This document shows, one piece after another, positions 1 through 64,000 of a stretch of 64,000 bases of DNA. Numbering within the stretch: the stretch's first letter is position 1; each line of letters begins with the position of its first letter. The notes beneath the pieces are model-generated. The model was not told the origin of the DNA. It ran no database searches and worked only from the letters and a program-made list of their open reading frames with translations. The translations under genes were made by a program, and so were the position numbers. Location of the stretch: positions 1 through 64,000 of the forward strand of contig JACCWM010000190.1 in assembly GCA_013697635.1 (NCBI GenBank), given 5' to 3'. Source of the DNA: Lujinxingiaceae bacterium (GTDB lineage Bacteria; Myxococcota_A; Bradymonadia; Bradymonadales; Bradymonadaceae).

Positions 1-106
1 CCTCGGTAGGAGGGTTGCCGGCGGCCGGCGCTGCTGGCTTTTGGGCCGGGCACCCGCCCAGCACGGCGAAAAATGAGGCTCCGACGACGCACAGAACGAG
101 CCGCAT
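1..106 (-). CDS. N-terminus of a putative lipoprotein (partial, runs off left edge)
   Basis: Reading leftward from an ATG at 106-104 gives an open frame to the window edge that begins [13 protein letters not shown] and reaches a lipobox-like VLGGC, followed by an Ala/Pro-rich stretch. That is the layout of a type II (lipoprotein) signal peptide with Cys19 as the lipidated residue. Only 35 residues are visible, so the mature function cannot be named. The gene is divergent from gyrA with only 30 bases between the two starts, which is short for two separate promoters. Moderate confidence, since it rests on the signal peptide alone. Confidence 0.5.
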
Positions 107-136
107 GACGCGGGAGTATATGGTAAAAACCGCGCC

Positions 137-2743
<2,607 letters not shown>

Positions 2744-2820
2744 GATCGCAGCGCACCTAGCCAGTTGACGCCGCGCCAAACCCTGTGTAAAAGCGTGGCG
2801 CCTTGGCCACCCAGAGGCAA

Positions 2821-3093
2821 ATGATGACCCAGGATCAACCCGAGCCGTCTCTCGAGCAGGCAAAGGAGTCCGGGGAACGCAACCCCTGGCTCACCATTGG
2901 CATCTTTGGCGCGCTGGGCTTCGAATTCGTAGGTTTCATGATTGTTGGTGCGCTGGTTGGCACCTGGATTGACCGCCGCTGGGATACACAACCCTTCGGC
3001 CTGATTGTCACGATGTTGCTCATGATGCTCGCAGTCGGTTGGCACATAGTGATGATTACACGACGTCTCCACCGAAACGGTGATCCATCATGA
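2821..3093 (+). CDS. atpZ: AtpZ/AtpI-family Fo assembly membrane protein
   Basis: Small integral membrane protein (about 90 aa) with two hydrophobic helices (around residues 22-45 and 55-75) separated by a short loop containing GTWIDRRW, the pattern of AtpZ/'F0F1 ATP synthase assembly protein' proteins that precede atpI and atpB. Family members are thought to aid rotor-ring assembly or Mg/Ca transport; that is general knowledge, not seen here. I place the start at the ATG at 2821 (or 2824), just after AGAGG; an in-frame TTG at 2803 is the alternative. It overlaps the next gene by 4 bases (ATGA), so the two are translationally coupled. Confidence 0.8.
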   Translation: MMTQDQPEPSLEQAKESGERNPWLTIGIFGALGFEFVGFMIVGALVGTWIDRRWDTQPFGLIVTMLLMMLAVGWHIVMITRRLHRNGDPS

Positions 3094-3524
3094 TCGGAAA
3101 ATTCGAAATCAGTTTTGTCGATGGCTTGTTCTGGAAAACGTTGCTCGTGGGCAGCGCCATTGCTCTGGTCAGCGCGCTGGTCATCTCCACGCACTTCGCC
3201 GGCTCGGTGTTGCTTGGTGTTTTGGTGAGCAGCCTCAATATGCGCGTCGTCTGCTTTGCCGGGCGCAAGATGGTCGAGACGTCCGCCGAAGGGCAGTCCG
3301 CTACAGCCTTTTGGAGTGTCATCCTCGGGATCAAGCTCATTTTGCTCATGATCCTGACCTATTACTTCGTGATCGTTTTGGGCGCCAACGTCTTTGGCTT
3401 TGTCATTGGCTACAGCGTCTTTCTCATCGCAATCCTATGGCAATCAATCCTATACGTGTCCAAGCTGTCCCAAGAACCCGACAGCGAGTCGACCGACGGC
3501 ATCCAGGATGCCGACATCCAGTAA
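3090..3524 (+). CDS. atpI: ATP synthase subunit I (AtpI-like)
   Basis: 144-aa membrane protein with four predicted hydrophobic helices (about 12-35, 38-58, 73-95, 98-120) and a short polar C-terminus. Its place between the AtpZ-like protein and atpB is the usual one for subunit I, a chaperone-like factor for c-ring assembly. It starts inside the stop codon of the upstream gene. The sequence has few invariant residues, so the call relies on topology plus operon position. Confidence 0.75.
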   Translation: MIGKFEISFVDGLFWKTLLVGSAIALVSALVISTHFAGSVLLGVLVSSLNMRVVCFAGRKMVETSAEGQSATAFWSVILGIKLILLMILTYYFVIVLGANVFGFVIGYSVFLIAILWQSILYVSKLSQEPDSESTDGIQDADIQ

Positions 3525-3541
3525 AGTAGAGACGGTCGTTC

Positions 3542-4330
3542 ATGGCAGACTATACGTTTGTTGATTTAGTTCCCGCGATAGCCGAGCGAGAGCATGGCAT
3601 CGGTTGGAACGAGGTGTTGTTCTTCGGCAACCCGCTGCTCAACGCCAGCGGCAAGGTGACGATCACGCACTTGATCATGACCGGCCTGTTGGTCGTCGTG
3701 ATCGTCCTGCTGACCTTGATCGCACGGCGAAAATACCGCACACGCGAGGAGGCGCTCATCCCCGGAGGAAGCTTCTCGGTGACGAACTTCTTCGAGATCA
3801 TTTTCGAAGCGATCTTGAAGATGATGAGCGACATGATGGGTGAGAAGGCGGCAAAGCGCTACTTCCCCCTGATCGCCAGCCTCGCCGTCTTCATCTTTTT
3901 CGGCAATTTGATGGGCCTGGTCCCAGGCCTGGCACCGCCCACGGCCAATCTCAATACCGGTCTGGCCTGCGGCCTGGTGGTTTTTGTCGTCTACAATGTC
4001 GGCGGCTTCTGGGAGAGCGGCTTTGCCTACATCAAGCATTTCTTTGGTCCGGTGCTCTTTGTCGCCCCCCTGATCTTTGCCATCGAGCTCGTCGGCCATG
4101 CTTTTCGACCGATCAGCCTCTCGATTCGTCTCGGCGGCAACATGACCGGTGACCACATGGTCATCGGTGTCTTCGGAGATCTGGCGGCGGCCATCGCTGG
4201 CATGCCGTTTTTGTTGCCCGTACCATTTTTGTTTCTCGGCTTGCTCGTTTCCACGATTCAAGCATTGGTTTTTTCCCTGTTATCGACTATTTACATCGCC
4301 CTCGCTGTCCATCACGAAGAAGGGCACTGA
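3542..4330 (+). CDS. atpB: ATP synthase Fo subunit a
   Basis: 262-aa integral membrane stator subunit that forms the two ion half-channels against the c-ring. The essential stator arginine is visible as Arg196 in SLSIRLGGNM, matching E. coli aArg210. Helices at about 50-70, 110-135, 140-160, 170-185 and 215-260 fit the family, and the length is normal. It follows atpI by 17 bases and precedes atpE by 117 bases. The genes for b, delta, alpha, gamma, beta and epsilon are not here, so this is an Fo-only cluster as in several deltaproteobacteria. Confidence 0.96.
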   Translation: MADYTFVDLVPAIAEREHGIGWNEVLFFGNPLLNASGKVTITHLIMTGLLVVVIVLLTLIARRKYRTREEALIPGGSFSVTNFFEIIFEAILKMMSDMMGEKAAKRYFPLIASLAVFIFFGNLMGLVPGLAPPTANLNTGLACGLVVFVVYNVGGFWESGFAYIKHFFGPVLFVAPLIFAIELVGHAFRPISLSIRLGGNMTGDHMVIGVFGDLAAAIAGMPFLLPVPFLFLGLLVSTIQALVFSLLSTIYIALAVHHEEGH

Positions 4331-4447
4331 TCCAAAGCAAGAGTTTCGAGTTCAATCTGGCCATAACCGTCGTTGGGTTTGTATCCGCACAAGCGCGCAC
4401 GTTGGGACCACGTCACCACGTCGCACCGTTCTAGGAGGACGTACTTC

Positions 4448-4804
4448 ATGTTGAAGAAAACTACCGTTTCGTTTCTGAGCATTTTTGCACTCGTCGGTCT
4501 GTACAGCAGCTCGGCCTTCGCCCAGGGCGCCGCAGCCGTTGGCGCCAACCACTACTCGATGTACTCCATGCTCGCGCTTGCCGCGGGTCTGGCCATCGGT
4601 ATCGCCGCGCTCGGCGGCTCGCTTGGCCAGGGCCGCGCTGCTGCCGCCGCGCTCGAGGGCATCGCGCGCAATCCCGGCGCTGCCGGCAAGCTCCTGACCC
4701 CGCTGATTCTCGGTCTGGCGCTGATCGAGTCGCTCGTCATCTATGCTTTCGTCATCGCGATCCTGATGGTGACCAGCATCGACCTGAGCGCCATCCCCCA
4801 GTAA
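4448..4804 (+). CDS. atpE: ATP synthase Fo subunit c with signal-peptide-like N-terminus
   Basis: Rotor-ring proteolipid of 118 aa, longer than the usual 75-90. Residues 1-25 look like a cleavable signal peptide (two Lys, a hydrophobic core, then AFA before Gln26). The mature hairpin has helix 1 (about 38-62), the polar loop ARNPGA at 73-78, and helix 2 with the ion-binding carboxylate Glu94 in IESLVIY. Gln61, Ser95 and Tyr99 match three side chains of the Na+ site known from Ilyobacter c-rings, but the Thr after the Ser is Leu, so ion specificity is open. AGGAGG lies 9 bases before the ATG. A strong terminator follows. Confidence 0.93.
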
Positions 4805-4829
4805 GCTCGATCGCAGCATCGAACGCCTC

Positions 4830-4875
4830 GCAAAGAGGCCCCAGAGCGACTCGCTTTGGGGCCTCTTTGCTTTTC
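4830..4875 (+). terminator. Intrinsic terminator after atpE
   Basis: A perfect 14-bp stem (4830-4843 with 4857-4870, sequence GCAAAGAGGCCCCA on the left arm) with a 13-nt loop is followed by TTTTC. It sits 26 bases after the atpE stop and closes the Fo operon. Because the convergent gene ends at 4891, the same hairpin may also stop transcription from the right. Confidence 0.88.
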
Positions 4876-4890
4876 TTGGACTGCGCGCAC

Positions 4891-5523
4891 TCAGCGCACC
4901 GGATTCTCCCACACGATCCAAACAGCCTCGGCCCCTTTCGTGGCGGGCACGTCGAGCACGCGCGCGCCCGCAAGCAGATGAGCCGTGAGCACCACGTCGA
5001 CAATCGCTCCGCTCTCGACTTGCTGCACGTAGCCCTGCAAGCAGTACACCTCGCGCCAGGTCCGATACCCCTCCAGAAACACGCAGGCAATCCAGCGGCG
5101 CAGCCCCAATCGACGAACCAGTCGTCCGCGACCCAGGCCGTAGAGCGCCTTGATCCGATCGGCATCCACCTCGACGCCAGCCAAGAGGCTCGCACCCAGA
5201 CCCAGGAGCGTGTCGCCATCGCGATCGACGCGGCTCAAAGTCTCCCAGCTTTGGCCGCCAGCCATCCACCAGGCGCGCGCCACCGAGGCGCCAAGGTGCA
5301 CGCGAACTGCGCGACTCCAGCCGACAATCTGGGCGTTTTGCTCGGCCACAACGCCCAGCTCGACCCGGTTCGAGGCCCCGCCGACCAACTCGAGTGCGCG
5401 CCAGCGTGCCAGATCACCGCCCGCGCTCAGAGCAGCGTCTGCCTGGCTCATCGCCCGAACAATCACCGGCCCACCCAACAACTCGGGCCCAACGTCTTTG
5501 GAAGCCATGCGTTTATCCTGCAA
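4891..5523 (-). CDS. Unrecognised protein, 210 aa
   Basis: I do not recognise this family. The frame encodes a balanced globular protein with no clear signal peptide or membrane helix. Notable stretches are a hydrophobic Gly/Leu segment near residues 100-115, an Arg-rich LGRGRLVRRLGLRRW at about 130-145, and beta-rich sequence toward a Trp-containing C-terminus. The opposite strand is also open over this stretch but gives a His/Gln/Pro-rich product typical of an antisense shadow, so I prefer the minus strand. Start may be Met1 or Met6. It converges on the atpE terminator and is a monocistron. Confidence 0.6.
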   Translation of the reverse strand: MQDKRMASKDVGPELLGGPVIVRAMSQADAALSAGGDLARWRALELVGGASNRVELGVVAEQNAQIVGWSRAVRVHLGASVARAWWMAGGQSWETLSRVDRDGDTLLGLGASLLAGVEVDADRIKALYGLGRGRLVRRLGLRRWIACVFLEGYRTWREVYCLQGYVQQVESGAIVDVVLTAHLLAGARVLDVPATKGAEAVWIVWENPVR

Positions 5524-5730
5524 AATCGCGAAGTCAGACCCCCCTCATTGAAGGGCCTTGTTTGGATCGGAAGTCTTGCGTGACCCCATTACGTGTGATT
5601 TAATGCGGCGGCCCGCTGGTAGTTGCAATGAGCGCATTTATCACTTGATTGCTTCAACAATTGTGAAGCACGGCGCGGCGGAAACACAAGCATTTTCCTT
5701 CCTTTGGTAGACCACGGAGCAGGCATCGTA

Positions 5731-7413
5731 ATGATTGTCCAGTGCCCAAGTTGTGCGTCTCGTTACCGCGTCAATGACGCGAACATCCCTCCTTCTGGAG
5801 GAAAGATTCGGTGTCCGTCCTGCGAGCACGCCTTCGTGGTCTATCCGGAGAGCGCCCCGATGGAGATCGAGGACGAGTCGGACAAGACCTCGGTGGCAGC
5901 GCAGCCCAATTTGCGCGAGATCCTCTCCCACATGCAGTCGCGCGGAAACGCCCAGGCGCCCGCCGCTCAGGAGGAGGAAGGTGTAGCGATGACCGAAGTC
6001 ATGTCCGGCACCGATATCCCTGACTTCAACAGCATGTTCAGCCGACCAAGCGCTGCAGCCCAGCCCGAGGGTGGTGAAGATCGCACCGTCGAGATGGCCA
6101 ACCCGCTCAGCCTGATCAACGATCTCTTCCGTGCCAACGCTCCGGCGGCCGTGATCGAAGACGACATGAATACCGCTGAGCTCACGCCCGACGTGGTACG
6201 AAAGAGCATCGAAAAAGCCGCCGCCGCGCGTGCCCAGAGCGCTGCCGCGTCGTCGGCAGCAGCACCGCCGCCCATGCCGCCCATGCAGCCCGGCGGTCCG
6301 CCCAAACGACCGACGATGCCCCCGATGCCCGCCATGCAACCGCCGGCGCCGGTCATCTTGGAGTCACCGCGCGCGGTCACGTTGCCAGCGGAGGCCAACT
6401 CCAGGCCGTTTGCGCCATCGTCCTCGGCCCCGCTTCCTGCGCCCGCCATGATGCCGTCCCAGAGCTTTGGCGAGGAGCCCGTCCTGGTCGCCGAGCCTGC
6501 CCCTAATCCCGACCACGTCGGCCCCTGGAAGCTGCGCACAAACTTCGGCCTGACCTATGAGTTTCCAGATACCAAGGGCCTCAAGAGCTGGTTGTCCAAC
6601 CGCGAGGAGCTCGACGGTTACGCGCTCTCCGGCGACGGCGACAACTTTTTCGAACTCGATCGTTTCCCCCAGCTGCGGGCCTCGGCCTCCTCTTTGCGCC
6701 GATCGGGCAACTTCGCCGCCCAGCAGCCTGCCAGTGCCGGGAACATGACGCCCAACATGCCCGGCAACATGCCCGGCGGCCTGGCGGCCAATCCCGGGAT
6801 CCGCTCGACAGGCAATTTCGGCGCCGCAGCGCCGCCCTCACTGTCGAGCTCCTCACCATTTTCGACGGCCAACGGCCTGCGAAACGACGTGCCCGCGTCG
6901 CTGCCCGTCAATGCCGGCCCCAAGATCAAAGCCGAGTCCTATCGCCCACCCTCGCGCGAGGCCAAGTGGAACGTTGTGCTCTGGCCCTTGTTTGCGCTGC
7001 TGCTGATCATCGCTGGCGGCTTGTTCGTGCAGGCTGTTGGGCTTTACGACGTTCAGGGAGCTTTGCTCGGCACGCCCGAGCCCGCGCTTGTGCCCGAGAT
7101 CAAGCCGATCACCGAGATTGCACCGGTCTTGGACGGTGCTGAGCAAGCCGAGGCCGCCGCTCAACGCAAGGCGCGCCAACGCGAGCAAGTCGATCGCATC
7201 GTCGCCGATGCAAGCCTGGACATGGAGTCCAACCGCCTGCAAACCGCCGCCGAGAAGCTCACGACGGCCAAAGCCCTCGACCCTTCACGCATTCAGATCT
7301 ACGAGATGTTAGGCGAGGTGTACACCAAGCTCGGCCAAACCGAGCAAGCCTCACAGGCGCGCGAGACGTTGGCTAATCTGCGTGAAACCGGGGCGGGCTC
7401 AGAGAACCAGTAG
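5731..7413 (+). CDS. Zn-ribbon / GYF-like / TM / TPR protein (first of tandem pair)
   Basis: About 560 aa. Residues 1-35 form an MJ0042-type zinc ribbon with CPSC and CPSC knuckles. A long Ala/Pro/Met-rich linker follows, then a GYF-like module around 255-310 (GPWKLRTNFGL to FELDRFPQL), another linker, one transmembrane helix at about 410-435, and TPR-like helices at the C-terminus (about 480-555). Topology would put the zinc ribbon and GYF-like module in the cytoplasm and the TPRs outside. The start at ATG 5731 places the first knuckle at the very N-terminus, with GGAG upstream. The myxobacterial gliding protein GltJ/AgmX has the same Zn-ribbon plus GYF order; the TPR tail differs. Function here is inferred only. 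Confidence 0.82.
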   Translation: MIVQCPSCASRYRVNDANIPPSGGKIRCPSCEHAFVVYPESAPMEIEDESDKTSVAAQPNLREILSHMQSRGNAQAPAAQEEEGVAMTEVMSGTDIPDFNSMFSRPSAAAQPEGGEDRTVEMANPLSLINDLFRANAPAAVIEDDMNTAELTPDVVRKSIEKAAAARAQSAAASSAAAPPPMPPMQPGGPPKRPTMPPMPAMQPPAPVILESPRAVTLPAEANSRPFAPSSSAPLPAPAMMPSQSFGEEPVLVAEPAPNPDHVGPWKLRTNFGLTYEFPDTKGLKSWLSNREELDGYALSGDGDNFFELDRFPQLRASASSLRRSGNFAAQQPASAGNMTPNMPGNMPGGLAANPGIRSTGNFGAAAPPSLSSSSPFSTANGLRNDVPASLPVNAGPKIKAESYRPPSREAKWNVVLWPLFALLLIIAGGLFVQAVGLYDVQGALLGTPEPALVPEIKPITEIAPVLDGAEQAEAAAQRKARQREQVDRIVADASLDMESNRLQTAAEKLTTAKALDPSRIQIYEMLGEVYTKLGQTEQASQARETLANLRETGAGSENQ

Positions 7414-7478
7414 GCGCTTGTCGCCTTGTTTGCTTTGCCATCCCTCGCTCGCGCGACGCCTTTGCCCCGACGGAGTCC

Positions 7479-9044
7479 ATGGACGTCTGCTGCCCACAGT
7501 GCCGCACGGTTTACGAGTTCGACGAGCGACAGATTCGCTCGGGCGCTGTCACTCTCAAATGCAGTCAGTGTCAACACCTCTTTCGCCTCGAGGTCCCTGC
7601 AGCACACGTGGAGGAGAACCATCGCCGCTGGATGGTAAAAAGCGCCAGCAGCGGGGACATCCTCTATTTTGCCGGCTTCGACGTGCTGCACCGCTGGATC
7701 ATGGAGCGCAAGGTCCAAAAGGACGACGCGATCTCGCGCACCGGCAAGAGCTGGAAAACGCTTGGCACGATCGGCGAGTTCATGCCGATCTTTCAAGTCG
7801 TCGAAAGCATCGCCAACATCTCCTCGGCCAGCGAGCCCATGCGATCCGCCGTTCGCGCGCACACCCCCAGCCAACCGCGCGCTGGCGTGCTCGCCGATCC
7901 ACCCGCTGCAAACGCCACCGCGCCCGAGCGCAAACGCGCCACGACAAACCCTCAGTACGCCGCGCCACCGCGCCAAGCACCGGCGCTCGCCCCCACTAAG
8001 CCCGCGCCACAACCATCATCGCAGCCACCGCTGCCCCCTCGGCCCGCCTCCGGCTCGCAACCAAGCGCTCGGCGAAGCTCCTCGCCGACACCAGCGCGGC
8101 CACCGAGCGCGCCGACGCCCGCAAAACTCGTGCAACCCGAGGCGGATACCAGTGTGACTCAGCGCAGTGCGCCGCGCGTTCGCCTCGACAACAGTCCCCT
8201 GCACCGCGTATCGGACACCGCCGAGCTCAATCGCGTAGTTCCCCCCAATCCTGCTCAAGACGATGCCTGGAGTCTGGGAGATCTCAACGTCGGAGCAGCC
8301 GAGCAATCCGATCTAGGTGAATTGGCGCTCACGCCCGCCCGACGGTCCAAGTGGCCACTGATCGCGGCAATGGTCGTCTTGCTGGGCGGCGCAGCCTACG
8401 CATTCGTAGGCCACGGTGAGCAAATCCAAAGCTGGATGGCCTCGCTCAGCGAGCCCAGCGTGGTCACGCTCGGTGAGACGCCGGCCGTGGCACTGCCCGC
8501 AAAGTCGGCAACTTCGCCATCGTCGGCCGCCGTCCACCGGGCTGTCACTGCGGCCGAGGACCTCACCCGCGAAAAAGAAATCAAGCAAATCCGGGAGGCT
8601 ACGAGCGAAGCGGCCGCCGAGGTCAAGACCGCCCTGCCGGCTGCTCAAGATGCCGCCCAGCAGGCACAACGCCCCGATCTGCCCTCGCTCCTCTCTACGG
8701 CCGCGCGCGCGCTCGAGCGAGGCGACGCTGAGCGTGCGCGACGCATCTACCATCAGGTGATCCAGATCGACAGCAACAACGCCGAGGCGATCACCGGCCT
8801 GGGTTGGACACTGCTCGCGCTGGGAAGCCCGGATTCGGCCATCGCCCAGTTTCAGCGCGCCCTGCACCGCGATCCCAATTTTGGGGATGGCTACATCGGC
8901 CTGGGCCGCGCCGAGCGCGCGCGCGGCAACCTCGACGAGGCCCTTCGCGCCTACGAGGGCTATCTCTCACGCTTCCCGGCCGGCCCCCAGGCGAGCATCG
9001 CACGCTACCAAAGCGATCAACTGCGCCAGGCGATTGGCCAGTAG
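7479..9044 (+). CDS. Zn-ribbon / GYF-like / TM / TPR protein (second of tandem pair)
   Basis: 521 aa with the same plan as its upstream neighbour. The zinc ribbon at 1-33 has CPQC and CSQC knuckles. A clearer GYF_2-like module follows directly at about 50-105 (RRWMVKSASSGDILY to EFMPIF), then a Pro/Ser/Thr-rich linker to about residue 260, a transmembrane helix near 288-308, and three or so TPR units at 405-515. The two proteins differ in the distance between ribbon and GYF-like module, so they are old paralogues or a co-selected pair. They lie 65 bases apart on the same strand. The Pro-rich linkers could be intramolecular ligands of the GYF-like fold, as GYF domains bind proline motifs; this is inference. 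Confidence 0.82.
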   Translation: MDVCCPQCRTVYEFDERQIRSGAVTLKCSQCQHLFRLEVPAAHVEENHRRWMVKSASSGDILYFAGFDVLHRWIMERKVQKDDAISRTGKSWKTLGTIGEFMPIFQVVESIANISSASEPMRSAVRAHTPSQPRAGVLADPPAANATAPERKRATTNPQYAAPPRQAPALAPTKPAPQPSSQPPLPPRPASGSQPSARRSSSPTPARPPSAPTPAKLVQPEADTSVTQRSAPRVRLDNSPLHRVSDTAELNRVVPPNPAQDDAWSLGDLNVGAAEQSDLGELALTPARRSKWPLIAAMVVLLGGAAYAFVGHGEQIQSWMASLSEPSVVTLGETPAVALPAKSATSPSSAAVHRAVTAAEDLTREKEIKQIREATSEAAAEVKTALPAAQDAAQQAQRPDLPSLLSTAARALERGDAERARRIYHQVIQIDSNNAEAITGLGWTLLALGSPDSAIAQFQRALHRDPNFGDGYIGLGRAERARGNLDEALRAYEGYLSRFPAGPQASIARYQSDQLRQAIGQ

Positions 9045-9049
9045 GTGAA

Positions 9050-12000
9050 CTAGCCCAGACGCACGACCTTGGCTCCAAAGAGGCGCTCGATCGACATCAT
9101 CAGATCGTCGGTGGGCTCGATCCAATAGCGCTGCGGCAGCTGCATCTCGGCTTGGCCCGCGCCGTCTTCGTTTTGGACGTGAAAGATCAGGCTCGTGCGA
9201 CAGCCTCCCGCATAGTTGGTGAACAGACGGCGCAGCTTGTCGAGCGAGCCGTTGGACACCCCGCTGACCTCGATGTCGACGAGCATACGGTTGACCAGAC
9301 GCTTTCGCTCCGAGATCAGCGTCGTCACCTCCTCGCAGCGCACCCGCCGGGTGCGGGCATCGAGATCGCCATCATCTTGGACCTGGCCGCGCACCAACAA
9401 GGGCTCGCCGGACTTGATCACCTCCTCGTAGAGCGCAAAGCCGGCGCTAAAGACGATCACCTCGATCTCGCCGGTCTTGTCCTCGAGCTTGATAAAGGCC
9501 ATGCGCCCATCACCGCTCTTGAGCGGCACCTCGCGCATCTCGCTGACCACCCCGGCGATCGCCACCGTATCGCGGTGATTGACGCGAACCCCGGCATGCA
9601 CGGTGGCCGTCGTGGTCGCCCCGTACAGCCCGAACTCGCTCTCGAAGCGGTCGAGCGGGTGGCCGATGACATAAAAACCCAGCAATTCCTTCTCGTAGAT
9701 CAGCAGCTGGCGATCCGACCAGGGCTCACTCTCGGCGTAGGTATCCTCCAAGAATTCGTCGCGAGCCTGCGCGCTCATCATGCCAAAGAGGCTTGATTGG
9801 CCCACCGCACGGTCATGCTGGCTCTTCTGGCCGCGCTCGATCGCCGTCTCGATCGCCACGAACAACGACGCGCGCGAGGCACAAATATCGCCCATGCTGC
9901 CCACGCGGTGGGCGGGGCCGATCGAGTCAAAAGCGCCGCATTTGACCAGCGCCTCGACCGTGCGCCGATTGATCTTTTTCAAGTCCACGCGCGAGCAGAA
10001 GTCAAACAGGCTCTTGAACGCGCCGCTCTTCGTGCGCTCCTCCAAGATCACCTCGATGACGCCGGCGCCCACGCCCTTGATCGCCGCCAGACCAAAGCGG
10101 ATCTTCTGGTCGACGACGCTGAAATCGAGCTTGGACTCGTTGACATCGGGCGGCAGCACGTCGATGCCCATGCCCTTGGCTTCGTTGATGAAGCGCACGA
10201 TCTTGTCGGTGTTGTCGCGGTCGTTGGTCATGAGCGCAGCCATGAACTCAACCTTGTAGTGCGCCTTCAAATACGCCGTGCGGTAGGTGATCAGCGCATA
10301 GGCCGCCGAGTGCGACTTGTTGAAGCCGTAGCCGGCGAAGTAGGCCATCAGATCGAAGACCTCCTCGGCCGTGCGCTCATTGACCTCGAGTTTGACCGCG
10401 CCCTCGACGAAGCCGGCTTTTTGCTGGGCCATGACCTCGGCCTTCTTCTTACCCATCGCCCGGCGCAGCAAGTCGGCGCCGCCCAGCGTGTAGCCGGCCA
10501 GCACCTGGGCGATCTTCATGACCTGCTCCTGGTAGACCATGACGCCATAGGTCGGCTTGAGCACGTCTTCGAGCCAGGGATGCGGGTACTTCACCTCTTT
10601 TCGGCCATGTTTGCGGTCGATGAAGTCTTCGACCATGCCCGTTCCAAGCGGGCCGGGGCGGTACAAGGCCACCGCGGCGATGATATCCTCGAAGCAGTCC
10701 GGCTTGAGTTTTTTGAGCAACTCCTGGAAGCCCGAGGACTCCAACTGAAAGACGCCGGTGGTGTCGCCGGCCGAGATCAGCTTGAAGACCTTGGGATCGG
10801 TGAGCCCGATGAAGTTGATGTCGAACATCTCCTCGCCACGCACCGAGCGCTGATCGTTGATCAGGCGCACGGCGTCTTCGATGACGGTGAGCGTCTTGAG
10901 GCCCAGAAAGTCGAACTTGACCAGGCCTGCCTCCTCGACCTCGCTCTTGGCGTACTGCGTGACGTACTCGCCATTGGCCCCGCGACAAATCGGTACATAC
11001 TCCCAAAGCGGGCGCTCTGAGATCACCACGCCGGCGGCGTGAATGCCGGCTTGGCGGTTCAAATTCTCCAGCGAGAGCGCGATGTCGAAGAGTGTTTTGA
11101 CCCGCTCGTCCTCGTCACACATCTGGCGAAGGCGCTTCTCCTGCTCGAGCGTCTCCTTGAGCGTGATGCCGAGCACCTCGGGCACGAGCTTGGCGATGCG
11201 ATCGGTCTCGCCAAAGCTCAGCTTGAGCGCGCGGCCGACGTCGCGAATGCACGCGCGCGCCTTGAGCTGGCCGTAGGTGATGATCTGGCCGACATTTTGC
11301 TGACCGTACTTCTTGGTGACGTAGTCGATCACCTCCACGCGCCGATTCATGCAAAAATCGATGTCGAAATCCGGCATCGAGACGCGCTCCGGGTTGAGAA
11401 AGCGCTCGAAGAGCAAATCGTAGGGGATCGGATCGATGTCGGTGATGCGCATCGCATAGGCCACCAGGCTGCCCGCGCCTGAGCCGCGCCCAGGCCCCAC
11501 CGGAATGCCGTTCTCGTGTGACCAGCGGATAAAATCCCACACGATCAGAAAGTAGCCAGGAAAATCCATCTGCTGAATGATCCCGACTTCCTCGACCAGG
11601 CGCGCCTCGTAGAGCGCGCGGTCGTAGCTCAGACCCAGCGCGTCGAACTCGACGAAGCGCTGGACCAGGCCGTCGTGGGCGATCTGGGCAAAATAAGCAT
11701 GGATTCCACCCTGCACGTCGCTTATCGCGTGCTCTTCGCGAAACTCCACGGGCACGTCGTAGCTGGGCAGGTAAACCTCGCCCAAAGGGATCGTCAGATC
11801 GCACATCTCAGCGATCTTGAGCGTGTTCTCGCATGCCTCGGGGATATCCCCAAAAGCCTCCCACATCTCCTGGGCGCTTCGCACATAGAGCTGATCGACG
11901 CCGTGCTCGAGGATGCGCTCGATATTGACCGTCTTTTGGAGCTGAATGCTCATCAAGACGGCGTGCGCACGCGCGTCCTCACGGCGCACATAGTGGCAGT

Positions 12001-12616
12001 CGTTGGTGGCGACCAGCCCCACCTCGAGCTCGCGCGACAACTCCACCATGGCCTGCGTGCACTTGCGTTGCTCAGGAAGTGCGTTGTCCATGACCTCCAG
12101 ATAGTAGCGATCGCGCCCGAAGATCTCGCGATAGCGGCCCACCAGCTGGCGCGCGCCCTCCAGATCGCCCTTCAAGATCGCCTGGTTGACCTCGCCGCCC
12201 AGATCGCCGGACAAACACACCAGTCCCTCCTGATGATCAGCCAACAGATCGACATCGATGCGCGGGATACCGGTGCGCTCGTGCTGGCCCTCGAGCCAGG
12301 CCATCGAGTTCAAGTACATCAGATTCTTGTAGCCCTGAAGGTTCGTGGCGAGCAGCGTCAGGTGGTAGCTCTTGGGGGCCTTGTTGGTGCGAAAATTCGG
12401 CTGCGTCATGTACATCTCGCAGCCGATGATCGACTTCAGCCCATACTTCTGCGCGGCCTTTTGAAAGTCGACGCCGCCGTACATGTTGCCGTGATCGGTC
12501 ATCGCGACCGCACCCATGCCCAGCTCCTTGACGCGGGCCATCAGATCGGGAATGCGGATCGCCCCATCGAGCAAACTGTACTGTGTATGCACATGCAGAT
12601 GTACGAAATCATTCAT
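9050..12616 (-). CDS. dnaE: DNA polymerase III alpha subunit
   Basis: Replicative DNA polymerase (1188 aa from the chosen start). The N-terminal PHP domain begins HLHVHTQYSLLDGA and keeps most metal ligands of the active PHP type (two His in HLHVH, MTDHGN, GCEMY, YHLTLL, NDCHY). The polymerase core has catalytic Asp416 and Asp418 in PDFDIDF and Asp569 in KFDFLGLKT. An OB fold (IAGVVSEMREV) is near residue 1020. The frame stays open upstream to 12718, but the conserved start is Met at 12616; the extra 34 residues do not resemble the family. It converges on the Zn-ribbon gene with 5 bases between stops. Confidence 0.97.
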   Translation of the reverse strand: MNDFVHLHVHTQYSLLDGAIRIPDLMARVKELGMGAVAMTDHGNMYGGVDFQKAAQKYGLKSIIGCEMYMTQPNFRTNKAPKSYHLTLLATNLQGYKNLMYLNSMAWLEGQHERTGIPRIDVDLLADHQEGLVCLSGDLGGEVNQAILKGDLEGARQLVGRYREIFGRDRYYLEVMDNALPEQRKCTQAMVELSRELEVGLVATNDCHYVRREDARAHAVLMSIQLQKTVNIERILEHGVDQLYVRSAQEMWEAFGDIPEACENTLKIAEMCDLTIPLGEVYLPSYDVPVEFREEHAISDVQGGIHAYFAQIAHDGLVQRFVEFDALGLSYDRALYEARLVEEVGIIQQMDFPGYFLIVWDFIRWSHENGIPVGPGRGSGAGSLVAYAMRITDIDPIPYDLLFERFLNPERVSMPDFDIDFCMNRRVEVIDYVTKKYGQQNVGQIITYGQLKARACIRDVGRALKLSFGETDRIAKLVPEVLGITLKETLEQEKRLRQMCDEDERVKTLFDIALSLENLNRQAGIHAAGVVISERPLWEYVPICRGANGEYVTQYAKSEVEEAGLVKFDFLGLKTLTVIEDAVRLINDQRSVRGEEMFDINFIGLTDPKVFKLISAGDTTGVFQLESSGFQELLKKLKPDCFEDIIAAVALYRPGPLGTGMVEDFIDRKHGRKEVKYPHPWLEDVLKPTYGVMVYQEQVMKIAQVLAGYTLGGADLLRRAMGKKKAEVMAQQKAGFVEGAVKLEVNERTAEEVFDLMAYFAGYGFNKSHSAAYALITYRTAYLKAHYKVEFMAALMTNDRDNTDKIVRFINEAKGMGIDVLPPDVNESKLDFSVVDQKIRFGLAAIKGVGAGVIEVILEERTKSGAFKSLFDFCSRVDLKKINRRTVEALVKCGAFDSIGPAHRVGSMGDICASRASLFVAIETAIERGQKSQHDRAVGQSSLFGMMSAQARDEFLEDTYAESEPWSDRQLLIYEKELLGFYVIGHPLDRFESEFGLYGATTTATVHAGVRVNHRDTVAIAGVVSEMREVPLKSGDGRMAFIKLEDKTGEIEVIVFSAGFALYEEVIKSGEPLLVRGQVQDDGDLDARTRRVRCEEVTTLISERKRLVNRMLVDIEVSGVSNGSLDKLRRLFTNYAGGCRTSLIFHVQNEDGAGQAEMQLPQRYWIEPTDDLMMSIERLFGAKVVRLG

Positions 12617-12838
12617 GTTTTTACGACACAACGAGGAGAAAAGAAGCGAGCCCACGGCACAGCCAACAGCAACGGCGCGCATGATAACCAAATGCCCGCG
12701 CATTGGTAAAGCGGCCAACCGACGCTGAGGCGAATCAGCGCGCCGACCCTCTCAGCCATGGCGTCCATCTGCGCCTTGTGCTAGGATCGAGCGCGCACAG
12801 CCTCGAAATAATACAAAACCATATCAACGACTTGAATC

Positions 12839-14161
12839 ATGCCTGGCACCCGATTTGCGTTCGTACTCGCCATCGTCTCGATCGTCTGCCTGGGGCTGTC
12901 GGCCTGCCAGAGCTGTGAACAAAACGAGCCCGTTTCCACGCGCTTCTTCGAGCCCTATGAGACCGGCGAGTACGTCTTCGACGGCGCGCCTGCGCTCGAG
13001 GCGCCCCGGCGCATCATGTTCGGCGACGCCGCCCCCGATCAGATCGTCGAGCGCGCGATCCGGGTACGCAACGTCGGCCGTCTGCCGCTTCGCCTCGAGC
13101 GCTGGGAGCTCACGGCCCACTTCAGCGCCCAGACCCTGCCCGCCTCGAGCTCGCCACCCGAGCCGATCTTGCCCGGCCAGAGCCTCACGCTGGTCGTCCG
13201 CCTCACCGCACCCTCGCAGGAAGCGATCCGGGGCCGGCTGATCTTGCACAGCAACGATCCCCACCAGCCCGAGTTTCCCATCGAGCTCTTTGCCAACGAG
13301 GCGCTGCCCTGCCTGAGCCTTGCGCCCGCCGATGTTCTGGATTTTGGCCGAACCGAGCTCGACACGACGGTGCCAGGTATCGTCGAGGCCCACAATTGCA
13401 GCCCCAACGCGGCGACGACGCTGCGCCTCGAGCGCCTCGAAGGTGACGCCGCCTTCGCGCTGCACGCACCGGCCTTGTACGACGAGATCATCCTCGCACC
13501 GGGCCAGTCCACCCTCATCGAGCTGGCCTACTCGCCAGTTAATCCCGGCCCGGCCCTCGGCCGACTGCACATCACCACCAACGACACCTTCGAGAATCCG
13601 CGCGCCGTCGAGCTTCGCGGCGTGGCCACCGGCTCGACTTGCCTGGGCGCGACCCCCTGGCAGATGCACCCCGGCGCCGGCGTGATCTGCTTTGGCCGCA
13701 GCTTCGAACACCACGGCGCACCCGAGGCCTACGCCTATGGCGCCGTGCCACACCCCGACGCCTCGGCTTGGGCCGACGTCGCGAACAACCGCATCAGCTT
13801 CAACGCGCCCTCGCGCCTTTGCAACACGGACTGCGCCTGTCTCAACGGCGGCGACTTCACCTACTTTCAGACCTTCTTCACCTACCGCCCGGGAGACGAC
13901 GTCCGCTCACTGCACCTGGGCGTCTACGACGTCGACGACGGCGTACGCGTGAACATCTACAACGAGCTCCGCCCCCAGGGCACCACCGTCTCCTACGCTT
14001 ATCTCTTCGATGACACGCGCGTCGAGCTGGCCCAACACCTCGCACCTGGCACCAATCGCATCGTCTTGACCCACCTCGACGACTGCTGCCAGGACCGCGC
14101 GATTCGCCGCGTCGAGCTCAGCCACAACGGCCAACCGGCAGCGATCTGCGCACCCGAGTGA
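12839..14161 (+). CDS. Secreted lipoprotein with two ASH/DUF1573-like Ig domains
   Basis: 440 aa. Signal peptide with lipobox LSAC (Cys23). Two beta-sandwich repeats of the ASH/'choice-of-anchor D' type follow: the first (about 55-155) has VRNVGRLPLRLERWEL and LHSNDPHQPEFPIEL, the second (about 160-265) has LDFGRTEL and ITTNDTFENPRAVEL. The C-terminal half (270-440) is Cys- and aromatic-rich, with a beta-rich end carrying YRPGDDVRSLHLGVYDVDD, like a carbohydrate- or protein-binding module. Probably attached to the outer membrane; partner unknown. No good Shine-Dalgarno precedes the ATG. Confidence 0.75.
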   Translation: MPGTRFAFVLAIVSIVCLGLSACQSCEQNEPVSTRFFEPYETGEYVFDGAPALEAPRRIMFGDAAPDQIVERAIRVRNVGRLPLRLERWELTAHFSAQTLPASSSPPEPILPGQSLTLVVRLTAPSQEAIRGRLILHSNDPHQPEFPIELFANEALPCLSLAPADVLDFGRTELDTTVPGIVEAHNCSPNAATTLRLERLEGDAAFALHAPALYDEIILAPGQSTLIELAYSPVNPGPALGRLHITTNDTFENPRAVELRGVATGSTCLGATPWQMHPGAGVICFGRSFEHHGAPEAYAYGAVPHPDASAWADVANNRISFNAPSRLCNTDCACLNGGDFTYFQTFFTYRPGDDVRSLHLGVYDVDDGVRVNIYNELRPQGTTVSYAYLFDDTRVELAQHLAPGTNRIVLTHLDDCCQDRAIRRVELSHNGQPAAICAPE

Positions 14162-14175
14162 GCCACACCTGCCCC

Positions 14176-15492
14176 TCAAACACCCCACGGATACGTATCG
14201 AGCCCGCCCTTGTGGGCCGGGCGCGTGTGCAAGGGATGCAGCGCGTCGCCCTGATCAAAGAAGACAAAGCCGTCGTAGCGGCTGGTCAAAACGGTCGAGA
14301 CGTAGTTGTGCAGGCGATCGGCGACCGGCTGATAGACCACGCCAATGGCCCGGTGGCCGCGCACCTTGCGGGCGAGCTCGCTTTGGGCGAGGTCGTCGGT
14401 GATCAGCAGCCAATCGTGCTCGCCGGCCAGATGAAACGCTTCCTCCCAGCTTCCTGAGGCCGCCGGCGGCGTCGTCATGCGCTCCATCGGCGCGCCCCAT
14501 GCCCGCCCGGCGATGACCGATCCGTGATGCGAGCCAAAACCAACGAGCGCCACCGCGTCGTCGCCGTAGCGCTCGCGGGCAAGCTGGCCCAGATTGAACA
14601 TCCCATAGCCAGCCATGTCGGTGGCACGCGCATCCCCGATATGGGTGTTATGCGCCCACACGATCGCCTTGGAGTCTGGACCATGGCGCTCGAGCAGCCT
14701 GTCGAGCGTCTCCATCATGTGATGGTCTCGGATGTTCCACGCGTGCGGTCCACCGCGCACCATCGTGCGGTAGTAGCGCTCGGCGTTGAGCATGACTTGA
14801 GCATTTTGCTCCAGATCGAAGCGCTCGCGCGCCTCTTCGCTCAGACGTGTGCTGCGCTCGCGAAGACGGACCATCAGCTCCACCACCTCGTCTTCGCACG
14901 ATGCCCCGACGATCGCCGTCGCGCGCGCATAGGCCTGATCATCGAAACCATAGGGCTCAAAGCAGGCCGCCGCCAGGCGTGCTGCCTGCAATGCCTGGGG
15001 ATCGCGCTCCTCGAGGTAGGCCAGCACCGTGGCCATCGAGTCCCACAGGCTGTAGACATCGAGCCCAAAGAATCCTACCTGCGCCGGGGCGCCCAACGCG
15101 CGATTGTGCTCGCGCAGCCATTCGCACAGGAGGACGACCTCGACATTGGCCCACATCCACGTCGGCCAGCGCTCAAACGCGCGCAAGATCTGGGCGCCCT
15201 CCGGCTCGCCAGCAATGCGACCCTTGATGAAGTCATCGACCCGATGACAGTCCGGCCAGTCACCCTCGACGCCGATAAAACCAAAGCCTTTCTCTCGGAT
15301 CAAGCGTTTGCTCAGATGAGTGCGCGCCGTATAGAACTGCGAGGTGCCGTGGCTCGCCTCGCCAAGCAGCACGAGGCGCGCATCACCGATGCGCTCGATC
15401 AACGGCTCGAAGCCGTCGTCTTCGAGCGCGTAGGCATGCTTGCGCAGTTGGGCGGCCAACTCCTTGTTTTCGCTTTCATGGTGGTGGTCCAT
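14176..15492 (-). CDS. Erythromycin-esterase-family protein
   Basis: 438 aa from the ATG at 15492 (MDHHHESENK); a longer frame to 15642 lies inside the upstream gene and is unlikely. Family landmarks are LLGEASHGTSQFY near residue 45, GVEGDWPDCHRV near 75, ERWPTWMWAN, the HNTHIGDARATDM motif near 270, and VGFGSHHG. These are the conserved His and Glu residues of EreA/succinoglycan-biosynthesis-type hydrolases. Most chromosomal members next to phosphoribosyltransferases have unknown substrates, so macrolide resistance should not be assumed. It overlaps the upstream gene by 17 bases and is likely translated with it. Confidence 0.88.
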   Translation of the reverse strand: MDHHHESENKELAAQLRKHAYALEDDGFEPLIERIGDARLVLLGEASHGTSQFYTARTHLSKRLIREKGFGFIGVEGDWPDCHRVDDFIKGRIAGEPEGAQILRAFERWPTWMWANVEVVLLCEWLREHNRALGAPAQVGFFGLDVYSLWDSMATVLAYLEERDPQALQAARLAAACFEPYGFDDQAYARATAIVGASCEDEVVELMVRLRERSTRLSEEARERFDLEQNAQVMLNAERYYRTMVRGGPHAWNIRDHHMMETLDRLLERHGPDSKAIVWAHNTHIGDARATDMAGYGMFNLGQLARERYGDDAVALVGFGSHHGSVIAGRAWGAPMERMTTPPAASGSWEEAFHLAGEHDWLLITDDLAQSELARKVRGHRAIGVVYQPVADRLHNYVSTVLTSRYDGFVFFDQGDALHPLHTRPAHKGGLDTYPWGV

Positions 15493-16858
15493 CGGCGTAC
15501 TCCCTGCTTCTTTCGCCACTGAGAAATCGCTCAAACCAGTCCCCGGCCAACTCGGCGACCTGCTCGAGTGCGCCAGGCTCGGGGAAGAGATGGCTTGCGC
15601 CCTCGATGATCTCCAGGCGTGCAAGCCCCCCCAACGGGCCAAGCACCTGGCGATTCAGCTCGATCACCTGAGCATCCTCGCCGCCGACGATCAGAAGTGT
15701 TGGTGCAGTGACTGCGCTCACCGCATCGGCAGCCAGATCCGAGCGTCCACCGCGTGAGACCAGCGCACGAATAGAGTCCGGACGCGCCGCCGCCGCGATC
15801 AACGCCGCCGCCGCCCCCGTGCTCGCCCCGAACAGCCCGATGCGCAGAGTTTGAGTCGCCTCGTTGAGCGTCAACCAGTCCACCGCGCCGATCAGGCGCC
15901 GGGCCAACAGCCCGATGTCGAATCGCAGGTGGCGCGTGCGCCGGTCGACGATCTCCTCATCGGGCGTCAACAAGTCGATAAGCAAGGTCCCAAGACCGTG
16001 CTCATGCAAGGCGGCCGCCACAAAACGGTTGCGCGCGCTGAAACGGCTGCTGCCGCTGCCATGCGCAAACAACACAATCCCCTGGGCACCTCGTGGCACA
16101 CAAAGGCTGGCTTCGAGCGTGACGTTCTCCGTCGTCACGCGGACCAATGACTCACGCATGGGGCTTCTCTCCTCAGCTCCTCGTCGCGCGCTCTGCTCGA
16201 CTGCGGGCTCATCCGAGCGCTTGTGCACCTGACGGCCCCGTTCGAGCAGCAGGTGGACCTCGGAGTCGGTGGTCTGCTCAAAGTCGCCATACCAGGCACC
16301 GACGCCAAAAAACGGCGACGGTGTCTTCAAGCACACCACCTCGTCGGCGTTCTCGCTCATCAGCGCGCAGGCTTGCGTCGAACCCACCGGTACCGCAACC
16401 ACGAGCTTTGCTGGCTCGAGCTCGCGCACGGCCCGCGTGGCGGCGAGCATCGTCGCCCCGGTGGCCAACCCGTCGTCGATGAGGATCACCGTCTTGTCGC
16501 GTATCTGGGGAGGCGCTCGCTCGCCACGGTAGCGTTGCTCGCGACGCTCGATCTCCTCGCGCTCGCGCGCGATCACCGCCTCGACGAGTTGCTCGGGGAT
16601 GCCCAACAACCGCAGCACATCCTCGTTGAACACCACGATTCCGCCGCTTGCGATCGCGCCCATGGCCAGCTCCGGCTGGCCGGGCACCCCGATTTTTCGA
16701 ACGATGAACACGTCAAGCGGCGCGCCCAGGGCCTGGGCGACCTGATAGGCCACCGGAACGCCACCGCGCGGTAGGGCCAAGATGACCGCGTCGGGACCGA
16801 AGTCTCGGAGGCGCTCGGCCAGCTTTTGGCCCGCGTCAAATCGATCTTCGAACAACAT
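15476..16858 (-). CDS. Phosphoribosyltransferase fused to alpha/beta hydrolase
   Basis: 460-aa fusion. Residues 1-215 are a type I phosphoribosyltransferase with the PRPP loop VILIDDGLATGAT at about 121-133 and an upstream FVRKIGVPGQPELA-type segment. Residues 240-445 are a dienelactone-hydrolase-like alpha/beta hydrolase with the HGSGSS oxyanion strand, a nucleophile elbow GLFGASTGAAAA, an Asp in GGEDAQVI and a catalytic His in GASHLF. This fusion, paired with an erythromycin-esterase homologue, is a known combination in proteobacteria, often in stress-gene clusters; its substrate is not known. It is the first gene of the two-gene unit. Confidence 0.88.
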   Translation of the reverse strand: MLFEDRFDAGQKLAERLRDFGPDAVILALPRGGVPVAYQVAQALGAPLDVFIVRKIGVPGQPELAMGAIASGGIVVFNEDVLRLLGIPEQLVEAVIAREREEIERREQRYRGERAPPQIRDKTVILIDDGLATGATMLAATRAVRELEPAKLVVAVPVGSTQACALMSENADEVVCLKTPSPFFGVGAWYGDFEQTTDSEVHLLLERGRQVHKRSDEPAVEQSARRGAEERSPMRESLVRVTTENVTLEASLCVPRGAQGIVLFAHGSGSSRFSARNRFVAAALHEHGLGTLLIDLLTPDEEIVDRRTRHLRFDIGLLARRLIGAVDWLTLNEATQTLRIGLFGASTGAAAALIAAAARPDSIRALVSRGGRSDLAADAVSAVTAPTLLIVGGEDAQVIELNRQVLGPLGGLARLEIIEGASHLFPEPGALEQVAELAGDWFERFLSGERSREYADGPPP

Positions 16859-16959
16859 TGCTACTGCCTTGACTGATAGTCTCTAAGATTGCGTGCACGA
16901 CCACAACGACTCTCAGATAGTAATCACCAAAGCCGTCATGGGTGCCCCCTGAGAGCCGA

Positions 16960-18471
16960 TCAGACCACGTTGGCCACGGGCAACAGCACGCGAAAGGTGG
17001 TGCCGTGGCCCGGCTCGGAATCCACCTCGATCTCGCCGCCCATGCCCTTGACAATCCCCTGACAGACAAAGAGGCCAAGACCGGTGCCCTCGCCGACGGG
17101 GCGAGTCGTGAAGAACGGATCAAAGATCAGTGCGATGGTCTCTTGCGACATTCCACAGCCCGTATCGGAGATCTCGATGACGATTCGCGCCGCGTCTTCG
17201 CAGGCCACGCGCACGCGAACCTCATTTTCCTCGCGAAGCTCGGCATCGAGCGCGTGAAATGCATTGGTCAGCAGGTGCGAGAATACCTGAATCAACCCGA
17301 GCTGATTGGCCCAAATCGGCGGCACTGCCTGATAATCACGCGTCAGCGTGGCACGCTCCTCGATGTTCGAGGTGTTTTGAATCGCCCAATCGACCACGCG
17401 CACGATATCGACGCGCTCCAGGCGTTGCTCGGCGGCGTCGGAGAAGGCGCGCAGATCACGCACGATGCGGTGAACGCGCTCGATGCCCTCACCGATCTTG
17501 GACAAGGCCAACGCAACGTCTTCGAGCGGTGCTAAGAGTTGGGGATCGTTGGCCGCCACGCCAAGCACGTGCTCAATTTCCTCGGCCGCATAGTCGAGGT
17601 TGGCCAGCACAATGGCCAACGGATTGTTGATCTCGTGGGCGACGCCTGCAGCCAGTGCCCCGACCGAGGCCATCTGGGTGTTGACGACGAGCTGCTGGCG
17701 GATCTTTCGATGCTCGCTGATGTCGAGCACCACGCCATCGAGCCCGAAGATCTCCCCGCTCGCGGTACGCACGGCCTGGCCCATCTCACTGACCCAGCGC
17801 ACGCTGCCATCGGCATGCAGCGTGCGATACTCCATGGTAAAGGGCACGTCGCGCTCGATCGCATCGTTGACAATGTGCTGCACACGGCCCAGATCTTCGG
17901 GATGGATAATGCTCGCAAAGGTGCGCCCTTGCTCGACGAATTCCTCGGCCCGGTAGCCCGTCAGCTCCTCGATACGCTCACTGATAAAGCGCACCGGCCA
18001 ATTCTCGGCGTTGTCACAGCGGTAGATCACACCGGGCACGTTGGCAACCAGCGCTCGGTAGCTGGCCTCGCTCTCGACGAGCTGCAAGCTCGATAGCTTG
18101 GCCTGCGTGATGTTGCGCACGATCACGACCACGCTGCCGTCGCCGGCAGGTGAAAGACGCGCCTCGAAGTAATTCGGCACCCCTTTTAGGGCCAAGCTGT
18201 ATTCGAAGACCTGCACCCGGTCGCTCTCCAGGGCCAGGCCGATCGCGGCCAGCGTGCGCTCGGCGATCGCGGCCGGCAAGATCTGGTCAATCGGCTTGCC
18301 AAGAAATGCCTGGGATGGCATCGCCAGGTCGGCCGGATCGCGCGCGTGGAATTCCACGAAGACGCCGGCGGCGTCGAGTCGAAAGAGGGTGTCAGGGATC
18401 GCGCTCAGGAGGGTGTGTTCGTCATCGCTACTCTCCCAAGGCGAGCTGCGCACTGGGCCTTTCTCTGCCAC
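16960..18471 (-). CDS. PAS-PAS sensor histidine kinase (soluble)
   Basis: 503 aa, with no membrane helix, so a cytoplasmic sensor. PAS 1 spans about 20-125 and PAS 2 about 135-255 with a PAC motif ([14 protein letters not shown]). The dimerisation/phosphoacceptor segment has His279 in [11 protein letters not shown], typical of the NtrB/HisKA group. The ATPase lobe has an N box near [10 protein letters not shown]1 DTGCGM, an F box in FDPFFTT, and G2 GTGLGL. Translation starts at a GTG (18471) with AGGAG exactly 6 bases upstream. No response regulator is adjacent, so this is an orphan kinase. Confidence 0.93.
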
Positions 18472-19080
18472 AACTGTCTCCTGTCGCTACTCCACGGATT
18501 TGCGGCCAGGATTCAATACGAATCGAGACCTTCAAACGGCAGTGTAGAGCGCTTTGCGAAGGATACAAGGACGTTTTGTCATCGGCGCCTGGGCCTTGAG
18601 GCCATCCGTAAGTGCGCGCCATCACATAAAAAGACCCCTGCCGCTCACCGGACGTCGTCTGTGACAAAAGACATCGGATGTTGATTTCGCACCAGCGGAG
18701 AGCAACATCTGACGATGGACGTTAGCCACCTTCCTGGAGGTTGCGCGCTCGGTGCGTGTGCTCAACAAGACGCTTTTCCCACCTCGAGACGCCCGGTGAG
18801 CCGCAAGGGCCTGTCGGTCAGTCCTTGGCCTGACTCACCCGTAAAACTACGTACACCGCGCCCGAGGTCGAGCAAAAATAGTGATTATTTTCAACCACTT
18901 GAATCCAACGCTCACACGAGCGGAATATCAGACCACGCGCAGCCCTTGTCTGCTACGCAGGCAACCCGTGGCATCGCTCATGGCGGCATGGCGGATTGCT
19001 TTGCACTCGACGCCTCAAGCGGCTATGAACGCATGGTCACCTTTGGTTGTCACCCCTTTTCGGCCTGCATGGACACCACG
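18472..19080. other. Divergent intergenic region, 609 bp
   Basis: Between the divergent histidine-kinase and mutS2 genes. The mutS2 frame is open back to 18715, but the added residues do not resemble MutS2 and no ribosome-binding site supports those earlier starts. I see no tRNA, repeat or strong hairpin. The region is less GC-rich around 18870-18900 and presumably carries both promoters. Confidence 0.5.
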
Positions 19081-21669
19081 ATGAGCCTCGATCACACCAA
19101 ATACGATCTCGACCAGAGTCCCTCGCCAGGCTTGCAACGCCTGATGGCCCAAACCCTGTGGCTGCTCGGCGTAACCGAGCCTCCAGCCAGCGAGCAACTC
19201 CTCGGCGCGATGCCCCAAAAGACCTACCGCGATCTGCAATGGTCCCAGCTGATTGAGGCGATCACGCGCGAAACGGTCACCCCCGAAGGTGCCCAGATCG
19301 TGGCCGATCTGCGCCCGCTCGACGACCGCGCCGCCGTCGAGCTGCGCCTGGCCGAGATCCGCCAGTGCATGGAGCTGCTCGAGACCGACGAGGAGCCCCC
19401 GCTTCGCGGCCTGCGCGACATCCGAAAGGCGATCGCCCACGCCCGCCGCGGCGGCACCCTGGGAGCCGACGATCTCGAGGCCGTGGGCAAAAACGGCGAC
19501 GTCGCCGCGCGCTGCATTCGCTACTTTCAAAGCCGCGCACAGCGCGCGCGCACCTTTGCCGAGGCCGCAGGCCTGCTCGACGCCTGCTCGGAGCTGCGCG
19601 CCGCGCTCGCCCACGCGATCGAGCCTGGCGGCCGCCTGGCCGATCGCGCAAGCGCCGATCTGGGCAGGCTGCGCCGCACGGTGCAAAACCAACACGATCG
19701 CATCGGCACCAAGGTCGAGAGCCTGCTGCGCTCCGAGCAGCTCGAAAACCACCTCCAAGACGACTACTTCACCGTGCGCGAGGAGCGCTACGTGCTGCCC
19801 ATCCGCGTCGGCGCAAAGACGATCGTCCAGGGCATCGTGCACGGCTACTCCTCGAGCGGCCAGACCGCCTACATCGAGCCCACCGAGCTCGTCGAGCTCA
19901 ACAACCAGCTTCGATGGGCGCAAATCGAGCTCGCCGAAGAAGAACAGCGCATCCTCGAGCGCCTCTCGGCCCTGGTCTCGAACTTTGCCCCGGCCCTGTC
20001 ACGAAACGTCGAGGTGCTGGCCTACCTCGACGTCGTCACCGCCTGCGCAAAATTTGGCCGGCGCATCCGGGCCACCGTGCCCACGATCAGCGACGAGGGC
20101 ATAGCCCTTCGCCAGGCCCGACACCCCCTGCTCTTTTTGAAGATGGAGCGCACCCGAGACGGCCAACGCTTCAACGACACGGAGCCAAACGACGTCATCT
20201 TGGACCCCAAAGCGCGCGTGCTGATCGTGTCCGGCCCGAACACCGGCGGCAAGACCGTCGCCCTCAAGACGGCCGGGCTCTGCGCCCTGATGGTGCGCTT
20301 TGGACTGCCCCTGCCCGTGGCCGAAGAGAGCCAGATCCCGCTCTTCGAGACGATCTTTACCGACATCGGCGACGAGCAATCGATCGAGCGCGACCTGAGC
20401 ACCTTCTCCGGCCACGTGGTCAACATCAACCAATTCCTGGGCCGCTGCGATGAGCAAAGCCTCGTCTTGCTCGACGAGCTCTTCACCGGCACCGATCCCA
20501 TGCAGGGCGCAGCGCTCGCGGTCTCCCTGCTCGAGGCGCTCGCTGCGCGCAACACCACCACGATCGTCACCACCCATCTCGAGGGCCTCAAGACCCTGGC
20601 CTACCAGAACGAGCACTTTGCCAACGCCTCGATGGGCTTTGACATCCAGACGCTCACGCCCACCTACCAGATGACTATGGGCATCCCCGGAAGCTCCTTT
20701 GCCGTGCGCATCGCCGCGCGCCTTGGCCTGCCAGACGAGCTCATCGAGCGCGCCCGCCAGGTGCTCGAGGGCCAAGACCACCACAGCGTCGAGGAGGTGC
20801 TCGCACGCCTCGAGGACCAGATGAGCGAGCTGCAAAAAGAGCAGCGCCGCCTCCAGCACACCCGCCACGAGGCCGAAAAGGCCCAGATCAAGTTCAAGGA
20901 GAAGTACGCCTCGCTCTTGAGCGCCGAGCGCGAGTCGATCTTTGCCGACACCCGCAAGGTGCGCGAGCAGCTTCGCGAGGCCCGCAGCTTGATCCGCGAC
21001 AAGGTCAAGGAGCTCCAGGCCGCCCGCGTCGTCGAGCGCGGCGACTTTACCCAACAAGAACTCCAGCGCATGCGCGACGAGCTCCAACAGAGCGAGCAGA
21101 TCCTCGAGCGCGCAAGCGAGTACACCCGGCCCGCCCAGGCCTCGCTCGACGGCCGCGTGCGCGTTCAACCCGACGAGCTCGAGCAGGGCATGCGCGTCTT
21201 CTCCGCGACCTTCAAGCGCGACGGCGTCGTCAACAAGTTCACCCCCGGCGACGACCAGGCGATCGTACAAATCGGCGATCTGAAAGCCTCGGTCGACCTC
21301 TCCACGCTCTACTACGCCACCGAGACCGAGCGGCGCACCCACATGCGCGGCCGCCCCCTCTCGGCTGCGCCCACGACCGACGGCCCCGCGCCCTCCGACA
21401 TCCTGCTCCCCCAGACCAGCGACAACACCGTCGATCTGCGCGGCATGCGCGCCGACGAGGCCCTCGAAAAGCTCGACTTCTTCCTCGACGCCGCCTACCT
21501 GCACAACATCGACGGCGTCTACATCATCCACGGCCACGGCACCGGCGCCCTCAAACGCGCCGTACGCGGCCAGCTCCCCCAATCGCCCTACGTGCGCGAC
21601 TTTCGCCGCGGCGAGCGTGAGGAAGGCGGCGACGGCGTCACCGTGGCCTTCTTAAAGCGCCAAGGCTAA
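19081..21669 (+). CDS. mutS2: MutS2 endonuclease/ATPase with Smr domain
   Basis: Branched-DNA and collided-ribosome processing ATPase of the MutS family, not a mismatch-repair MutS. From the ATG at 19081 the product is 862 aa, longer than B. subtilis MutS2 (785). The core/lever region has VREERYVLPIRVGAK. The ATPase has Walker A GPNTGGKT (Lys391), Walker B LVLLDELFTGTDP and the TTHLEGLK histidine. A long coiled coil follows (about 560-700). The C-terminal Smr nuclease domain (about 785-860) has VDLRGMRADEA and IIHGHGTGALK. The exact start is uncertain; ATGs at 19069 and 19144 are alternatives. Confidence 0.93.
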   Translation: MSLDHTKYDLDQSPSPGLQRLMAQTLWLLGVTEPPASEQLLGAMPQKTYRDLQWSQLIEAITRETVTPEGAQIVADLRPLDDRAAVELRLAEIRQCMELLETDEEPPLRGLRDIRKAIAHARRGGTLGADDLEAVGKNGDVAARCIRYFQSRAQRARTFAEAAGLLDACSELRAALAHAIEPGGRLADRASADLGRLRRTVQNQHDRIGTKVESLLRSEQLENHLQDDYFTVREERYVLPIRVGAKTIVQGIVHGYSSSGQTAYIEPTELVELNNQLRWAQIELAEEEQRILERLSALVSNFAPALSRNVEVLAYLDVVTACAKFGRRIRATVPTISDEGIALRQARHPLLFLKMERTRDGQRFNDTEPNDVILDPKARVLIVSGPNTGGKTVALKTAGLCALMVRFGLPLPVAEESQIPLFETIFTDIGDEQSIERDLSTFSGHVVNINQFLGRCDEQSLVLLDELFTGTDPMQGAALAVSLLEALAARNTTTIVTTHLEGLKTLAYQNEHFANASMGFDIQTLTPTYQMTMGIPGSSFAVRIAARLGLPDELIERARQVLEGQDHHSVEEVLARLEDQMSELQKEQRRLQHTRHEAEKAQIKFKEKYASLLSAERESIFADTRKVREQLREARSLIRDKVKELQAARVVERGDFTQQELQRMRDELQQSEQILERASEYTRPAQASLDGRVRVQPDELEQGMRVFSATFKRDGVVNKFTPGDDQAIVQIGDLKASVDLSTLYYATETERRTHMRGRPLSAAPTTDGPAPSDILLPQTSDNTVDLRGMRADEALEKLDFFLDAAYLHNIDGVYIIHGHGTGALKRAVRGQLPQSPYVRDFRRGEREEGGDGVTVAFLKRQG

Positions 21670-21672
21670 CCT

Positions 21673-22110
21673 GTGGTCTGGCCCGAATACCTCCATCACC
21701 TCAGCGTGCACTTCCCCATCGTGCTCGCCATGGTCTTAGCCGCCATCGGCCTCTACTCGCTCAAGCGCGACACCCCCGAGCTGCGCACGCTGATCCGCTG
21801 GACCGGCTGGACCACGCTTGCCCTCACCACCGTCGCCCTGGTCTCCGGCATCATCGCCGCACCCGGCTGGTTCGGCGGCGACGGCTCCCCCGAGCTCACC
21901 CACCACCGCGACCTCGCCATCACCGCCTGGTGCACCATCGCCCTGGCCACCTACGCCTACGACCACGGCCACCGCCACGACATCCGCGATCTGCGCACCT
22001 TCGCCATCACCATCTGGCTCGTCGCCACCTTCGCCGTCATCGGCACCGGCCACTGGGGCGGCTCCACCCTACACCCCGAATCAGTGCCCTGGGCGGCGCA
22101 AGAACCGTAG
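21673..22110 (+). CDS. DUF2231-family membrane protein
   Basis: 145 aa with four hydrophobic helices. The N-terminal signature LHHLSVHFPIVLAMVL matches the VHFPI motif of DUF2231 proteins, and a second His pair lies in THHRDLAI. These His residues invite a haem or metal role, but no function is established for the family. The start is GTG at 21673, 3 bases after the mutS2 stop, so the two genes form one unit. Confidence 0.75.
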   Translation: MVWPEYLHHLSVHFPIVLAMVLAAIGLYSLKRDTPELRTLIRWTGWTTLALTTVALVSGIIAAPGWFGGDGSPELTHHRDLAITAWCTIALATYAYDHGHRHDIRDLRTFAITIWLVATFAVIGTGHWGGSTLHPESVPWAAQEP

Positions 22111-22121
22111 TCTGCTCATTT

Positions 22122-22274
22122 GGCCCCCTCCTTGATCCTCCCCACAAGTGGGGAGGGGGTTTGTGCTCGCTCTAATATCAGGCTTCGGCGCGGCGAAAGG
22201 CCCCCTCCCCATATCAGGCTTCGGCGCGGCGAAAGGCCCCCTCCCCACTTGTGGGGAGGATCAAGGAGGGGGCC
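22122..22274. repeat. Palindromic repeat element: 38-bp inverted repeat enclosing a 36-bp tandem duplication
   Basis: The arms 22122-22159 and 22237-22274 are perfect 38-bp inverted repeats. Each arm itself contains a short hairpin core, CCTCCCCAC then AA or TT then GTGGGGAGG. Between and into the right arm lie two identical 36-bp units (22175-22210 and 22211-22246) beginning ATATCAGGCTTCGG. The element is non-coding and sits between the convergent DUF2231 and gluzincin genes. A related hairpin core with an AAA loop occurs twice at 31718-31820. Confidence 0.9.
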
Positions 22275-22334
22275 TTTGACAAACGTCGCATTGCAAGACA
22301 CGGACTCAGTCTCTTTCCAACCTGAAAAAATATC

Positions 22335-23905
<1,571 letters not shown>

Positions 23906-23909
<4 letters not shown>

Positions 23910-26900
23910 TCCACCAGGCTCTTGTAGTAGCGCTCGATCTCGGTTTGATAGTCCTCGAGGCGCCCTTCGCGCATGCCGTCCATGATCTCTTTTCGATACT
24001 GCTCGTGGGTCTTGCGGCTGTCCTGCGTGGGGATCTCGACGCGCTCGTTGCGATCCTGGCCGCTCTGGCGCTGCTCGTTTCGCTGGCGCTGCAGGGCGTT
24101 TCGCATCTCTTGTTTGAGCTGGCCGAGCTGATCGAGCGCCTCGCGCTCCTCGTCGAGCGCGCGCTGGGTGTTGGACTCCTCGAGGCTTTGTTGCGCCTTG
24201 CCCATCGACTGTTTGGCACCATCGAGGCGCGGGCGAAGCTGCTGCTCGAGCGTGGGAAAGCGCTGGCTCGCCGCGTCAAGACCCTCGCCTAGCTGATCGG
24301 CCTGCTCGGAGGCGCGTTGCTGGCGCTCGGCCAACTCCTCGAGGCGCTGGCGCTCGCCGGGCTGAGGCTTGGGCTGGGATTGAGCCATCATCTGCTCGAG
24401 CTCGTCGACGATCTGCTGGCCCTGGGGGATCGTCGGGTTGAGATCGCGAAGCGCGTCACCCACCTCACGATGCTCCTTGGTCTGCGGCGAGCTGTAGCGC
24501 TGCGAGAGGCTCATCATCTGGCGAAGCGCGCGCAGACTGTCCAAGCTCGAGCGCGCCCGATCCAGGCCCTGCTCGATGTCTTGCTGCTCGATCATCTCGC
24601 GCAGACCCTGCAGCTTCTTTCGCGACTCTTCGACCAGCGGCCGATCGCGCGACGGCAGCTCGCGCGCTTCCAGGCGGTCAAGCGAGCGCTCCTGCTGCTC
24701 GATCTGCTTGAGAATGTTCTCGGTAAAGGGCTTGAGCATGCGCTCGGTGCTCTCCTTTCGCCGCTCGGCCATCTCCTCTTGCAGCGCCCGCGTGTCCTTC
24801 TCGATGCTCTTCTCGAGCGTCTCGAGATCGTTGACCTTGTCGAGCAGCTCGGCCATCTGCTTGTCGAGCTCGGAGATGCCCTCAGGCTGCGACTCCGAGA
24901 AGGCCTTGTCCATGTCCTGGGTGAGCGAGTCGAGCGTTGCGTCCATCTCTTCGAGCGCCTTGAGCGCGCCGTCGATGTCGTCGTCCTCGAGCATCTGCTC
25001 GATCGACTGCAGCTGATCGGCCAACTGCTTGGTGTCGGACTCGAGCTGCGCGGCCTCGAGCGCCTCCATGTTGACGTGCTCCTGGGGCAGCTTTTGAAGC
25101 TGCATCTGCATGCGCGCCATCAGCTCGCTCATGCGCTGGCGCAGCCGCTGAACCTCGCGCTTGATCGCCTCCTTGAGCTCCGGATCTTGGGTCTCCTTGT
25201 ACTGCTCGAGCAGCTCCTTGAGCCGCTCCTTGAGCTGGCGGATATCGTCGGCCGTGGCCTTGATCGCCTCCATCTTCTGGCTGGCCAAGAGCTCCTCGAG
25301 GCGCAACACCCCCTTCTCGAGCACGTCTTCGCTGCGCGCGGCGTAATCGGCGACCTGCTGCATCTGAAGGATCGTCAGCGCGTCATGGGCGCGCGGCGCG
25401 AGCTGTGCGAACACCGTATCGCCCCCCTTTTGCAGCCCCTTGAGCTGCTCGACCAAAGCCGCAAAGAAGGTCACATCGCGCGTGAGCATCAGCGGATCCT
25501 CGCGCAGCCTGGCCGTGAGCGCCTCCATCTGGCCGAGCAGCTCGGGGCGAGCGCCGTGCGCGGCCTGCACGCGCCCAAAACGCTCGCGCCGCTCGCTCAG
25601 CTCCAGCGCTGGCGAGACGACCTGCTTGTAGGTGTTGTTCTTCTGGGCAACGCGATCACCGACCGGCGACTCCAAAAAGTCCGCCAGGTGCAAGAGCAGC
25701 GCCTCGGCTAGCTCTTGCTGGTCGGCGATGTTTTGCAGATGCTTGTCCTCGGGGCTTGCCACGTACAACGTGATTGGCTCGCTCTGTCCAATACCTGGCC
25801 CCGTGATCTTGTTGTTGTCCTTGGCCTCGATGTAGACGACCAGCGTATCCTTGGGCTGCAGGCCGAGCGGCCCCAGATCGAGGACGAAGCTGCCGTCGAC
25901 GTTGCGCGGAAAGTTCGTCAACTGGGGCAAATCGATCGCCTGGCGCTTGAGATCTTGCTCGCCGCCGGCGAAATGAAACACCCGCTCGACCGAAGCAATG
26001 CCAAAGTCATCGGAGACGCTGAAATTGAATTCAATCACGTCGTCAGCGCGCACCTCGAGCTCGCGGCCAGCGGGCTGCGCGATGCTCACGCCCGGCGCCT
26101 CGTCGGGCACCACGCGCAGGTGGCGCTCGATGCCGTCTTGGATCAAAGTTCCGTCGGCCTGCACCGCCCGAAAATGGTAGACGCCGTCCTTCATCGCCAT
26201 CAGGCTCAACTGCAAAGCCTCGTCGGCGCCCTCCTGCATGGCGATCACCTGGGTCTCCTCACCGGCCACAAAGACCAGCTCCACGCGCACCGCGCCCTGG
26301 GCTCGCTTGCGGGTGCGAATGATCACCTCGGTGCCGATCATCGTCTCGATATGGCCTGTCGAGCCTCGAATGTGCTGGCGCTCCAGACCGGTATAGGCCG
26401 GATACGAGAGCACAACCTCCAGCGCGCCGACCACCGGTTGAACCTCCGATGAACCCCGAAAAAACTGGGCGGTCGTCGATCCTGACCCCAACAGCGCGTT
26501 GAGCGTCCAGGTCGGAAAAAACGCCAGCGGAATCAGCACCAGCACCGCACCACCGGCGAGCGACATCGCCGGCGTGGTCAGATCGCGCCGCGGGATCAGA
26601 TGCGCCAGGTGACCGTCTATCTGCAAGTCGGTGAGCTTTCGCACCGTGCGCGCGATGTGAGCCTCGGCCAAGACCGTGCTAAAGCCCAGATCGGCGCCCT
26701 GGCTGGCCTTGTCCCCAAAGAGAACCTCGCCAAACTCCAGCGCGGCGACCAGGTCGTTGCGAAATTCAGGATGGTGGCGCTGCAAACGCGCGGCGATCGT
26801 GTAAACGTCGTGTTTGCGCCGCAAAAACAGCGCCAGCGCGATGCTCGCCAGGAGCGTCGCCGAGGCCAGCCCGATCACCAGGAGCCATCCACCCACACCC

Positions 26901-27100
26901 ACCATCAGCGAGGGCAGCGCGGCCGTAAACAAGAGCACGGCCAGCACCACAGCGAGCGCGGTCACCAGATACCAGATCGCGCCTTCCAGGATCACCGGAC
27001 CACGAACAGCCACCTCGGTTTTTCGCAGATAAACTTGCAGCGCTCGCCACTGCGATTGCGCTCCACCTGCGCTCTTCTCGTCGGTCGAAGAATCAGTCAT
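23906..27100 (-). CDS. DUF4175-like membrane protein with long coiled coil
   Basis: 1064 aa. Three hydrophobic helices in the first 240 residues (about 42-65, 68-92, 185-205) are followed by beta-rich extracytoplasmic domains with a DDFGIASVER motif (about 345-360), the pattern of DUF4175 proteins. From about 440 to 1000 the protein is rich in Glu, Gln, Arg and Leu and predicts long coiled coils. The C-terminus is charged. I infer a periplasm-spanning scaffold anchored in the inner membrane. Paired with the gluzincin-TPR gene downstream; homologous pairs often occur near MoxR/DUF58 operons, and one such operon is 12 kb away here. Confidence 0.8.
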
Positions 27101-27278
27101 CCGTCAGACTTGTTCTCAGCTAGAGTTTTTGCCACCGTGCACCCAAATCAATTTGGCCTGCATCTTAAAACACGGCCTGTCTATCGACCAAGATGTAACT
27201 TGCACCCCACGGCCCTTTAATCCAACTTCGACGACCAGCCCCATGGCCCAACGCTGTCTGCCTGCAAGGAAAACGACC

Positions 27279-28781
27279 ATGAACGAGTATCGAGGCAACT
27301 TCATCGCCAACACCTGGACAGCACCGACGAGCCCCGACGGCCACCTCGTGCGCGAAAATCCCTGCCGCAAGAGCGAGACGATCTACGAGTTTGGCTGGGA
27401 CGTGGCAAGCGTCGATCGCGCCGTCGCCGCCGCCCGCAAGGCCCTGAGCGGCTGGGATCGGCTCGGCCTCGACGCCCGCATGCCCTACCTGCAGCGCTTT
27501 CGCCAGGCCCTGGCCAACCGCGCCGAGGCTATGGCGCGCGCGATCGCCCTCGAGACCGGCAAGCCGCTGTGGGAGGCGCGCACCGAAGTGAGCGGCCTGA
27601 CCGCAAAGATCGACATCATGGCCGGCGAGGGTTTGCAGTACACGGCCGACGTCTATCCTGAGGGCCTCGACGGCGGCTCGTTTCGCGCCCGCCCGCTGGG
27701 CGTGGTCGCCGTGCTCGGCCCCTTCAACTTTCCCCTGCACCTGGCCAACGGCCACATTATCCCGGCGCTGCTCTCCGGCAACACCGTGGTCGTCAAGCCC
27801 TCCGAGCTCACCGCCTCCTCGATGCAGCTCTACTTCGAGTGCATCGAGGAGGCCGATTTTCCCGCCGGCGTGATCAACCTCGTCCACGGCCCCGGCCCCG
27901 TCGGCGCCGCGCTCGCTGGCCACCCGAGCATCAACGCCGTGCTCTTCACCGGCTCTTATGAGACCGGCCTTCGCATCCAGCAGGCCACCTTGCACCAGCA
28001 CTGGAAGCTCCTGGCCCTCGAGATGGGCGGCAAGAACACCTCGATCGTGCTCGAAGACGCCGATCTGGCCCAGGCCGCCCACGAGATCTTGATGGCCTCC
28101 TGTCTGACCACCGGCCAGCGCTGCAGCGCCACCAGCCGCATCGTGCTCCACGAGCAGATAGCCGACGCCTTCACCGAGCGCTTCGTCGAGCTCGTCTCCC
28201 GCGTCACCACCGGCGACGCCTTTGCCGACGACGCCTTCATGGGCCCGCTCGTCAACAAGGCCGCCTTCGACAAGTTCATCGGCGCCCAACAGCTCACCGA
28301 AAACGCCAACTTGACCCCACTGCTCGAAGGCGGCCCCGCTCGCCCCGACCTCGACGGCTATTTCGTCAAACCCGCCATCTGGCGCGCCCACAAGGTCGAC
28401 CCTTCCGGCGCCCACCAGAGCTGCGAGATCTTCGGCCCCGACATCATCATCTACCACGCAAGCAACGACGACCACGCCGCCCACATCGCCAACGCCACCG
28501 AATACGGCCTCGCCATGAGCGTCTTCACCGCCGACGAGACCCGCTTCGACAACCTCGCCTACGAGCTCCAAACCGGCATCCTGAACATGAACCGCTCCAC
28601 CGTCGGCGCCTCCAGCCGCCTGCCCTTTGGCGGCGTCAAAAAATCCGGCAACCACCGCCCCTCCGCCATCTTAGCCGGCCAATACTGCACCTTCCCCCAG
28701 TCCCAACTACGCCAGCGCGCCGGCTGGACCGACGACCAACTCCAAAAACCACCGCTCTCGCTGCTCCTCGGTAAATTTTGA
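27279..28781 (+). CDS. Aldehyde dehydrogenase, AstD-like
   Basis: 500-aa NAD(P)-dependent aldehyde dehydrogenase. Catalytic Cys lies in TGQRCSATSR and the general-base Glu in LALEMGGKN; the coenzyme-binding FTGSYETG segment is present. The closest family I recognise is succinylglutamate-semialdehyde dehydrogenase (AstD): RWEA-like ETGKPLWEARTEV, FNFPLHLANGHIIPALL and the C-terminal KKSGNHRPSA with a following YC. No other arginine-succinyltransferase-pathway gene is nearby, so I leave the symbol blank. AAGGA sits 8 bases before the ATG at 27279; upstream in-frame starts lack this. Confidence 0.85.
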   Translation: MNEYRGNFIANTWTAPTSPDGHLVRENPCRKSETIYEFGWDVASVDRAVAAARKALSGWDRLGLDARMPYLQRFRQALANRAEAMARAIALETGKPLWEARTEVSGLTAKIDIMAGEGLQYTADVYPEGLDGGSFRARPLGVVAVLGPFNFPLHLANGHIIPALLSGNTVVVKPSELTASSMQLYFECIEEADFPAGVINLVHGPGPVGAALAGHPSINAVLFTGSYETGLRIQQATLHQHWKLLALEMGGKNTSIVLEDADLAQAAHEILMASCLTTGQRCSATSRIVLHEQIADAFTERFVELVSRVTTGDAFADDAFMGPLVNKAAFDKFIGAQQLTENANLTPLLEGGPARPDLDGYFVKPAIWRAHKVDPSGAHQSCEIFGPDIIIYHASNDDHAAHIANATEYGLAMSVFTADETRFDNLAYELQTGILNMNRSTVGASSRLPFGGVKKSGNHRPSAILAGQYCTFPQSQLRQRAGWTDDQLQKPPLSLLLGKF

Positions 28782-28796
28782 GAACTGACGCAAGTG

Positions 28797-29004
28797 GAGC
28801 CACGCGCGCGTGGTTTTTTTCTCATTCACTCACGGCCTGAGTCACGCGCGCGTGGTTTTTTTCTCATTCACTCACGGCCTGAGCCACGCGCGTGTGGTTT
28901 TTTTCTCATTCACCCACGGCCTGAGCCACGCGCGCGTGCCAAATTCTCATTCGACCACGACCAGAGCCACGCGCGCGTGCCAAATTCTCATTCGACCACG
29001 AGCT
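28797..29004. repeat. Five tandem 41-42-bp repeats with palindromic core and T tract
   Basis: Units at 28797-28838, 28839-28880, 28881-28922 (42 bp each), 28923-28963 and 28964-29004 (41 bp). Each starts with GAG(C/T)CACGCGCG. In the first three, the self-complementary CCACGCGCGCGTGG (one or two substitutions in units 2 and 3) is followed directly by seven T's, as in an intrinsic terminator reading rightward. In the last two the T tract is replaced by CCAAATTC. It lies 15 bases after the aldehyde-dehydrogenase stop and before an insertion sequence. Short frames through it are repetitive artefacts. Confidence 0.9.
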
Positions 29005-29254
29005 GAGCGTTATCCACAGCCCGTCCCGCGTATTCTTTTAGCCCACCAGCTCACGAGCGGGGATCGCGCCTCACTCAAGAGCCAGCCCGCGCCCTCGCCC
29101 ACGCTTTTGGCTCTCGAGTTGCTCTGAGGCCGTGCTCGCGCAGTGTTGAGCGGCTCAAAGAGCATGTCCACCGGGCCCCCCCGAAGCCCTTGCGGACAAG
29201 TTTCTCCTCGACAGCGTCGCCACCGTCCATGCCAAACTCGTCGAGCTCATTGCC
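29005..29254. other. Leader region before the ISKra4-type transposase
   Basis: About 250 bases between the repeat array and the transposase start. It probably holds the left end of the insertion sequence, but I could not pair a terminal inverted repeat with the right side (30551-30740). A single perfect DnaA-box nonamer, TTATCCACA, lies at 29010-29018; one copy is expected by chance about once in 130 kb. Confidence 0.4.
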
Positions 29255-30550
29255 ATGCTCGAGCCGCAGGATGGATTTCATAAGACCGAGCGAGCCCTTA
29301 TCCCCATCGTCGAGCAGTTCGGACGCACGATGACCGCCGCACTGCTGTCCCGTTTCGATATGGCCGCCGCGACCGTTCGCTTCGACGGCGTGCTCTACCG
29401 CAATGCCGGGCCCCGCCAGAAGACCTACCACACGCTGTGGGGCAAGGTCGGCGTGCGCCGCCGCGTCTTCGTGCCCGTGCATGACAGTGGCAGCGGGCAG
29501 CTCGTGCCCCTTGAGCGCCGTGCGGGGCTCATCAACGCGCGCACCACGCCCGCCGCCGCCCGCGCGATGGCCTTCGTCGTTCAGTCCGTGCCTGGCCGTG
29601 AGGCCCAAAAACTGTGCCAGGAACTTGGCGTGCTGCCCTACAGCCACGACACCCTCGATAAGCTCGCCAAAGGCCTTGGCCGGCTGTGGGAGGAGGACCG
29701 CGAGCGCTATGAGGATCGGCTCATCGAAGCGCTCGAGATCCCCGAGCGGGCGCACGGCATCTCGGTGGCGGTCGACCGTGTGCAGATAAGCGTCGACGAA
29801 ACCCCGCCTGCGCCAGCGGGCAAGCCGGCAAAAGAGCGCGTCGTGGTGGGGCGCATGGCCTATTGCGCGAGCCTGACCCTGCACGACAAAAAGGGCGAAC
29901 CGCTTTTGACGCGCCGTTATGGCCGTATGCCGCACGAGTCCGATGCGCTCATCCGCGAGCAACTTCTGTGGGATACCAAGAACATCTTGGGGCGGCGCTT
30001 TGACCTCGACCGCGTGGCTTTGAGCGACGGCGGTGTGGACATGCAGGGCTGGCTCGACAAAGACTTCCCTGACTGGACGAAATTGTGCGATTTCTACCAC
30101 CTGTCGGGCTACCTCGGCAGCGCGCTCGGGGCGGTGCGCCTTACCCTGCCCGAGCGCGCGCAGCGCCTGGACGCGTGGAAGCACCGGCTGTCCTACGAGC
30201 AGGGCGCAGCCAAAGCGATCGTGGGCGAGCTGCGCGGCTGGAAGACGCGCGCCGAGGCGGTGCACACGGCCATCGGCTATATGGCCGCGCGCCTTGGGCG
30301 CATGGACTACGCGACGGTGCATGCGCGCGGGCTGCCGATAGGAAGCGGACATGTCGAGGCGACCTGCAAACAGCTCGTCACGGTGCGTATGAAACGTACG
30401 CGGCAGCGGTGGACGGTCGAAGGCGCTCAGAATATCCTCAACCTGCGCACGCTGGCTACGAGCGACTTGTGGGAGAAGGCGATGGACATCGTGCTGAAGA
30501 AGAGAGTCGAGCATGTCGAGGTACTCGAGGAATTCAGGCGAGCTGCGTGA
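29255..30550 (+). mobile_element. ISKra4-family transposase (431 aa)
   Basis: Apparently intact transposase gene. Hallmarks are a mid-protein KVGVRRRVFVPV segment, GISVAVDRVQISVDE near residue 170, the LSDGGVDMQGW segment near 255, and the C-terminal signature LPIGSGHVEATCKQLV (about 363-378) followed by RMKRTRQRW, which is diagnostic for the ISKra4 group. The frame is open upstream of Met at 29255 for a few codons. The element ends are not resolved. The whole opposite strand is also open here but mirrors this gene and is not coding. Confidence 0.85.
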
Positions 30551-30739
30551 AAAAATCAGTCATCAACAATCTGGCGTCATACCCATTGAAGCTGTCAATA
30601 TCAACCCATGCCAACATACATCAACTATGTTGACAGGCTACCTGTGGCGCAAATCTAGTGCACGCCTCGTGAAATTCGTAACCGACTGAAATTGTAGGAC
30701 ATATGGCTGTTTTCTTCCCTCGTCCATCAAGGAGAAGCC

Positions 30740-31394
30740 ATGAGACATCCTGCTCCCAGAATCGAGTTGCCCCTTCAAGTTCGAGAGATGCTCGAAGGGT
30801 GGACCAGACAGTACACTTTGGCCGCCCACTTCGTCTTGCGCGCGAAGATTCTGCTCGCGGCAAGCCAGGGCATCGCCCTCGGGCAAATTGCTCGCGACCT
30901 TGGCATCGAGCGAAACACCGTAAAGAAGTGGCGCCGACGCTGGCTCGAGGCGGCCCAGCGCTTAAGCCTCGTCGCCGATCAAGACCCCGCCTCGCTCGAA
31001 GACCAGATGCGCACGCTGCTAAGCGACGCGTCGCGTCCTGGCACGCCACCGACCTTTGAACCTGAGCAGATTGTGCGCATCGTTCGCCTGGCTTGTTCCG
31101 AGCCGCAAGAACATGGCGTCGAGGTGAGCCACTGGACGCCGGAGCTATTGGCCAAGACGGCGGTCCAGGAAGGGATCGTCGCGTCGATTTCGCCGGCCAG
31201 TGTGCGGCGCTTTTTAAAAACAAGCCGATCTCAAGCCTCATCGTTGCCGCGTGTGGGAGGCGCCGCCGCCTGATGATCTCGTCTTTCGCGCCCAGGTGCG
31301 TTTGATCAGCGCCCTCTATCAAGGCGCTCCACAGCTTGCTGAGCAAGGTGTGCGCGTGGCCAGCCTCGATGAGAAGTGCGGCATTCAGGGATAA
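30740..31394 (+). pseudogene. IS630-family transposase remnant (frameshifted and truncated)
   Basis: The first 160 codons encode the paired HTH region of IS630 transposases (LRAKILLAASQG, IARDLGIERNTVKKW). At a T5A5 run (31211-31220) the family sequence moves to the +1 frame: removing one A continues as FLKQADLKPHR and on to the first catalytic motif SLDEKCGIQ, which then meets a stop at 31392-31394. About 140 further residues expected for the family, including the other acidic residues, are missing. So it is non-functional by truncation even if the shift were programmed. It begins 190 bases after the ISKra4-type gene. Confidence 0.82.
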
Positions 31395-31668
31395 CAAGTT
31401 TTAGTTGTCCCCAACTCTACAGCTCTGATTCGCGGGCCCAAATTGTCCAACGTCTCTGGGAGGCGCTCTCCAAACACGACGTCAACACCCATACGCTCAA
31501 CGGCGCCCAGCTCTCCTGAGTCGCGACCGAAAAGCCGAGCGCAAGCAACGTCGCTCAAAGTCGTGGCCTCAAGGGACCCGACTCACAAGTAACGACGCCA
31601 TTTATTGCGTGTTCACAGGCCAGACCCAGTACCGCAGGCTGGCGAGGTCGTTGTGGGAGGTCACTGGC
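31395..31668. other. Degenerate accessory sequence
   Basis: No convincing gene. It follows the truncated IS630 remnant and has only short frames with internal stops, one reading SRAQIVQRLWEAL. It looks like eroded coding or insertion-sequence DNA. Confidence 0.4.
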
Positions 31669-31704
31669 AAACGGAAACGGAAACGGAAACGGAAACGGAA
31701 ACGG
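31669..31704. repeat. Hexanucleotide tract (AAACGG)6
   Basis: Six perfect copies of AAACGG in a row, in non-coding DNA 150 bases downstream of the S9 peptidase gene. Such a tract is prone to slippage. Confidence 0.95.
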
Positions 31705-31717
31705 AATTACAGCAAAG

Positions 31718-31820
31718 GCCCCCACCGGCTCTTCGAGCCACCTCCCCACAAAGTGGGGAGGGTCAAAAGCCCCCACCGGCGCTAGCGCGCCACCTCCCCA
31801 CAAAGTGGGGAGGGTCAAAA
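31718..31820. repeat. Two direct 51/52-bp palindromic repeats
   Basis: Units at 31718-31768 and 31769-31820 begin GCCCCCACCGGC and end GGGTCAAAA; only about 9 bases in the middle differ. Each contains the hairpin CCTCCCCAC-AAA-GTGGGGAGG. The same hairpin core, with AA or TT as loop, forms the arms of the element at 22122-22274. This points to a dispersed REP-like family in this genome. Confidence 0.88.
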
Positions 31821-31829
31821 GCCCCCTTC

Positions 31830-31852
31830 CCTTCGGGCATCTTTCCCGAAGG
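31830..31852 (-). terminator. Hairpin after the S9 peptidase gene
   Basis: A perfect 8-bp stem CCTTCGGG/CCCGAAGG with a 7-nt loop lies 6 bases beyond the peptidase stop codon on the minus strand. The four-T run comes only after a GAAGGGGGC spacer, so it may be a weak terminator or simply an mRNA-end stabiliser. Confidence 0.45.
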
Positions 31853-31858
31853 ACGCGC

Positions 31859-33748
31859 CTACTTGAACACCACCTTCTCCGTCAAAAACCCCAACACCGA
31901 CCCATAATAGTGCTCGATGTTCTGAGCCCGCCGCCAACCATGCCCCTCGTCCTCGTAGACGTGGTACAGATGCGCCACCCCGCGCGCGCGCAGCGAGGCG
32001 ACGATCGCCTCGGCCTGATCGAGCGGCACGACCTCGTCTTTGGCGCCGTGATAGACCGCCACCGGGTCCGTGATCTGATCGGCGAAAAAGAGCGGCGAGC
32101 GCTGGCGAAATATGTCGGCGGCGCCCGGCAGCTCGCCCAAGAGGCTGTCGTTGTAGTGCGCCTCGAACTTATGCGTGCCAAGCTGCAGGGCGAACAGATT
32201 CGAGATGCCGTACAGGCACACCCCGGCGGCAAACGTGCCGGGGTGTGTGACCAACGCCTGCAGCACGGTATAGCCGCCGGCGCTGCCGCCCAAGATCACG
32301 ATCTTCGAGGGGTCGGCCAGGCCCTCGTCGGCCAAGAACTTCGCTGCGCCCACGGCGTCCTCGACATCGGCCACGCCCCACTGGCCGAGCAGCGCGTTCA
32401 TGTAGGCGCGCCCGTAGCCGGTGCTGCCGCGGTAGTTGACGTCGAGCACGGCGAAGCCGCGCGTGGCGAAGAACTGGCTGTTCGCCTCGAAGTTTGCCCG
32501 GCGCTGCGAGGTCGGCCCGCCGTGGATCACGACGATCGCCGGCGGCTTTCCGGGGCTTTGAAAGCGCGTGCTGGTCGGCGCGTAGTAGTTGCCGAAGACC
32601 TCGACCTCGCCGCCGCCGCTATTGACCTTCCAGCGAACCGGCAGCATCGGGGCGAGCTCGTCTTGGCCAAGGCGCTCAGCCGAGCTATGGCGCTCAACGC
32701 AGGCCTTTTCGCCGACAGCCCAGCTCACCACGCGCGAAGGCGTCTGGCTCGAGGAGCCGATTAAGGCCACGCGCCGCTTGGAGGAGACCGCCGGCTGGCC
32801 GATGCTCTGGTAGGCGCCGAGCGCGCCGATCGCCTCGGGCGCGCCGTCGAGCGGGCAGCGCATCAAGGTCGAGACGCCCTGGGCGTTTCTGACGGCGACG
32901 ATCTCGCGGCTGTCGGGCGTCCAGGCAAAGACGCGAACGCCCTGCACCCAGGCCGGGGCGCCGTACTCGACCTCACCGTCGGTGAGCTGGCGCACGGTGG
33001 CGCTCTCGAGATCGCGCACATAGATGTGCCACCAGCCGCTGGCGTCGCTGGCGTAGGCCAGATACCGCCCATCTGGCGAGAAGCTTGGCTGCAAGACGGC
33101 GACGTCGCTGCCGCCGGCCAGACACTCCACCGGGCCAAGCGAGATGCCGCCCTGATCAAAGTGCACGCGGGCCGTCTCCAGACGCGCGCCGTTCCAGGGC
33201 ATCTGCGGGTGATCCCAGGCCACCCAGGCCAGCCGCTCGCTGGCGGGATGCCAGGCCGGCTGCATGTAGAAGTCGGCGCCGGCCATCAGCCGGGTCGGCC
33301 AGCGCTCGCCGCGCGTATCCACGGCGCCGAGCACGTCATTTTTGCCATCACAGTGCACATAAACCACCCAGCGCCCATCGGGCGAGACGGCGGGCGAGGC
33401 GAGCTTGCCAAAGCCGGGCGTGAGCGCGCGCGGTGAGCCGCGGTCGAGCTCGACGCGATAGAGACGACCGTCGCTGGCGGCAAAGTAGGCCGCCTCGCCG
33501 GCCACCGTAAACTCGCCGCCGCCGTAGCCGACGCCGCCACGCACGCTGAGCTCGGTGTTGAGATCGCGCGGCGCATCGCCGGGGCGCTTGACCACGAGCA
33601 CGCCGCGCCCGTCGCGCCCCTCCAGCCAGACCAAGGACTCGCCGTCGCCGGCCCAGGCCACGTCGCCCAGGCGCAGCTCGCCGGCCAACGAGCCCGGCGT
33701 CAGCGGGCTGCTCCACATGCCAAATGTCTTCTCAATCTTCATGTCCAC
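31859..33748 (-). CDS. S9-family serine peptidase (acylaminoacyl/dipeptidyl peptidase type)
   Basis: 629 aa, with no signal peptide, so probably cytoplasmic. The N-terminal two thirds form a beta-propeller with SPDGRWVVYVH and SPDGRYLAYASD blades. The C-terminal alpha/beta hydrolase has VVIHGGPTSQ, the nucleophile Ser489 in GGSAGGY, an Asp in YHGAKDEVVP and His in DEGHGW. These are the prolyl-oligopeptidase-family triad. It probably removes N-terminal residues from short peptides. Met1 or Met3 could be the start. It lies downstream of hpf but behind a terminator, so it is likely transcribed separately. Confidence 0.93.
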   Translation of the reverse strand: MDMKIEKTFGMWSSPLTPGSLAGELRLGDVAWAGDGESLVWLEGRDGRGVLVVKRPGDAPRDLNTELSVRGGVGYGGGEFTVAGEAAYFAASDGRLYRVELDRGSPRALTPGFGKLASPAVSPDGRWVVYVHCDGKNDVLGAVDTRGERWPTRLMAGADFYMQPAWHPASERLAWVAWDHPQMPWNGARLETARVHFDQGGISLGPVECLAGGSDVAVLQPSFSPDGRYLAYASDASGWWHIYVRDLESATVRQLTDGEVEYGAPAWVQGVRVFAWTPDSREIVAVRNAQGVSTLMRCPLDGAPEAIGALGAYQSIGQPAVSSKRRVALIGSSSQTPSRVVSWAVGEKACVERHSSAERLGQDELAPMLPVRWKVNSGGGEVEVFGNYYAPTSTRFQSPGKPPAIVVIHGGPTSQRRANFEANSQFFATRGFAVLDVNYRGSTGYGRAYMNALLGQWGVADVEDAVGAAKFLADEGLADPSKIVILGGSAGGYTVLQALVTHPGTFAAGVCLYGISNLFALQLGTHKFEAHYNDSLLGELPGAADIFRQRSPLFFADQITDPVAVYHGAKDEVVPLDQAEAIVASLRARGVAHLYHVYEDEGHGWRRAQNIEHYYGSVLGFLTEKVVFK

Positions 33749-33771
33749 TCTCGCAGTGCCACAGACAACTC

Positions 33772-33796
33772 AAAAAAAAAGGAGGCCGAAGCCTCC
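33772..33796 (-). terminator. Intrinsic terminator after hpf
   Basis: On the minus strand a GGAGGC-TTCG-GCCTCC hairpin (UUCG tetraloop) is followed by nine T's. It lies 26 bases after the hpf stop and isolates the peptidase gene from the rpoN-hpf unit. Confidence 0.92.
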
Positions 33797-33822
33797 CTGT
33801 TTGTCATTTTGATGTCAACGCA

Positions 33823-34542
33823 TCAGGTCTCGATCAGGCCCAGGTTGCTGTCGTCGCGACGGTAGATCACGTTGATCGAGTTGGTCGCCGCGTTGGTGAA
33901 GACGAAGAACTGGCGCTCCTGGAGCAAGTCGAGCTGCAGGGCGGCCTCATCGATCGTCATCGGGCGCGCCTCGTACTGCGAGTTGCGAAGCAGGCGAACC
34001 GGCGAGCCCGAGGCCGTGGTGAGCACCTCACCGTTGCCGTTGAACTCGATGCCGTGGGTAGGCGCGCCGTTGGTCGGTGCACCGTTGGCGACTGAGGCTT
34101 GTCCGGCGGCGCTGATCTCGAGGCCCTCGGTCGGGCCGGGGTACAACTCGAAATCGTCGGCGAACTCACCATCGAACTCCGACTCCTCATCGAGCGAGGG
34201 TCCGGTGCTGATCACGCCCATCTTGAACAGCCTGGAGGCGCCGTTGGACGGATTGTGATCACGCAGGCGGTCCTTGTGGCGGCGTAGCTGCTTCTCGATC
34301 TTGTCGAGCGCCAGATCGATCGAGCTGTACATGTCTTCGCTGCGCTCGGTTCCTTTGACCGTCAGATTCTTGATCTGGAGGGTAAAATCAGCGATGTGCC
34401 AGAATTTCTCGACACTCATGACGACCGAAGCATCGACCTTCCCCTGAACGTACTTCTCGCAGATGTGCTCGAGCTTCTTGGTGGCATAGCTGCGAAGGGA
34501 CGGCGAGGATTCCATGTGTCGAAACGAGACATTCGCGTTCAT
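33823..34542 (-). CDS. hpf: Long-form ribosome hibernation promoting factor
   Basis: 239 aa. The N-terminal domain (1-105) is the YfiA/HPF fold that occupies the decoding centre (LRSYATKKLEHICEKY, ADFTLQIKNLTVKGTE, DKIEKQLRRHKDRL). An acidic linker of about 70 residues leads to the C-terminal dimerisation domain (about 182-239) with ARPMTIDEAALQLDLL and FFVFTNAATNSINVIYRR. Long HPFs join two 70S ribosomes into 100S dimers when growth slows. AGGAG lies 6 bases before the ATG. It follows rpoN by 298 bases, the usual neighbour, though ptsN is absent. Confidence 0.95.
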   Translation of the reverse strand: MNANVSFRHMESSPSLRSYATKKLEHICEKYVQGKVDASVVMSVEKFWHIADFTLQIKNLTVKGTERSEDMYSSIDLALDKIEKQLRRHKDRLRDHNPSNGASRLFKMGVISTGPSLDEESEFDGEFADDFELYPGPTEGLEISAAGQASVANGAPTNGAPTHGIEFNGNGEVLTTASGSPVRLLRNSQYEARPMTIDEAALQLDLLQERQFFVFTNAATNSINVIYRRDDSNLGLIET

Positions 34543-34840
34543 GTGAGACTCCTGGTTCAGTTAAGTGAGCAGCACCGTACAATCAGGACCCCAGCCCCCT
34601 CAAAAAAGAAAAACCATGCGCTTCGCAATACAGTGCTCCGGGTTCAACTCCGATCTTCGTCGACGTGGCATCCGATGCCTCGCGCCGTTTTGCGCCGCAG
34701 GGGCACAAGAGAAGAAAATTGAGAGCTGACCAGAGGTGTATTCCAAATGCATGGCCATTGAGGAGGGTGTTAAATGAGTCCTAAAAACAGGATAGCGCCA
34801 AATTTCTACAAGGGCTAGTTCATTTTGAGGGCCTCCACGA
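34543..34840 (-). other. rpoN-hpf intergenic region, 298 bp
   Basis: No gene seen. It is clearly less GC-rich than the flanks, with a T-rich tract about 50 bases before the hpf start. It may carry an independent hpf promoter, but I see no clean sigma-70 or sigma-54 consensus. Confidence 0.4.
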
Positions 34841-36301
34841 TCAGAACATTTGCTTGCGCTTGGCGCTGGACAAGATCCCCATCGATTCGCGGTACTTGGC
34901 GACCGTGCGTCGGGCGATGTCGATATTGTCCGCGGCCAGCATCTCGACGATCTTGGAGTCGGAGAAAGGCCGGCGATCGTTTTCTTTGGTGATGATCTCG
35001 CGGATCTTGGCCTTGACCGCCTCGCTTGCCAGATCTTCGCCCTCGAGGTTGGTGATCGAGGAGTTGAAGAAGAATTTGAGCTCGAAGATCCCGCGCGGGG
35101 TATGCACGTACTTGTTGGTCGTGACGCGGCTCACGGTCGACTCGGACATCTCGATGTCCTCGGCCACGTCGCGCAGCACGAGCGGGCGCAGATGCTCGAC
35201 GCCCTTGTCGAAGAAGTCGCGCTGAAACTTGATGATGCTCTCGGTGACCTTGACGATCGTCGACTGGCGGTTGTGGATCGAGCGAATCAACCACATCGCG
35301 CCGCGCAGCTTCTCCTGGATGTACTCTTTGACCTCGTCCTTCTCGCCACTGGCCTTCTTGCGGGCGAGCTCCTTGCGGTAGAAGTTCGAGATCTTGAGCT
35401 TGGGCATGCCGTCTTCGTTGAGCACGGGCACGTACTCGTCGCCGACCTTGTGGATGTAGATGTCCGGCGTGATATAGCGCGGCTCGGCGGTCTGGTATTC
35501 GCGCCCCGGGCGCGGCTCGAGCGTGGAGAGCAGCCGGGCTGCGGCCACCACCTTCTCGACGTCGATGCCCAGCTCGCGCGCGATCTTGTTGTAGCTCTTG
35601 CGCTCGAGGTTGGGGATGTGCTCGTCGATCAGAATCCTGAGCAAGGGCTCGTGGGGATAGAGCTTTCGCGCCTGAATGCGCAAGCACTCGCCCAGATTGC
35701 GCGCGGCCACGCCCACCGGATCGAACTCTTGGACGACGGCCAAGACGCGCTCAACCGCCTCGAGATCGGCGCCGGCATCATGGGCAATCTCGTCGATCGT
35801 CGAGCCCGAGAGCAGGCCGGCCTCATCGAGGTTGCCGATGATCAGCGTGCCGATATGCTCATCGGCCTGACTCAGCGCCGTGAGCCGAAGCTGGGTCATC
35901 AGGTGATCGACGAGCGAGACGCTCGTTGAGAGCGTCTGCTCGAGTGAGGGGTATTCGTCGTGGTTGAGGCCTTTGTACGAGTTCGAGGGCGCCGATGACG
36001 AGTAATTGTCGACATAGGCCTCCCAATCGACCTTGTCGATGTCACTGCCGTCGGCCTTGACCTCCCCGACCTTCTCGTTGGTTACGCGGCGCTCGCCCTG
36101 ATCGAAATCCTGGCTGGGCAACGGATCGGACTCGTAGGACTCCGGAAGCTCCTCGAGCACGGGGTTTTCGACCATCTCCTGGCGAACTTCCGCGATGAGC
36201 TCCATGCGAGACAGCTGCAGAAGTTTGATCGCGTGCTGAAGCTGCGGCGTCATTCGCAGCGTCTGCGCCATCTTGACTTGTTGTCTGAGCTCCATCGCCA
36301 T
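34841..36301 (-). CDS. rpoN: RNA polymerase sigma-54 factor
   Basis: 486 aa. Region I (1-50) is the Gln/Leu-rich activator-interacting segment (MTPQLQHAIKLLQLS). The core-binding region covers about 110-300. The DNA-binding part has an HTH (VSRVTTNKYVHTPRG) and ends with the RpoN box ARRTVAKYRESMGI at about 461-474, the -24 element reader. It directs transcription only with enhancer-binding ATPases; one such activator is encoded at 48370-49974. Start at 36301 or at Met3. Confidence 0.97.
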   Translation of the reverse strand: MAMELRQQVKMAQTLRMTPQLQHAIKLLQLSRMELIAEVRQEMVENPVLEELPESYESDPLPSQDFDQGERRVTNEKVGEVKADGSDIDKVDWEAYVDNYSSSAPSNSYKGLNHDEYPSLEQTLSTSVSLVDHLMTQLRLTALSQADEHIGTLIIGNLDEAGLLSGSTIDEIAHDAGADLEAVERVLAVVQEFDPVGVAARNLGECLRIQARKLYPHEPLLRILIDEHIPNLERKSYNKIARELGIDVEKVVAAARLLSTLEPRPGREYQTAEPRYITPDIYIHKVGDEYVPVLNEDGMPKLKISNFYRKELARKKASGEKDEVKEYIQEKLRGAMWLIRSIHNRQSTIVKVTESIIKFQRDFFDKGVEHLRPLVLRDVAEDIEMSESTVSRVTTNKYVHTPRGIFELKFFFNSSITNLEGEDLASEAVKAKIREIITKENDRRPFSDSKIVEMLAADNIDIARRTVAKYRESMGILSSAKRKQMF

Positions 36302-36560
36302 GGTCGTCGTCTCTTCTCGTGAGTTGTCGTTTCAACCCGCATTCCAGCGTCAACATCAGCGGCCACTATAAGGGAATTCAACCCGAGGAGCAAGTTATGG
36401 TATTCGGCCATGGTATAGCTTTTGCTAGAAGCGACCTTGCAGTGCCCCCCATTGACGGCGGCGTCTGCGCCCACGCGGAAGAAAATCGCGGCTGGCCGTT
36501 GTTGCTTGCTGTACGCTATGTTTCGCGACCACGAATCGCCCAACGCAAACCGAGCCGACG

Positions 36561-37088
36561 ATGTCCCCATTACTTCGCGCCCTGTATCCTTGCCTGCTCG
36601 CTGCCCTGTTGCTGACTGCGCCCGCTTGCAACGAAGTAGACGCTCCCAACGCCCACCCGATCAATCCCACCTGGGACGACGTGGTCGAGTGGGACGGCCC
36701 CTACGATAAACCCTCTGGCGGTGGCACCACCAAGCCGGGCAATCGCGATACGTCGAGCCCTGTCGACGACGCAGACGCCGAGCAAGACGCCTCGCCGGCG
36801 GCTTGCACGCTGTTGCCGCGCACAAACCTGCGCGAGCCACTGCTTGCGCCCTGTTGCTTTCTCGATCGCGATTGCCAGACGAGCAGCCATCCCGACGCGG
36901 CTTTTATGCGCTGCTACGCCGAAAGCTGCACACCAGGCGGCGAGGGCGTCTGTCGCATCGCGCCGAGCGAGCCGGGGATCTGCTGGACGACACGCGACTG
37001 CCCCGAAGAACAGCGCTGCGTCGACGCCTTGTTTGGCACCTGCGAGTCGCCGCTGTTCGACGAGCATCCGGGCCTCTGCGTACGCTGA
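36561..37088 (+). CDS. Cys-rich putative lipoprotein
   Basis: 175 aa. The signal peptide ends in APAC (Cys23). A flexible Gly/Asp/Pro-rich linker (45-80) precedes a C-terminal region with about ten Cys (CCFLDRDCQ, MRCYAESC, CWTTRDCPEEQRC, CES, LCVR), resembling small disulphide-rich modules seen in many myxobacterial secreted proteins. No function can be named. The antisense frame is also open but lacks a protein-like composition. It is divergent from rpoN. Confidence 0.65.
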   Translation: MSPLLRALYPCLLAALLLTAPACNEVDAPNAHPINPTWDDVVEWDGPYDKPSGGGTTKPGNRDTSSPVDDADAEQDASPAACTLLPRTNLREPLLAPCCFLDRDCQTSSHPDAAFMRCYAESCTPGGEGVCRIAPSEPGICWTTRDCPEEQRCVDALFGTCESPLFDEHPGLCVR

Positions 37089-37112
37089 TTCTCGAGCGAA
37101 GGGGTTTGGATT

Positions 37113-37154
37113 GGTTCCGTACGATGGGCATCCTGCCCATTGCGTACCAGGACC
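37113..37154. other. Strong intergenic hairpin 1
   Basis: GTACGATGGGCA (37119-37130) pairs with TGCCCAT (37134-37140) and CGTAC (37143-37147), with a two-base bulge. The pairing extends outward with GGTTCC against GGACC. Loop is only TCC. Confidence 0.7.
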
Positions 37155-37156
37155 CG

Positions 37157-37179
37157 ACGCGGTCGCAAAACGGCCGCGT
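37157..37179. other. Strong intergenic hairpin 2
   Basis: ACGCGGTCG pairs with CGGCCGCGT (nine pairs, one G-T) around a CAAAA loop, two bases after hairpin 1. Confidence 0.7.
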
Positions 37180-37326
37180 TGCGCCAAGCTTTGCGGCGCA
37201 GCCATTATCCCAAAAAACACTTACGGGTGCTTAGGTTACATAAAAACCAGGGTGCCTACGTTATAGAGGCCAGGACCCATGGGCTCTGCCATGGTCCCGT
37301 CGCATTTTCTACAGGCAGTGCCTTCA

Positions 37327-37361
37327 AACCGTGGTGGGTGTTTTGTGCCCCCACCACGGTT
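37327..37361 (+). promoter_or_regulatory. 12-bp inverted repeat in the 5' leader of the acidic TM gene
   Basis: AACCGTGGTGGG (37327-37338) is perfectly repeated in reverse at 37350-37361, with an 11-nt loop containing TTTTG. It ends 9 bases before the AAGGAG ribosome-binding site of the gene starting at 37382. It could be a leader hairpin that controls translation, or an operator. No poly-T follows, so it is not a terminator. Confidence 0.7.
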
Positions 37362-37381
37362 GACGTCTCAAGGAGTTAGTT

Positions 37382-38656
37382 ATGGCTGAAATCGATATTC
37401 AGCGCAAAAGTACCCCCATGTGGCCGTGGATTTTGGGCATCATCGTGGCCGTGGTCTTGATCATATTTCTCGTCGCGGGCCGTGAACGCCCGCAAGACAC
37501 CCCCTTTGGTGGTGGCGTCGACACACCCACCGTGCAACCCGAAGGCGATGGAACGGGCACCACCGGCGAGCAAATCGGGCCCGGTATCGCCCCCGAAGGC
37601 CAGCAAGATCAGGCCACGCCTCCGAGCTACGAGCAGCCCGTGCGCTCACCGGATCAACCCGATCCCGGCGTCCAACCCGGCGGCGGCGGACCCGCCGACG
37701 ACGGCACCCAACAAGGCCCAGGCGCCGCGCCGATGAATTTCCCCGGCTCCCAGGAGGGCACCGAGGGCTTCGAAGCGAGCGAGTTTGAGGCTGACGAGTT
37801 CGATCAAGAAGGGCAAGAAGGGCAAGAAGGGCAAGAAGGCATCGAAGGTGAGCCCGACCCCGGTGCCCGCCTCGAGATCGATCCTTATGGCGGCGGACAG
37901 ATCGAGCCTGGCGACGACCAGCAGCGCGACGAGTCCACGCTCAGCGAGGAGGAGCAAGCCCAACTAGCCCAGCTCCAAGAAGAGCAGGCTGGCCAAGAAC
38001 AAGGCGAGGAGGAGCTAGCCCCGATGGACGATGAAGAGGCCATCCAGGCGCCCCCAGAGGAGCTCGCGCAGATCGACGAGGACGATTACGCCCAGGCGCC
38101 TGGCGAGGACGATTACGCCCACCTCGACGACGAGTTCGCCGAAGCAGCCCAGGACGACGAGGCCCTCAACCAGGAAGGCTACGCGATGGCTCAACCCGGT
38201 GAGGTGCAGGCCTTCGTTCGGTTTCTCGACGAGAGCGAGAGCGAGGACGAGCAGGGCATCATCCAAGCCGCCACCGCCGACCATGAATACACCGCCAACG
38301 GGATTCGACGCTTGGCCGACGCGCTCTACGTGCTCTCCGATCACGAGAACATCGAGTTGGCCGAGCGCAGTGAGCGCCGTGATGCCTTAAACGATCTGGC
38401 CGACCAACTCCAAAGAGACCCCGCCTCCACCGAACACGCCAGCCAGGCGCAGGTCGCCTTTGCCCAGGCGGCGAGCTGGATGCAGGCCCTCCACGAGACG
38501 CTCTACCCGCAGGCCCAAGGCGAGGTCGAGGCCGTGCACAGCGCCGCTGAGAGCATCGACGTCGAAAGCCAATTGCTCGAGCAGCAAGAGGCCTTGCGCA
38601 ACTTCTTCGAGCTGGCCAATGAAGCGATTCAGACCATGGGGCAAAGCCACAGCTGA
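37382..38656 (+). CDS. Membrane-anchored acidic low-complexity protein
   Basis: 424 aa. A single transmembrane helix at about 13-33 (WPWILGIIVAVVLIIFLVAG) leaves a short cytoplasmic N-terminus. The external part is extremely acidic and Gly/Gln/Pro-rich to about residue 285, with three in-frame copies of a 9-bp GGGCAAGAA repeat (GQE). The last 140 residues form a predicted helical bundle (RRLADALYVLSDHENIEL, SQAQVAFAQAASWMQ). I recognise no family. A good AAGGAG precedes the ATG. Followed 79 bases on by a PRC-barrel gene, suggesting an envelope or stress role. Confidence 0.75.
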   Translation: MAEIDIQRKSTPMWPWILGIIVAVVLIIFLVAGRERPQDTPFGGGVDTPTVQPEGDGTGTTGEQIGPGIAPEGQQDQATPPSYEQPVRSPDQPDPGVQPGGGGPADDGTQQGPGAAPMNFPGSQEGTEGFEASEFEADEFDQEGQEGQEGQEGIEGEPDPGARLEIDPYGGGQIEPGDDQQRDESTLSEEEQAQLAQLQEEQAGQEQGEEELAPMDDEEAIQAPPEELAQIDEDDYAQAPGEDDYAHLDDEFAEAAQDDEALNQEGYAMAQPGEVQAFVRFLDESESEDEQGIIQAATADHEYTANGIRRLADALYVLSDHENIELAERSERRDALNDLADQLQRDPASTEHASQAQVAFAQAASWMQALHETLYPQAQGEVEAVHSAAESIDVESQLLEQQEALRNFFELANEAIQTMGQSHS

Positions 38657-38735
38657 GCCTGTGCGATAAAATCCCGGGCCAAACCTGGCCCAAATTAGCC
38701 CATCAAGCCTGACAACCTACCTGCAGGAGTAAATC

Positions 38736-39263
38736 ATGCGAACAGATTCCGGTGAAGAATACGTCAATCGACTCGCCCGCCTCACCGACCTCGACGATTA
38801 CGAGGTCTCCGATGACGATCCCGACGTGCGCGGCTGGGATGTCATCGATCGCCAGGGCATTCGGCTGGGGCGCGTCGACGAGCTGATCGTCGACCGCGAT
38901 GCCCTCAAGGTGCGCTATCTGGCCGTCGAACTCGACGCCACTGGCGGCTCCGGCTTTCGCCTTGTGCCGATCGGGCTGGCCGCGCTCGACGAGGACGACG
39001 ACATCGTCATCTTGAACCACATGGATGCCCAGAGCGTGACGAGCTGTCCGACCTACGACAGCCGGCCGATCTCACGCGAGTACGAGCAGCGCCTGATGAG
39101 CTCCTACAGGGCGTCGGCTTCCAAAATGGGCACCAAAGACGCCACGCGCACCGACCCGAGTGGCTCGCCCACGGCCGCGCCACGCGGCTTCTACGATGAC
39201 ACGCACTTCGATGAGAGCAGCTTCTATGGCGGACGGCGAAAAACCCGCGGCCCCATGCACTAG
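38736..39263 (+). CDS. PRC-barrel domain protein
   Basis: 175 aa. Residues 25-100 form a PRC barrel: VRGWDVIDRQGIRLGRVDEL, then RYLAVELD and FRLVPIGLAAL. PRC barrels occur in photosynthetic reaction-centre H subunits and in ribosome-maturation RimM, and as stand-alone proteins that are often induced by stress. The C-terminal 70 residues are polar and disordered. GCAGGAG precedes the ATG. Probably co-transcribed with the acidic TM gene upstream; a small GGGCCA/TGGCCC hairpin (38676-38691) lies between them. Confidence 0.85.
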   Translation: MRTDSGEEYVNRLARLTDLDDYEVSDDDPDVRGWDVIDRQGIRLGRVDELIVDRDALKVRYLAVELDATGGSGFRLVPIGLAALDEDDDIVILNHMDAQSVTSCPTYDSRPISREYEQRLMSSYRASASKMGTKDATRTDPSGSPTAAPRGFYDDTHFDESSFYGGRRKTRGPMH

Positions 39264-39279
39264 ATGCACGAGCCGGCTC

Positions 39280-41445
39280 TCAGGCCTCGGCGCCCGGCTC
39301 GGGGCGAAATAGGAGCCGGCGCCCGATCTTTGCCAGCACGCTTCGCCGGGTGCCAAGGATGGTCTCGGCGAGCAGCACGAGCGTGATCAGAAAGAGAAAT
39401 TTCGACCACAAGTTGACACGTCGCTGATTGGCGTGCGGTTGCGCGGAGGCCGCTGCGGCGTGCGCCTCAGCGCTGATCCAGGGCTCCAAGGCGTTGGCCG
39501 GCAAGGGGCGTAGATCGGAGCCGCGCACGTCGACGTTTACGCCCAAAGTCAGCTGATCGATGCGGTTGCGCTCGGCGCCGGACTCATCGTCGTCGGCCCA
39601 AAACTCATAAAAACCAGCCTCTTCGGCGACGAAGGCGACCTCGCCCTCGACGGGCTCGAGCACGAGGCGTCCGCCCGATGGCGTGTGCGCGATCACCCGC
39701 TCGTGGACGAGGCCGGCGACCTCGAGTCGCACGCGGCCACCGACAATATGTTTGGCCTCGCCGCGCGATGCCGAGCGGCGCGCAAGATACATCATCGTGC
39801 GCCTCATCAGGGGCAAGTAGGCCGTGCGAATGGGAAAGTCCGTCCATTCGCGATCGACGCTGGTGGTCATCATCACCACGCGGCCCTGGCCGACGCGCCG
39901 CTCGAGCAGCGCCGGCGCGTTGTCTTGGTAGGACAACAACACCGAGGATTGCTCGTCGGCCGGCGAGGGCTCGAGCAACATGTAGCTGAAGACCTGAACC
40001 GATTGAATCGATCCGCCGCCGGGCAGCGAGAACACCCGGAACACCGGATGGTCTCGGCGCGCGTGACCAAAACGCGTCGTCTTGACCGGCGCATCGGGAT
40101 CGCTTCGCTCGGCGAGCTGCTTGAGGCCACGCAAGGGGCGCGGCAACAGCTCGCCGAATTGCTGATTATAGATCGCGGGATCGGCCTGCTCGCCCAGGGT
40201 AATGAACAAGCCACCGCCGTCTTCGACGAATTTAGCCAGCCTGGGCAGGCTCGCCGGTGCCAGGCGCGCGACGTTGGCCAGCACGACCACGTCAAAGCCC
40301 GCAAGCTCACGGTTTTCCAGACCATCGACGGTGGTCACCGTGGGCACGATTGGGCTCTCGCTCGAGGGCCCCGGGCTGAGCGCACGCATCAAGAAGAAGA
40401 GCTCGTCGTCTTGAGCGATGGTGCTGGGCTGCCCGTTGACGAGCAGCGCCCGCACGCGCTCGCGCGGATGGATCGTGAAGTGCCAGGTATCGTCTTCGGC
40501 CAGCGCGTCGGCGCCCACGATCTCGACGACGCACTTTTGGGCGCCGGCAGCCTCAATGCGGTGGCGAAAGGTGCTGGTGACGCTCTTTCCAGCAGCGACG
40601 TCGACGACGTCGGTGGCGACGAGCTGGCCACCGACCTTCAAGCGCAGCTCGACCTGTGAGGCATCGTGCTCCGAGAGGTTTCGAACGCTGGCGTCGATTT
40701 TCCAGGTGCGCTCCTGGGGCGTGCCCTCTTGTTCGTACTCGACGCCGATCATCGCCAGGTTGGTCACGGAGTCTTCGCCGCGCTGGCGCACCGAGACTTG
40801 TTCGATGGCGTAGCCAAGCGCGAGCTCTGGCTGGGTGCCATCGGCCAGAGATCCGCGGCTAAAATCACTGATCACGACGATCCGACGGTTGGGCAGCTGC
40901 GAGGTCGACAAGATGTCGGCCGCAGCCATCAAACCGCGATCGATCTCGCCAGGGCGTTGCGCCGTCGTGAGGTTGGCGACCGCGCGGCGTGCCTCGGCGT
41001 GGTCGCTGGTCAGGCGCGCCAATACGGCCTGCGAGGAGGTGGTGCTCACCACCGCCACCTCGTCCCAGGGGCGAAGGCGCCCGATCTGCTCATCGAGCGA
41101 TCGCTTGGCGCGCGGCCACCAGTCGCCATGGGCCATGGAAAAACCCGTGTCGACGACGAAGACCACGGCCGTGGGCATACGCTCCTCGGCCGTGATCCCG
41201 CGGCTACTGAGCACGTAGGGCTTGGCCAGGGCCAGGGCCAAAAAGACCACCGCGAGCACGCGCAGCAAGAGCAAAATCCACTGGCGCACCTTGATGCTGC
41301 GCGCCACCTTCTGATTGGATTTTTGAAGTAATTTCAATGCCGGAAACGGCCTGCGCACGGCTTTCTGACGGTTGATCAGGTGCACGAGCAAGGGCACACC
41401 GCCGGCCAGCAAGCCGAGCAAGAACAAGGGCTCGAGAAAACTCAC
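39280..41445 (-). CDS. BatA/vWA-type membrane protein
   Basis: 721 aa from a GTG at 41445 that overlaps the upstream stop (GTGA). The N-terminal BatA signature is FLEPLFLLGLLAGGVPLLVHLINRQ-like (two helices at 5-23 and 56-76). A von Willebrand A domain (about 92-270) follows, with a degenerate metal site (DTGFS at 99-103 instead of DxSxS). A glutamine-amidotransferase-like segment (about 350-470) has GGGLFITLGE. A final helix is at about 690-712. It would sit in the inner membrane with large periplasmic domains. Last gene of the MoxR-DUF58-BatA operon. Confidence 0.88.
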   Translation of the reverse strand: MSFLEPLFLLGLLAGGVPLLVHLINRQKAVRRPFPALKLLQKSNQKVARSIKVRQWILLLLRVLAVVFLALALAKPYVLSSRGITAEERMPTAVVFVVDTGFSMAHGDWWPRAKRSLDEQIGRLRPWDEVAVVSTTSSQAVLARLTSDHAEARRAVANLTTAQRPGEIDRGLMAAADILSTSQLPNRRIVVISDFSRGSLADGTQPELALGYAIEQVSVRQRGEDSVTNLAMIGVEYEQEGTPQERTWKIDASVRNLSEHDASQVELRLKVGGQLVATDVVDVAAGKSVTSTFRHRIEAAGAQKCVVEIVGADALAEDDTWHFTIHPRERVRALLVNGQPSTIAQDDELFFLMRALSPGPSSESPIVPTVTTVDGLENRELAGFDVVVLANVARLAPASLPRLAKFVEDGGGLFITLGEQADPAIYNQQFGELLPRPLRGLKQLAERSDPDAPVKTTRFGHARRDHPVFRVFSLPGGGSIQSVQVFSYMLLEPSPADEQSSVLLSYQDNAPALLERRVGQGRVVMMTTSVDREWTDFPIRTAYLPLMRRTMMYLARRSASRGEAKHIVGGRVRLEVAGLVHERVIAHTPSGGRLVLEPVEGEVAFVAEEAGFYEFWADDDESGAERNRIDQLTLGVNVDVRGSDLRPLPANALEPWISAEAHAAAASAQPHANQRRVNLWSKFLFLITLVLLAETILGTRRSVLAKIGRRLLFRPEPGAEA

Positions 41446-42332
41446 CGCCGCCTCCTGAGAAAGCGCAAGCATACCTCCTCGAGCGGCTCACTGGTCAGAA
41501 AGCGAAAATATCCCAGATCGCCCTCCTCGCTCTGTGCCTGCAACCACGCCAGATGCTCGCGCATCGCCACCAGGTAGCGCTCGCGCAGATCGTCGGGGTC
41601 GACGAGCAGCTTGCCCTCATCTTCGAGCCCCTCAAAGAGCGAGAGGCCCTCGTAGGGAAGCTCCACCTCGGCGCTGTCGAGCACGTGAAAGAGCACGACG
41701 TCGTTTCGTCGCTGGCGCAAGACGCGCAGAAAGCTCATCACCTCCTGATCGGCATCGAGCAGGTCGCTGAAGATCAAGATCAGGCTTCGCCCCTTGGCCC
41801 GCTCGGCGACCGTGCGAAGCGCGCCGACCAGATCCGTGCTGCCATCACCGCGCAGCTTCTCGAGCAGATGAAAGAGGTCATCGAGATGGCTGGATTTCGA
41901 GCTCGCCGGCAAAAAGTCGCGCGCGCTCTCGTCAAAGCTCAAGGCGCCCACGGCGTCGCCCTGGCGCATGAACAAATAGGCGAAGGCCGCCGCCAGGTAG
42001 CTGACATAGCGCAGCTTGGTCAGCGGCGCCTCCTCGCTTTGGAAGTTCATCGAGCCCGAGCCATCGATGATCAAATAGGCGCGCAGGTTGGTCTCGTCTT
42101 CGTACTGCTTGACGTAGTACTTGTCGGACTTGGCGAACACCTTCCAATCGACGTGCTTGAGCTCCTGGCCGGCGCTGTATTCGATGTACTCGGCGAACTC
42201 CACCGATCCTCCCCGGTGCGGGGAGCGGTGCATACCGGCCAAAATGCCTTCGACGAGCGTGCGCGCGCGAACGTGCATGCTGCCGAGTTTTTCCAACACG
42301 GCCGGATCGAGGTATGTCTGGCGAAGGCTCAT
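41442..42332 (-). CDS. DUF58 / vWA-like protein
   Basis: 296 aa from the ATG at 42332 (MSLRQTYLDP). The DUF58 signature is SVEFAEYIEYSAGQELKHVDWKVFAK-like, followed by a vWA fold with an intact metal site DGSGSM (about residue 91). It is soluble and acidic. DUF58 proteins are partners of MoxR ATPases and act as metal-dependent adaptors. The upstream in-frame Met at 42380 lies inside moxR and is less likely. 16 bases separate it from moxR. Confidence 0.93.
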   Translation of the reverse strand: MSLRQTYLDPAVLEKLGSMHVRARTLVEGILAGMHRSPHRGGSVEFAEYIEYSAGQELKHVDWKVFAKSDKYYVKQYEDETNLRAYLIIDGSGSMNFQSEEAPLTKLRYVSYLAAAFAYLFMRQGDAVGALSFDESARDFLPASSKSSHLDDLFHLLEKLRGDGSTDLVGALRTVAERAKGRSLILIFSDLLDADQEVMSFLRVLRQRRNDVVLFHVLDSAEVELPYEGLSLFEGLEDEGKLLVDPDDLRERYLVAMREHLAWLQAQSEEGDLGYFRFLTSEPLEEVCLRFLRRRR

Positions 42333-42348
42333 CTGTGCAAAAGGGGCT

Positions 42349-43368
<1,020 letters not shown>

Positions 43369-43539
43369 AAACTCGAAAAGGGGGCAGGTAGGAGGATTTG
43401 AGCAGCGCCAATGGGCCAATTCGCCCTGCGCCAAGAGCAGCCGTTACAACAGCAAGGCTTGTCGATTTACTTCCCAGGCTCGCACATATCGCGAAACCGC
43501 CGATCGAGCCAGATGTGTTCCAGGCCCAAAGCCAGCACT

Positions 43540-44007
43540 TTAGGCGTGCAGCTCGATTTGAGCGAAACTCGAGGCTTCGTCGCAACCTGCGCCGACGAGG
43601 CCCAGATGCAGGCGCAGATTGTGATCGCAGATCGGACCCAGCAGATCCTGGCGCGCCCGGACATCGCGGGACCAATCGGAGCCGTAGGTCGTCAGGATGC
43701 GTGCGATGATCGCCACCAGGTTATCCTGACCCTTCTTTCGAAAGGCATCGACCTCTTCGCGCTGAATCTCGAGCAACCGTGCCAGTGCCGTCTCGTCGGC
43801 GATCACCACCTGGTGGCGAGCGAGCGCACATTTCCACAGCGCGTTGAGTCGCACCGTATCGTGATCGTGGGAAATCGCCACGGCGACCAGGGCCGCAAGC
43901 TCGCGATCATGGTGGCGCAAGGCCGCTTGCTGGACCTGGTTGAGCGCAAAGACACGCCTTGCTTCGGAAAAAGCATGCAGATGAATCGTGATACGGGCTC
44001 CAGGCAT
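43540..44007 (-). CDS. Unrecognised 155-aa protein
   Basis: The sequence is helical, with no signal peptide or membrane segment (LNQVQQAALRHHDRELAALV, ETALARLLEIQREEVDAFRKK). I do not recognise it. The start at 44007 (MPGARITIHL) has AGAGG six bases upstream; a longer start at 44022 is possible. The plus strand is open over the same stretch but reads as an antisense shadow. Confidence 0.55.
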   Translation of the reverse strand: MPGARITIHLHAFSEARRVFALNQVQQAALRHHDRELAALVAVAISHDHDTVRLNALWKCALARHQVVIADETALARLLEIQREEVDAFRKKGQDNLVAIIARILTTYGSDWSRDVRARQDLLGPICDHNLRLHLGLVGAGCDEASSFAQIELHA

Positions 44008-44255
44008 GTCGACCTCTGACATGAACTTAGAACACAGCGTCTCGATGCCGAACGAATATGTGTCAGGTTCACCCAACACAATCGGCAAGAACACTCGGAA
44101 TGATCAATTCATTACCACCGGCGCGCAGCGATTGCAAAGCGCGAATTGAATCCGGTGCCGTGAAAATTGAAGGTTTGCTGCCTTCTACAGCCACGAAGAG
44201 ATGAGTTATCGAGCTGCCCGAGAGCGGTGTATGAAGCGCGAGCTTTGCCGGGCGC

Positions 44256-44633
44256 TCAGCCCAAAAGAGCGTTGCGGATGAGAAATGCTTCGAGCTCTTC
44301 AAGTGTCTTCTTTTCGTCCGAGAGCAACATGCAATCACTCTCGAGGCGTTTGAGCAAGGTGTGGGCGCGGCGCAAGTGACGCACGGCGGCATTGGCAACG
44401 GCGGGCTTGACCGTACGCTTGTGGCTGACATGGTAGACGCCCGTGCCGGCAATCAGAGGATTGGAGCGATGCTCGACGAGCGCTTCAACGGGCTCGATAG
44501 GCTCAAGCTCGAAGGCTGAATCGAAGGCCGAGTCAAGGGCCGACTCAAACACATATTCCTCGATCTCGACATCCGAGAGCACTTCGTCCAACGTATCAAG
44601 ACTGATCTCTTGGGTCTTTTGGTCGTAAGCCAC
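44256..44633 (-). CDS. Small acidic unrecognised protein, 125 aa
   Basis: Start GTG at 44633 with GGAGG six bases before it; the longer frame to 44690 lacks such support. The N-terminal half is rich in Asp, Glu and Ser with a DSAFDSAF repeat. The C-terminal half is helical and basic to mixed (RHLRRAHTLLKRLES, EKKTLEELEAFLI). No known domain. It is divergent from the YihY gene. Confidence 0.6.
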   Translation of the reverse strand: MAYDQKTQEISLDTLDEVLSDVEIEEYVFESALDSAFDSAFELEPIEPVEALVEHRSNPLIAGTGVYHVSHKRTVKPAVANAAVRHLRRAHTLLKRLESDCMLLSDEKKTLEELEAFLIRNALLG

Positions 44634-44788
44634 AGAGCACCTCCACTTTTTCGTAAACGCGTGCGCGAGTTGTTTTGGGTTTTCCCACACTTAGCGTACA
44701 ACAACGCGCGCCCAAAAACCACTGGCGTGGTACGCACCAGCTCGAAGCGCTCATTAATCACTCGAGTGAGCAACTGGATGGAGACGCA

Positions 44789-45772
44789 GTGAGTCAACCG
44801 AACAAGGTCAAAGGTCTCATGGAGCGCACAGCGCGGTTTATTCTTCGCGTGATCAAGCACTTCTTTGGACAGAACAACGGCTTGCTGCTCTCGGGAGCCG
44901 TAGCCTACAACACCTTGTTGTCGGTGATTCCGCTGTGCGCGCTGATTTTGATCATCGCCTCGCATTTTATAGAGGAGCGCCAACTCTTGGTGACGATCTC
45001 CAGCGAGCTCGCCATGCTCGTGCCCGGCCAGGCTCAGGCGCTGACCGAGGCGCTCGCGGCCTTTATGTCCGAGCGCGAGGTCATCGGGGTGATCGGAATT
45101 TTGGTGCTGCTGTTTTTCAGCTCGATCGCCTTTCGCACCCTCGAAAACGCCATGGCCGTCATCTTTGGCCCATCGCCCAACAAGCCCAAGCGCAGCTTCT
45201 GGATGTCGGCCCTGTTGCCCTATATCTTCATCGTTGTGATGGGCATCGGTGTCATGGTGTTGACCACCATGACAGCGATCATCGATGCGCTGCCCGAGGA
45301 GGCTTTTCGCCTGCCCCTCGTGCACACCGAGATCTCGCTCGACCGTGCCTCGGCGATCATCTTGCACATCTTTGGCGTGATCGGCCTGACCTTGCTCTTT
45401 ACGGCCATCTACAAGGTCATGCCGGCGACGACCATTCAGTTTCGGCGCGCGCTGATCGGCGGCGCGACGGCGACGCTGCTCTGGGAGATCGTGCGCTATT
45501 TTCTGATGTGGTATTTCACCAGCATTTCGCTGGTCAACGTCATCTATGGCTCCCTGGCCACCGTGATCATCGTCTTGCTGACGATGGAAGTTGCCGCGGT
45601 GATCGTGCTGCTCGGCGCTCAAGTCATCGCCGAGGTCGAGCGCAACGATCACGCCGGCGTGCCCTGGCACGAGGAGCTCCAGGAGGGAATTCGAAAGAAA
45701 ATTGCCCTGGCGCGCGAAGCCCAGATTGCCCCCCTGCTCGACGATGAAGTCGCCTCCAACTCCGAGTTGTGA
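44789..45772 (+). CDS. YihY/UPF0761-family inner membrane protein
   Basis: About 327 aa with six hydrophobic helices, the topology of the YihY (formerly 'RNase BN') family. Landmarks: NNGLLLSGAVAYNTLLSVIPL, the pore-lining IFGPSPNKPKR loop, YKVMPATTIQFRRALIGG and YGSLATVIIVLLTMEV. The molecular function is unclear; the ribonuclease label is obsolete. GTG at 44789 has GGAG upstream; ATG at 44819 is the other candidate. The C-terminus is a cytoplasmic charged tail. Confidence 0.9.
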   Translation: MSQPNKVKGLMERTARFILRVIKHFFGQNNGLLLSGAVAYNTLLSVIPLCALILIIASHFIEERQLLVTISSELAMLVPGQAQALTEALAAFMSEREVIGVIGILVLLFFSSIAFRTLENAMAVIFGPSPNKPKRSFWMSALLPYIFIVVMGIGVMVLTTMTAIIDALPEEAFRLPLVHTEISLDRASAIILHIFGVIGLTLLFTAIYKVMPATTIQFRRALIGGATATLLWEIVRYFLMWYFTSISLVNVIYGSLATVIIVLLTMEVAAVIVLLGAQVIAEVERNDHAGVPWHEELQEGIRKKIALAREAQIAPLLDDEVASNSEL

Positions 45773-45961
45773 GCGCCCAAGCAAAATCACCGAACTCCTT
45801 TTTCCAGCCCAGCGATCGAGCACAAAAATAGTCCAGCAAAACCAACGTTGTCCTAACCTGCTCCAGTTTTGCCTTGCTCAAGCTCTCTAGATTTCTAGAC
45901 TGAGTTCCGATTGCCATGGTGGTAATTGGTAGATTCAAGGTTTGTTCAGGGAGGATTTTTG

Positions 45962-48364
45962 ATGAAACAACAATGGAGTGGACGCGCCGGCGCGCTGATT
46001 GCGATTGTCTTGTTACTCGCTGCTTGCAGCGATGACCCCGACCCCGTCCAGCCCCCAATCGCGGACGTCGGTTCAGATACGGCGCTCGACGTCGGGCCAG
46101 ATAGCATAGACGAGGACGCCGATCCTGGTGACGACGCAAGCGAAGTCGACGCCAGCGAAGACACCTCTGACGACGCCGGTGACGCCGATCTTGACACCGA
46201 TCCGGGGTTAGACTTCGACCCGAGCGTGGGCACTTGGAGCAACGACTACACCTCGCCTGGACTCTTGGGCGAGTCCGGTGCGCGCGTCAACAGCCTGCTG
46301 CGCGACGAAGATGGACGCATCTATGCCGGCGGCATGTTTTCCGTGGCAGGAAAGGCCCCGTCCAACAATGTGGCATGGTGGAATGGCACGATCTGGCAGC
46401 AAGTCGGCTACGGAATCGACATCGAAGTCGAGGCCATGGCGTTCGATGCCGAAGGCGCAATCTATGCTGGCGGAAGCGCCAGCAGCGGCGGCGGCGGCAT
46501 TGGTATTGGCTTTGGCAGTACCAACTATTTGATGAAGTGGGATGGCCTGGACTGGGCCCACGTTGCGGCCTTTGATGCCGATTTTCGAAGCACGATCAAC
46601 GCCCTGGCCGTCTTGCCCGATGGCAAGCTCGTCGTCGGCGGCATGTTTGATGCGATTGACGACGAGCCCTTCCTCAACCTGGCGCTCTGGGACGGCCAGA
46701 GCTGGAGCACGCTGGGCGGCCAGTCGCCCGACGGCACGGTGCGCACGATCGTGCGCCGAGCGAACGGCGACCTCTGCATTGGCGGCGACTTCGAGAAGGT
46801 CGGTGAGCTCGTCGTCAATCAGGTGGCGTGCTGGGATGGCACGGCTTGGCAGGCGCTTGGCGATGGCATGACAGGCTTTGTCAACGTGCTGCTCGAGCGT
46901 GAAGACGGCGACCTGATCGCCGGCGGCACCTTTGTCTTCATCACCGATTTTGACACGGGTGATTACCTGGCCAGCCTGGGTATCTGGGATGGCACGAGCT
47001 GGGAGTCGTTGGCCAACGGCGTTGAGAACGGCTTTATCAACGACGTTCGCGCGCTGGCCGAAGGCCCACAGGGCGAGCTCTATGTCGGCGGCACCTTTGG
47101 CATGGTCGGCAAAAATGCCCAGAACCTGGCGGCAAGACACATCGCGCGGCTCGACGGTGAAACCTGGTCAGCCCTCGGTGACGGCCTGAGCAATTCCGTG
47201 GGTGCCGTGCTTGGCAGCGTCGTCGGCACCAACGCGATCTTGGTCGACAACTTTGGCAGCGTCGTCGCCGCAGGACTGTTCTCAAACGCCGGCGACGCCT
47301 TCGCGATCAACGCCGCACTCTGGGAGAATGAGAGCTGGTCGGCGATCTCCGACGAGAACGCCACGTATCTGGGCCTGGGCGGGCTGATCAACGTCATGGA
47401 GGTGGCCGCAGATGGCTCGATCTACGCTGCCGGCTACTTTTCCCATGCCGGTGGTGTGGAGGCAGAGAACGTCGCGCGCCTTGGCGCCAATGGCTGGGAG
47501 GCGCTCGGCACCGGCCTCAACGGCGCGGTCTTTGCGATGGCCATCGACGCCCAGGGACGTGTCTATGCTGGTGGTGATTTCGCCAACATTCAGCCCAGCG
47601 GTGCGGCGTTCTTCGCGCGTTGGAACGGAGCGCTCTGGGAGCGTGTCGGCGAGAATCTCAACGGGCCAGCACGCACGATCTTGGTCGCACCCAACGGCGA
47701 TCTCTATGTCGGCGGCGACTTCACCACCGCTGGCAATCTCGCCGTCGAGGGCATTGCGCGCTTTGATGGCACCGACTGGCACGCTGTCGGCGCAGGCTTT
47801 AATGAACGCGTCACCAGCCTCGCCATGACGCCCGACGGCACACTCTATGCGGGCGGCACCTTCACCGAGTCCAGCGATGGCGAGCCGTTGGACTATCTGG
47901 CGAGCTTCGACGGCACCGCCTGGCATCAGGTCGGCGGTGGGCTCGACAGCTACGTCTCGCATCTGACGGTCTACAAGGGGAAACTACTGGTCGCCGGCCA
48001 GTTCACGATGGCCGGTGAGACCGAGGGCAACTCGGTGGCCACCTGGGATGGCGAGCAATGGCAATCGCTGGGCGGCGGACTCTTCTACTTCTTCGAAGGC
48101 CTTGCTCCAGTCGTCTCCAATGTCGTGGTGCACCCGATCGGCGTGTTCGCTACGGGCACCTTCGAGCTCAGCGCACAGGGCACCGAGCTCAGCTACATCG
48201 CCTACTTCGACGGCACCGAGTGGAAGAATCTCGGTGAGGGCATCAGCGACCTCGGGGAGGCACTGATTGTCACCGACGACAGCTTGCTCGTCGGAGGGAC
48301 GTTCACGCTGGCCGGTGGAATGCCCTCCTATGGCATGGCCCGCTGGGACTTCGCCAAAGAGTAA
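45962..48364 (+). CDS. Large lipoprotein with many beta-propeller-like repeats
   Basis: 800 aa. Lipobox LAAC (Cys22) is followed by an Asp/Ser/Glu-rich linker (23-85). The rest is about a dozen repeats of roughly 50 residues with the pattern YxGGxF...G......ARWDG..W..LG.G, a delta-60/WD-like propeller repeat found in Myxococcota surface proteins. It starts at ATG 45962 with GGGAGG seven bases upstream, and so differs from the longer open frame starting at 45926. It probably sits on the outer surface; no partner is known. It converges with the sigma-54 activator, 5 bases apart. Confidence 0.85.
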   Translation: MKQQWSGRAGALIAIVLLLAACSDDPDPVQPPIADVGSDTALDVGPDSIDEDADPGDDASEVDASEDTSDDAGDADLDTDPGLDFDPSVGTWSNDYTSPGLLGESGARVNSLLRDEDGRIYAGGMFSVAGKAPSNNVAWWNGTIWQQVGYGIDIEVEAMAFDAEGAIYAGGSASSGGGGIGIGFGSTNYLMKWDGLDWAHVAAFDADFRSTINALAVLPDGKLVVGGMFDAIDDEPFLNLALWDGQSWSTLGGQSPDGTVRTIVRRANGDLCIGGDFEKVGELVVNQVACWDGTAWQALGDGMTGFVNVLLEREDGDLIAGGTFVFITDFDTGDYLASLGIWDGTSWESLANGVENGFINDVRALAEGPQGELYVGGTFGMVGKNAQNLAARHIARLDGETWSALGDGLSNSVGAVLGSVVGTNAILVDNFGSVVAAGLFSNAGDAFAINAALWENESWSAISDENATYLGLGGLINVMEVAADGSIYAAGYFSHAGGVEAENVARLGANGWEALGTGLNGAVFAMAIDAQGRVYAGGDFANIQPSGAAFFARWNGALWERVGENLNGPARTILVAPNGDLYVGGDFTTAGNLAVEGIARFDGTDWHAVGAGFNERVTSLAMTPDGTLYAGGTFTESSDGEPLDYLASFDGTAWHQVGGGLDSYVSHLTVYKGKLLVAGQFTMAGETEGNSVATWDGEQWQSLGGGLFYFFEGLAPVVSNVVVHPIGVFATGTFELSAQGTELSYIAYFDGTEWKNLGEGISDLGEALIVTDDSLLVGGTFTLAGGMPSYGMARWDFAKE

Positions 48365-48369
48365 GCCAC

Positions 48370-49974
48370 TCATTCGAGCTCGTAGTCCTTCATCTTTCGA
48401 AGCAAGGTATTTCGACCGATGTCGAGGGCGCGAGCACACGCCGAGCGGTTGCCCTCGTAGAGCTCAAGCAAATACTGAATATAGCGAGCCTCGATCTCGC
48501 GTAGGGTGGGCTGTCGGCCAAAATCCACCGGCTCAGGCGCGCTGCTCGACGTGGGCTGGTGCGCCTGCTCGTGCGTGCTCAACGCGCGCACCTTGCGTGT
48601 GGCGTCGGGTCGAGGCAGCGAGAGCGTCGACGGGCTGATCTCGAGATCGGAGAAGATCACCGCCGATTCGATACAGTTCTCCAGCTCGCGCACGTTTCCA
48701 GGCCAGTGATACTCGAGCAGCATACTCAGGGCATCGGGGCGCACCGGCACAACTGGACGGCTATGGCGGCGCGAGGCTTTGGTCACGAAGTGATTGATCA
48801 GGTGGATGAGATCGTCGCGCCCTCGCCCACGCAGCGCCGGCAGCTCGATCTGGACCACCCGCAGTCGATAGTAGAGGTCTTCGCGAAAGCGACCCTCGTC
48901 GACCAGGCGTTCGAGCTCACGGTTGGTTGCCGTGACGATGCGGATGTCGGCCTGCAGTCGGCGTGCGCTGCCCACCGGGCAGTAGCTGTGCTCTTGGAGC
49001 AAGGTGAGCAGCTTTCCCTGCAAGGTCAGCGGCAAATCTCCGATTTCATCGAGAAAGAGCGTGCCTGTGCTGGCGGCTTCGACCTTTCCGGGCATGCGGG
49101 TATGAGCGCCCGTGTAGGCGCCACGCTCATGGCCGAAGAGCTCGTTTTCCATGAGCCCTTCGGGCAGGGTCGTGCAGTCGACCTGGATAAAAGGGCCGGC
49201 TTTTCGTCCCGAGTTGTGGTGAAGCGCGCGCGCGATCAGCCCCTTACCGGTGCCCGACTCCCCACGAAGCAATACGGTCGCCTCCATGGGCGCGACGCGG
49301 CCGATCGTGCGAAAAACCTCGCGCATCGCTTCGCCGCGCCCGACGATGCGATTGAAGCCCTCGCCGATGTTGAGCGAATGTGCCTCGGGCTCGCCAGGCG
49401 CGGCCGTGGGCGCCGTCGTCGCAAGCGGACTTGCGCTGACACCCAGCGTCGTCTCCTCGAGCAGCGCCGCGGCTTGCTCCGAGAGGATCGCGAAGTTGCG
49501 CTGATCCGCTTCGCTAAAGATGCCATCTCGCTTGTTGAGCAGTTGCACGACGCCGATGAGCTTGCCCGCGCCGTTGTGAAGCGGTCCAGCGAGCATGGTG
49601 CGCGTCGTGTACCCGGTGAGATTGTCGACCGAGGGCCAGAAGCGGTGATCATCCTCGCAAAACGGCAAGTTGACCACGCGCCCACTACGCGCCACAAAGC
49701 CCGCCACCCCCTGCGAGGTGGGCACACGGATCTCGCCGATCTCGGGCAAATGCCCGGCGACGCTGACCAGCTCACAGCAGGCCTCGTCGAGCAAATAGAT
49801 CGTGCCGCGATCGGCATCCATGAACTCGGCCATCACGTCGACGATGTGCTGAAGCAATTGGCCCGCACTGATCTCTTTGCGAATCAGCCCCCCGAGCGCC
49901 AGCAACAACGTGTCCTTCATGGCTTCTCGTCGAATGATGTGGTGTCTCTCTTCGATGCGTTCGTGGATGAGCAT
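48370..49974 (-). CDS. GAF-type sigma-54-dependent activator (Fis family)
   Basis: 534 aa, cytoplasmic. A GAF sensor domain (about 20-170) is followed by an AAA+ domain (about 210-440) with Walker A GESGTGKG, the sigma-54-contact loop GAYTGA, Walker B LFLDEIGDLPL and the VRELEN sensor-2 region. The C-terminal Fis-type HTH (about 490-534, NRSACARALDIGRNTLLRKM) binds DNA. It drives RpoN promoters in response to a small molecule or nucleotide in the GAF pocket, unknown here. Met at 49920 is an alternative start. It lies 6 bases downstream of the metallo-hydrolase gene, so the two are one operon. Confidence 0.95.
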   Translation of the reverse strand: MLIHERIEERHHIIRREAMKDTLLLALGGLIRKEISAGQLLQHIVDVMAEFMDADRGTIYLLDEACCELVSVAGHLPEIGEIRVPTSQGVAGFVARSGRVVNLPFCEDDHRFWPSVDNLTGYTTRTMLAGPLHNGAGKLIGVVQLLNKRDGIFSEADQRNFAILSEQAAALLEETTLGVSASPLATTAPTAAPGEPEAHSLNIGEGFNRIVGRGEAMREVFRTIGRVAPMEATVLLRGESGTGKGLIARALHHNSGRKAGPFIQVDCTTLPEGLMENELFGHERGAYTGAHTRMPGKVEAASTGTLFLDEIGDLPLTLQGKLLTLLQEHSYCPVGSARRLQADIRIVTATNRELERLVDEGRFREDLYYRLRVVQIELPALRGRGRDDLIHLINHFVTKASRRHSRPVVPVRPDALSMLLEYHWPGNVRELENCIESAVIFSDLEISPSTLSLPRPDATRKVRALSTHEQAHQPTSSSAPEPVDFGRQPTLREIEARYIQYLLELYEGNRSACARALDIGRNTLLRKMKDYELE

Positions 49975-49980
49975 AGCACG

Positions 49981-50850
49981 TCACACCGCGTCTTGGGCAA
50001 ATTGGAATGCCGGCGCACCCAGCTCGAAGCTCTGACGCTCGAAGCCGTTGTCGACGGCGAGCCTTGGGCCGGCTGCCCACCGCGCCATGGCGAGTTTCTG
50101 ATCGAGGCGAGCATCGTCGTGCGAGGGATCATGGTGGGTGAGCACGAGGCGGCCAACGCCGGCCTCCCTGGCGACCTCGACCGCATCGAGCACGGTGGAG
50201 TGGCCAAAACCCTCGCGGCTGGCGTATTCCTCGGGAAAATACTGTGCATCCATGATGAGCACATCGGCACCGCGGGCCAACTCGACCAGGGCATCCCAAC
50301 AGCCATGGCGCACCTCGACATCGCCCGTAAAGACGACGCTCGCACCTCGGTAATCGAGCCGAAAGCCGGTGCTACCCGAGGGATGACAAAGCTCGGTCCA
50401 GCGAACCGTCAGCTCACCTGAGCTGCTCACGCCTTCGGGTGCCAGCTCCTCAAAGCTCAAGCGTGCCGGCACGATGTCCAGCCCCACCGGAAAGGTAGGC
50501 TTCTTCATCTGGGCGTTGAGCACCTCGCGAAAGCTCAGCCCGTCACGCGAAACGGCGCGAAAGTCAAAGCGCGCCGCCGGGTTGAACAGGGGCGTGAAGA
50601 AGGGAAAACCCTGGATGTGATCCCAATGCATGTGAGTCTGCAAGAAGAGCGCTTCGCGGCATCCAAAGCCGTGATGTTTGCCCAGCTCGGCCAGGCCCGT
50701 TCCACAATCGATGATCACGCGCTTCGGCGTCTGGGCCAGCCCGTCGAAGATCTCGATCTCCACACAAGTCGTCGCGCCACCGTGGCGCAAAAATTGTGCG
50801 CCCGACACCGGAACGCTCCCCCTGGTTCCCCATAGTGTGACCTTAAGCAT
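49981..50850 (-). CDS. MBL-fold metallo-hydrolase
   Basis: 289 aa. Metallo-beta-lactamase fold with the metal motif THMHWDHIQG (ligands H, H, D, H), an N-terminal GTRGSVPV, and later ligands in TELCHPSG, VFTGDVE and LTHHDP. It belongs to the PhnP/cAMP-phosphodiesterase-like branch; substrate not identifiable. AAAGGAG lies before the ATG. It forms an operon with the downstream sigma-54 activator, so its product or substrate could be the GAF ligand (inference). Confidence 0.9.
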   Translation of the reverse strand: MLKVTLWGTRGSVPVSGAQFLRHGGATTCVEIEIFDGLAQTPKRVIIDCGTGLAELGKHHGFGCREALFLQTHMHWDHIQGFPFFTPLFNPAARFDFRAVSRDGLSFREVLNAQMKKPTFPVGLDIVPARLSFEELAPEGVSSSGELTVRWTELCHPSGSTGFRLDYRGASVVFTGDVEVRHGCWDALVELARGADVLIMDAQYFPEEYASREGFGHSTVLDAVEVAREAGVGRLVLTHHDPSHDDARLDQKLAMARWAAGPRLAVDNGFERQSFELGAPAFQFAQDAV

Positions 50851-50880
50851 GGCAATCTCCTTTCGGTTGCAGTTGGTGTG

Positions 50881-50997
50881 TCAAGTTCTTCTGTTGACCT
50901 GCATCAGCAAAACCAATGCCAAGGCAAAAAACTCGAGCGAACCCGCCACCAAAGGCCCATAATAACCCTGTAAAAACAACGCACTAAACCGGTCCAT
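50881..50997 (-). CDS. Possible 38-aa single-span membrane protein
   Basis: From an ATG at 50997 the minus strand encodes MDRFSALFLQGYYG followed by a hydrophobic helix (LEFFALALVLLMQV) and a basic end. It stops 30 bases before the metallo-hydrolase start and would head that operon. No good Shine-Dalgarno precedes it, so this could be chance. Confidence 0.3.
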   Translation of the reverse strand: MDRFSALFLQGYYGPLVAGSLEFFALALVLLMQVNRRT

Positions 50998-51228
50998 CCG
51001 TCTCTGAGGACTGAGCGTGAGGCCAACTCGGGCAGGGATACATGGTCGGACTTCGACTGTTCGAAATTGGAACACGCAGTGTGCAAGTGCACCAATTTGG
51101 AACAGGGCGAAGGAGGTGCGCTCGCACCGCTGAGGCAAAGCCTGTTGTCGGGCCCAAAGATGTGTCTACCATTGCTGCCATGCCGTTAACTTGTTGAATT
51201 ACATTGACCATTGTGGATGGAAGCAGGA

Positions 51229-52899
51229 ATGTGTGTCGAAACCTTGAATAGGCGAATCTCGAAGTACCTTTGCTGGATGACGGCAGTTTTAATCAGTTCG
51301 GTTTTTGCGACCGGGTGCCCAGGTGACGACGATCCCGATCCGGTCAACGACGTCGGCCTCGACGTCACCGACGTCACCGACGTCGATGATGTGGTTGACG
51401 ACGTGACCGATGTTGATCTCGACGTCGCAAGGGACGCCGATGTCGACCCGGACGTCGATCTCGATGCGGTCACCGATGTGGTCGATGACGTGGTCAATGA
51501 CGTCATTGACACCGAGCAGGCTCAGATGATGCTCATTCACAACTCGGCCGATCCCAACGCCGCGCAAGTCGACATCTACATCAACGGAGAGCTTTGGGCC
51601 GACGATCTGTCCTACCGCTCAGGCGAAGGGTTTCGAAACGTGACGCCCGGCATCGCCATTGAGATCGCCGTCGCCGGCAGCGACAGCGCGACCGTCGCCG
51701 ACGCGATCGCGACCTTTGGCCCGTATACATTGGAGGCGGACACGCGCTACATCTTCATCGCCAGCGGCGTCCTTGTGCCGGCGAACTTCACGGAGAATCC
51801 CCAAGATCGCGAAATCGCCTTTAATCTCGTGATGTTTGAGGATGCGCGCTTTCGATCGGACAACACCGAGGTTGACCAGACGCTGATCTTCCACGGTGTC
51901 ACGGACGCACCGGCGATCAGCATACTCGCCAACAACGAGCTTCGCGTGGTCGAGAGCCTCTCCTATGGCGAGTTCACGGAGAACTACATCGACCTGCCCC
52001 GGGGCGTACTGGTCTTTGACGTTGAAGCTGTCGATGGCGACCGCGTGGCCTCCTTTCAGACGCCGTCACTCAGCGGGGGACAAGCATGGGTGCTGGTCGC
52101 ATCGGGCTTTCTCGACGCCGCCCAGAACCCCAGCGCGCCGCTTCATGTGATTGCGTTTCCCACAGCAGCCAACGGTGCTCGCGTCGATGGCACGGTGCTC
52201 GAGCGCGCTGCACGCGTTCAGTTCGTCAACGATGTGGCCGATCCGGACATCGGAACGATGGACGTCTTCATCAACGACCAATCGGTGGCGTTGGGGCTGG
52301 CATATCGCCACGCAACGGCATTTCGCACGCTGCCCTCAGGCACCAACCTCTCCTACGAGATTCGACGACCCGAGGGGGATGGCGGCGCAAGCGTGCTGAC
52401 GCAGGTCGCGCAGTTTGAGCCCGGCCTGGCAAGCCTTGCCGTACTCAGCGGCGTAGTTGACCCCGATGACTTTACAGCCAACCCGGGCGGCGCCGATATC
52501 GGCCTGAACATCTTCACAACATCGATGGCCAGAGAGCGCGCCAATGGTGCAGAAACGGTCGGGATCATTTTGTTCCATGGCGTCACCGACGCTCCGGCGG
52601 TCGACATCGAGGTCACCATCGGCGCGGATCCGGACACCTTCGTCGCCCAAAATCTGGCCTACGGAGAGTTCAGCGAGCCGCTCGCCCTCGATGCCGGCAC
52701 CTACACCCTGCAAGTGCGTGCGGCGGGCGATGCCACCGCCGTGGCGAACATTCCGCTGGCCATCGGCGGCTTAACCGGACAAGCGATCTCCGTTATCGCA
52801 TCGGGCTTCTTGTCGCCCACGGGCACTCAACCCGGCTTTGCGCTGGTTGCAATCACGCCCGAGGGTGAGGCGACGGTGATCCCGGTCAACGGGCTCTAA
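51229..52899 (+). CDS. Lipoprotein with Asp-Val-rich linker and four DUF4397 domains
   Basis: 556 aa from the ATG at 51229. The signal peptide ends ATGC (Cys30). Residues 35-95 are an unusual linker made largely of DV and DD dipeptides (DVTDVTDVDDVVDDV). Four DUF4397 domains of about 110 residues follow, each with (F/I)HG/NSxTDAPAVDI-like strands (MMLIHNSADPNAAQVDI, LIFHGVTDAPAISI, VQFVNDVADPDIGTMDV, ILFHGVTDAPAVDIEV). DUF4397 proteins are surface or periplasmic beta-sandwich proteins of unknown role. A strong terminator follows. An in-frame TTG at 51211 and ATG at 51217 are less likely starts. Confidence 0.85.
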   Translation: MCVETLNRRISKYLCWMTAVLISSVFATGCPGDDDPDPVNDVGLDVTDVTDVDDVVDDVTDVDLDVARDADVDPDVDLDAVTDVVDDVVNDVIDTEQAQMMLIHNSADPNAAQVDIYINGELWADDLSYRSGEGFRNVTPGIAIEIAVAGSDSATVADAIATFGPYTLEADTRYIFIASGVLVPANFTENPQDREIAFNLVMFEDARFRSDNTEVDQTLIFHGVTDAPAISILANNELRVVESLSYGEFTENYIDLPRGVLVFDVEAVDGDRVASFQTPSLSGGQAWVLVASGFLDAAQNPSAPLHVIAFPTAANGARVDGTVLERAARVQFVNDVADPDIGTMDVFINDQSVALGLAYRHATAFRTLPSGTNLSYEIRRPEGDGGASVLTQVAQFEPGLASLAVLSGVVDPDDFTANPGGADIGLNIFTTSMARERANGAETVGIILFHGVTDAPAVDIEVTIGADPDTFVAQNLAYGEFSEPLALDAGTYTLQVRAAGDATAVANIPLAIGGLTGQAISVIASGFLSPTGTQPGFALVAITPEGEATVIPVNGL

Positions 52900-52938
52900 T
52901 ACGAACGAGGTTCTTTGAGCCGGACCGATCGAAAGCCT

Positions 52939-52970
52939 CGGGCGGCCCAACCTTGGTGTTGGGCCGCCCG
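52939..52970 (+). terminator. Terminator hairpin after the DUF4397 lipoprotein
   Basis: A perfect 13-bp stem CGGGCGGCCCAAC / GTTGGGCCGCCCG with a 6-nt loop, followed by TTGTCGTTT. It lies 39 bases after the stop and between convergent genes, so it may serve both. Confidence 0.8.
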
Positions 52971-53001
52971 TTGTCGTTTGCCTCGCCATCCAACCGCCCG
53001 A

Positions 53002-55494
53002 TCAACGCGTCAGCGGAATCCAGCCGGCTTCGATGGGGATCGTCGACTCCACGGCGGGCTCGAGGGCGGTCGCCTCTTTGCACGATGGTGCCCCCTCAGG
53101 GGCAGACTCGTCATCGGCACAGATCGAAAACTGTTGACGCCCTACTTTGGCGCGACTGAGCGCGGCGTTTTGACGGTAGTAGTCCTCCCAACTCAGGTGA
53201 CCGAGAAAACGCATGTTGGCCAGGGCACGTTGAGCCTTGCCAAGGCGCGATGAAGGGATAAAGCCTGCCTTGAGTGCGCTGCCAAAGCGCACGGGGTTAG
53301 GCAAGATCGCGGCGAGCAAGACCATCTGGGCGACGTCGAGTTCGCTCGGATTGAGCGCAAAATAATACTCAGCAGCGTAGTGAATACCGTGAATCTGTGG
53401 GCCCCACTCAACCACGTTGAGGTAAATCTCGAGGATTCGCTCCTTGTCGAGCTCCGACTCGATTCGCCAGGTCAAGAATGCCTCCTGCAATTTTCGCGAC
53501 AAGGTACGATCGTGGGTCAAGAAGAGATTCTTTGCGAGCTGCTGGCTGATCGTGCTGCCGCCACGCTCAAATGAGCCCTGGCGAAGATTGTGGACCATCG
53601 CCATGCGAAGTCCGACCCAATCCAGACCCGCGTGCTTGAGAAAGGATGCGTCCTCGGCCGCGAGCAGCGCCTGGGGCACGTGTGGCGGCAGGGCATCGTA
53701 GCTCGTCCAGGCCCCCGGACCGACGATGCGCACGCCGTGACCGGACACATCAGGGCTTGGAGCGCCCTCCCCTTTGAGAACGCGCACGTCGATATAGCGT
53801 CCGTCACGCAGCACCTCGACATCGCCACCAAAGCGTGCATCGAGCACCAGGCTGTCTGGATAGGCCGTATGGCCGGCCGTATCGAGGGAAAACTCGAAGT
53901 CGCCCTGCATACGAGCATCGCGCAACACACCGGTGAGCGCGGCGGGCAGACTGTCGAGCAGCAGAGGCGCGTGTAGACCCTCGCCGCGCATCGCAGCGAC
54001 GAACGACCAGCCGGGAGTGGTGTCAACCACCTGGCCCCAGAAGTCGATCGGCGTTGCATGGCCTACGCCCAGCTTCCCGCCGGTGATGCTCAGGCTTCGA
54101 CCGTTGATGTCAACGAGCATGTCCATCGTCAGCGCGACGCGCTCAAAACTCAGATTGCCGGTGGCCAGAAAGGGCAAGTGAACGGTGGTATCGCGCAACT
54201 GGGCGCGAATCTCGGTGGTGACCAGTCCCAATCTCAGATCGAGCGCGCTGTGCACGTGGCCATCGGCTAGCGCGCGGTGAAGTGGAGAGCGCGCCGAGAC
54301 GATGCCGTGTGCATTGTGCAGGGCGAACTCCTTGATCAAAACATCGAGCGAGCCCCTTTGGGTCGCGAAATCCCAGCGTCCTTCCAGCTCGAGGTGGCCG
54401 CCGGCAACGTCTTGTAAACGCGCGCGACCAACCGCGCTGCCCGTCTTGTGCAGTTCCAGACTCGCATGTTCAACGTCAATCAACCGGCGCGTCGTCGACC
54501 CCAAAACAAGTTTGGAGCCTGATGTCGTGCACAGCATGCCTGTTTCGGTCAATTCGAGACGCAGATCCGGTGCCAGGATCGAGACGTCAACAGGCGTGCG
54601 CTCAAGGTGCAGCGCCAGTTGTTCGACATCGATGATGTACACAGAACAGCCAATACATGCGGTCACACGATCGAGTCGAGCTGTGAGGGGAAGGTCGGCG
54701 GCCAGGTAATCGCCTGGCTGAAAACCCGGCGCCTCGAAGCTTATCTGGCGCGCGTGAGCGGGGGCTATCTCATCGGTAGCAGATGGTGCGACGGAACCCA
54801 ACGTCACAACAAACGCCAACCCGTCAGGCAAAACACCATGGCCCGTGGCCTCTTGAACGAGCGGAAAACCACCTTGCGGATCGAGCGTCGCCTCGAGGGT
54901 AAGCAACGTGACACCGGTGATCGGTTCAAACCCTGGCAGACCGCGCGCGTTCATACGCAGATCTTGCCCACTGAAGCTCGCCCCAGGGGCTAGATGGCGG
55001 GCGAGCGCATCGAGCTGGGCACGCAGGGAGCGCTGCGAGGTCGAGCGCTTGGTCTCCTGTTTGGAACGAGCCCGCTCGAACCATACTTCTCCACCCTCGA
55101 CGCTCAACGCCTCGATGCGCAGCTCGCCGCGAATCAAATGCGCAAGCGACGGGCGCAGCCTGACGACATCAAAGTGGGCATAGACTTCGCCAATGCCGCG
55201 TCCCAGATGAACCTTGACGCCGTTAAGCCGAATGCCGCTCAGGCCGTCGGGCGCCATTGTCCCTACCTCCAAGGCCAGCCCGCTGTCTCTTGCGGCGGAC
55301 TCCAACCGCTTGGAAACCAAACCACCAAGTACCCCTTGCGTGCGCGCTGCCCAACACATTGTGGCAGCCAGCAAGGCCCCCAGGCTCAAGACCACCAAAA
55401 TGCGACAAGCCAGGGCGGCCCTCGAGCGAAGGTTGGCTGGATCGACAAGATTTTCTTCTGCCGACTCTTCGCGCGTCGGCTCGGACAGCGTCAT
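53002..55494 (-). CDS. AsmA-like domain fused to GT51 peptidoglycan glycosyltransferase
   Basis: 830 aa. One inner-membrane helix at about 28-48. Residues 60-590 form a long beta-rich region with AsmA/TamB-like features (GIRLNGVKVHLGRG, repeated LxLEGRWDF-type strands). The C-terminal 210 residues carry all GT51 motifs: EDASFLKHAG (Glu614 is the catalytic base), GGSTISQQLAKNLFL, RKLQEAFLTWRIE, and KERILEIYLNVVEWG. It would polymerise lipid II into glycan chains in the periplasm but has no transpeptidase domain, like MtgA. MtgA proteins are about 240 aa, so the large N-terminal part is the odd feature. Confidence 0.88.
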   Translation of the reverse strand: MTLSEPTREESAEENLVDPANLRSRAALACRILVVLSLGALLAATMCWAARTQGVLGGLVSKRLESAARDSGLALEVGTMAPDGLSGIRLNGVKVHLGRGIGEVYAHFDVVRLRPSLAHLIRGELRIEALSVEGGEVWFERARSKQETKRSTSQRSLRAQLDALARHLAPGASFSGQDLRMNARGLPGFEPITGVTLLTLEATLDPQGGFPLVQEATGHGVLPDGLAFVVTLGSVAPSATDEIAPAHARQISFEAPGFQPGDYLAADLPLTARLDRVTACIGCSVYIIDVEQLALHLERTPVDVSILAPDLRLELTETGMLCTTSGSKLVLGSTTRRLIDVEHASLELHKTGSAVGRARLQDVAGGHLELEGRWDFATQRGSLDVLIKEFALHNAHGIVSARSPLHRALADGHVHSALDLRLGLVTTEIRAQLRDTTVHLPFLATGNLSFERVALTMDMLVDINGRSLSITGGKLGVGHATPIDFWGQVVDTTPGWSFVAAMRGEGLHAPLLLDSLPAALTGVLRDARMQGDFEFSLDTAGHTAYPDSLVLDARFGGDVEVLRDGRYIDVRVLKGEGAPSPDVSGHGVRIVGPGAWTSYDALPPHVPQALLAAEDASFLKHAGLDWVGLRMAMVHNLRQGSFERGGSTISQQLAKNLFLTHDRTLSRKLQEAFLTWRIESELDKERILEIYLNVVEWGPQIHGIHYAAEYYFALNPSELDVAQMVLLAAILPNPVRFGSALKAGFIPSSRLGKAQRALANMRFLGHLSWEDYYRQNAALSRAKVGRQQFSICADDESAPEGAPSCKEATALEPAVESTIPIEAGWIPLTR

Positions 55495-55851
55495 GGTGCT
55501 CTTTATAAGTCAGCGAACGGGCATAAGTCCATCACAGCGCAAGCAAAACGCCGCTTTGCCAGGACCACTTGGCCTCGAGAGTGACTTTGTCACGGGCACT
55601 TTCAATCATTTATTATCGCTTTACGATCTTTTTAACTGGTCGAGCGCGCTTGATTCAACGCTCAATTTTCCGTACTGTAGCCGCAACACCCATTTAACGC
55701 TTTCACTCACTTTTTCCAGAAAGGGAGCGAAAACGTCGGTGAAGGGGCCGGCCCCGTCAGAACACTGGGGCGCGTACAATGTGTGCGCTCTCCACTAATT
55801 TACTTGGACGTGCGCACGAATGTGCACTGTCTTGCCGTACAAGGAGTAGTT
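55495..55851. other. Divergent intergenic region, 357 bp
   Basis: Lies between the divergent AsmA-GT51 and BLUF-like genes. AT-rich around 55600-55700. No gene or repeat seen apart from the candidate promoter listed separately. Confidence 0.5.
55650..55678 (+). promoter_or_regulatory. Candidate sigma-70 promoter upstream of the BLUF-like gene
   Basis: TTGATT at 55650-55655, a 17-base spacer, and TACTGT at 55673-55678. Each box has two mismatches to consensus. It lies about 175 bases before the start codon, in the AT-rich part of the divergent region. Confidence 0.3.
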
Positions 55852-56160
55852 ATGTCGCTGAAACGCATTGAAATTACCGCCACCTACAACAACTTGACTT
55901 CGATTCAAATCGAGGCCCTGCGCGACGAAAAGATCAGCCTCTACTACACGGAGGAGATCACCGGAGTGATGATCGTTGGTGAGGGAAATTTGTGGATGGC
56001 GATCGAGGGCGACGAGACGACCGCCGACGCCGAGGTCGAGAGCCTCAGCCTCGATAGCAGGTTTCAAGACTTCGACGTACCTGCCGAAGGTGCAATCAAC
56101 TCGCGCAAGTGGTCCAAGTGTTATTCTTACTACGAGTTGGAGACGCCCAAGGCCACCTGA
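55852..56160 (+). CDS. BLUF-like domain protein lacking flavin-site residues
   Basis: 102 aa, essentially one domain. The segment EITGVMIVGEGNLWMAIEGDE, then SLDSRFQDFDV and GAINSRKWSK, follows the BLUF pattern (ITGLLLY..G.F.Q.LEG, D.RH, I..R.F..W). But the FMN-contacting Asn is Tyr31 and the key Gln is Met49; the N-terminal Tyr may be kept as Tyr12. So it probably does not sense light with flavin in the usual way. AAGGAG lies 6 bases before the ATG, which fixes the start. It converges with the large kinase gene, 22 bases apart. Confidence 0.65.
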   Translation: MSLKRIEITATYNNLTSIQIEALRDEKISLYYTEEITGVMIVGEGNLWMAIEGDETTADAEVESLSLDSRFQDFDVPAEGAINSRKWSKCYSYYELETPKAT

Positions 56161-56182
56161 GTCGCAGTCGACTCTCAGACTC

Positions 56183-59100
56183 TCAAGCCGGAGTGCTTGG
56201 CGGTCGATGTTTGTCAGCCAGGCTTCGGGCGCGCTGAACGCGCTCAACGTGCCCGCCCGCCTCGGCCAGGGCGGCCGCTCTTTCGGCGACGAGCACCATA
56301 TCGGGCTCGATGACGTTGAGCTCACTCAAGATGGCGTCCGCCTCTTGGATGCATTGATCCCAACTCTCCCAATCGTTTGCCGTTGCCAGACAGGGTAGCG
56401 AAAAGACGAGCAAAAAGCCGATGAAGGCACGCCTGCCCATTCTTCGGGCTTCGCGCAAGCAGTTGTCGATTAGAGGCTGGGCTTGGTCGTAGCGAGCTCT
56501 TTGGATGTAAATAAGCGCGAGATTGGTGCGTGCGACCAGAGTATTACGCGCGCCGACGAGTTCGGCGTGGCTGAGCGCTCGATGATAAAGCTCTTCGGCT
56601 TCCTCTAATTGACCCTGAAAGCGTTTTATTTCGGCCAGACCGTTAAGGCAGTCTGAGATGCCCAGTGCACTGCGGTGTTGGGTCGCAACGGACATGGCCT
56701 TGGTCAGGTGGTACTGTGCCTGGTCATATTCTTGGCGGCGAATGGCGATGTTACTGAGTTCTTGATGCAAGTTGGCGCAGCGCAAGTCATCTTTCAGCGC
56801 TTCAGAGATCGAGGCAGCCTCGTGGAACAAGGCCGAGGCGGCCTCAAGGCAGCCTCGACGAAGCTGAATTTGCCCGGTGATCTGCAATGCCTTGGCCAGC
56901 CCATCGAGATCTCCTAATTGCCTGAAGATTTCACGCGCGCTGGACTGTAGAGCGAGCGCCTCATCCAAATCTCCCAACCAGCCCTTAGCATGGCCCATGT
57001 GCAGATAGGCACTGCCCATCAGGCTGCGCCAACCCCCAAAGAGCGCGCCCTCGAGTGCCTTTTGAGCGCAGGCGAGGGATTGCGTTGGCTGGGCACAGTT
57101 CATGTGCACCGTGGCCGCCAGAATCAGGCCGTCAACGCGGCGACGGTCGTGGACTGCCAGGGCGACGCGGTCCATTGCCTGGTCACGCCTCTCGAGCAAC
57201 TCGAGAGCGCCCTGGGGATCGCCACCGTTGCGCAGGCGGCTTGCAGCATCAAGCAGGGGATCGATGGCCTCCTCGAATTCATCGGCTTCCAGCAAGTGGC
57301 GCGCCAGGCGCTCGGAGAAGTCGGGATGCTGGGCGCGCAGATTGCGCAGCATCAATGCGCAGGCTCGATTGTGAGCCTGCCAACGCCCGGACTCACGCGC
57401 CGTACGCTCAATGCTCTCGCGCAGCATCGAGTGGGCAAAGTGCCAGCCACTCTCGGACTCGTAGAGCAGGCGGCGTTGTAGAAGTGCTTCGGCCATCTCC
57501 CGGGGCGAGTCGATGAGAGCAGCCTGGCAAACTGCCTGCCACTCGTCCTGGTCAACATCCTGTCCAATGGTCGCAGCCAACTCGATGATGACGCGATCGT
57601 CGAAGCAGCGGTCAGCCAAAACCCGGTCGAGCGCCTCGCTCCAGATGCTGTGCAGCTCGTCTGGAATGTCGACTTGCTCGCCCTTTCGCAGCACGAAGCC
57701 GTCGATGCCGACCTCGAGCAAGCCACGCTGAACCCAATCCCCGACCAGTTGCTCGGCAAAGAGCGGGTTGCCGGCGGTTCGTGTCTCGACCAGGCGGGCG
57801 ACGGTGCTGTCCAAGAACAGCAGGTCTCCAACCAGGCGCGTGCGATCGGCTCCTTCAAGCGGGCCGACAGCGAGCGTTTGCGTTTGTTCGCAGGCGATCA
57901 ACGCGTTCAAATGGCGCTCCACCGGCGAGTCGGCCTCGACCAGATCATCGCGAATGGTCACGACGATCAGAGTCGGGGCGCCAGAATCGCGATCTTCGAG
58001 CATGAAGTGAGCGAAAGCCAGCGCATCGGCGCCCCAATGGGCATCGTCGAGCCAGACGATCGCCGGTCGTTCGGCACTGAGCCGCACGATATGGCGGCGA
58101 ATCAGTGCATAGCGCTGTCGTGGGTCGCTAAAGCTCACGGGCAAGGAATGCGGATCGCTTAGTAGGGCTGGATGGATAAGCTCAGTCAGCGCCTCCCATT
58201 CGTATTCCTCGTGTAGGCCGACATTAGCCAATATTTTGCGCACTCGGGTCACGACCTCATCGCGGGGTTGACCAACGCAGCCGAGATTGCGCGAGAGCAT
58301 GCGCGCGAGACCATCAGCGGGGCCGTTCATCGGGCTATGCGTTGCGCGAAGTCCAACGGCCGCGCCCACCTCGGCGGCGCGCTCTGTGAGCCAGAGCGCC
58401 AGGCGGCTCTTTCCGACTCCGGGTGGGCCTTTGATGACCACAACGCGGGTTTCACCGCCGTGAACCTCGCCCAGAGCGTTCCATAATACGTTGCGAGCGT
58501 CTTCACGCCCGACGAACGGTAGCCGACGGATTCCGTAAAGGCCAAGGCCCGCGCCGATGAGCTTCAGCGAGGCGGGCGCCCCGTTAGTGTGCTGCCACAA
58601 AGCGGGAAATGGAGGCTGTACGACCGGCAATGGCGTCGCCAACCCATCGGGGTCCGGCCTGAAATCAATCGGAATCAACCGGCGCCCGCTGTCATCGCAC
58701 CCATGGGTCGCGCTGAAGCGCTTAAGCGAATACGACGGCATCGGTGCCGAAGAAACCGATGCCATTGTTGGCACGGATCTTTCCGAATCGAGACTGGCGA
58801 GCAGATCCAGCCAATCGTTGCCCGATGCTCCAATCTCATCGGAGCAATCGCCAATTTCCACAAGTCCATAGGCGGCGTCAGCGGCGCAGCGGTAACGCGC
58901 CGACGGACTCTTTTCGAGCAGCCTCAAAACCCAACGCTCAAAACCCTCAGGTACAGCCGAGCGCGCCCGGAGCGGGGCCGGTGGCTCGTCGAGGTGGGCG
59001 CGCGCGATCTGCACGATGTTCGCACCTTCGAAGGGCAGGTATCCGACGACCAACTCAAAGGCCAAACAGCCAAGCGCGTACAGGTCCGTCCACGGGCCAT

Positions 59101-59731
59101 GGTCGCGCCAGCGCCCGTGAAATTGTTCGGGCGCCATGTATTGAGGTGTTCCGGCGGCATTTTGCCAGGCTGGCCCCTCCTCGAAGCGCTCCGTGATAAA
59201 GGCAAGGCCAAAATCGGAAAGCTTGATTCCTGGCCATCCCTCGGTGGGCTCATCGAGCAGTACGTTTGCAGGCTTCAAGTCGCGGTGGATCACGCCACGT
59301 GCATGGGCATGAGCGAGCGCGTCGAGCAGCGATAGCAACAGCGTTTTGAGCTGAATCCAGGAAAACACGCGCCCTTTGATGGAGTCGAGCGAGCCATAGG
59401 CCGCAAGCTCCATGGCCAAAAACGGGCTGTCGGCGAGCAGTTCGCCCTCCGAGAGGTATTCTGCCTCGTCATTGGCCAGGCCGTAGTCGAAGACCATCAC
59501 GACGCCGGGGTGATGAAGTGCGGCGACGGCGCGTACCTCGTTGCGAAACGAGATCTGGAAGGTGGTTGCCAGTGCCTGCTTGTCGGTGATCGCCTTGACG
59601 GCGATAGGCACCTGTTGCTCGACATGGATCCCTTGCCACACAATACCCATGGCGCCCTTGCCTAAGGGGCGGTGCAGCTCAAAGGGGCCCAGACCAATGG
59701 CTTGGTGTTCCTGCCAAGATGGGTCAATCAT
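56183..59731 (-). CDS. Ser/Thr protein kinase - ATPase - TPR regulator
   Basis: 1182 aa. The N-terminal kinase (about 10-280) has the Gly loop GKGAMG, VAVKAI-type Lys, HRDLKPANVLL, DFG and APE motifs, so it looks active. An AAA/STAND-type ATPase module starts near residue 400 with P-loop GPPGVGKSRL and a LDDAHWG Walker B. The last 450 residues are TPR/helical repeats. This kinase-AAA_16-TPR layout is common in Myxococcota and resembles regulators that lack a C-terminal DNA-binding domain. ATG at 59731 preferred over TTG at 59743. No membrane helix. Confidence 0.93.
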   Translation of the reverse strand: MIDPSWQEHQAIGLGPFELHRPLGKGAMGIVWQGIHVEQQVPIAVKAITDKQALATTFQISFRNEVRAVAALHHPGVVMVFDYGLANDEAEYLSEGELLADSPFLAMELAAYGSLDSIKGRVFSWIQLKTLLLSLLDALAHAHARGVIHRDLKPANVLLDEPTEGWPGIKLSDFGLAFITERFEEGPAWQNAAGTPQYMAPEQFHGRWRDHGPWTDLYALGCLAFELVVGYLPFEGANIVQIARAHLDEPPAPLRARSAVPEGFERWVLRLLEKSPSARYRCAADAAYGLVEIGDCSDEIGASGNDWLDLLASLDSERSVPTMASVSSAPMPSYSLKRFSATHGCDDSGRRLIPIDFRPDPDGLATPLPVVQPPFPALWQHTNGAPASLKLIGAGLGLYGIRRLPFVGREDARNVLWNALGEVHGGETRVVVIKGPPGVGKSRLALWLTERAAEVGAAVGLRATHSPMNGPADGLARMLSRNLGCVGQPRDEVVTRVRKILANVGLHEEYEWEALTELIHPALLSDPHSLPVSFSDPRQRYALIRRHIVRLSAERPAIVWLDDAHWGADALAFAHFMLEDRDSGAPTLIVVTIRDDLVEADSPVERHLNALIACEQTQTLAVGPLEGADRTRLVGDLLFLDSTVARLVETRTAGNPLFAEQLVGDWVQRGLLEVGIDGFVLRKGEQVDIPDELHSIWSEALDRVLADRCFDDRVIIELAATIGQDVDQDEWQAVCQAALIDSPREMAEALLQRRLLYESESGWHFAHSMLRESIERTARESGRWQAHNRACALMLRNLRAQHPDFSERLARHLLEADEFEEAIDPLLDAASRLRNGGDPQGALELLERRDQAMDRVALAVHDRRRVDGLILAATVHMNCAQPTQSLACAQKALEGALFGGWRSLMGSAYLHMGHAKGWLGDLDEALALQSSAREIFRQLGDLDGLAKALQITGQIQLRRGCLEAASALFHEAASISEALKDDLRCANLHQELSNIAIRRQEYDQAQYHLTKAMSVATQHRSALGISDCLNGLAEIKRFQGQLEEAEELYHRALSHAELVGARNTLVARTNLALIYIQRARYDQAQPLIDNCLREARRMGRRAFIGFLLVFSLPCLATANDWESWDQCIQEADAILSELNVIEPDMVLVAERAAALAEAGGHVERVQRARSLADKHRPPSTPA

Positions 59732-59743
59732 CGAGCTCCCCAA

Positions 59744-60343
59744 AAGCTTGGTTCGGTCGCAACGATGAGATATTCCGCCATGGCAACGCTTGTATTCTAG
59801 TCAGTCAGCAAATTCAGATTTGGCGATCAGGCTGCCGGAAATCTAACCTGTATGGGGGAAAATGACCAGTGTATTCAATCCCACTTTGCCCGAGGTGACG
59901 AGGCGGAAATGCTCAACCTAAGGCTCTTTGAAGTTCTTCAGGCTTTGTGGCATGCTCGCCGCCGGCCCGGAAATGCCAGGTGGCGAAAGGTGTTCATATT
60001 CAAGTGGGTGGACGGCACGCGATGCCCCTTGGTACGACCCTTACCCGGCCAATAATTATGATCGAATGGCTTGAGCTCTTCGTCAGCACAGCGAGTTACT
60101 TGCAGATCGTTACAAAGCTTGCCCAGATGTCAGCCACGGAGGTCGTCCTTGTCTTTTTGGTCTCCAAGCCTGTTTTCGTTATGGTGGCGATTGGCGCGGT
60201 ATTGAGCGGCGCCGATCGTCCTGAGCACTGCGAGCTTCTCCAAGACAGTGGCGAGCAGCCGTTGCATCGCCAGTAGATTCCCACGTGTTGCACGCCTGCA
60301 GTCTTAGCCGCAGGTCACGCCCAGTCATGTCACCGAAGCACAT
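59744..60343. other. Intergenic region, 600 bp
   Basis: No confident gene. A 72-codon frame at 60058-60276 (+) encodes a hydrophobic stretch VVLVFLVSKPVFVMVAIGAVL, but no ribosome-binding site precedes it and base composition is unlike coding DNA around it. It presumably holds promoters for both flanking, divergent genes. Confidence 0.4.
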
Positions 60344-60997
60344 ATGTCCGAAATTGAAGAAGTCGAACCGGTTGCTCCAAGGCCCCAATACACCTGGAAG
60401 GCTGCCGTGATCATCGGTCTGTGCGTGCTCGCCGTCGTGGCAGGCATCGGAGCCATAGGCCACATCTCGGGCACGGGTTGGTTTGGCTACCGCCAGGTGC
60501 TCTACGGCGGCGGCGAGCTGTATATTCTCAATTTGAGCGACGACGAGCGACTGGTGGTCGTCGACGGTCGCGCGCCGGTCGAAGTGCCCGCGCAAAATGC
60601 TCAGATGGTCGAGATCATTGGAGGAACCTCCCAGGTGATCATTCTTGATACGGCTCACCAACAAGTAGACAGCTACGAGGTCACCATTGACCGCTCGCAC
60701 GCGTTGTTGAACATCTCCCAGGCCAGTTGTCTGGTGGTGGCCGACATCTCCTCGTTTTACGGCGGCAAGGCCAAAAAGCTCGCGTTTGTCGAATTCTTGC
60801 GCGAAGACCGGCGCGTTTACGTGCCCAACACAACCAACGTCGTATGGCCCCGTCGCAGCTTTCCGCCTCGCCTCGACGCTCAGGGTGGTCCCGGGCTGTG
60901 GATCGAGATCGTGGGCTGCCCGCTGCTCGACGAGCGCGACTACCTGGAGGCCTACATGGATGTGCGCCTTCAACAGCGTTTCGAGCGCAAGGAGTGA
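60344..60997 (+). CDS. Membrane-anchored unrecognised protein, 217 aa
   Basis: One transmembrane helix at about 19-42 after a short acidic N-terminus. The remainder is beta-rich (LYILNLSDDERLVVVDGR, VPAQNAQMVEIIGGTSQVIIL) with two isolated Cys, and would lie in the periplasm. No family recognised. It is followed 66 bases on by the DnaQ-like gene on the same strand. Confidence 0.7.
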   Translation: MSEIEEVEPVAPRPQYTWKAAVIIGLCVLAVVAGIGAIGHISGTGWFGYRQVLYGGGELYILNLSDDERLVVVDGRAPVEVPAQNAQMVEIIGGTSQVIILDTAHQQVDSYEVTIDRSHALLNISQASCLVVADISSFYGGKAKKLAFVEFLREDRRVYVPNTTNVVWPRRSFPPRLDAQGGPGLWIEIVGCPLLDERDYLEAYMDVRLQQRFERKE

Positions 60998-61063
60998 GGC
61001 CTTGTACCGATCCTGGCACCGTGGCACAATCCGCTGCGGGCCATGCCCCCCCAGGAGTAGAGC

Positions 61064-61813
61064 GTGTCAAAGTGGCCAACATTGTGGAAGGATTTGCCGC
61101 TGGCGGTGATCGACGTCGAGACGACAGGCCTCGACCCGCTGGGCGATCGCGTGATCGAGATCGGGATCATCCGCTTCGAGCATGGCGAGGTCGTTGAGAC
61201 CTATGGCCAGCTGATCAATCCCGAGCGCTCCATCCCTGACGAGTCGGTCAAGATCACCGGGATCACAGACGCCGATGTGCAGGACAAGCCAACCTTTGCC
61301 GAGGTGGCCGGTGAGATCCATGCTCGCTTACAGGACGTGGGCCTTGTGGCCTACAATCTGAGCTTCGACCGCAGCTTCGTACGCCACGAATTGGAGCGCT
61401 GTGGGCTAAACTGGCCCGAAGAGGCGCCAACGCTCGATCCGTTGATCTTTGCGCGCCAGTTCTTCAAGAATCATCCGCGTAAAAACCTGGGCACGGTATC
61501 CAAACTGCTCGGTATACCGCTCGAGGAGGCCCACCGTGCTACCCATGATGCGACGGTGGCCGGTCGCGTGCTCTTTGCCTTCGCCGATCGGCTGCCTGAG
61601 GACCTCGCGCAATTGCTTCTTTTGCAGGCGCAGTGGGAGGCCGCGCAAGCCAGCGAGATGTCTGGCTGGCGAAACAACCGCGACGGAGCATTCGACTCGC
61701 TCTCTGATGCCCTGGGTGAGCAGCCCATCGGCCTTGGCCCAGCCTATATTTACGGTGACGAGGCCGACCCGTTACGCGCGCTCTACATGAGTGTGCCTGA
61801 AGCCACCGACTAA
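61064..61813 (+). CDS. DnaQ-like 3'-5' exonuclease
   Basis: 249 aa. DEDDh exonuclease with Exo I DVETTG (Asp17, Glu19), Exo II YNLSFDRSF, and Exo III HRATHDATVAG. The domain spans about 10-180, followed by a 70-residue tail of unknown role. It could be the proofreading epsilon subunit of DNA polymerase III or a repair nuclease; no clear beta-clamp motif was seen. GTG at 61064 with CAGGAG seven bases upstream. Near a DinG-type helicase gene, a pairing found as a fusion in Firmicutes DinG. Confidence 0.9.
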   Translation: MSKWPTLWKDLPLAVIDVETTGLDPLGDRVIEIGIIRFEHGEVVETYGQLINPERSIPDESVKITGITDADVQDKPTFAEVAGEIHARLQDVGLVAYNLSFDRSFVRHELERCGLNWPEEAPTLDPLIFARQFFKNHPRKNLGTVSKLLGIPLEEAHRATHDATVAGRVLFAFADRLPEDLAQLLLLQAQWEAAQASEMSGWRNNRDGAFDSLSDALGEQPIGLGPAYIYGDEADPLRALYMSVPEATD

Positions 61814-61837
61814 ATCGCCTGGCTGGCACGGGATGAC

Positions 61838-62539
61838 ATGATGAAAAAGACAAATAATAACAACGCCAAACCCGAGACCCCCGAATCCAAGGTACAGCTG
61901 ATCGTCGATGCCGAGTTGGAGCGTAACGAAGCTTTTCAACCCTGGTGGAGTGCGATGGCTCGTCCGCTCGAGGAGTTGCTCGGTTTCGTTCCTTCGGTGC
62001 GTGATACAAGAAGCGGGCGAAGCGCCGCGCGCCAGACCCGCATTGCCCTGGTCGTCATCGGCGTCTTGGTGATGGCGCTGGGCCAGCGGCCCTTGTGGAT
62101 CGTGGTCGGCCTGACTTTGATGCTGCTTGCATTGGTGGTCCCGCTCGACGAGCTCAAAAAGCGCGGCTGGCTGGGTCACGTTCGAGGGCTTCGTGCAAGC
62201 CAGACGCGTCGGGTTCGAAGTGCTGCCAGCTTGGTCTTTGACGGCCGACGCATCGAGCTTCGCGAGGGAACGACGATGGTGCGCCGCGTGCTGGTCAACC
62301 GCGGCACCCACGAGGTGGAGCTACGACGGCGCGGCGCGCTGGTTTGTCTGGGAATCTTGGCCCCCTCGAGGCGAAAGCGCGAGGCGATCTGGATTTGCGC
62401 GAGCAATGCGCGCATCGACGCCGACACGCTCGCTGAGCTCGATGCCAGCGAAGTCGATCTGCCCGTGCATGTTGCCTCGGCGGATTGGGAGCAAATCTAT
62501 GCGGCGCTCTCACCGCCGGCGCGGACGTTGGGACCATGA
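61838..62539 (+). CDS. Unrecognised protein with two membrane helices, 233 aa
   Basis: Residues 1-60 are polar; two hydrophobic helices lie at about 66-85 and 87-105 (IALVVIGVLVMALG, LWIVVGLTLMLLALVV). The C-terminal 120 residues are soluble, basic and beta-rich. No known domain. It lies between the DnaQ-like and DinG-like genes, with a 4-base ATGA overlap to the latter, so the three are probably one operon. Confidence 0.7.
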   Translation: MMKKTNNNNAKPETPESKVQLIVDAELERNEAFQPWWSAMARPLEELLGFVPSVRDTRSGRSAARQTRIALVVIGVLVMALGQRPLWIVVGLTLMLLALVVPLDELKKRGWLGHVRGLRASQTRRVRSAASLVFDGRRIELREGTTMVRRVLVNRGTHEVELRRRGALVCLGILAPSRRKREAIWICASNARIDADTLAELDASEVDLPVHVASADWEQIYAALSPPARTLGP

Positions 62540-64000
62540 GTCACGCCATGCACCAAATCCTTGGCCCCGGCGGACTGCTCAGCCAGCGCCTGGAACGCTA
62601 TGAGTATCGGCCCCAGCAGTTGGAGATGGCCAATAAGGTCGAGCGCGCCCTTGTCGAGCGTCGTCCTTTGATCGTCGAGGCGGCAACCGGAACCGGCAAG
62701 ACTCTGGCCTATCTGATCCCGGCGCTGCTCTCTCAAAAGCGCGTCGTGGTGAGCACGGGAACCAAAGCCCTTCAGGAGCAGCTCTTTTACAAAGACATCC
62801 CCTTTTTGCGCGAGCACCTGCCCCACCCTTTTGACGCCGTCTTGCTCAAGGGGCGCAAGAATTATCTATGTAAGCTGCGCTTCTCAGAGATGACCCAAGA
62901 GCCGATGTTTCGCTCGCGCGAAGATATGCGCTTGTGGTCGACGATCGTGGAGTGGGCCTGCCACACCGAGACCGGTGATCGCGCAGAGATTGATGGACTG
63001 CCCGACAACTATGCAAGCTGGAACGACTTGTCGGTTGGCTCCGATGCATGTCTGGGAGCGCGCTGTCAGTTCTACGAAGGCTGCCACGTCACCAGGGCGC
63101 GCGAGCGCGCGCGCGAGGCCACGCTCATTGTCGTCAACCATCATCTCTTCTTTGCGGACCTGGCGCTTCGCGACCGTGGCCATGGCGAGGTTTTGCCGGA
63201 ATACGATGCGGTGATCTTTGACGAGGCTCACCATCTCGAGGACGTGGCCACAGAATATTTCGGCATGAACGTGTCGAATTTTCGTTTCACCGAGCTTGCG
63301 AGCGACATTCAACGCACCCTGGACGTCGAAGAGATCTCCGACGACGGCGTCGAGGACGCACTTCGCGCGTTGGGCCGCCAATCCAACGACTTTTTCAGCT
63401 CGGTCGCACGCGGACTAAGCGATGGCCGCCACACACGCGACGTGATCCTCAGCGGAGATCGCCGTGAACAGGCCCAGTTTGCCTCGCGCGATATCAAAGC
63501 CGCACTCGAGGACGTGCGCGGCGCGCTCGCCCGACTCTCGCAATTGGGCGAGGTGGGCGACAGACTGGTCGGTCGAGCCAAGGAGCTCGGTGTCGAATTG
63601 AGCTTCGTACTCGAGGCTGACGATGGGCGCTTTGCCTTCATGGGTGACGTGCGCGACCGAGGCGTATTCCTGCAGGCAGCACCGATCGATCCCGGCGAGC
63701 TGTTGCGCGAAAAGCTACTCGACTGCCACGACAGCCTGGTATTCACATCGGCCACGCTCGCCAGTGGAGGAACGCTCGATTTTTTCAAGCAGCGCATGGG
63801 CATGGTGACCGCGGCTGGGCCAGCATTCGAGGTCGACGAAGCGATCCTGGCACCTGTTTTCAATTATCGTGATCAATGCCTGGTCTACGTTCCCCGCAAG
63901 CTTGGACCGCCCAACGACCCCCAGTTTTCGAGCAACATGGCCGTGATTGTCGAGTACCTGGTCGATATCACCAAAGGCCGGGCCTTCGTGCTGTTTACGA
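62536..64000 (+). CDS. DinG/YoaA-type ATP-dependent DNA helicase (partial, runs off right edge)
   Basis: 488 codons are visible. XPD-like superfamily 2 helicase: Walker A EAATGTGKT (Lys55), the DEAH box FDEAHHLED, and VVNHHLFFADL motif. Four Cys (NYLCK, DACLG, ARCQF, EGCHV) lie where the 4Fe-4S cluster of XPD, DinG and YoaA binds, so it probably carries one. Motif III-like SATLA follows near residue 410. Such helicases unwind R-loops or stalled-fork DNA after damage. Start overlaps the previous stop. The end is outside the window. Confidence 0.93.
   Translation, partial: MSHAMHQILGPGGLLSQRLERYEYRPQQLEMANKVERALVERRPLIVEAATGTGKTLAYLIPALLSQKRVVVSTGTKALQEQLFYKDIPFLREHLPHPFDAVLLKGRKNYLCKLRFSEMTQEPMFRSREDMRLWSTIVEWACHTETGDRAEIDGLPDNYASWNDLSVGSDACLGARCQFYEGCHVTRARERAREATLIVVNHHLFFADLALRDRGHGEVLPEYDAVIFDEAHHLEDVATEYFGMNVSNFRFTELASDIQRTLDVEEISDDGVEDALRALGRQSNDFFSSVARGLSDGRHTRDVILSGDRREQAQFASRDIKAALEDVRGALARLSQLGEVGDRLVGRAKELGVELSFVLEADDGRFAFMGDVRDRGVFLQAAPIDPGELLREKLLDCHDSLVFTSATLASGGTLDFFKQRMGMVTAAGPAFEVDEAILAPVFNYRDQCLVYVPRKLGPPNDPQFSSNMAVIVEYLVDITKGRAFVLFT

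Follow-up and report, generated by a model that had tools for sequence, protein, structure and literature searches.

Tandem genes for putative inner-membrane adaptors with GltJ-type heads and TPR tails in Myxococcota

The closest system with which the locus described here was compared is GltJ/AgmX (NF033761; structures 7zok and 7z3c), a component of the Agl-Glt gliding machinery of Myxococcus xanthus, whose ribbon and GYF head reportedly acts as a switch that docks MglA-GTP, AglZ and MglB. ZitP of Caulobacter crescentus (2nb9) is bitopic and carries at its N-terminus a zinc ribbon (C5, C8, C28 and C31) that docks PopZ. The signature GP[FY]...W...GYF defines the proline-binding site of GYF domains, including those of the GIGYF1/2, Smy2 and CD2BP2 type. 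Residue 35 of the ribbon is an isoleucine in AgmX/GltJ and a tryptophan in ZitP, where W35 binds PopZ (PMC5182065).

In the window, that is the whole stretch of 64,000 nucleotides analysed, two adjacent genes of the forward strand combine such modules. Gene A (5731-7413, ATG start, 560 aa) encodes an MJ0042 zinc ribbon (5731-5844, residues 1-38), an acidic and Pro-rich linker that includes a stretch with four conserved threonine motifs (5881-6186; T53, T88, T119 and T148), a GYF-like module (6514-6684, residues ~262-318 in an AlphaFold2 model), a second linker, a transmembrane (TM) helix (6973-7029, residues 415-433) and a weak TPR (7222-7359, residues 498-543; TPR_19 E 0.0043, under every Pfam cut-off). 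Gene B (7479-9044, ATG start, 521 aa) follows after 65 nt on the same strand and encodes a zinc ribbon (7479-7586, residues 1-36), a GYF-like module (7626-7814, residues 50-112, AlphaFold2 model), a Pro-rich and probably disordered linker (7815-8351; 13 and 15 prolines per 60 residues in residues 121-240), a TM helix (8355-8411, residues 293-311) and TPR repeats predicted to be periplasmic (8709-8987, residues 411-503; TPR_19 E 3.7e-17). The sequence-only reading, which described two neighbouring genes built from the same modules, had thus placed them correctly, the TPR of A being the weak member of the set. Each helix is a single strong hydropathy peak (2.65 in A), and the flanking net charges (N/C side +3/-2 in A; 0/-2 in B, with RRSK directly before the helix) fit an N-in orientation, a pattern that predicts a periplasmic location for both C-terminal TPR tails. 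A search of PHROGs gave no match to A and a single weak row for B, within its TPR part.

Both proteins carry two CxxC knuckles and score above the cut-offs of the MJ0042 zinc ribbon families, with PF13717 E-values of 4.5e-14 (A, residues 1-35) and 2.7e-11 (B, residues 1-36) and TIGR02098 scores of 51.9 and 27.4 bits, respectively (cut-off 20.9). The cysteines C5, C8, C28 and C31 and the residue F35 are invariant among 18 A and 19 B sequences. In sequence searches against solved structures, the A ribbon matched 2nb9 (ZitP, E 1.1e-7) and 7zok (GltJ ribbon, E 4.8e-5), and the B ribbon matched 7zok (E 0.002); by sequence, the ribbons of ZitP and GltJ are the nearest solved relatives. A and B share with ZitP the bitopic layout and the four N-terminal ribbon cysteines, but they carry F35 in place of the PopZ-binding W35 and have in addition a GYF-like module and TPRs.

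The GYF-like modules are more diverged. AlphaFold2 models reached a mean pLDDT of 84.9 for the B head and 82.2 for the A module. Foldseek matched the B head to 7rup (GIGYF2) and 7z3c (the GYF domain of GltJ) with a probability of 0.99, and the A module to 7rup (0.89) and 7ruq (0.84); VIA Z scores were 5.4 (7z3c against B) and 5.0 (7ruq against A). These matches are modest, with all Foldseek E-values above 0.05 and Z of about 4-6. GYF structures make up most of the top rows for B and appear repeatedly near the top of those for A. In the A listing, an HNH endonuclease comes first (E 0.25) and topoisomerase chains are also present; the match that returns and spans the greater part of the A module is to GYF domains. 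On these models, both modules are predicted to adopt a GYF-type fold of the GYF superfamily, with modest scores. No Pfam GYF family, including GYF_2 (PF14237), was found in 18 A modules or 19 B heads. By profile comparison, the A and B modules are related (E 4e-7), as are B and the GltJ-type GYF_2 (E 3e-6), with none of 100 column shuffles scoring as high in either case, whereas the A module compared directly with GYF_2 was indistinguishable from shuffles (27 of 100 scored as high), so that the kinship of A with GYF_2 runs through B. An earlier hhalign run with shallow alignments had given A-B a probability of only 15% (E 0.0017). When the A module was searched by sequence against solved structures, the best match, a plant receptor kinase (E 0.008), and many copies of one bacterial toxin component (0.05-0.25) were taken as chance. 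The fold and the mutual relatedness of the modules, both proposed from the letters alone, are therefore borne out by structure prediction, by structural matches that include the GltJ domain itself (7z3c, for B) and by the A-B profile score.

The proposal that the Pro-rich linkers serve as ligands of the GYF-like modules found no support. Of 19 A orthologues, 5 contain PPG followed by a hydrophobic residue, against a shuffle mean of 2.5 (maximum 8); of 21 B orthologues, 2 do so (shuffle mean 1.0, maximum 4). Both counts fall within the shuffle range, and neither window protein has the motif. The GP[FY] and GYF elements of the signature are likewise missing from the module alignments of A and B. 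A helix tryptophan, which we take to be the signature Trp of GYF domains, is kept in 19/19 B and at least 90% of 18 A sequences in these alignments. Thus A and B have the predicted fold and the helix Trp in common with GYF domains of the GIGYF1/2, Smy2 and CD2BP2 type, but lack GP[FY] and are not enriched in the canonical ligand motif; their modules probably do not bind canonical PPG peptides.

A and B resemble GltJ in that an N-terminal ribbon is followed by a GYF-type module, a linker, a single TM helix and a periplasmic portion; they differ in having a TPR tail instead of the AgmX/PglI tail, in the loss of the GYF signature and in the absence of glt neighbours. The GltJ model NF033761 (cut-off 450 bits) matched A with only 29.3 bits over residues 4-90, that is the ribbon and linker, and did not match B at E up to 1; the tail model NF033768 (AgmX/PglI) matched neither at E up to 1. 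Lacking both this tail and a glt neighbourhood, neither A nor B is GltJ. Two better candidates for GltJ are encoded on other contigs of the genome, one of 659 aa on C15 and one of 718 aa on C119. They have a ribbon, GYF, linker and one TM helix in common with A and B, but differ in a recognizable GYF_2 domain (7.9e-15 and 7.3e-14), in a tail of the AgmX/PglI type (scoring 59.3 and 39.3 bits against a cut-off of 40) and in their neighbours, which are GltC/GltE-like or GltG-like genes. The search for mglA that the sequence-only reading had recommended located the gene on contig C102, away from the pair, with 67% identity to M. xanthus MglA.

These data bear on a strict GltJ-like role, in which the head of A or B would bind MglA-GTP directly and the TPR tail would assemble a motility, pilus or predation machine. 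The two head modules are those of GltJ, part of A matches the GltJ model as described, and mglA was found in 55 of 57 genomes of relatives searched (the two misses being 88-89% complete). However, such near-universal presence makes co-occurrence with the pair uninformative, the GltJ tail is missing, no glt, agl or pil gene was recognized near the pair in the window or among recurrent neighbours of the clustered loci, and residue 35 is F rather than the I given for AgmX/GltJ in PMC5182065. We therefore consider this role rather unlikely.

In 18 of 21 genomes of the family, B is immediately preceded by A, as it is in 5 of 5 of a sister family, at all 14 loci of a further set and at 16 of 20 loci outside the class; the tandem also recurs in many other Myxococcota families. 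In a tree of the GYF modules, A and B form two clans (100/93), which indicates that the tandem duplication is old. This tree, based on 55 columns with unsettled bootstrap and long branches, serves the A/B split only, and its labels were assigned by gene order and profile rather than blind; it comprised 12/19 A and 12/21 B rows from the class, L126, 15/20 outside pairs and 5 B-only loci, and excluded L184 and L193, which lack a second gene, L192, whose second gene is marginal, L196, whose second frame is covered in part, and L195, at a contig end. Judged from gene order and this split, the pair arose by an old tandem duplication and is distributed across the phylum. Since orthologues keep layout and order and no column shuffle reaches the A-B GYF score, the shared architecture exceeds chance. 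B is not strictly dependent on A: one complete locus (G003) lacks A yet retains B at the gyrA-atp position, and in other families (L108-L111, L113-L119, L122-L125) a B homologue is present with no A profile match nearby. An open-access literature search found no description of such a gene pair.

The pair is flanked in the window by gyrA and ATP synthase genes upstream and a dnaE-like gene downstream; the names uvrD, glmU, dnaE and those of ATP synthase subunits a and c come from reading the sequence, with no family search. By ORF clustering, gyrA-atp adjoins the pair in the window and at 4 of 14 named loci, and uvrD-like ORFs were found at 16 of the 49 loci clustered. ORFs of the sppA type occur at 10 of 20 loci (L108-L127, of which only L110 was Pfam-scanned), and glmU-like genes are also found, varying by lineage; a kinase gene and a cinA gene lie downstream at a few loci. 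As no neighbour was constant across loci, none was used to assign function. Change outside the pair between lineages suggests a self-contained two-gene unit. Such housekeeping neighbours, together with the wide distribution and the generic protein-binding nature of TPR tails, could point to an envelope scaffold that has no connection with polarity GTPases and serves, for instance, cell-wall synthesis or constriction of the Tol-Pal type. Yet neighbours that vary by lineage say little on function and the head modules are of the kind found in polarity or motility adaptors, and we hold this reading, too, to be fairly unlikely.

The A linker, with a mean conservation of 0.40, retains T53, T88, T119 and T148 in 15, 15, 13 and 14 of 16 orthologues, respectively, and the motif [DE]xTx[VIEM] occurs 35 times in A orthologues (shuffle mean 5.1, maximum 12), relatives that are not independent. 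These threonines may be candidate kinase sites and form a phospho-switch in this family. A scaffold in which Ser/Thr kinases modify these motifs, FHA proteins dock there and the TPR tail serves to sense or recruit proteins of the envelope would agree with this enrichment, with 37 FHA matches in the genome and with a kinase gene downstream of the pair in a few loci, but is quite unlikely, since B is not enriched (3; shuffle mean 4.6), by eye the A relative of L126 has no such motif and that of L120 only one, the kinase lies beyond a cinA gene of opposite strand, and no kinase gene is found beside the window's pair.

The explanation we favour, to which we would give an even chance, is that A and B, bitopic proteins of the inner membrane and sisters by an old tandem duplication, jointly form a cytoplasm-to-periplasm adaptor with GltJ-type heads. 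The pair is probably an undescribed adaptor linking the cell interior to the envelope. On sequence and prediction, each protein would expose a cytosolic head of ribbon and GYF-type module, cross the membrane once and extend its TPR tail into the periplasm. By analogy with GltJ and ZitP, we infer that each head may dock a cytosolic regulator or scaffold, and the TPR tails might thereby assemble partners from the envelope at a particular site. MglA, as a polarity GTPase, is a plausible cue, and in this family kinases acting on the A linker threonines may switch the docking. A terminator-like hairpin 3' of the A stop codon counts against the adaptor reading, as co-transcription of A and B cannot be assumed. 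In a bolder version, which we think distinctly unlikely, the pair would be an undescribed, Myxococcota-wide two-subunit switch, whose paired GltJ-type heads read a polarity GTPase gradient, or phosphorylation of A, and place a TPR platform in the periplasm without dependence on the gliding machinery.

If the adaptor exists, GltJ would not be a one-off and its ribbon/GYF head would be one of a broader group of membrane adaptors, among them an old and widespread pair that domain databases miss owing to the divergence of its GYF modules. The pair would then offer a route to what, beyond gliding, MglA-type polarity systems position in predatory and social Myxococcota, and to which GYF domains have abandoned proline-rich ligands.

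Genes A (5731-7413, 560 aa) and B (7479-9044, 521 aa) lie on one strand of the window, 65 nt apart, downstream of gyrA (137-2743) and of ATP synthase genes, whose a and c subunit names were assigned by reading the sequence; a convergent gene (9050-12718), named dnaE-like by reading, follows B. The sequence-only reading had described twin genes with a zinc ribbon, a GYF-like module, a transmembrane (TM) helix and TPRs, and this was confirmed: both proteins carry an N-terminal MJ0042 zinc ribbon above the Pfam cut-off and a GYF-like module, contain a single clear TM helix with flanking charges that fit an N-in orientation, and end in TPRs, which are strong in B and below the Pfam cut-off in A. 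The ~900 nt separating the presumed atpE from gene A (4805-5730) contain long, possibly coding ORFs, one on the minus strand (4891-5523) and one on the plus strand (4867-5583); a Pfam search of the ORFs of this interval returned zero matches. Immediately 3' of the A stop codon, a small hairpin with a run rich in T behind it (7412-7426) may lower read-through from A into B; terminator-like sites in the region number 5, against 3.0 expected.

Counted by reading through the search results, the two genes are adjacent in 18 of the family's 21 genomes, the window's own among them, and in 5/5 genomes of the sister family. The family exceptions are G006, which lacks A and has a fragment of B where a contig begins, G019, where a contig end cuts off A, and G003 (locus L170), where A is truly missing and B is kept after the ATP synthase genes, in the gyrA-atp position. 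Real B relatives were found at 14 of 17 loci of a named collection, among them Lujinxingia vulgaris, a Bradymonadaceae MAG and 'Myxococcales' MAGs, with A directly upstream in 14/14 (partial in 3, the contig starting within A). The names of these loci suggest Bradymonadia as the probable class of the window's genome. Of 284 genomes of the phylum, each with a completeness of 85% or more, 247 match the B-head profile (genomes in which only the zinc ribbon matches are counted here too) and 91 match the A-GYF profile, 56 of the latter being outside the class. Where both profiles have coordinates (15 of the 56), they fall on neighbouring genes on one strand in 11 genomes, on one protein in 3 and on different contigs in 1. 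Among loci fetched from 20 other outside-class genomes, 16/20 have a further GYF gene of the A/B family immediately after the A-type gene, the other four being marginal (L192), without such a gene (L184, L193) or interrupted by a contig end (L195). Some other families have B without a nearby A profile match. At L112, a locus from another family with plus-strand genes at 2695-5385 and 5349-7871, the gene upstream of B encodes no zinc ribbon, its product combining a GYF-like module with a hydrophobic stretch and a TPR-like tail.

A tree of 61 GYF modules, based on 55 columns, with some long branches and with A/B labels given by gene order, splits A (28) from B (33) with support 100/93, and the split recurs in 100% of 200 bootstrap trees. 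Together with the tandem order across families, this split suggests that the tandem duplication is most likely older than the separation of the families carrying the pair.

A Pfam GYF family was recognised in 0/18 A modules and 0/19 B heads. Structure models built from the window sequence and loci L047-L060 (B head, 15 rows, pLDDT 84.9; A module, 12 rows, pLDDT 82.2) share the element order strand-strand-helix-strand-helix. The top Foldseek rows for B are the GYF domains of GIGYF2 (7rup), GltJ (7z3c) and Smy2, and the other half of the head matches the ZitP zinc ribbon 2nb9 (E 0.07-0.15; probability 0.99 for 7rup, 7z3c and 2nb9); for A, an HNH endonuclease comes first, followed by the GYF domains of GIGYF2/1 and Smy2, with that of GltJ at rank 14. 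VIA comparisons gave Z 5.4 (rmsd 5.4, 66 aligned) for B with 7z3c and 4.8 with 7rup, and Z 5.0 (rmsd 2.9, 56 aligned) for A with 7ruq and 4.0 with 7z3c; scores in this range are modest. Two chains from the plastid TIC import machinery (8z9y_E, 7vcf_Q) reach Z 4.6-5.8 with the two models, a likeness about equal to that with the GltJ GYF domain. Profile evidence for the predicted GYF relationship is stronger than these matches: A against B gave E 4.2e-7 (probability 93) and B against 31 GltJ-type GYF_2 domains E 2.7e-6 (probability 89), each reached by 0/100 column shuffles. A against the GYF_2 profile was not significant, 27/100 column shuffles scoring as high. An iterated search seeded with the B module alone recruited 39 of 45 A-type ORFs (from partly overlapping loci) by round 5, 0/32 GYF_2 ORFs, and none of 5434 reversed ORFs at E up to 10.

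The likeness to GltJ, a Myxococcus motility protein, proposed in the sequence-only reading holds for the heads and fails for the rest: A and B, unlike GltJ, have neither its tail (NF033768, the AgmX/PglI model), nor the signature of GYF_2, the Pfam GYF type of GltJ-type proteins, nor a score that reaches the GltJ cut-off. On these grounds they were rejected as GltJ itself, for which contigs C15 and C119 of the same genome hold two far better candidates. The C15 gene, encoding 659 aa (GYF_2 7.9e-15; GltJ model 137 bits; tail 59.3 bits), adjoins GltC-like (163.7 bits) and GltE-like (108.8 bits) genes; the C119 protein (718 aa; GYF_2 7.3e-14), built of zinc ribbon, GYF_2 and AgmX-type tail, has a tail score of 39.3 bits, just below the cut-off of 40, and a GltG-like gene (171.6 bits) lies near its gene. 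The curated NCBIfam cut-offs for GltJ, GltC, GltE and GltG are reached by none of the C15 or C119 proteins, and 0/57 searched genomes pass that for GltJ. The C15 cluster (6810-14995, minus strand, and also 4320-5087, of locus L067, contig positions 47000-62000) comprises the GltJ-like and GltE-like genes, a large TPR protein with YbgF/BamD-type repeats and the GltC-like gene, with a Tgl-like lipoprotein nearby. On C119 (locus L066, contig positions 14000-30000) the GltJ-like and GltG-like genes (6933-9089 and 14448-15815, minus) flank what reads as an SppA-type protease gene (12243-14003, plus); in other families of Myxococcota, the first gene downstream of the B homologue is of the sppA type. 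The A/B pair is a separate branch using the same head modules as GltJ.

In the literature searched, no paper found combined GltJ, GYF and MglA, MJ0042 and tetratricopeptide, or the four focal-adhesion terms. Work on GTPase-centred conflict systems (PMC7159879) mentions both the GYF domain and the zinc ribbon, and its accessible part does not describe the A/B genes; gltJ was described by Luciano et al. 2011 (PMC3169522), where the words zinc and GYF are absent from the main text. Within this literature the pair appears undescribed.

GltJ docks MglA-GTP and AglZ through a motif close to its ribbon, after which MglB is recruited by the ribbon itself. The window's genome encodes MglA on contig C102 (67% identity to M. 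xanthus MglA), but so do 55/57 of the genomes searched. The heads of A and B are strongly conserved, and we infer a function in which they would dock cytosolic partners and the tails would dock envelope partners. The ZitP ribbon binds PopZ via a basic patch and residue W35; the ribbon of AgmX (GltJ) has isoleucine in place of W35 and is not localised to the pole in Caulobacter (PMC5182065, accessible part). Alignments place an invariant phenylalanine at this position in A and B, so their ribbon ligand may be a third one.

The A linker, with a mean conservation of 0.40, carries conserved threonine motifs (T53, 15/16; T88, 15/16; T119, 13/16; T148, 14/16). In 19 A linkers, from sequences related to one another, the pattern [DE]xTx[VIEM] was counted 35 times, where shuffles gave a mean of 5.1 and a maximum of 12; the 21 B linkers hold it 3 times (shuffle mean 4.6). 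These motifs and the 37 FHA matches in the window's genome make a kinase switch on the linker threonines possible; no kinase was tied to the pair. A third zinc-ribbon membrane protein, without GYF (contig C43; locus L001, from 1501), has similar threonine motifs in its linker, KTSIG and SETMLI, read by eye. Beyond what had first been proposed, the pair is, as judged by sequence comparison, old and widespread, with a diverged GYF type.
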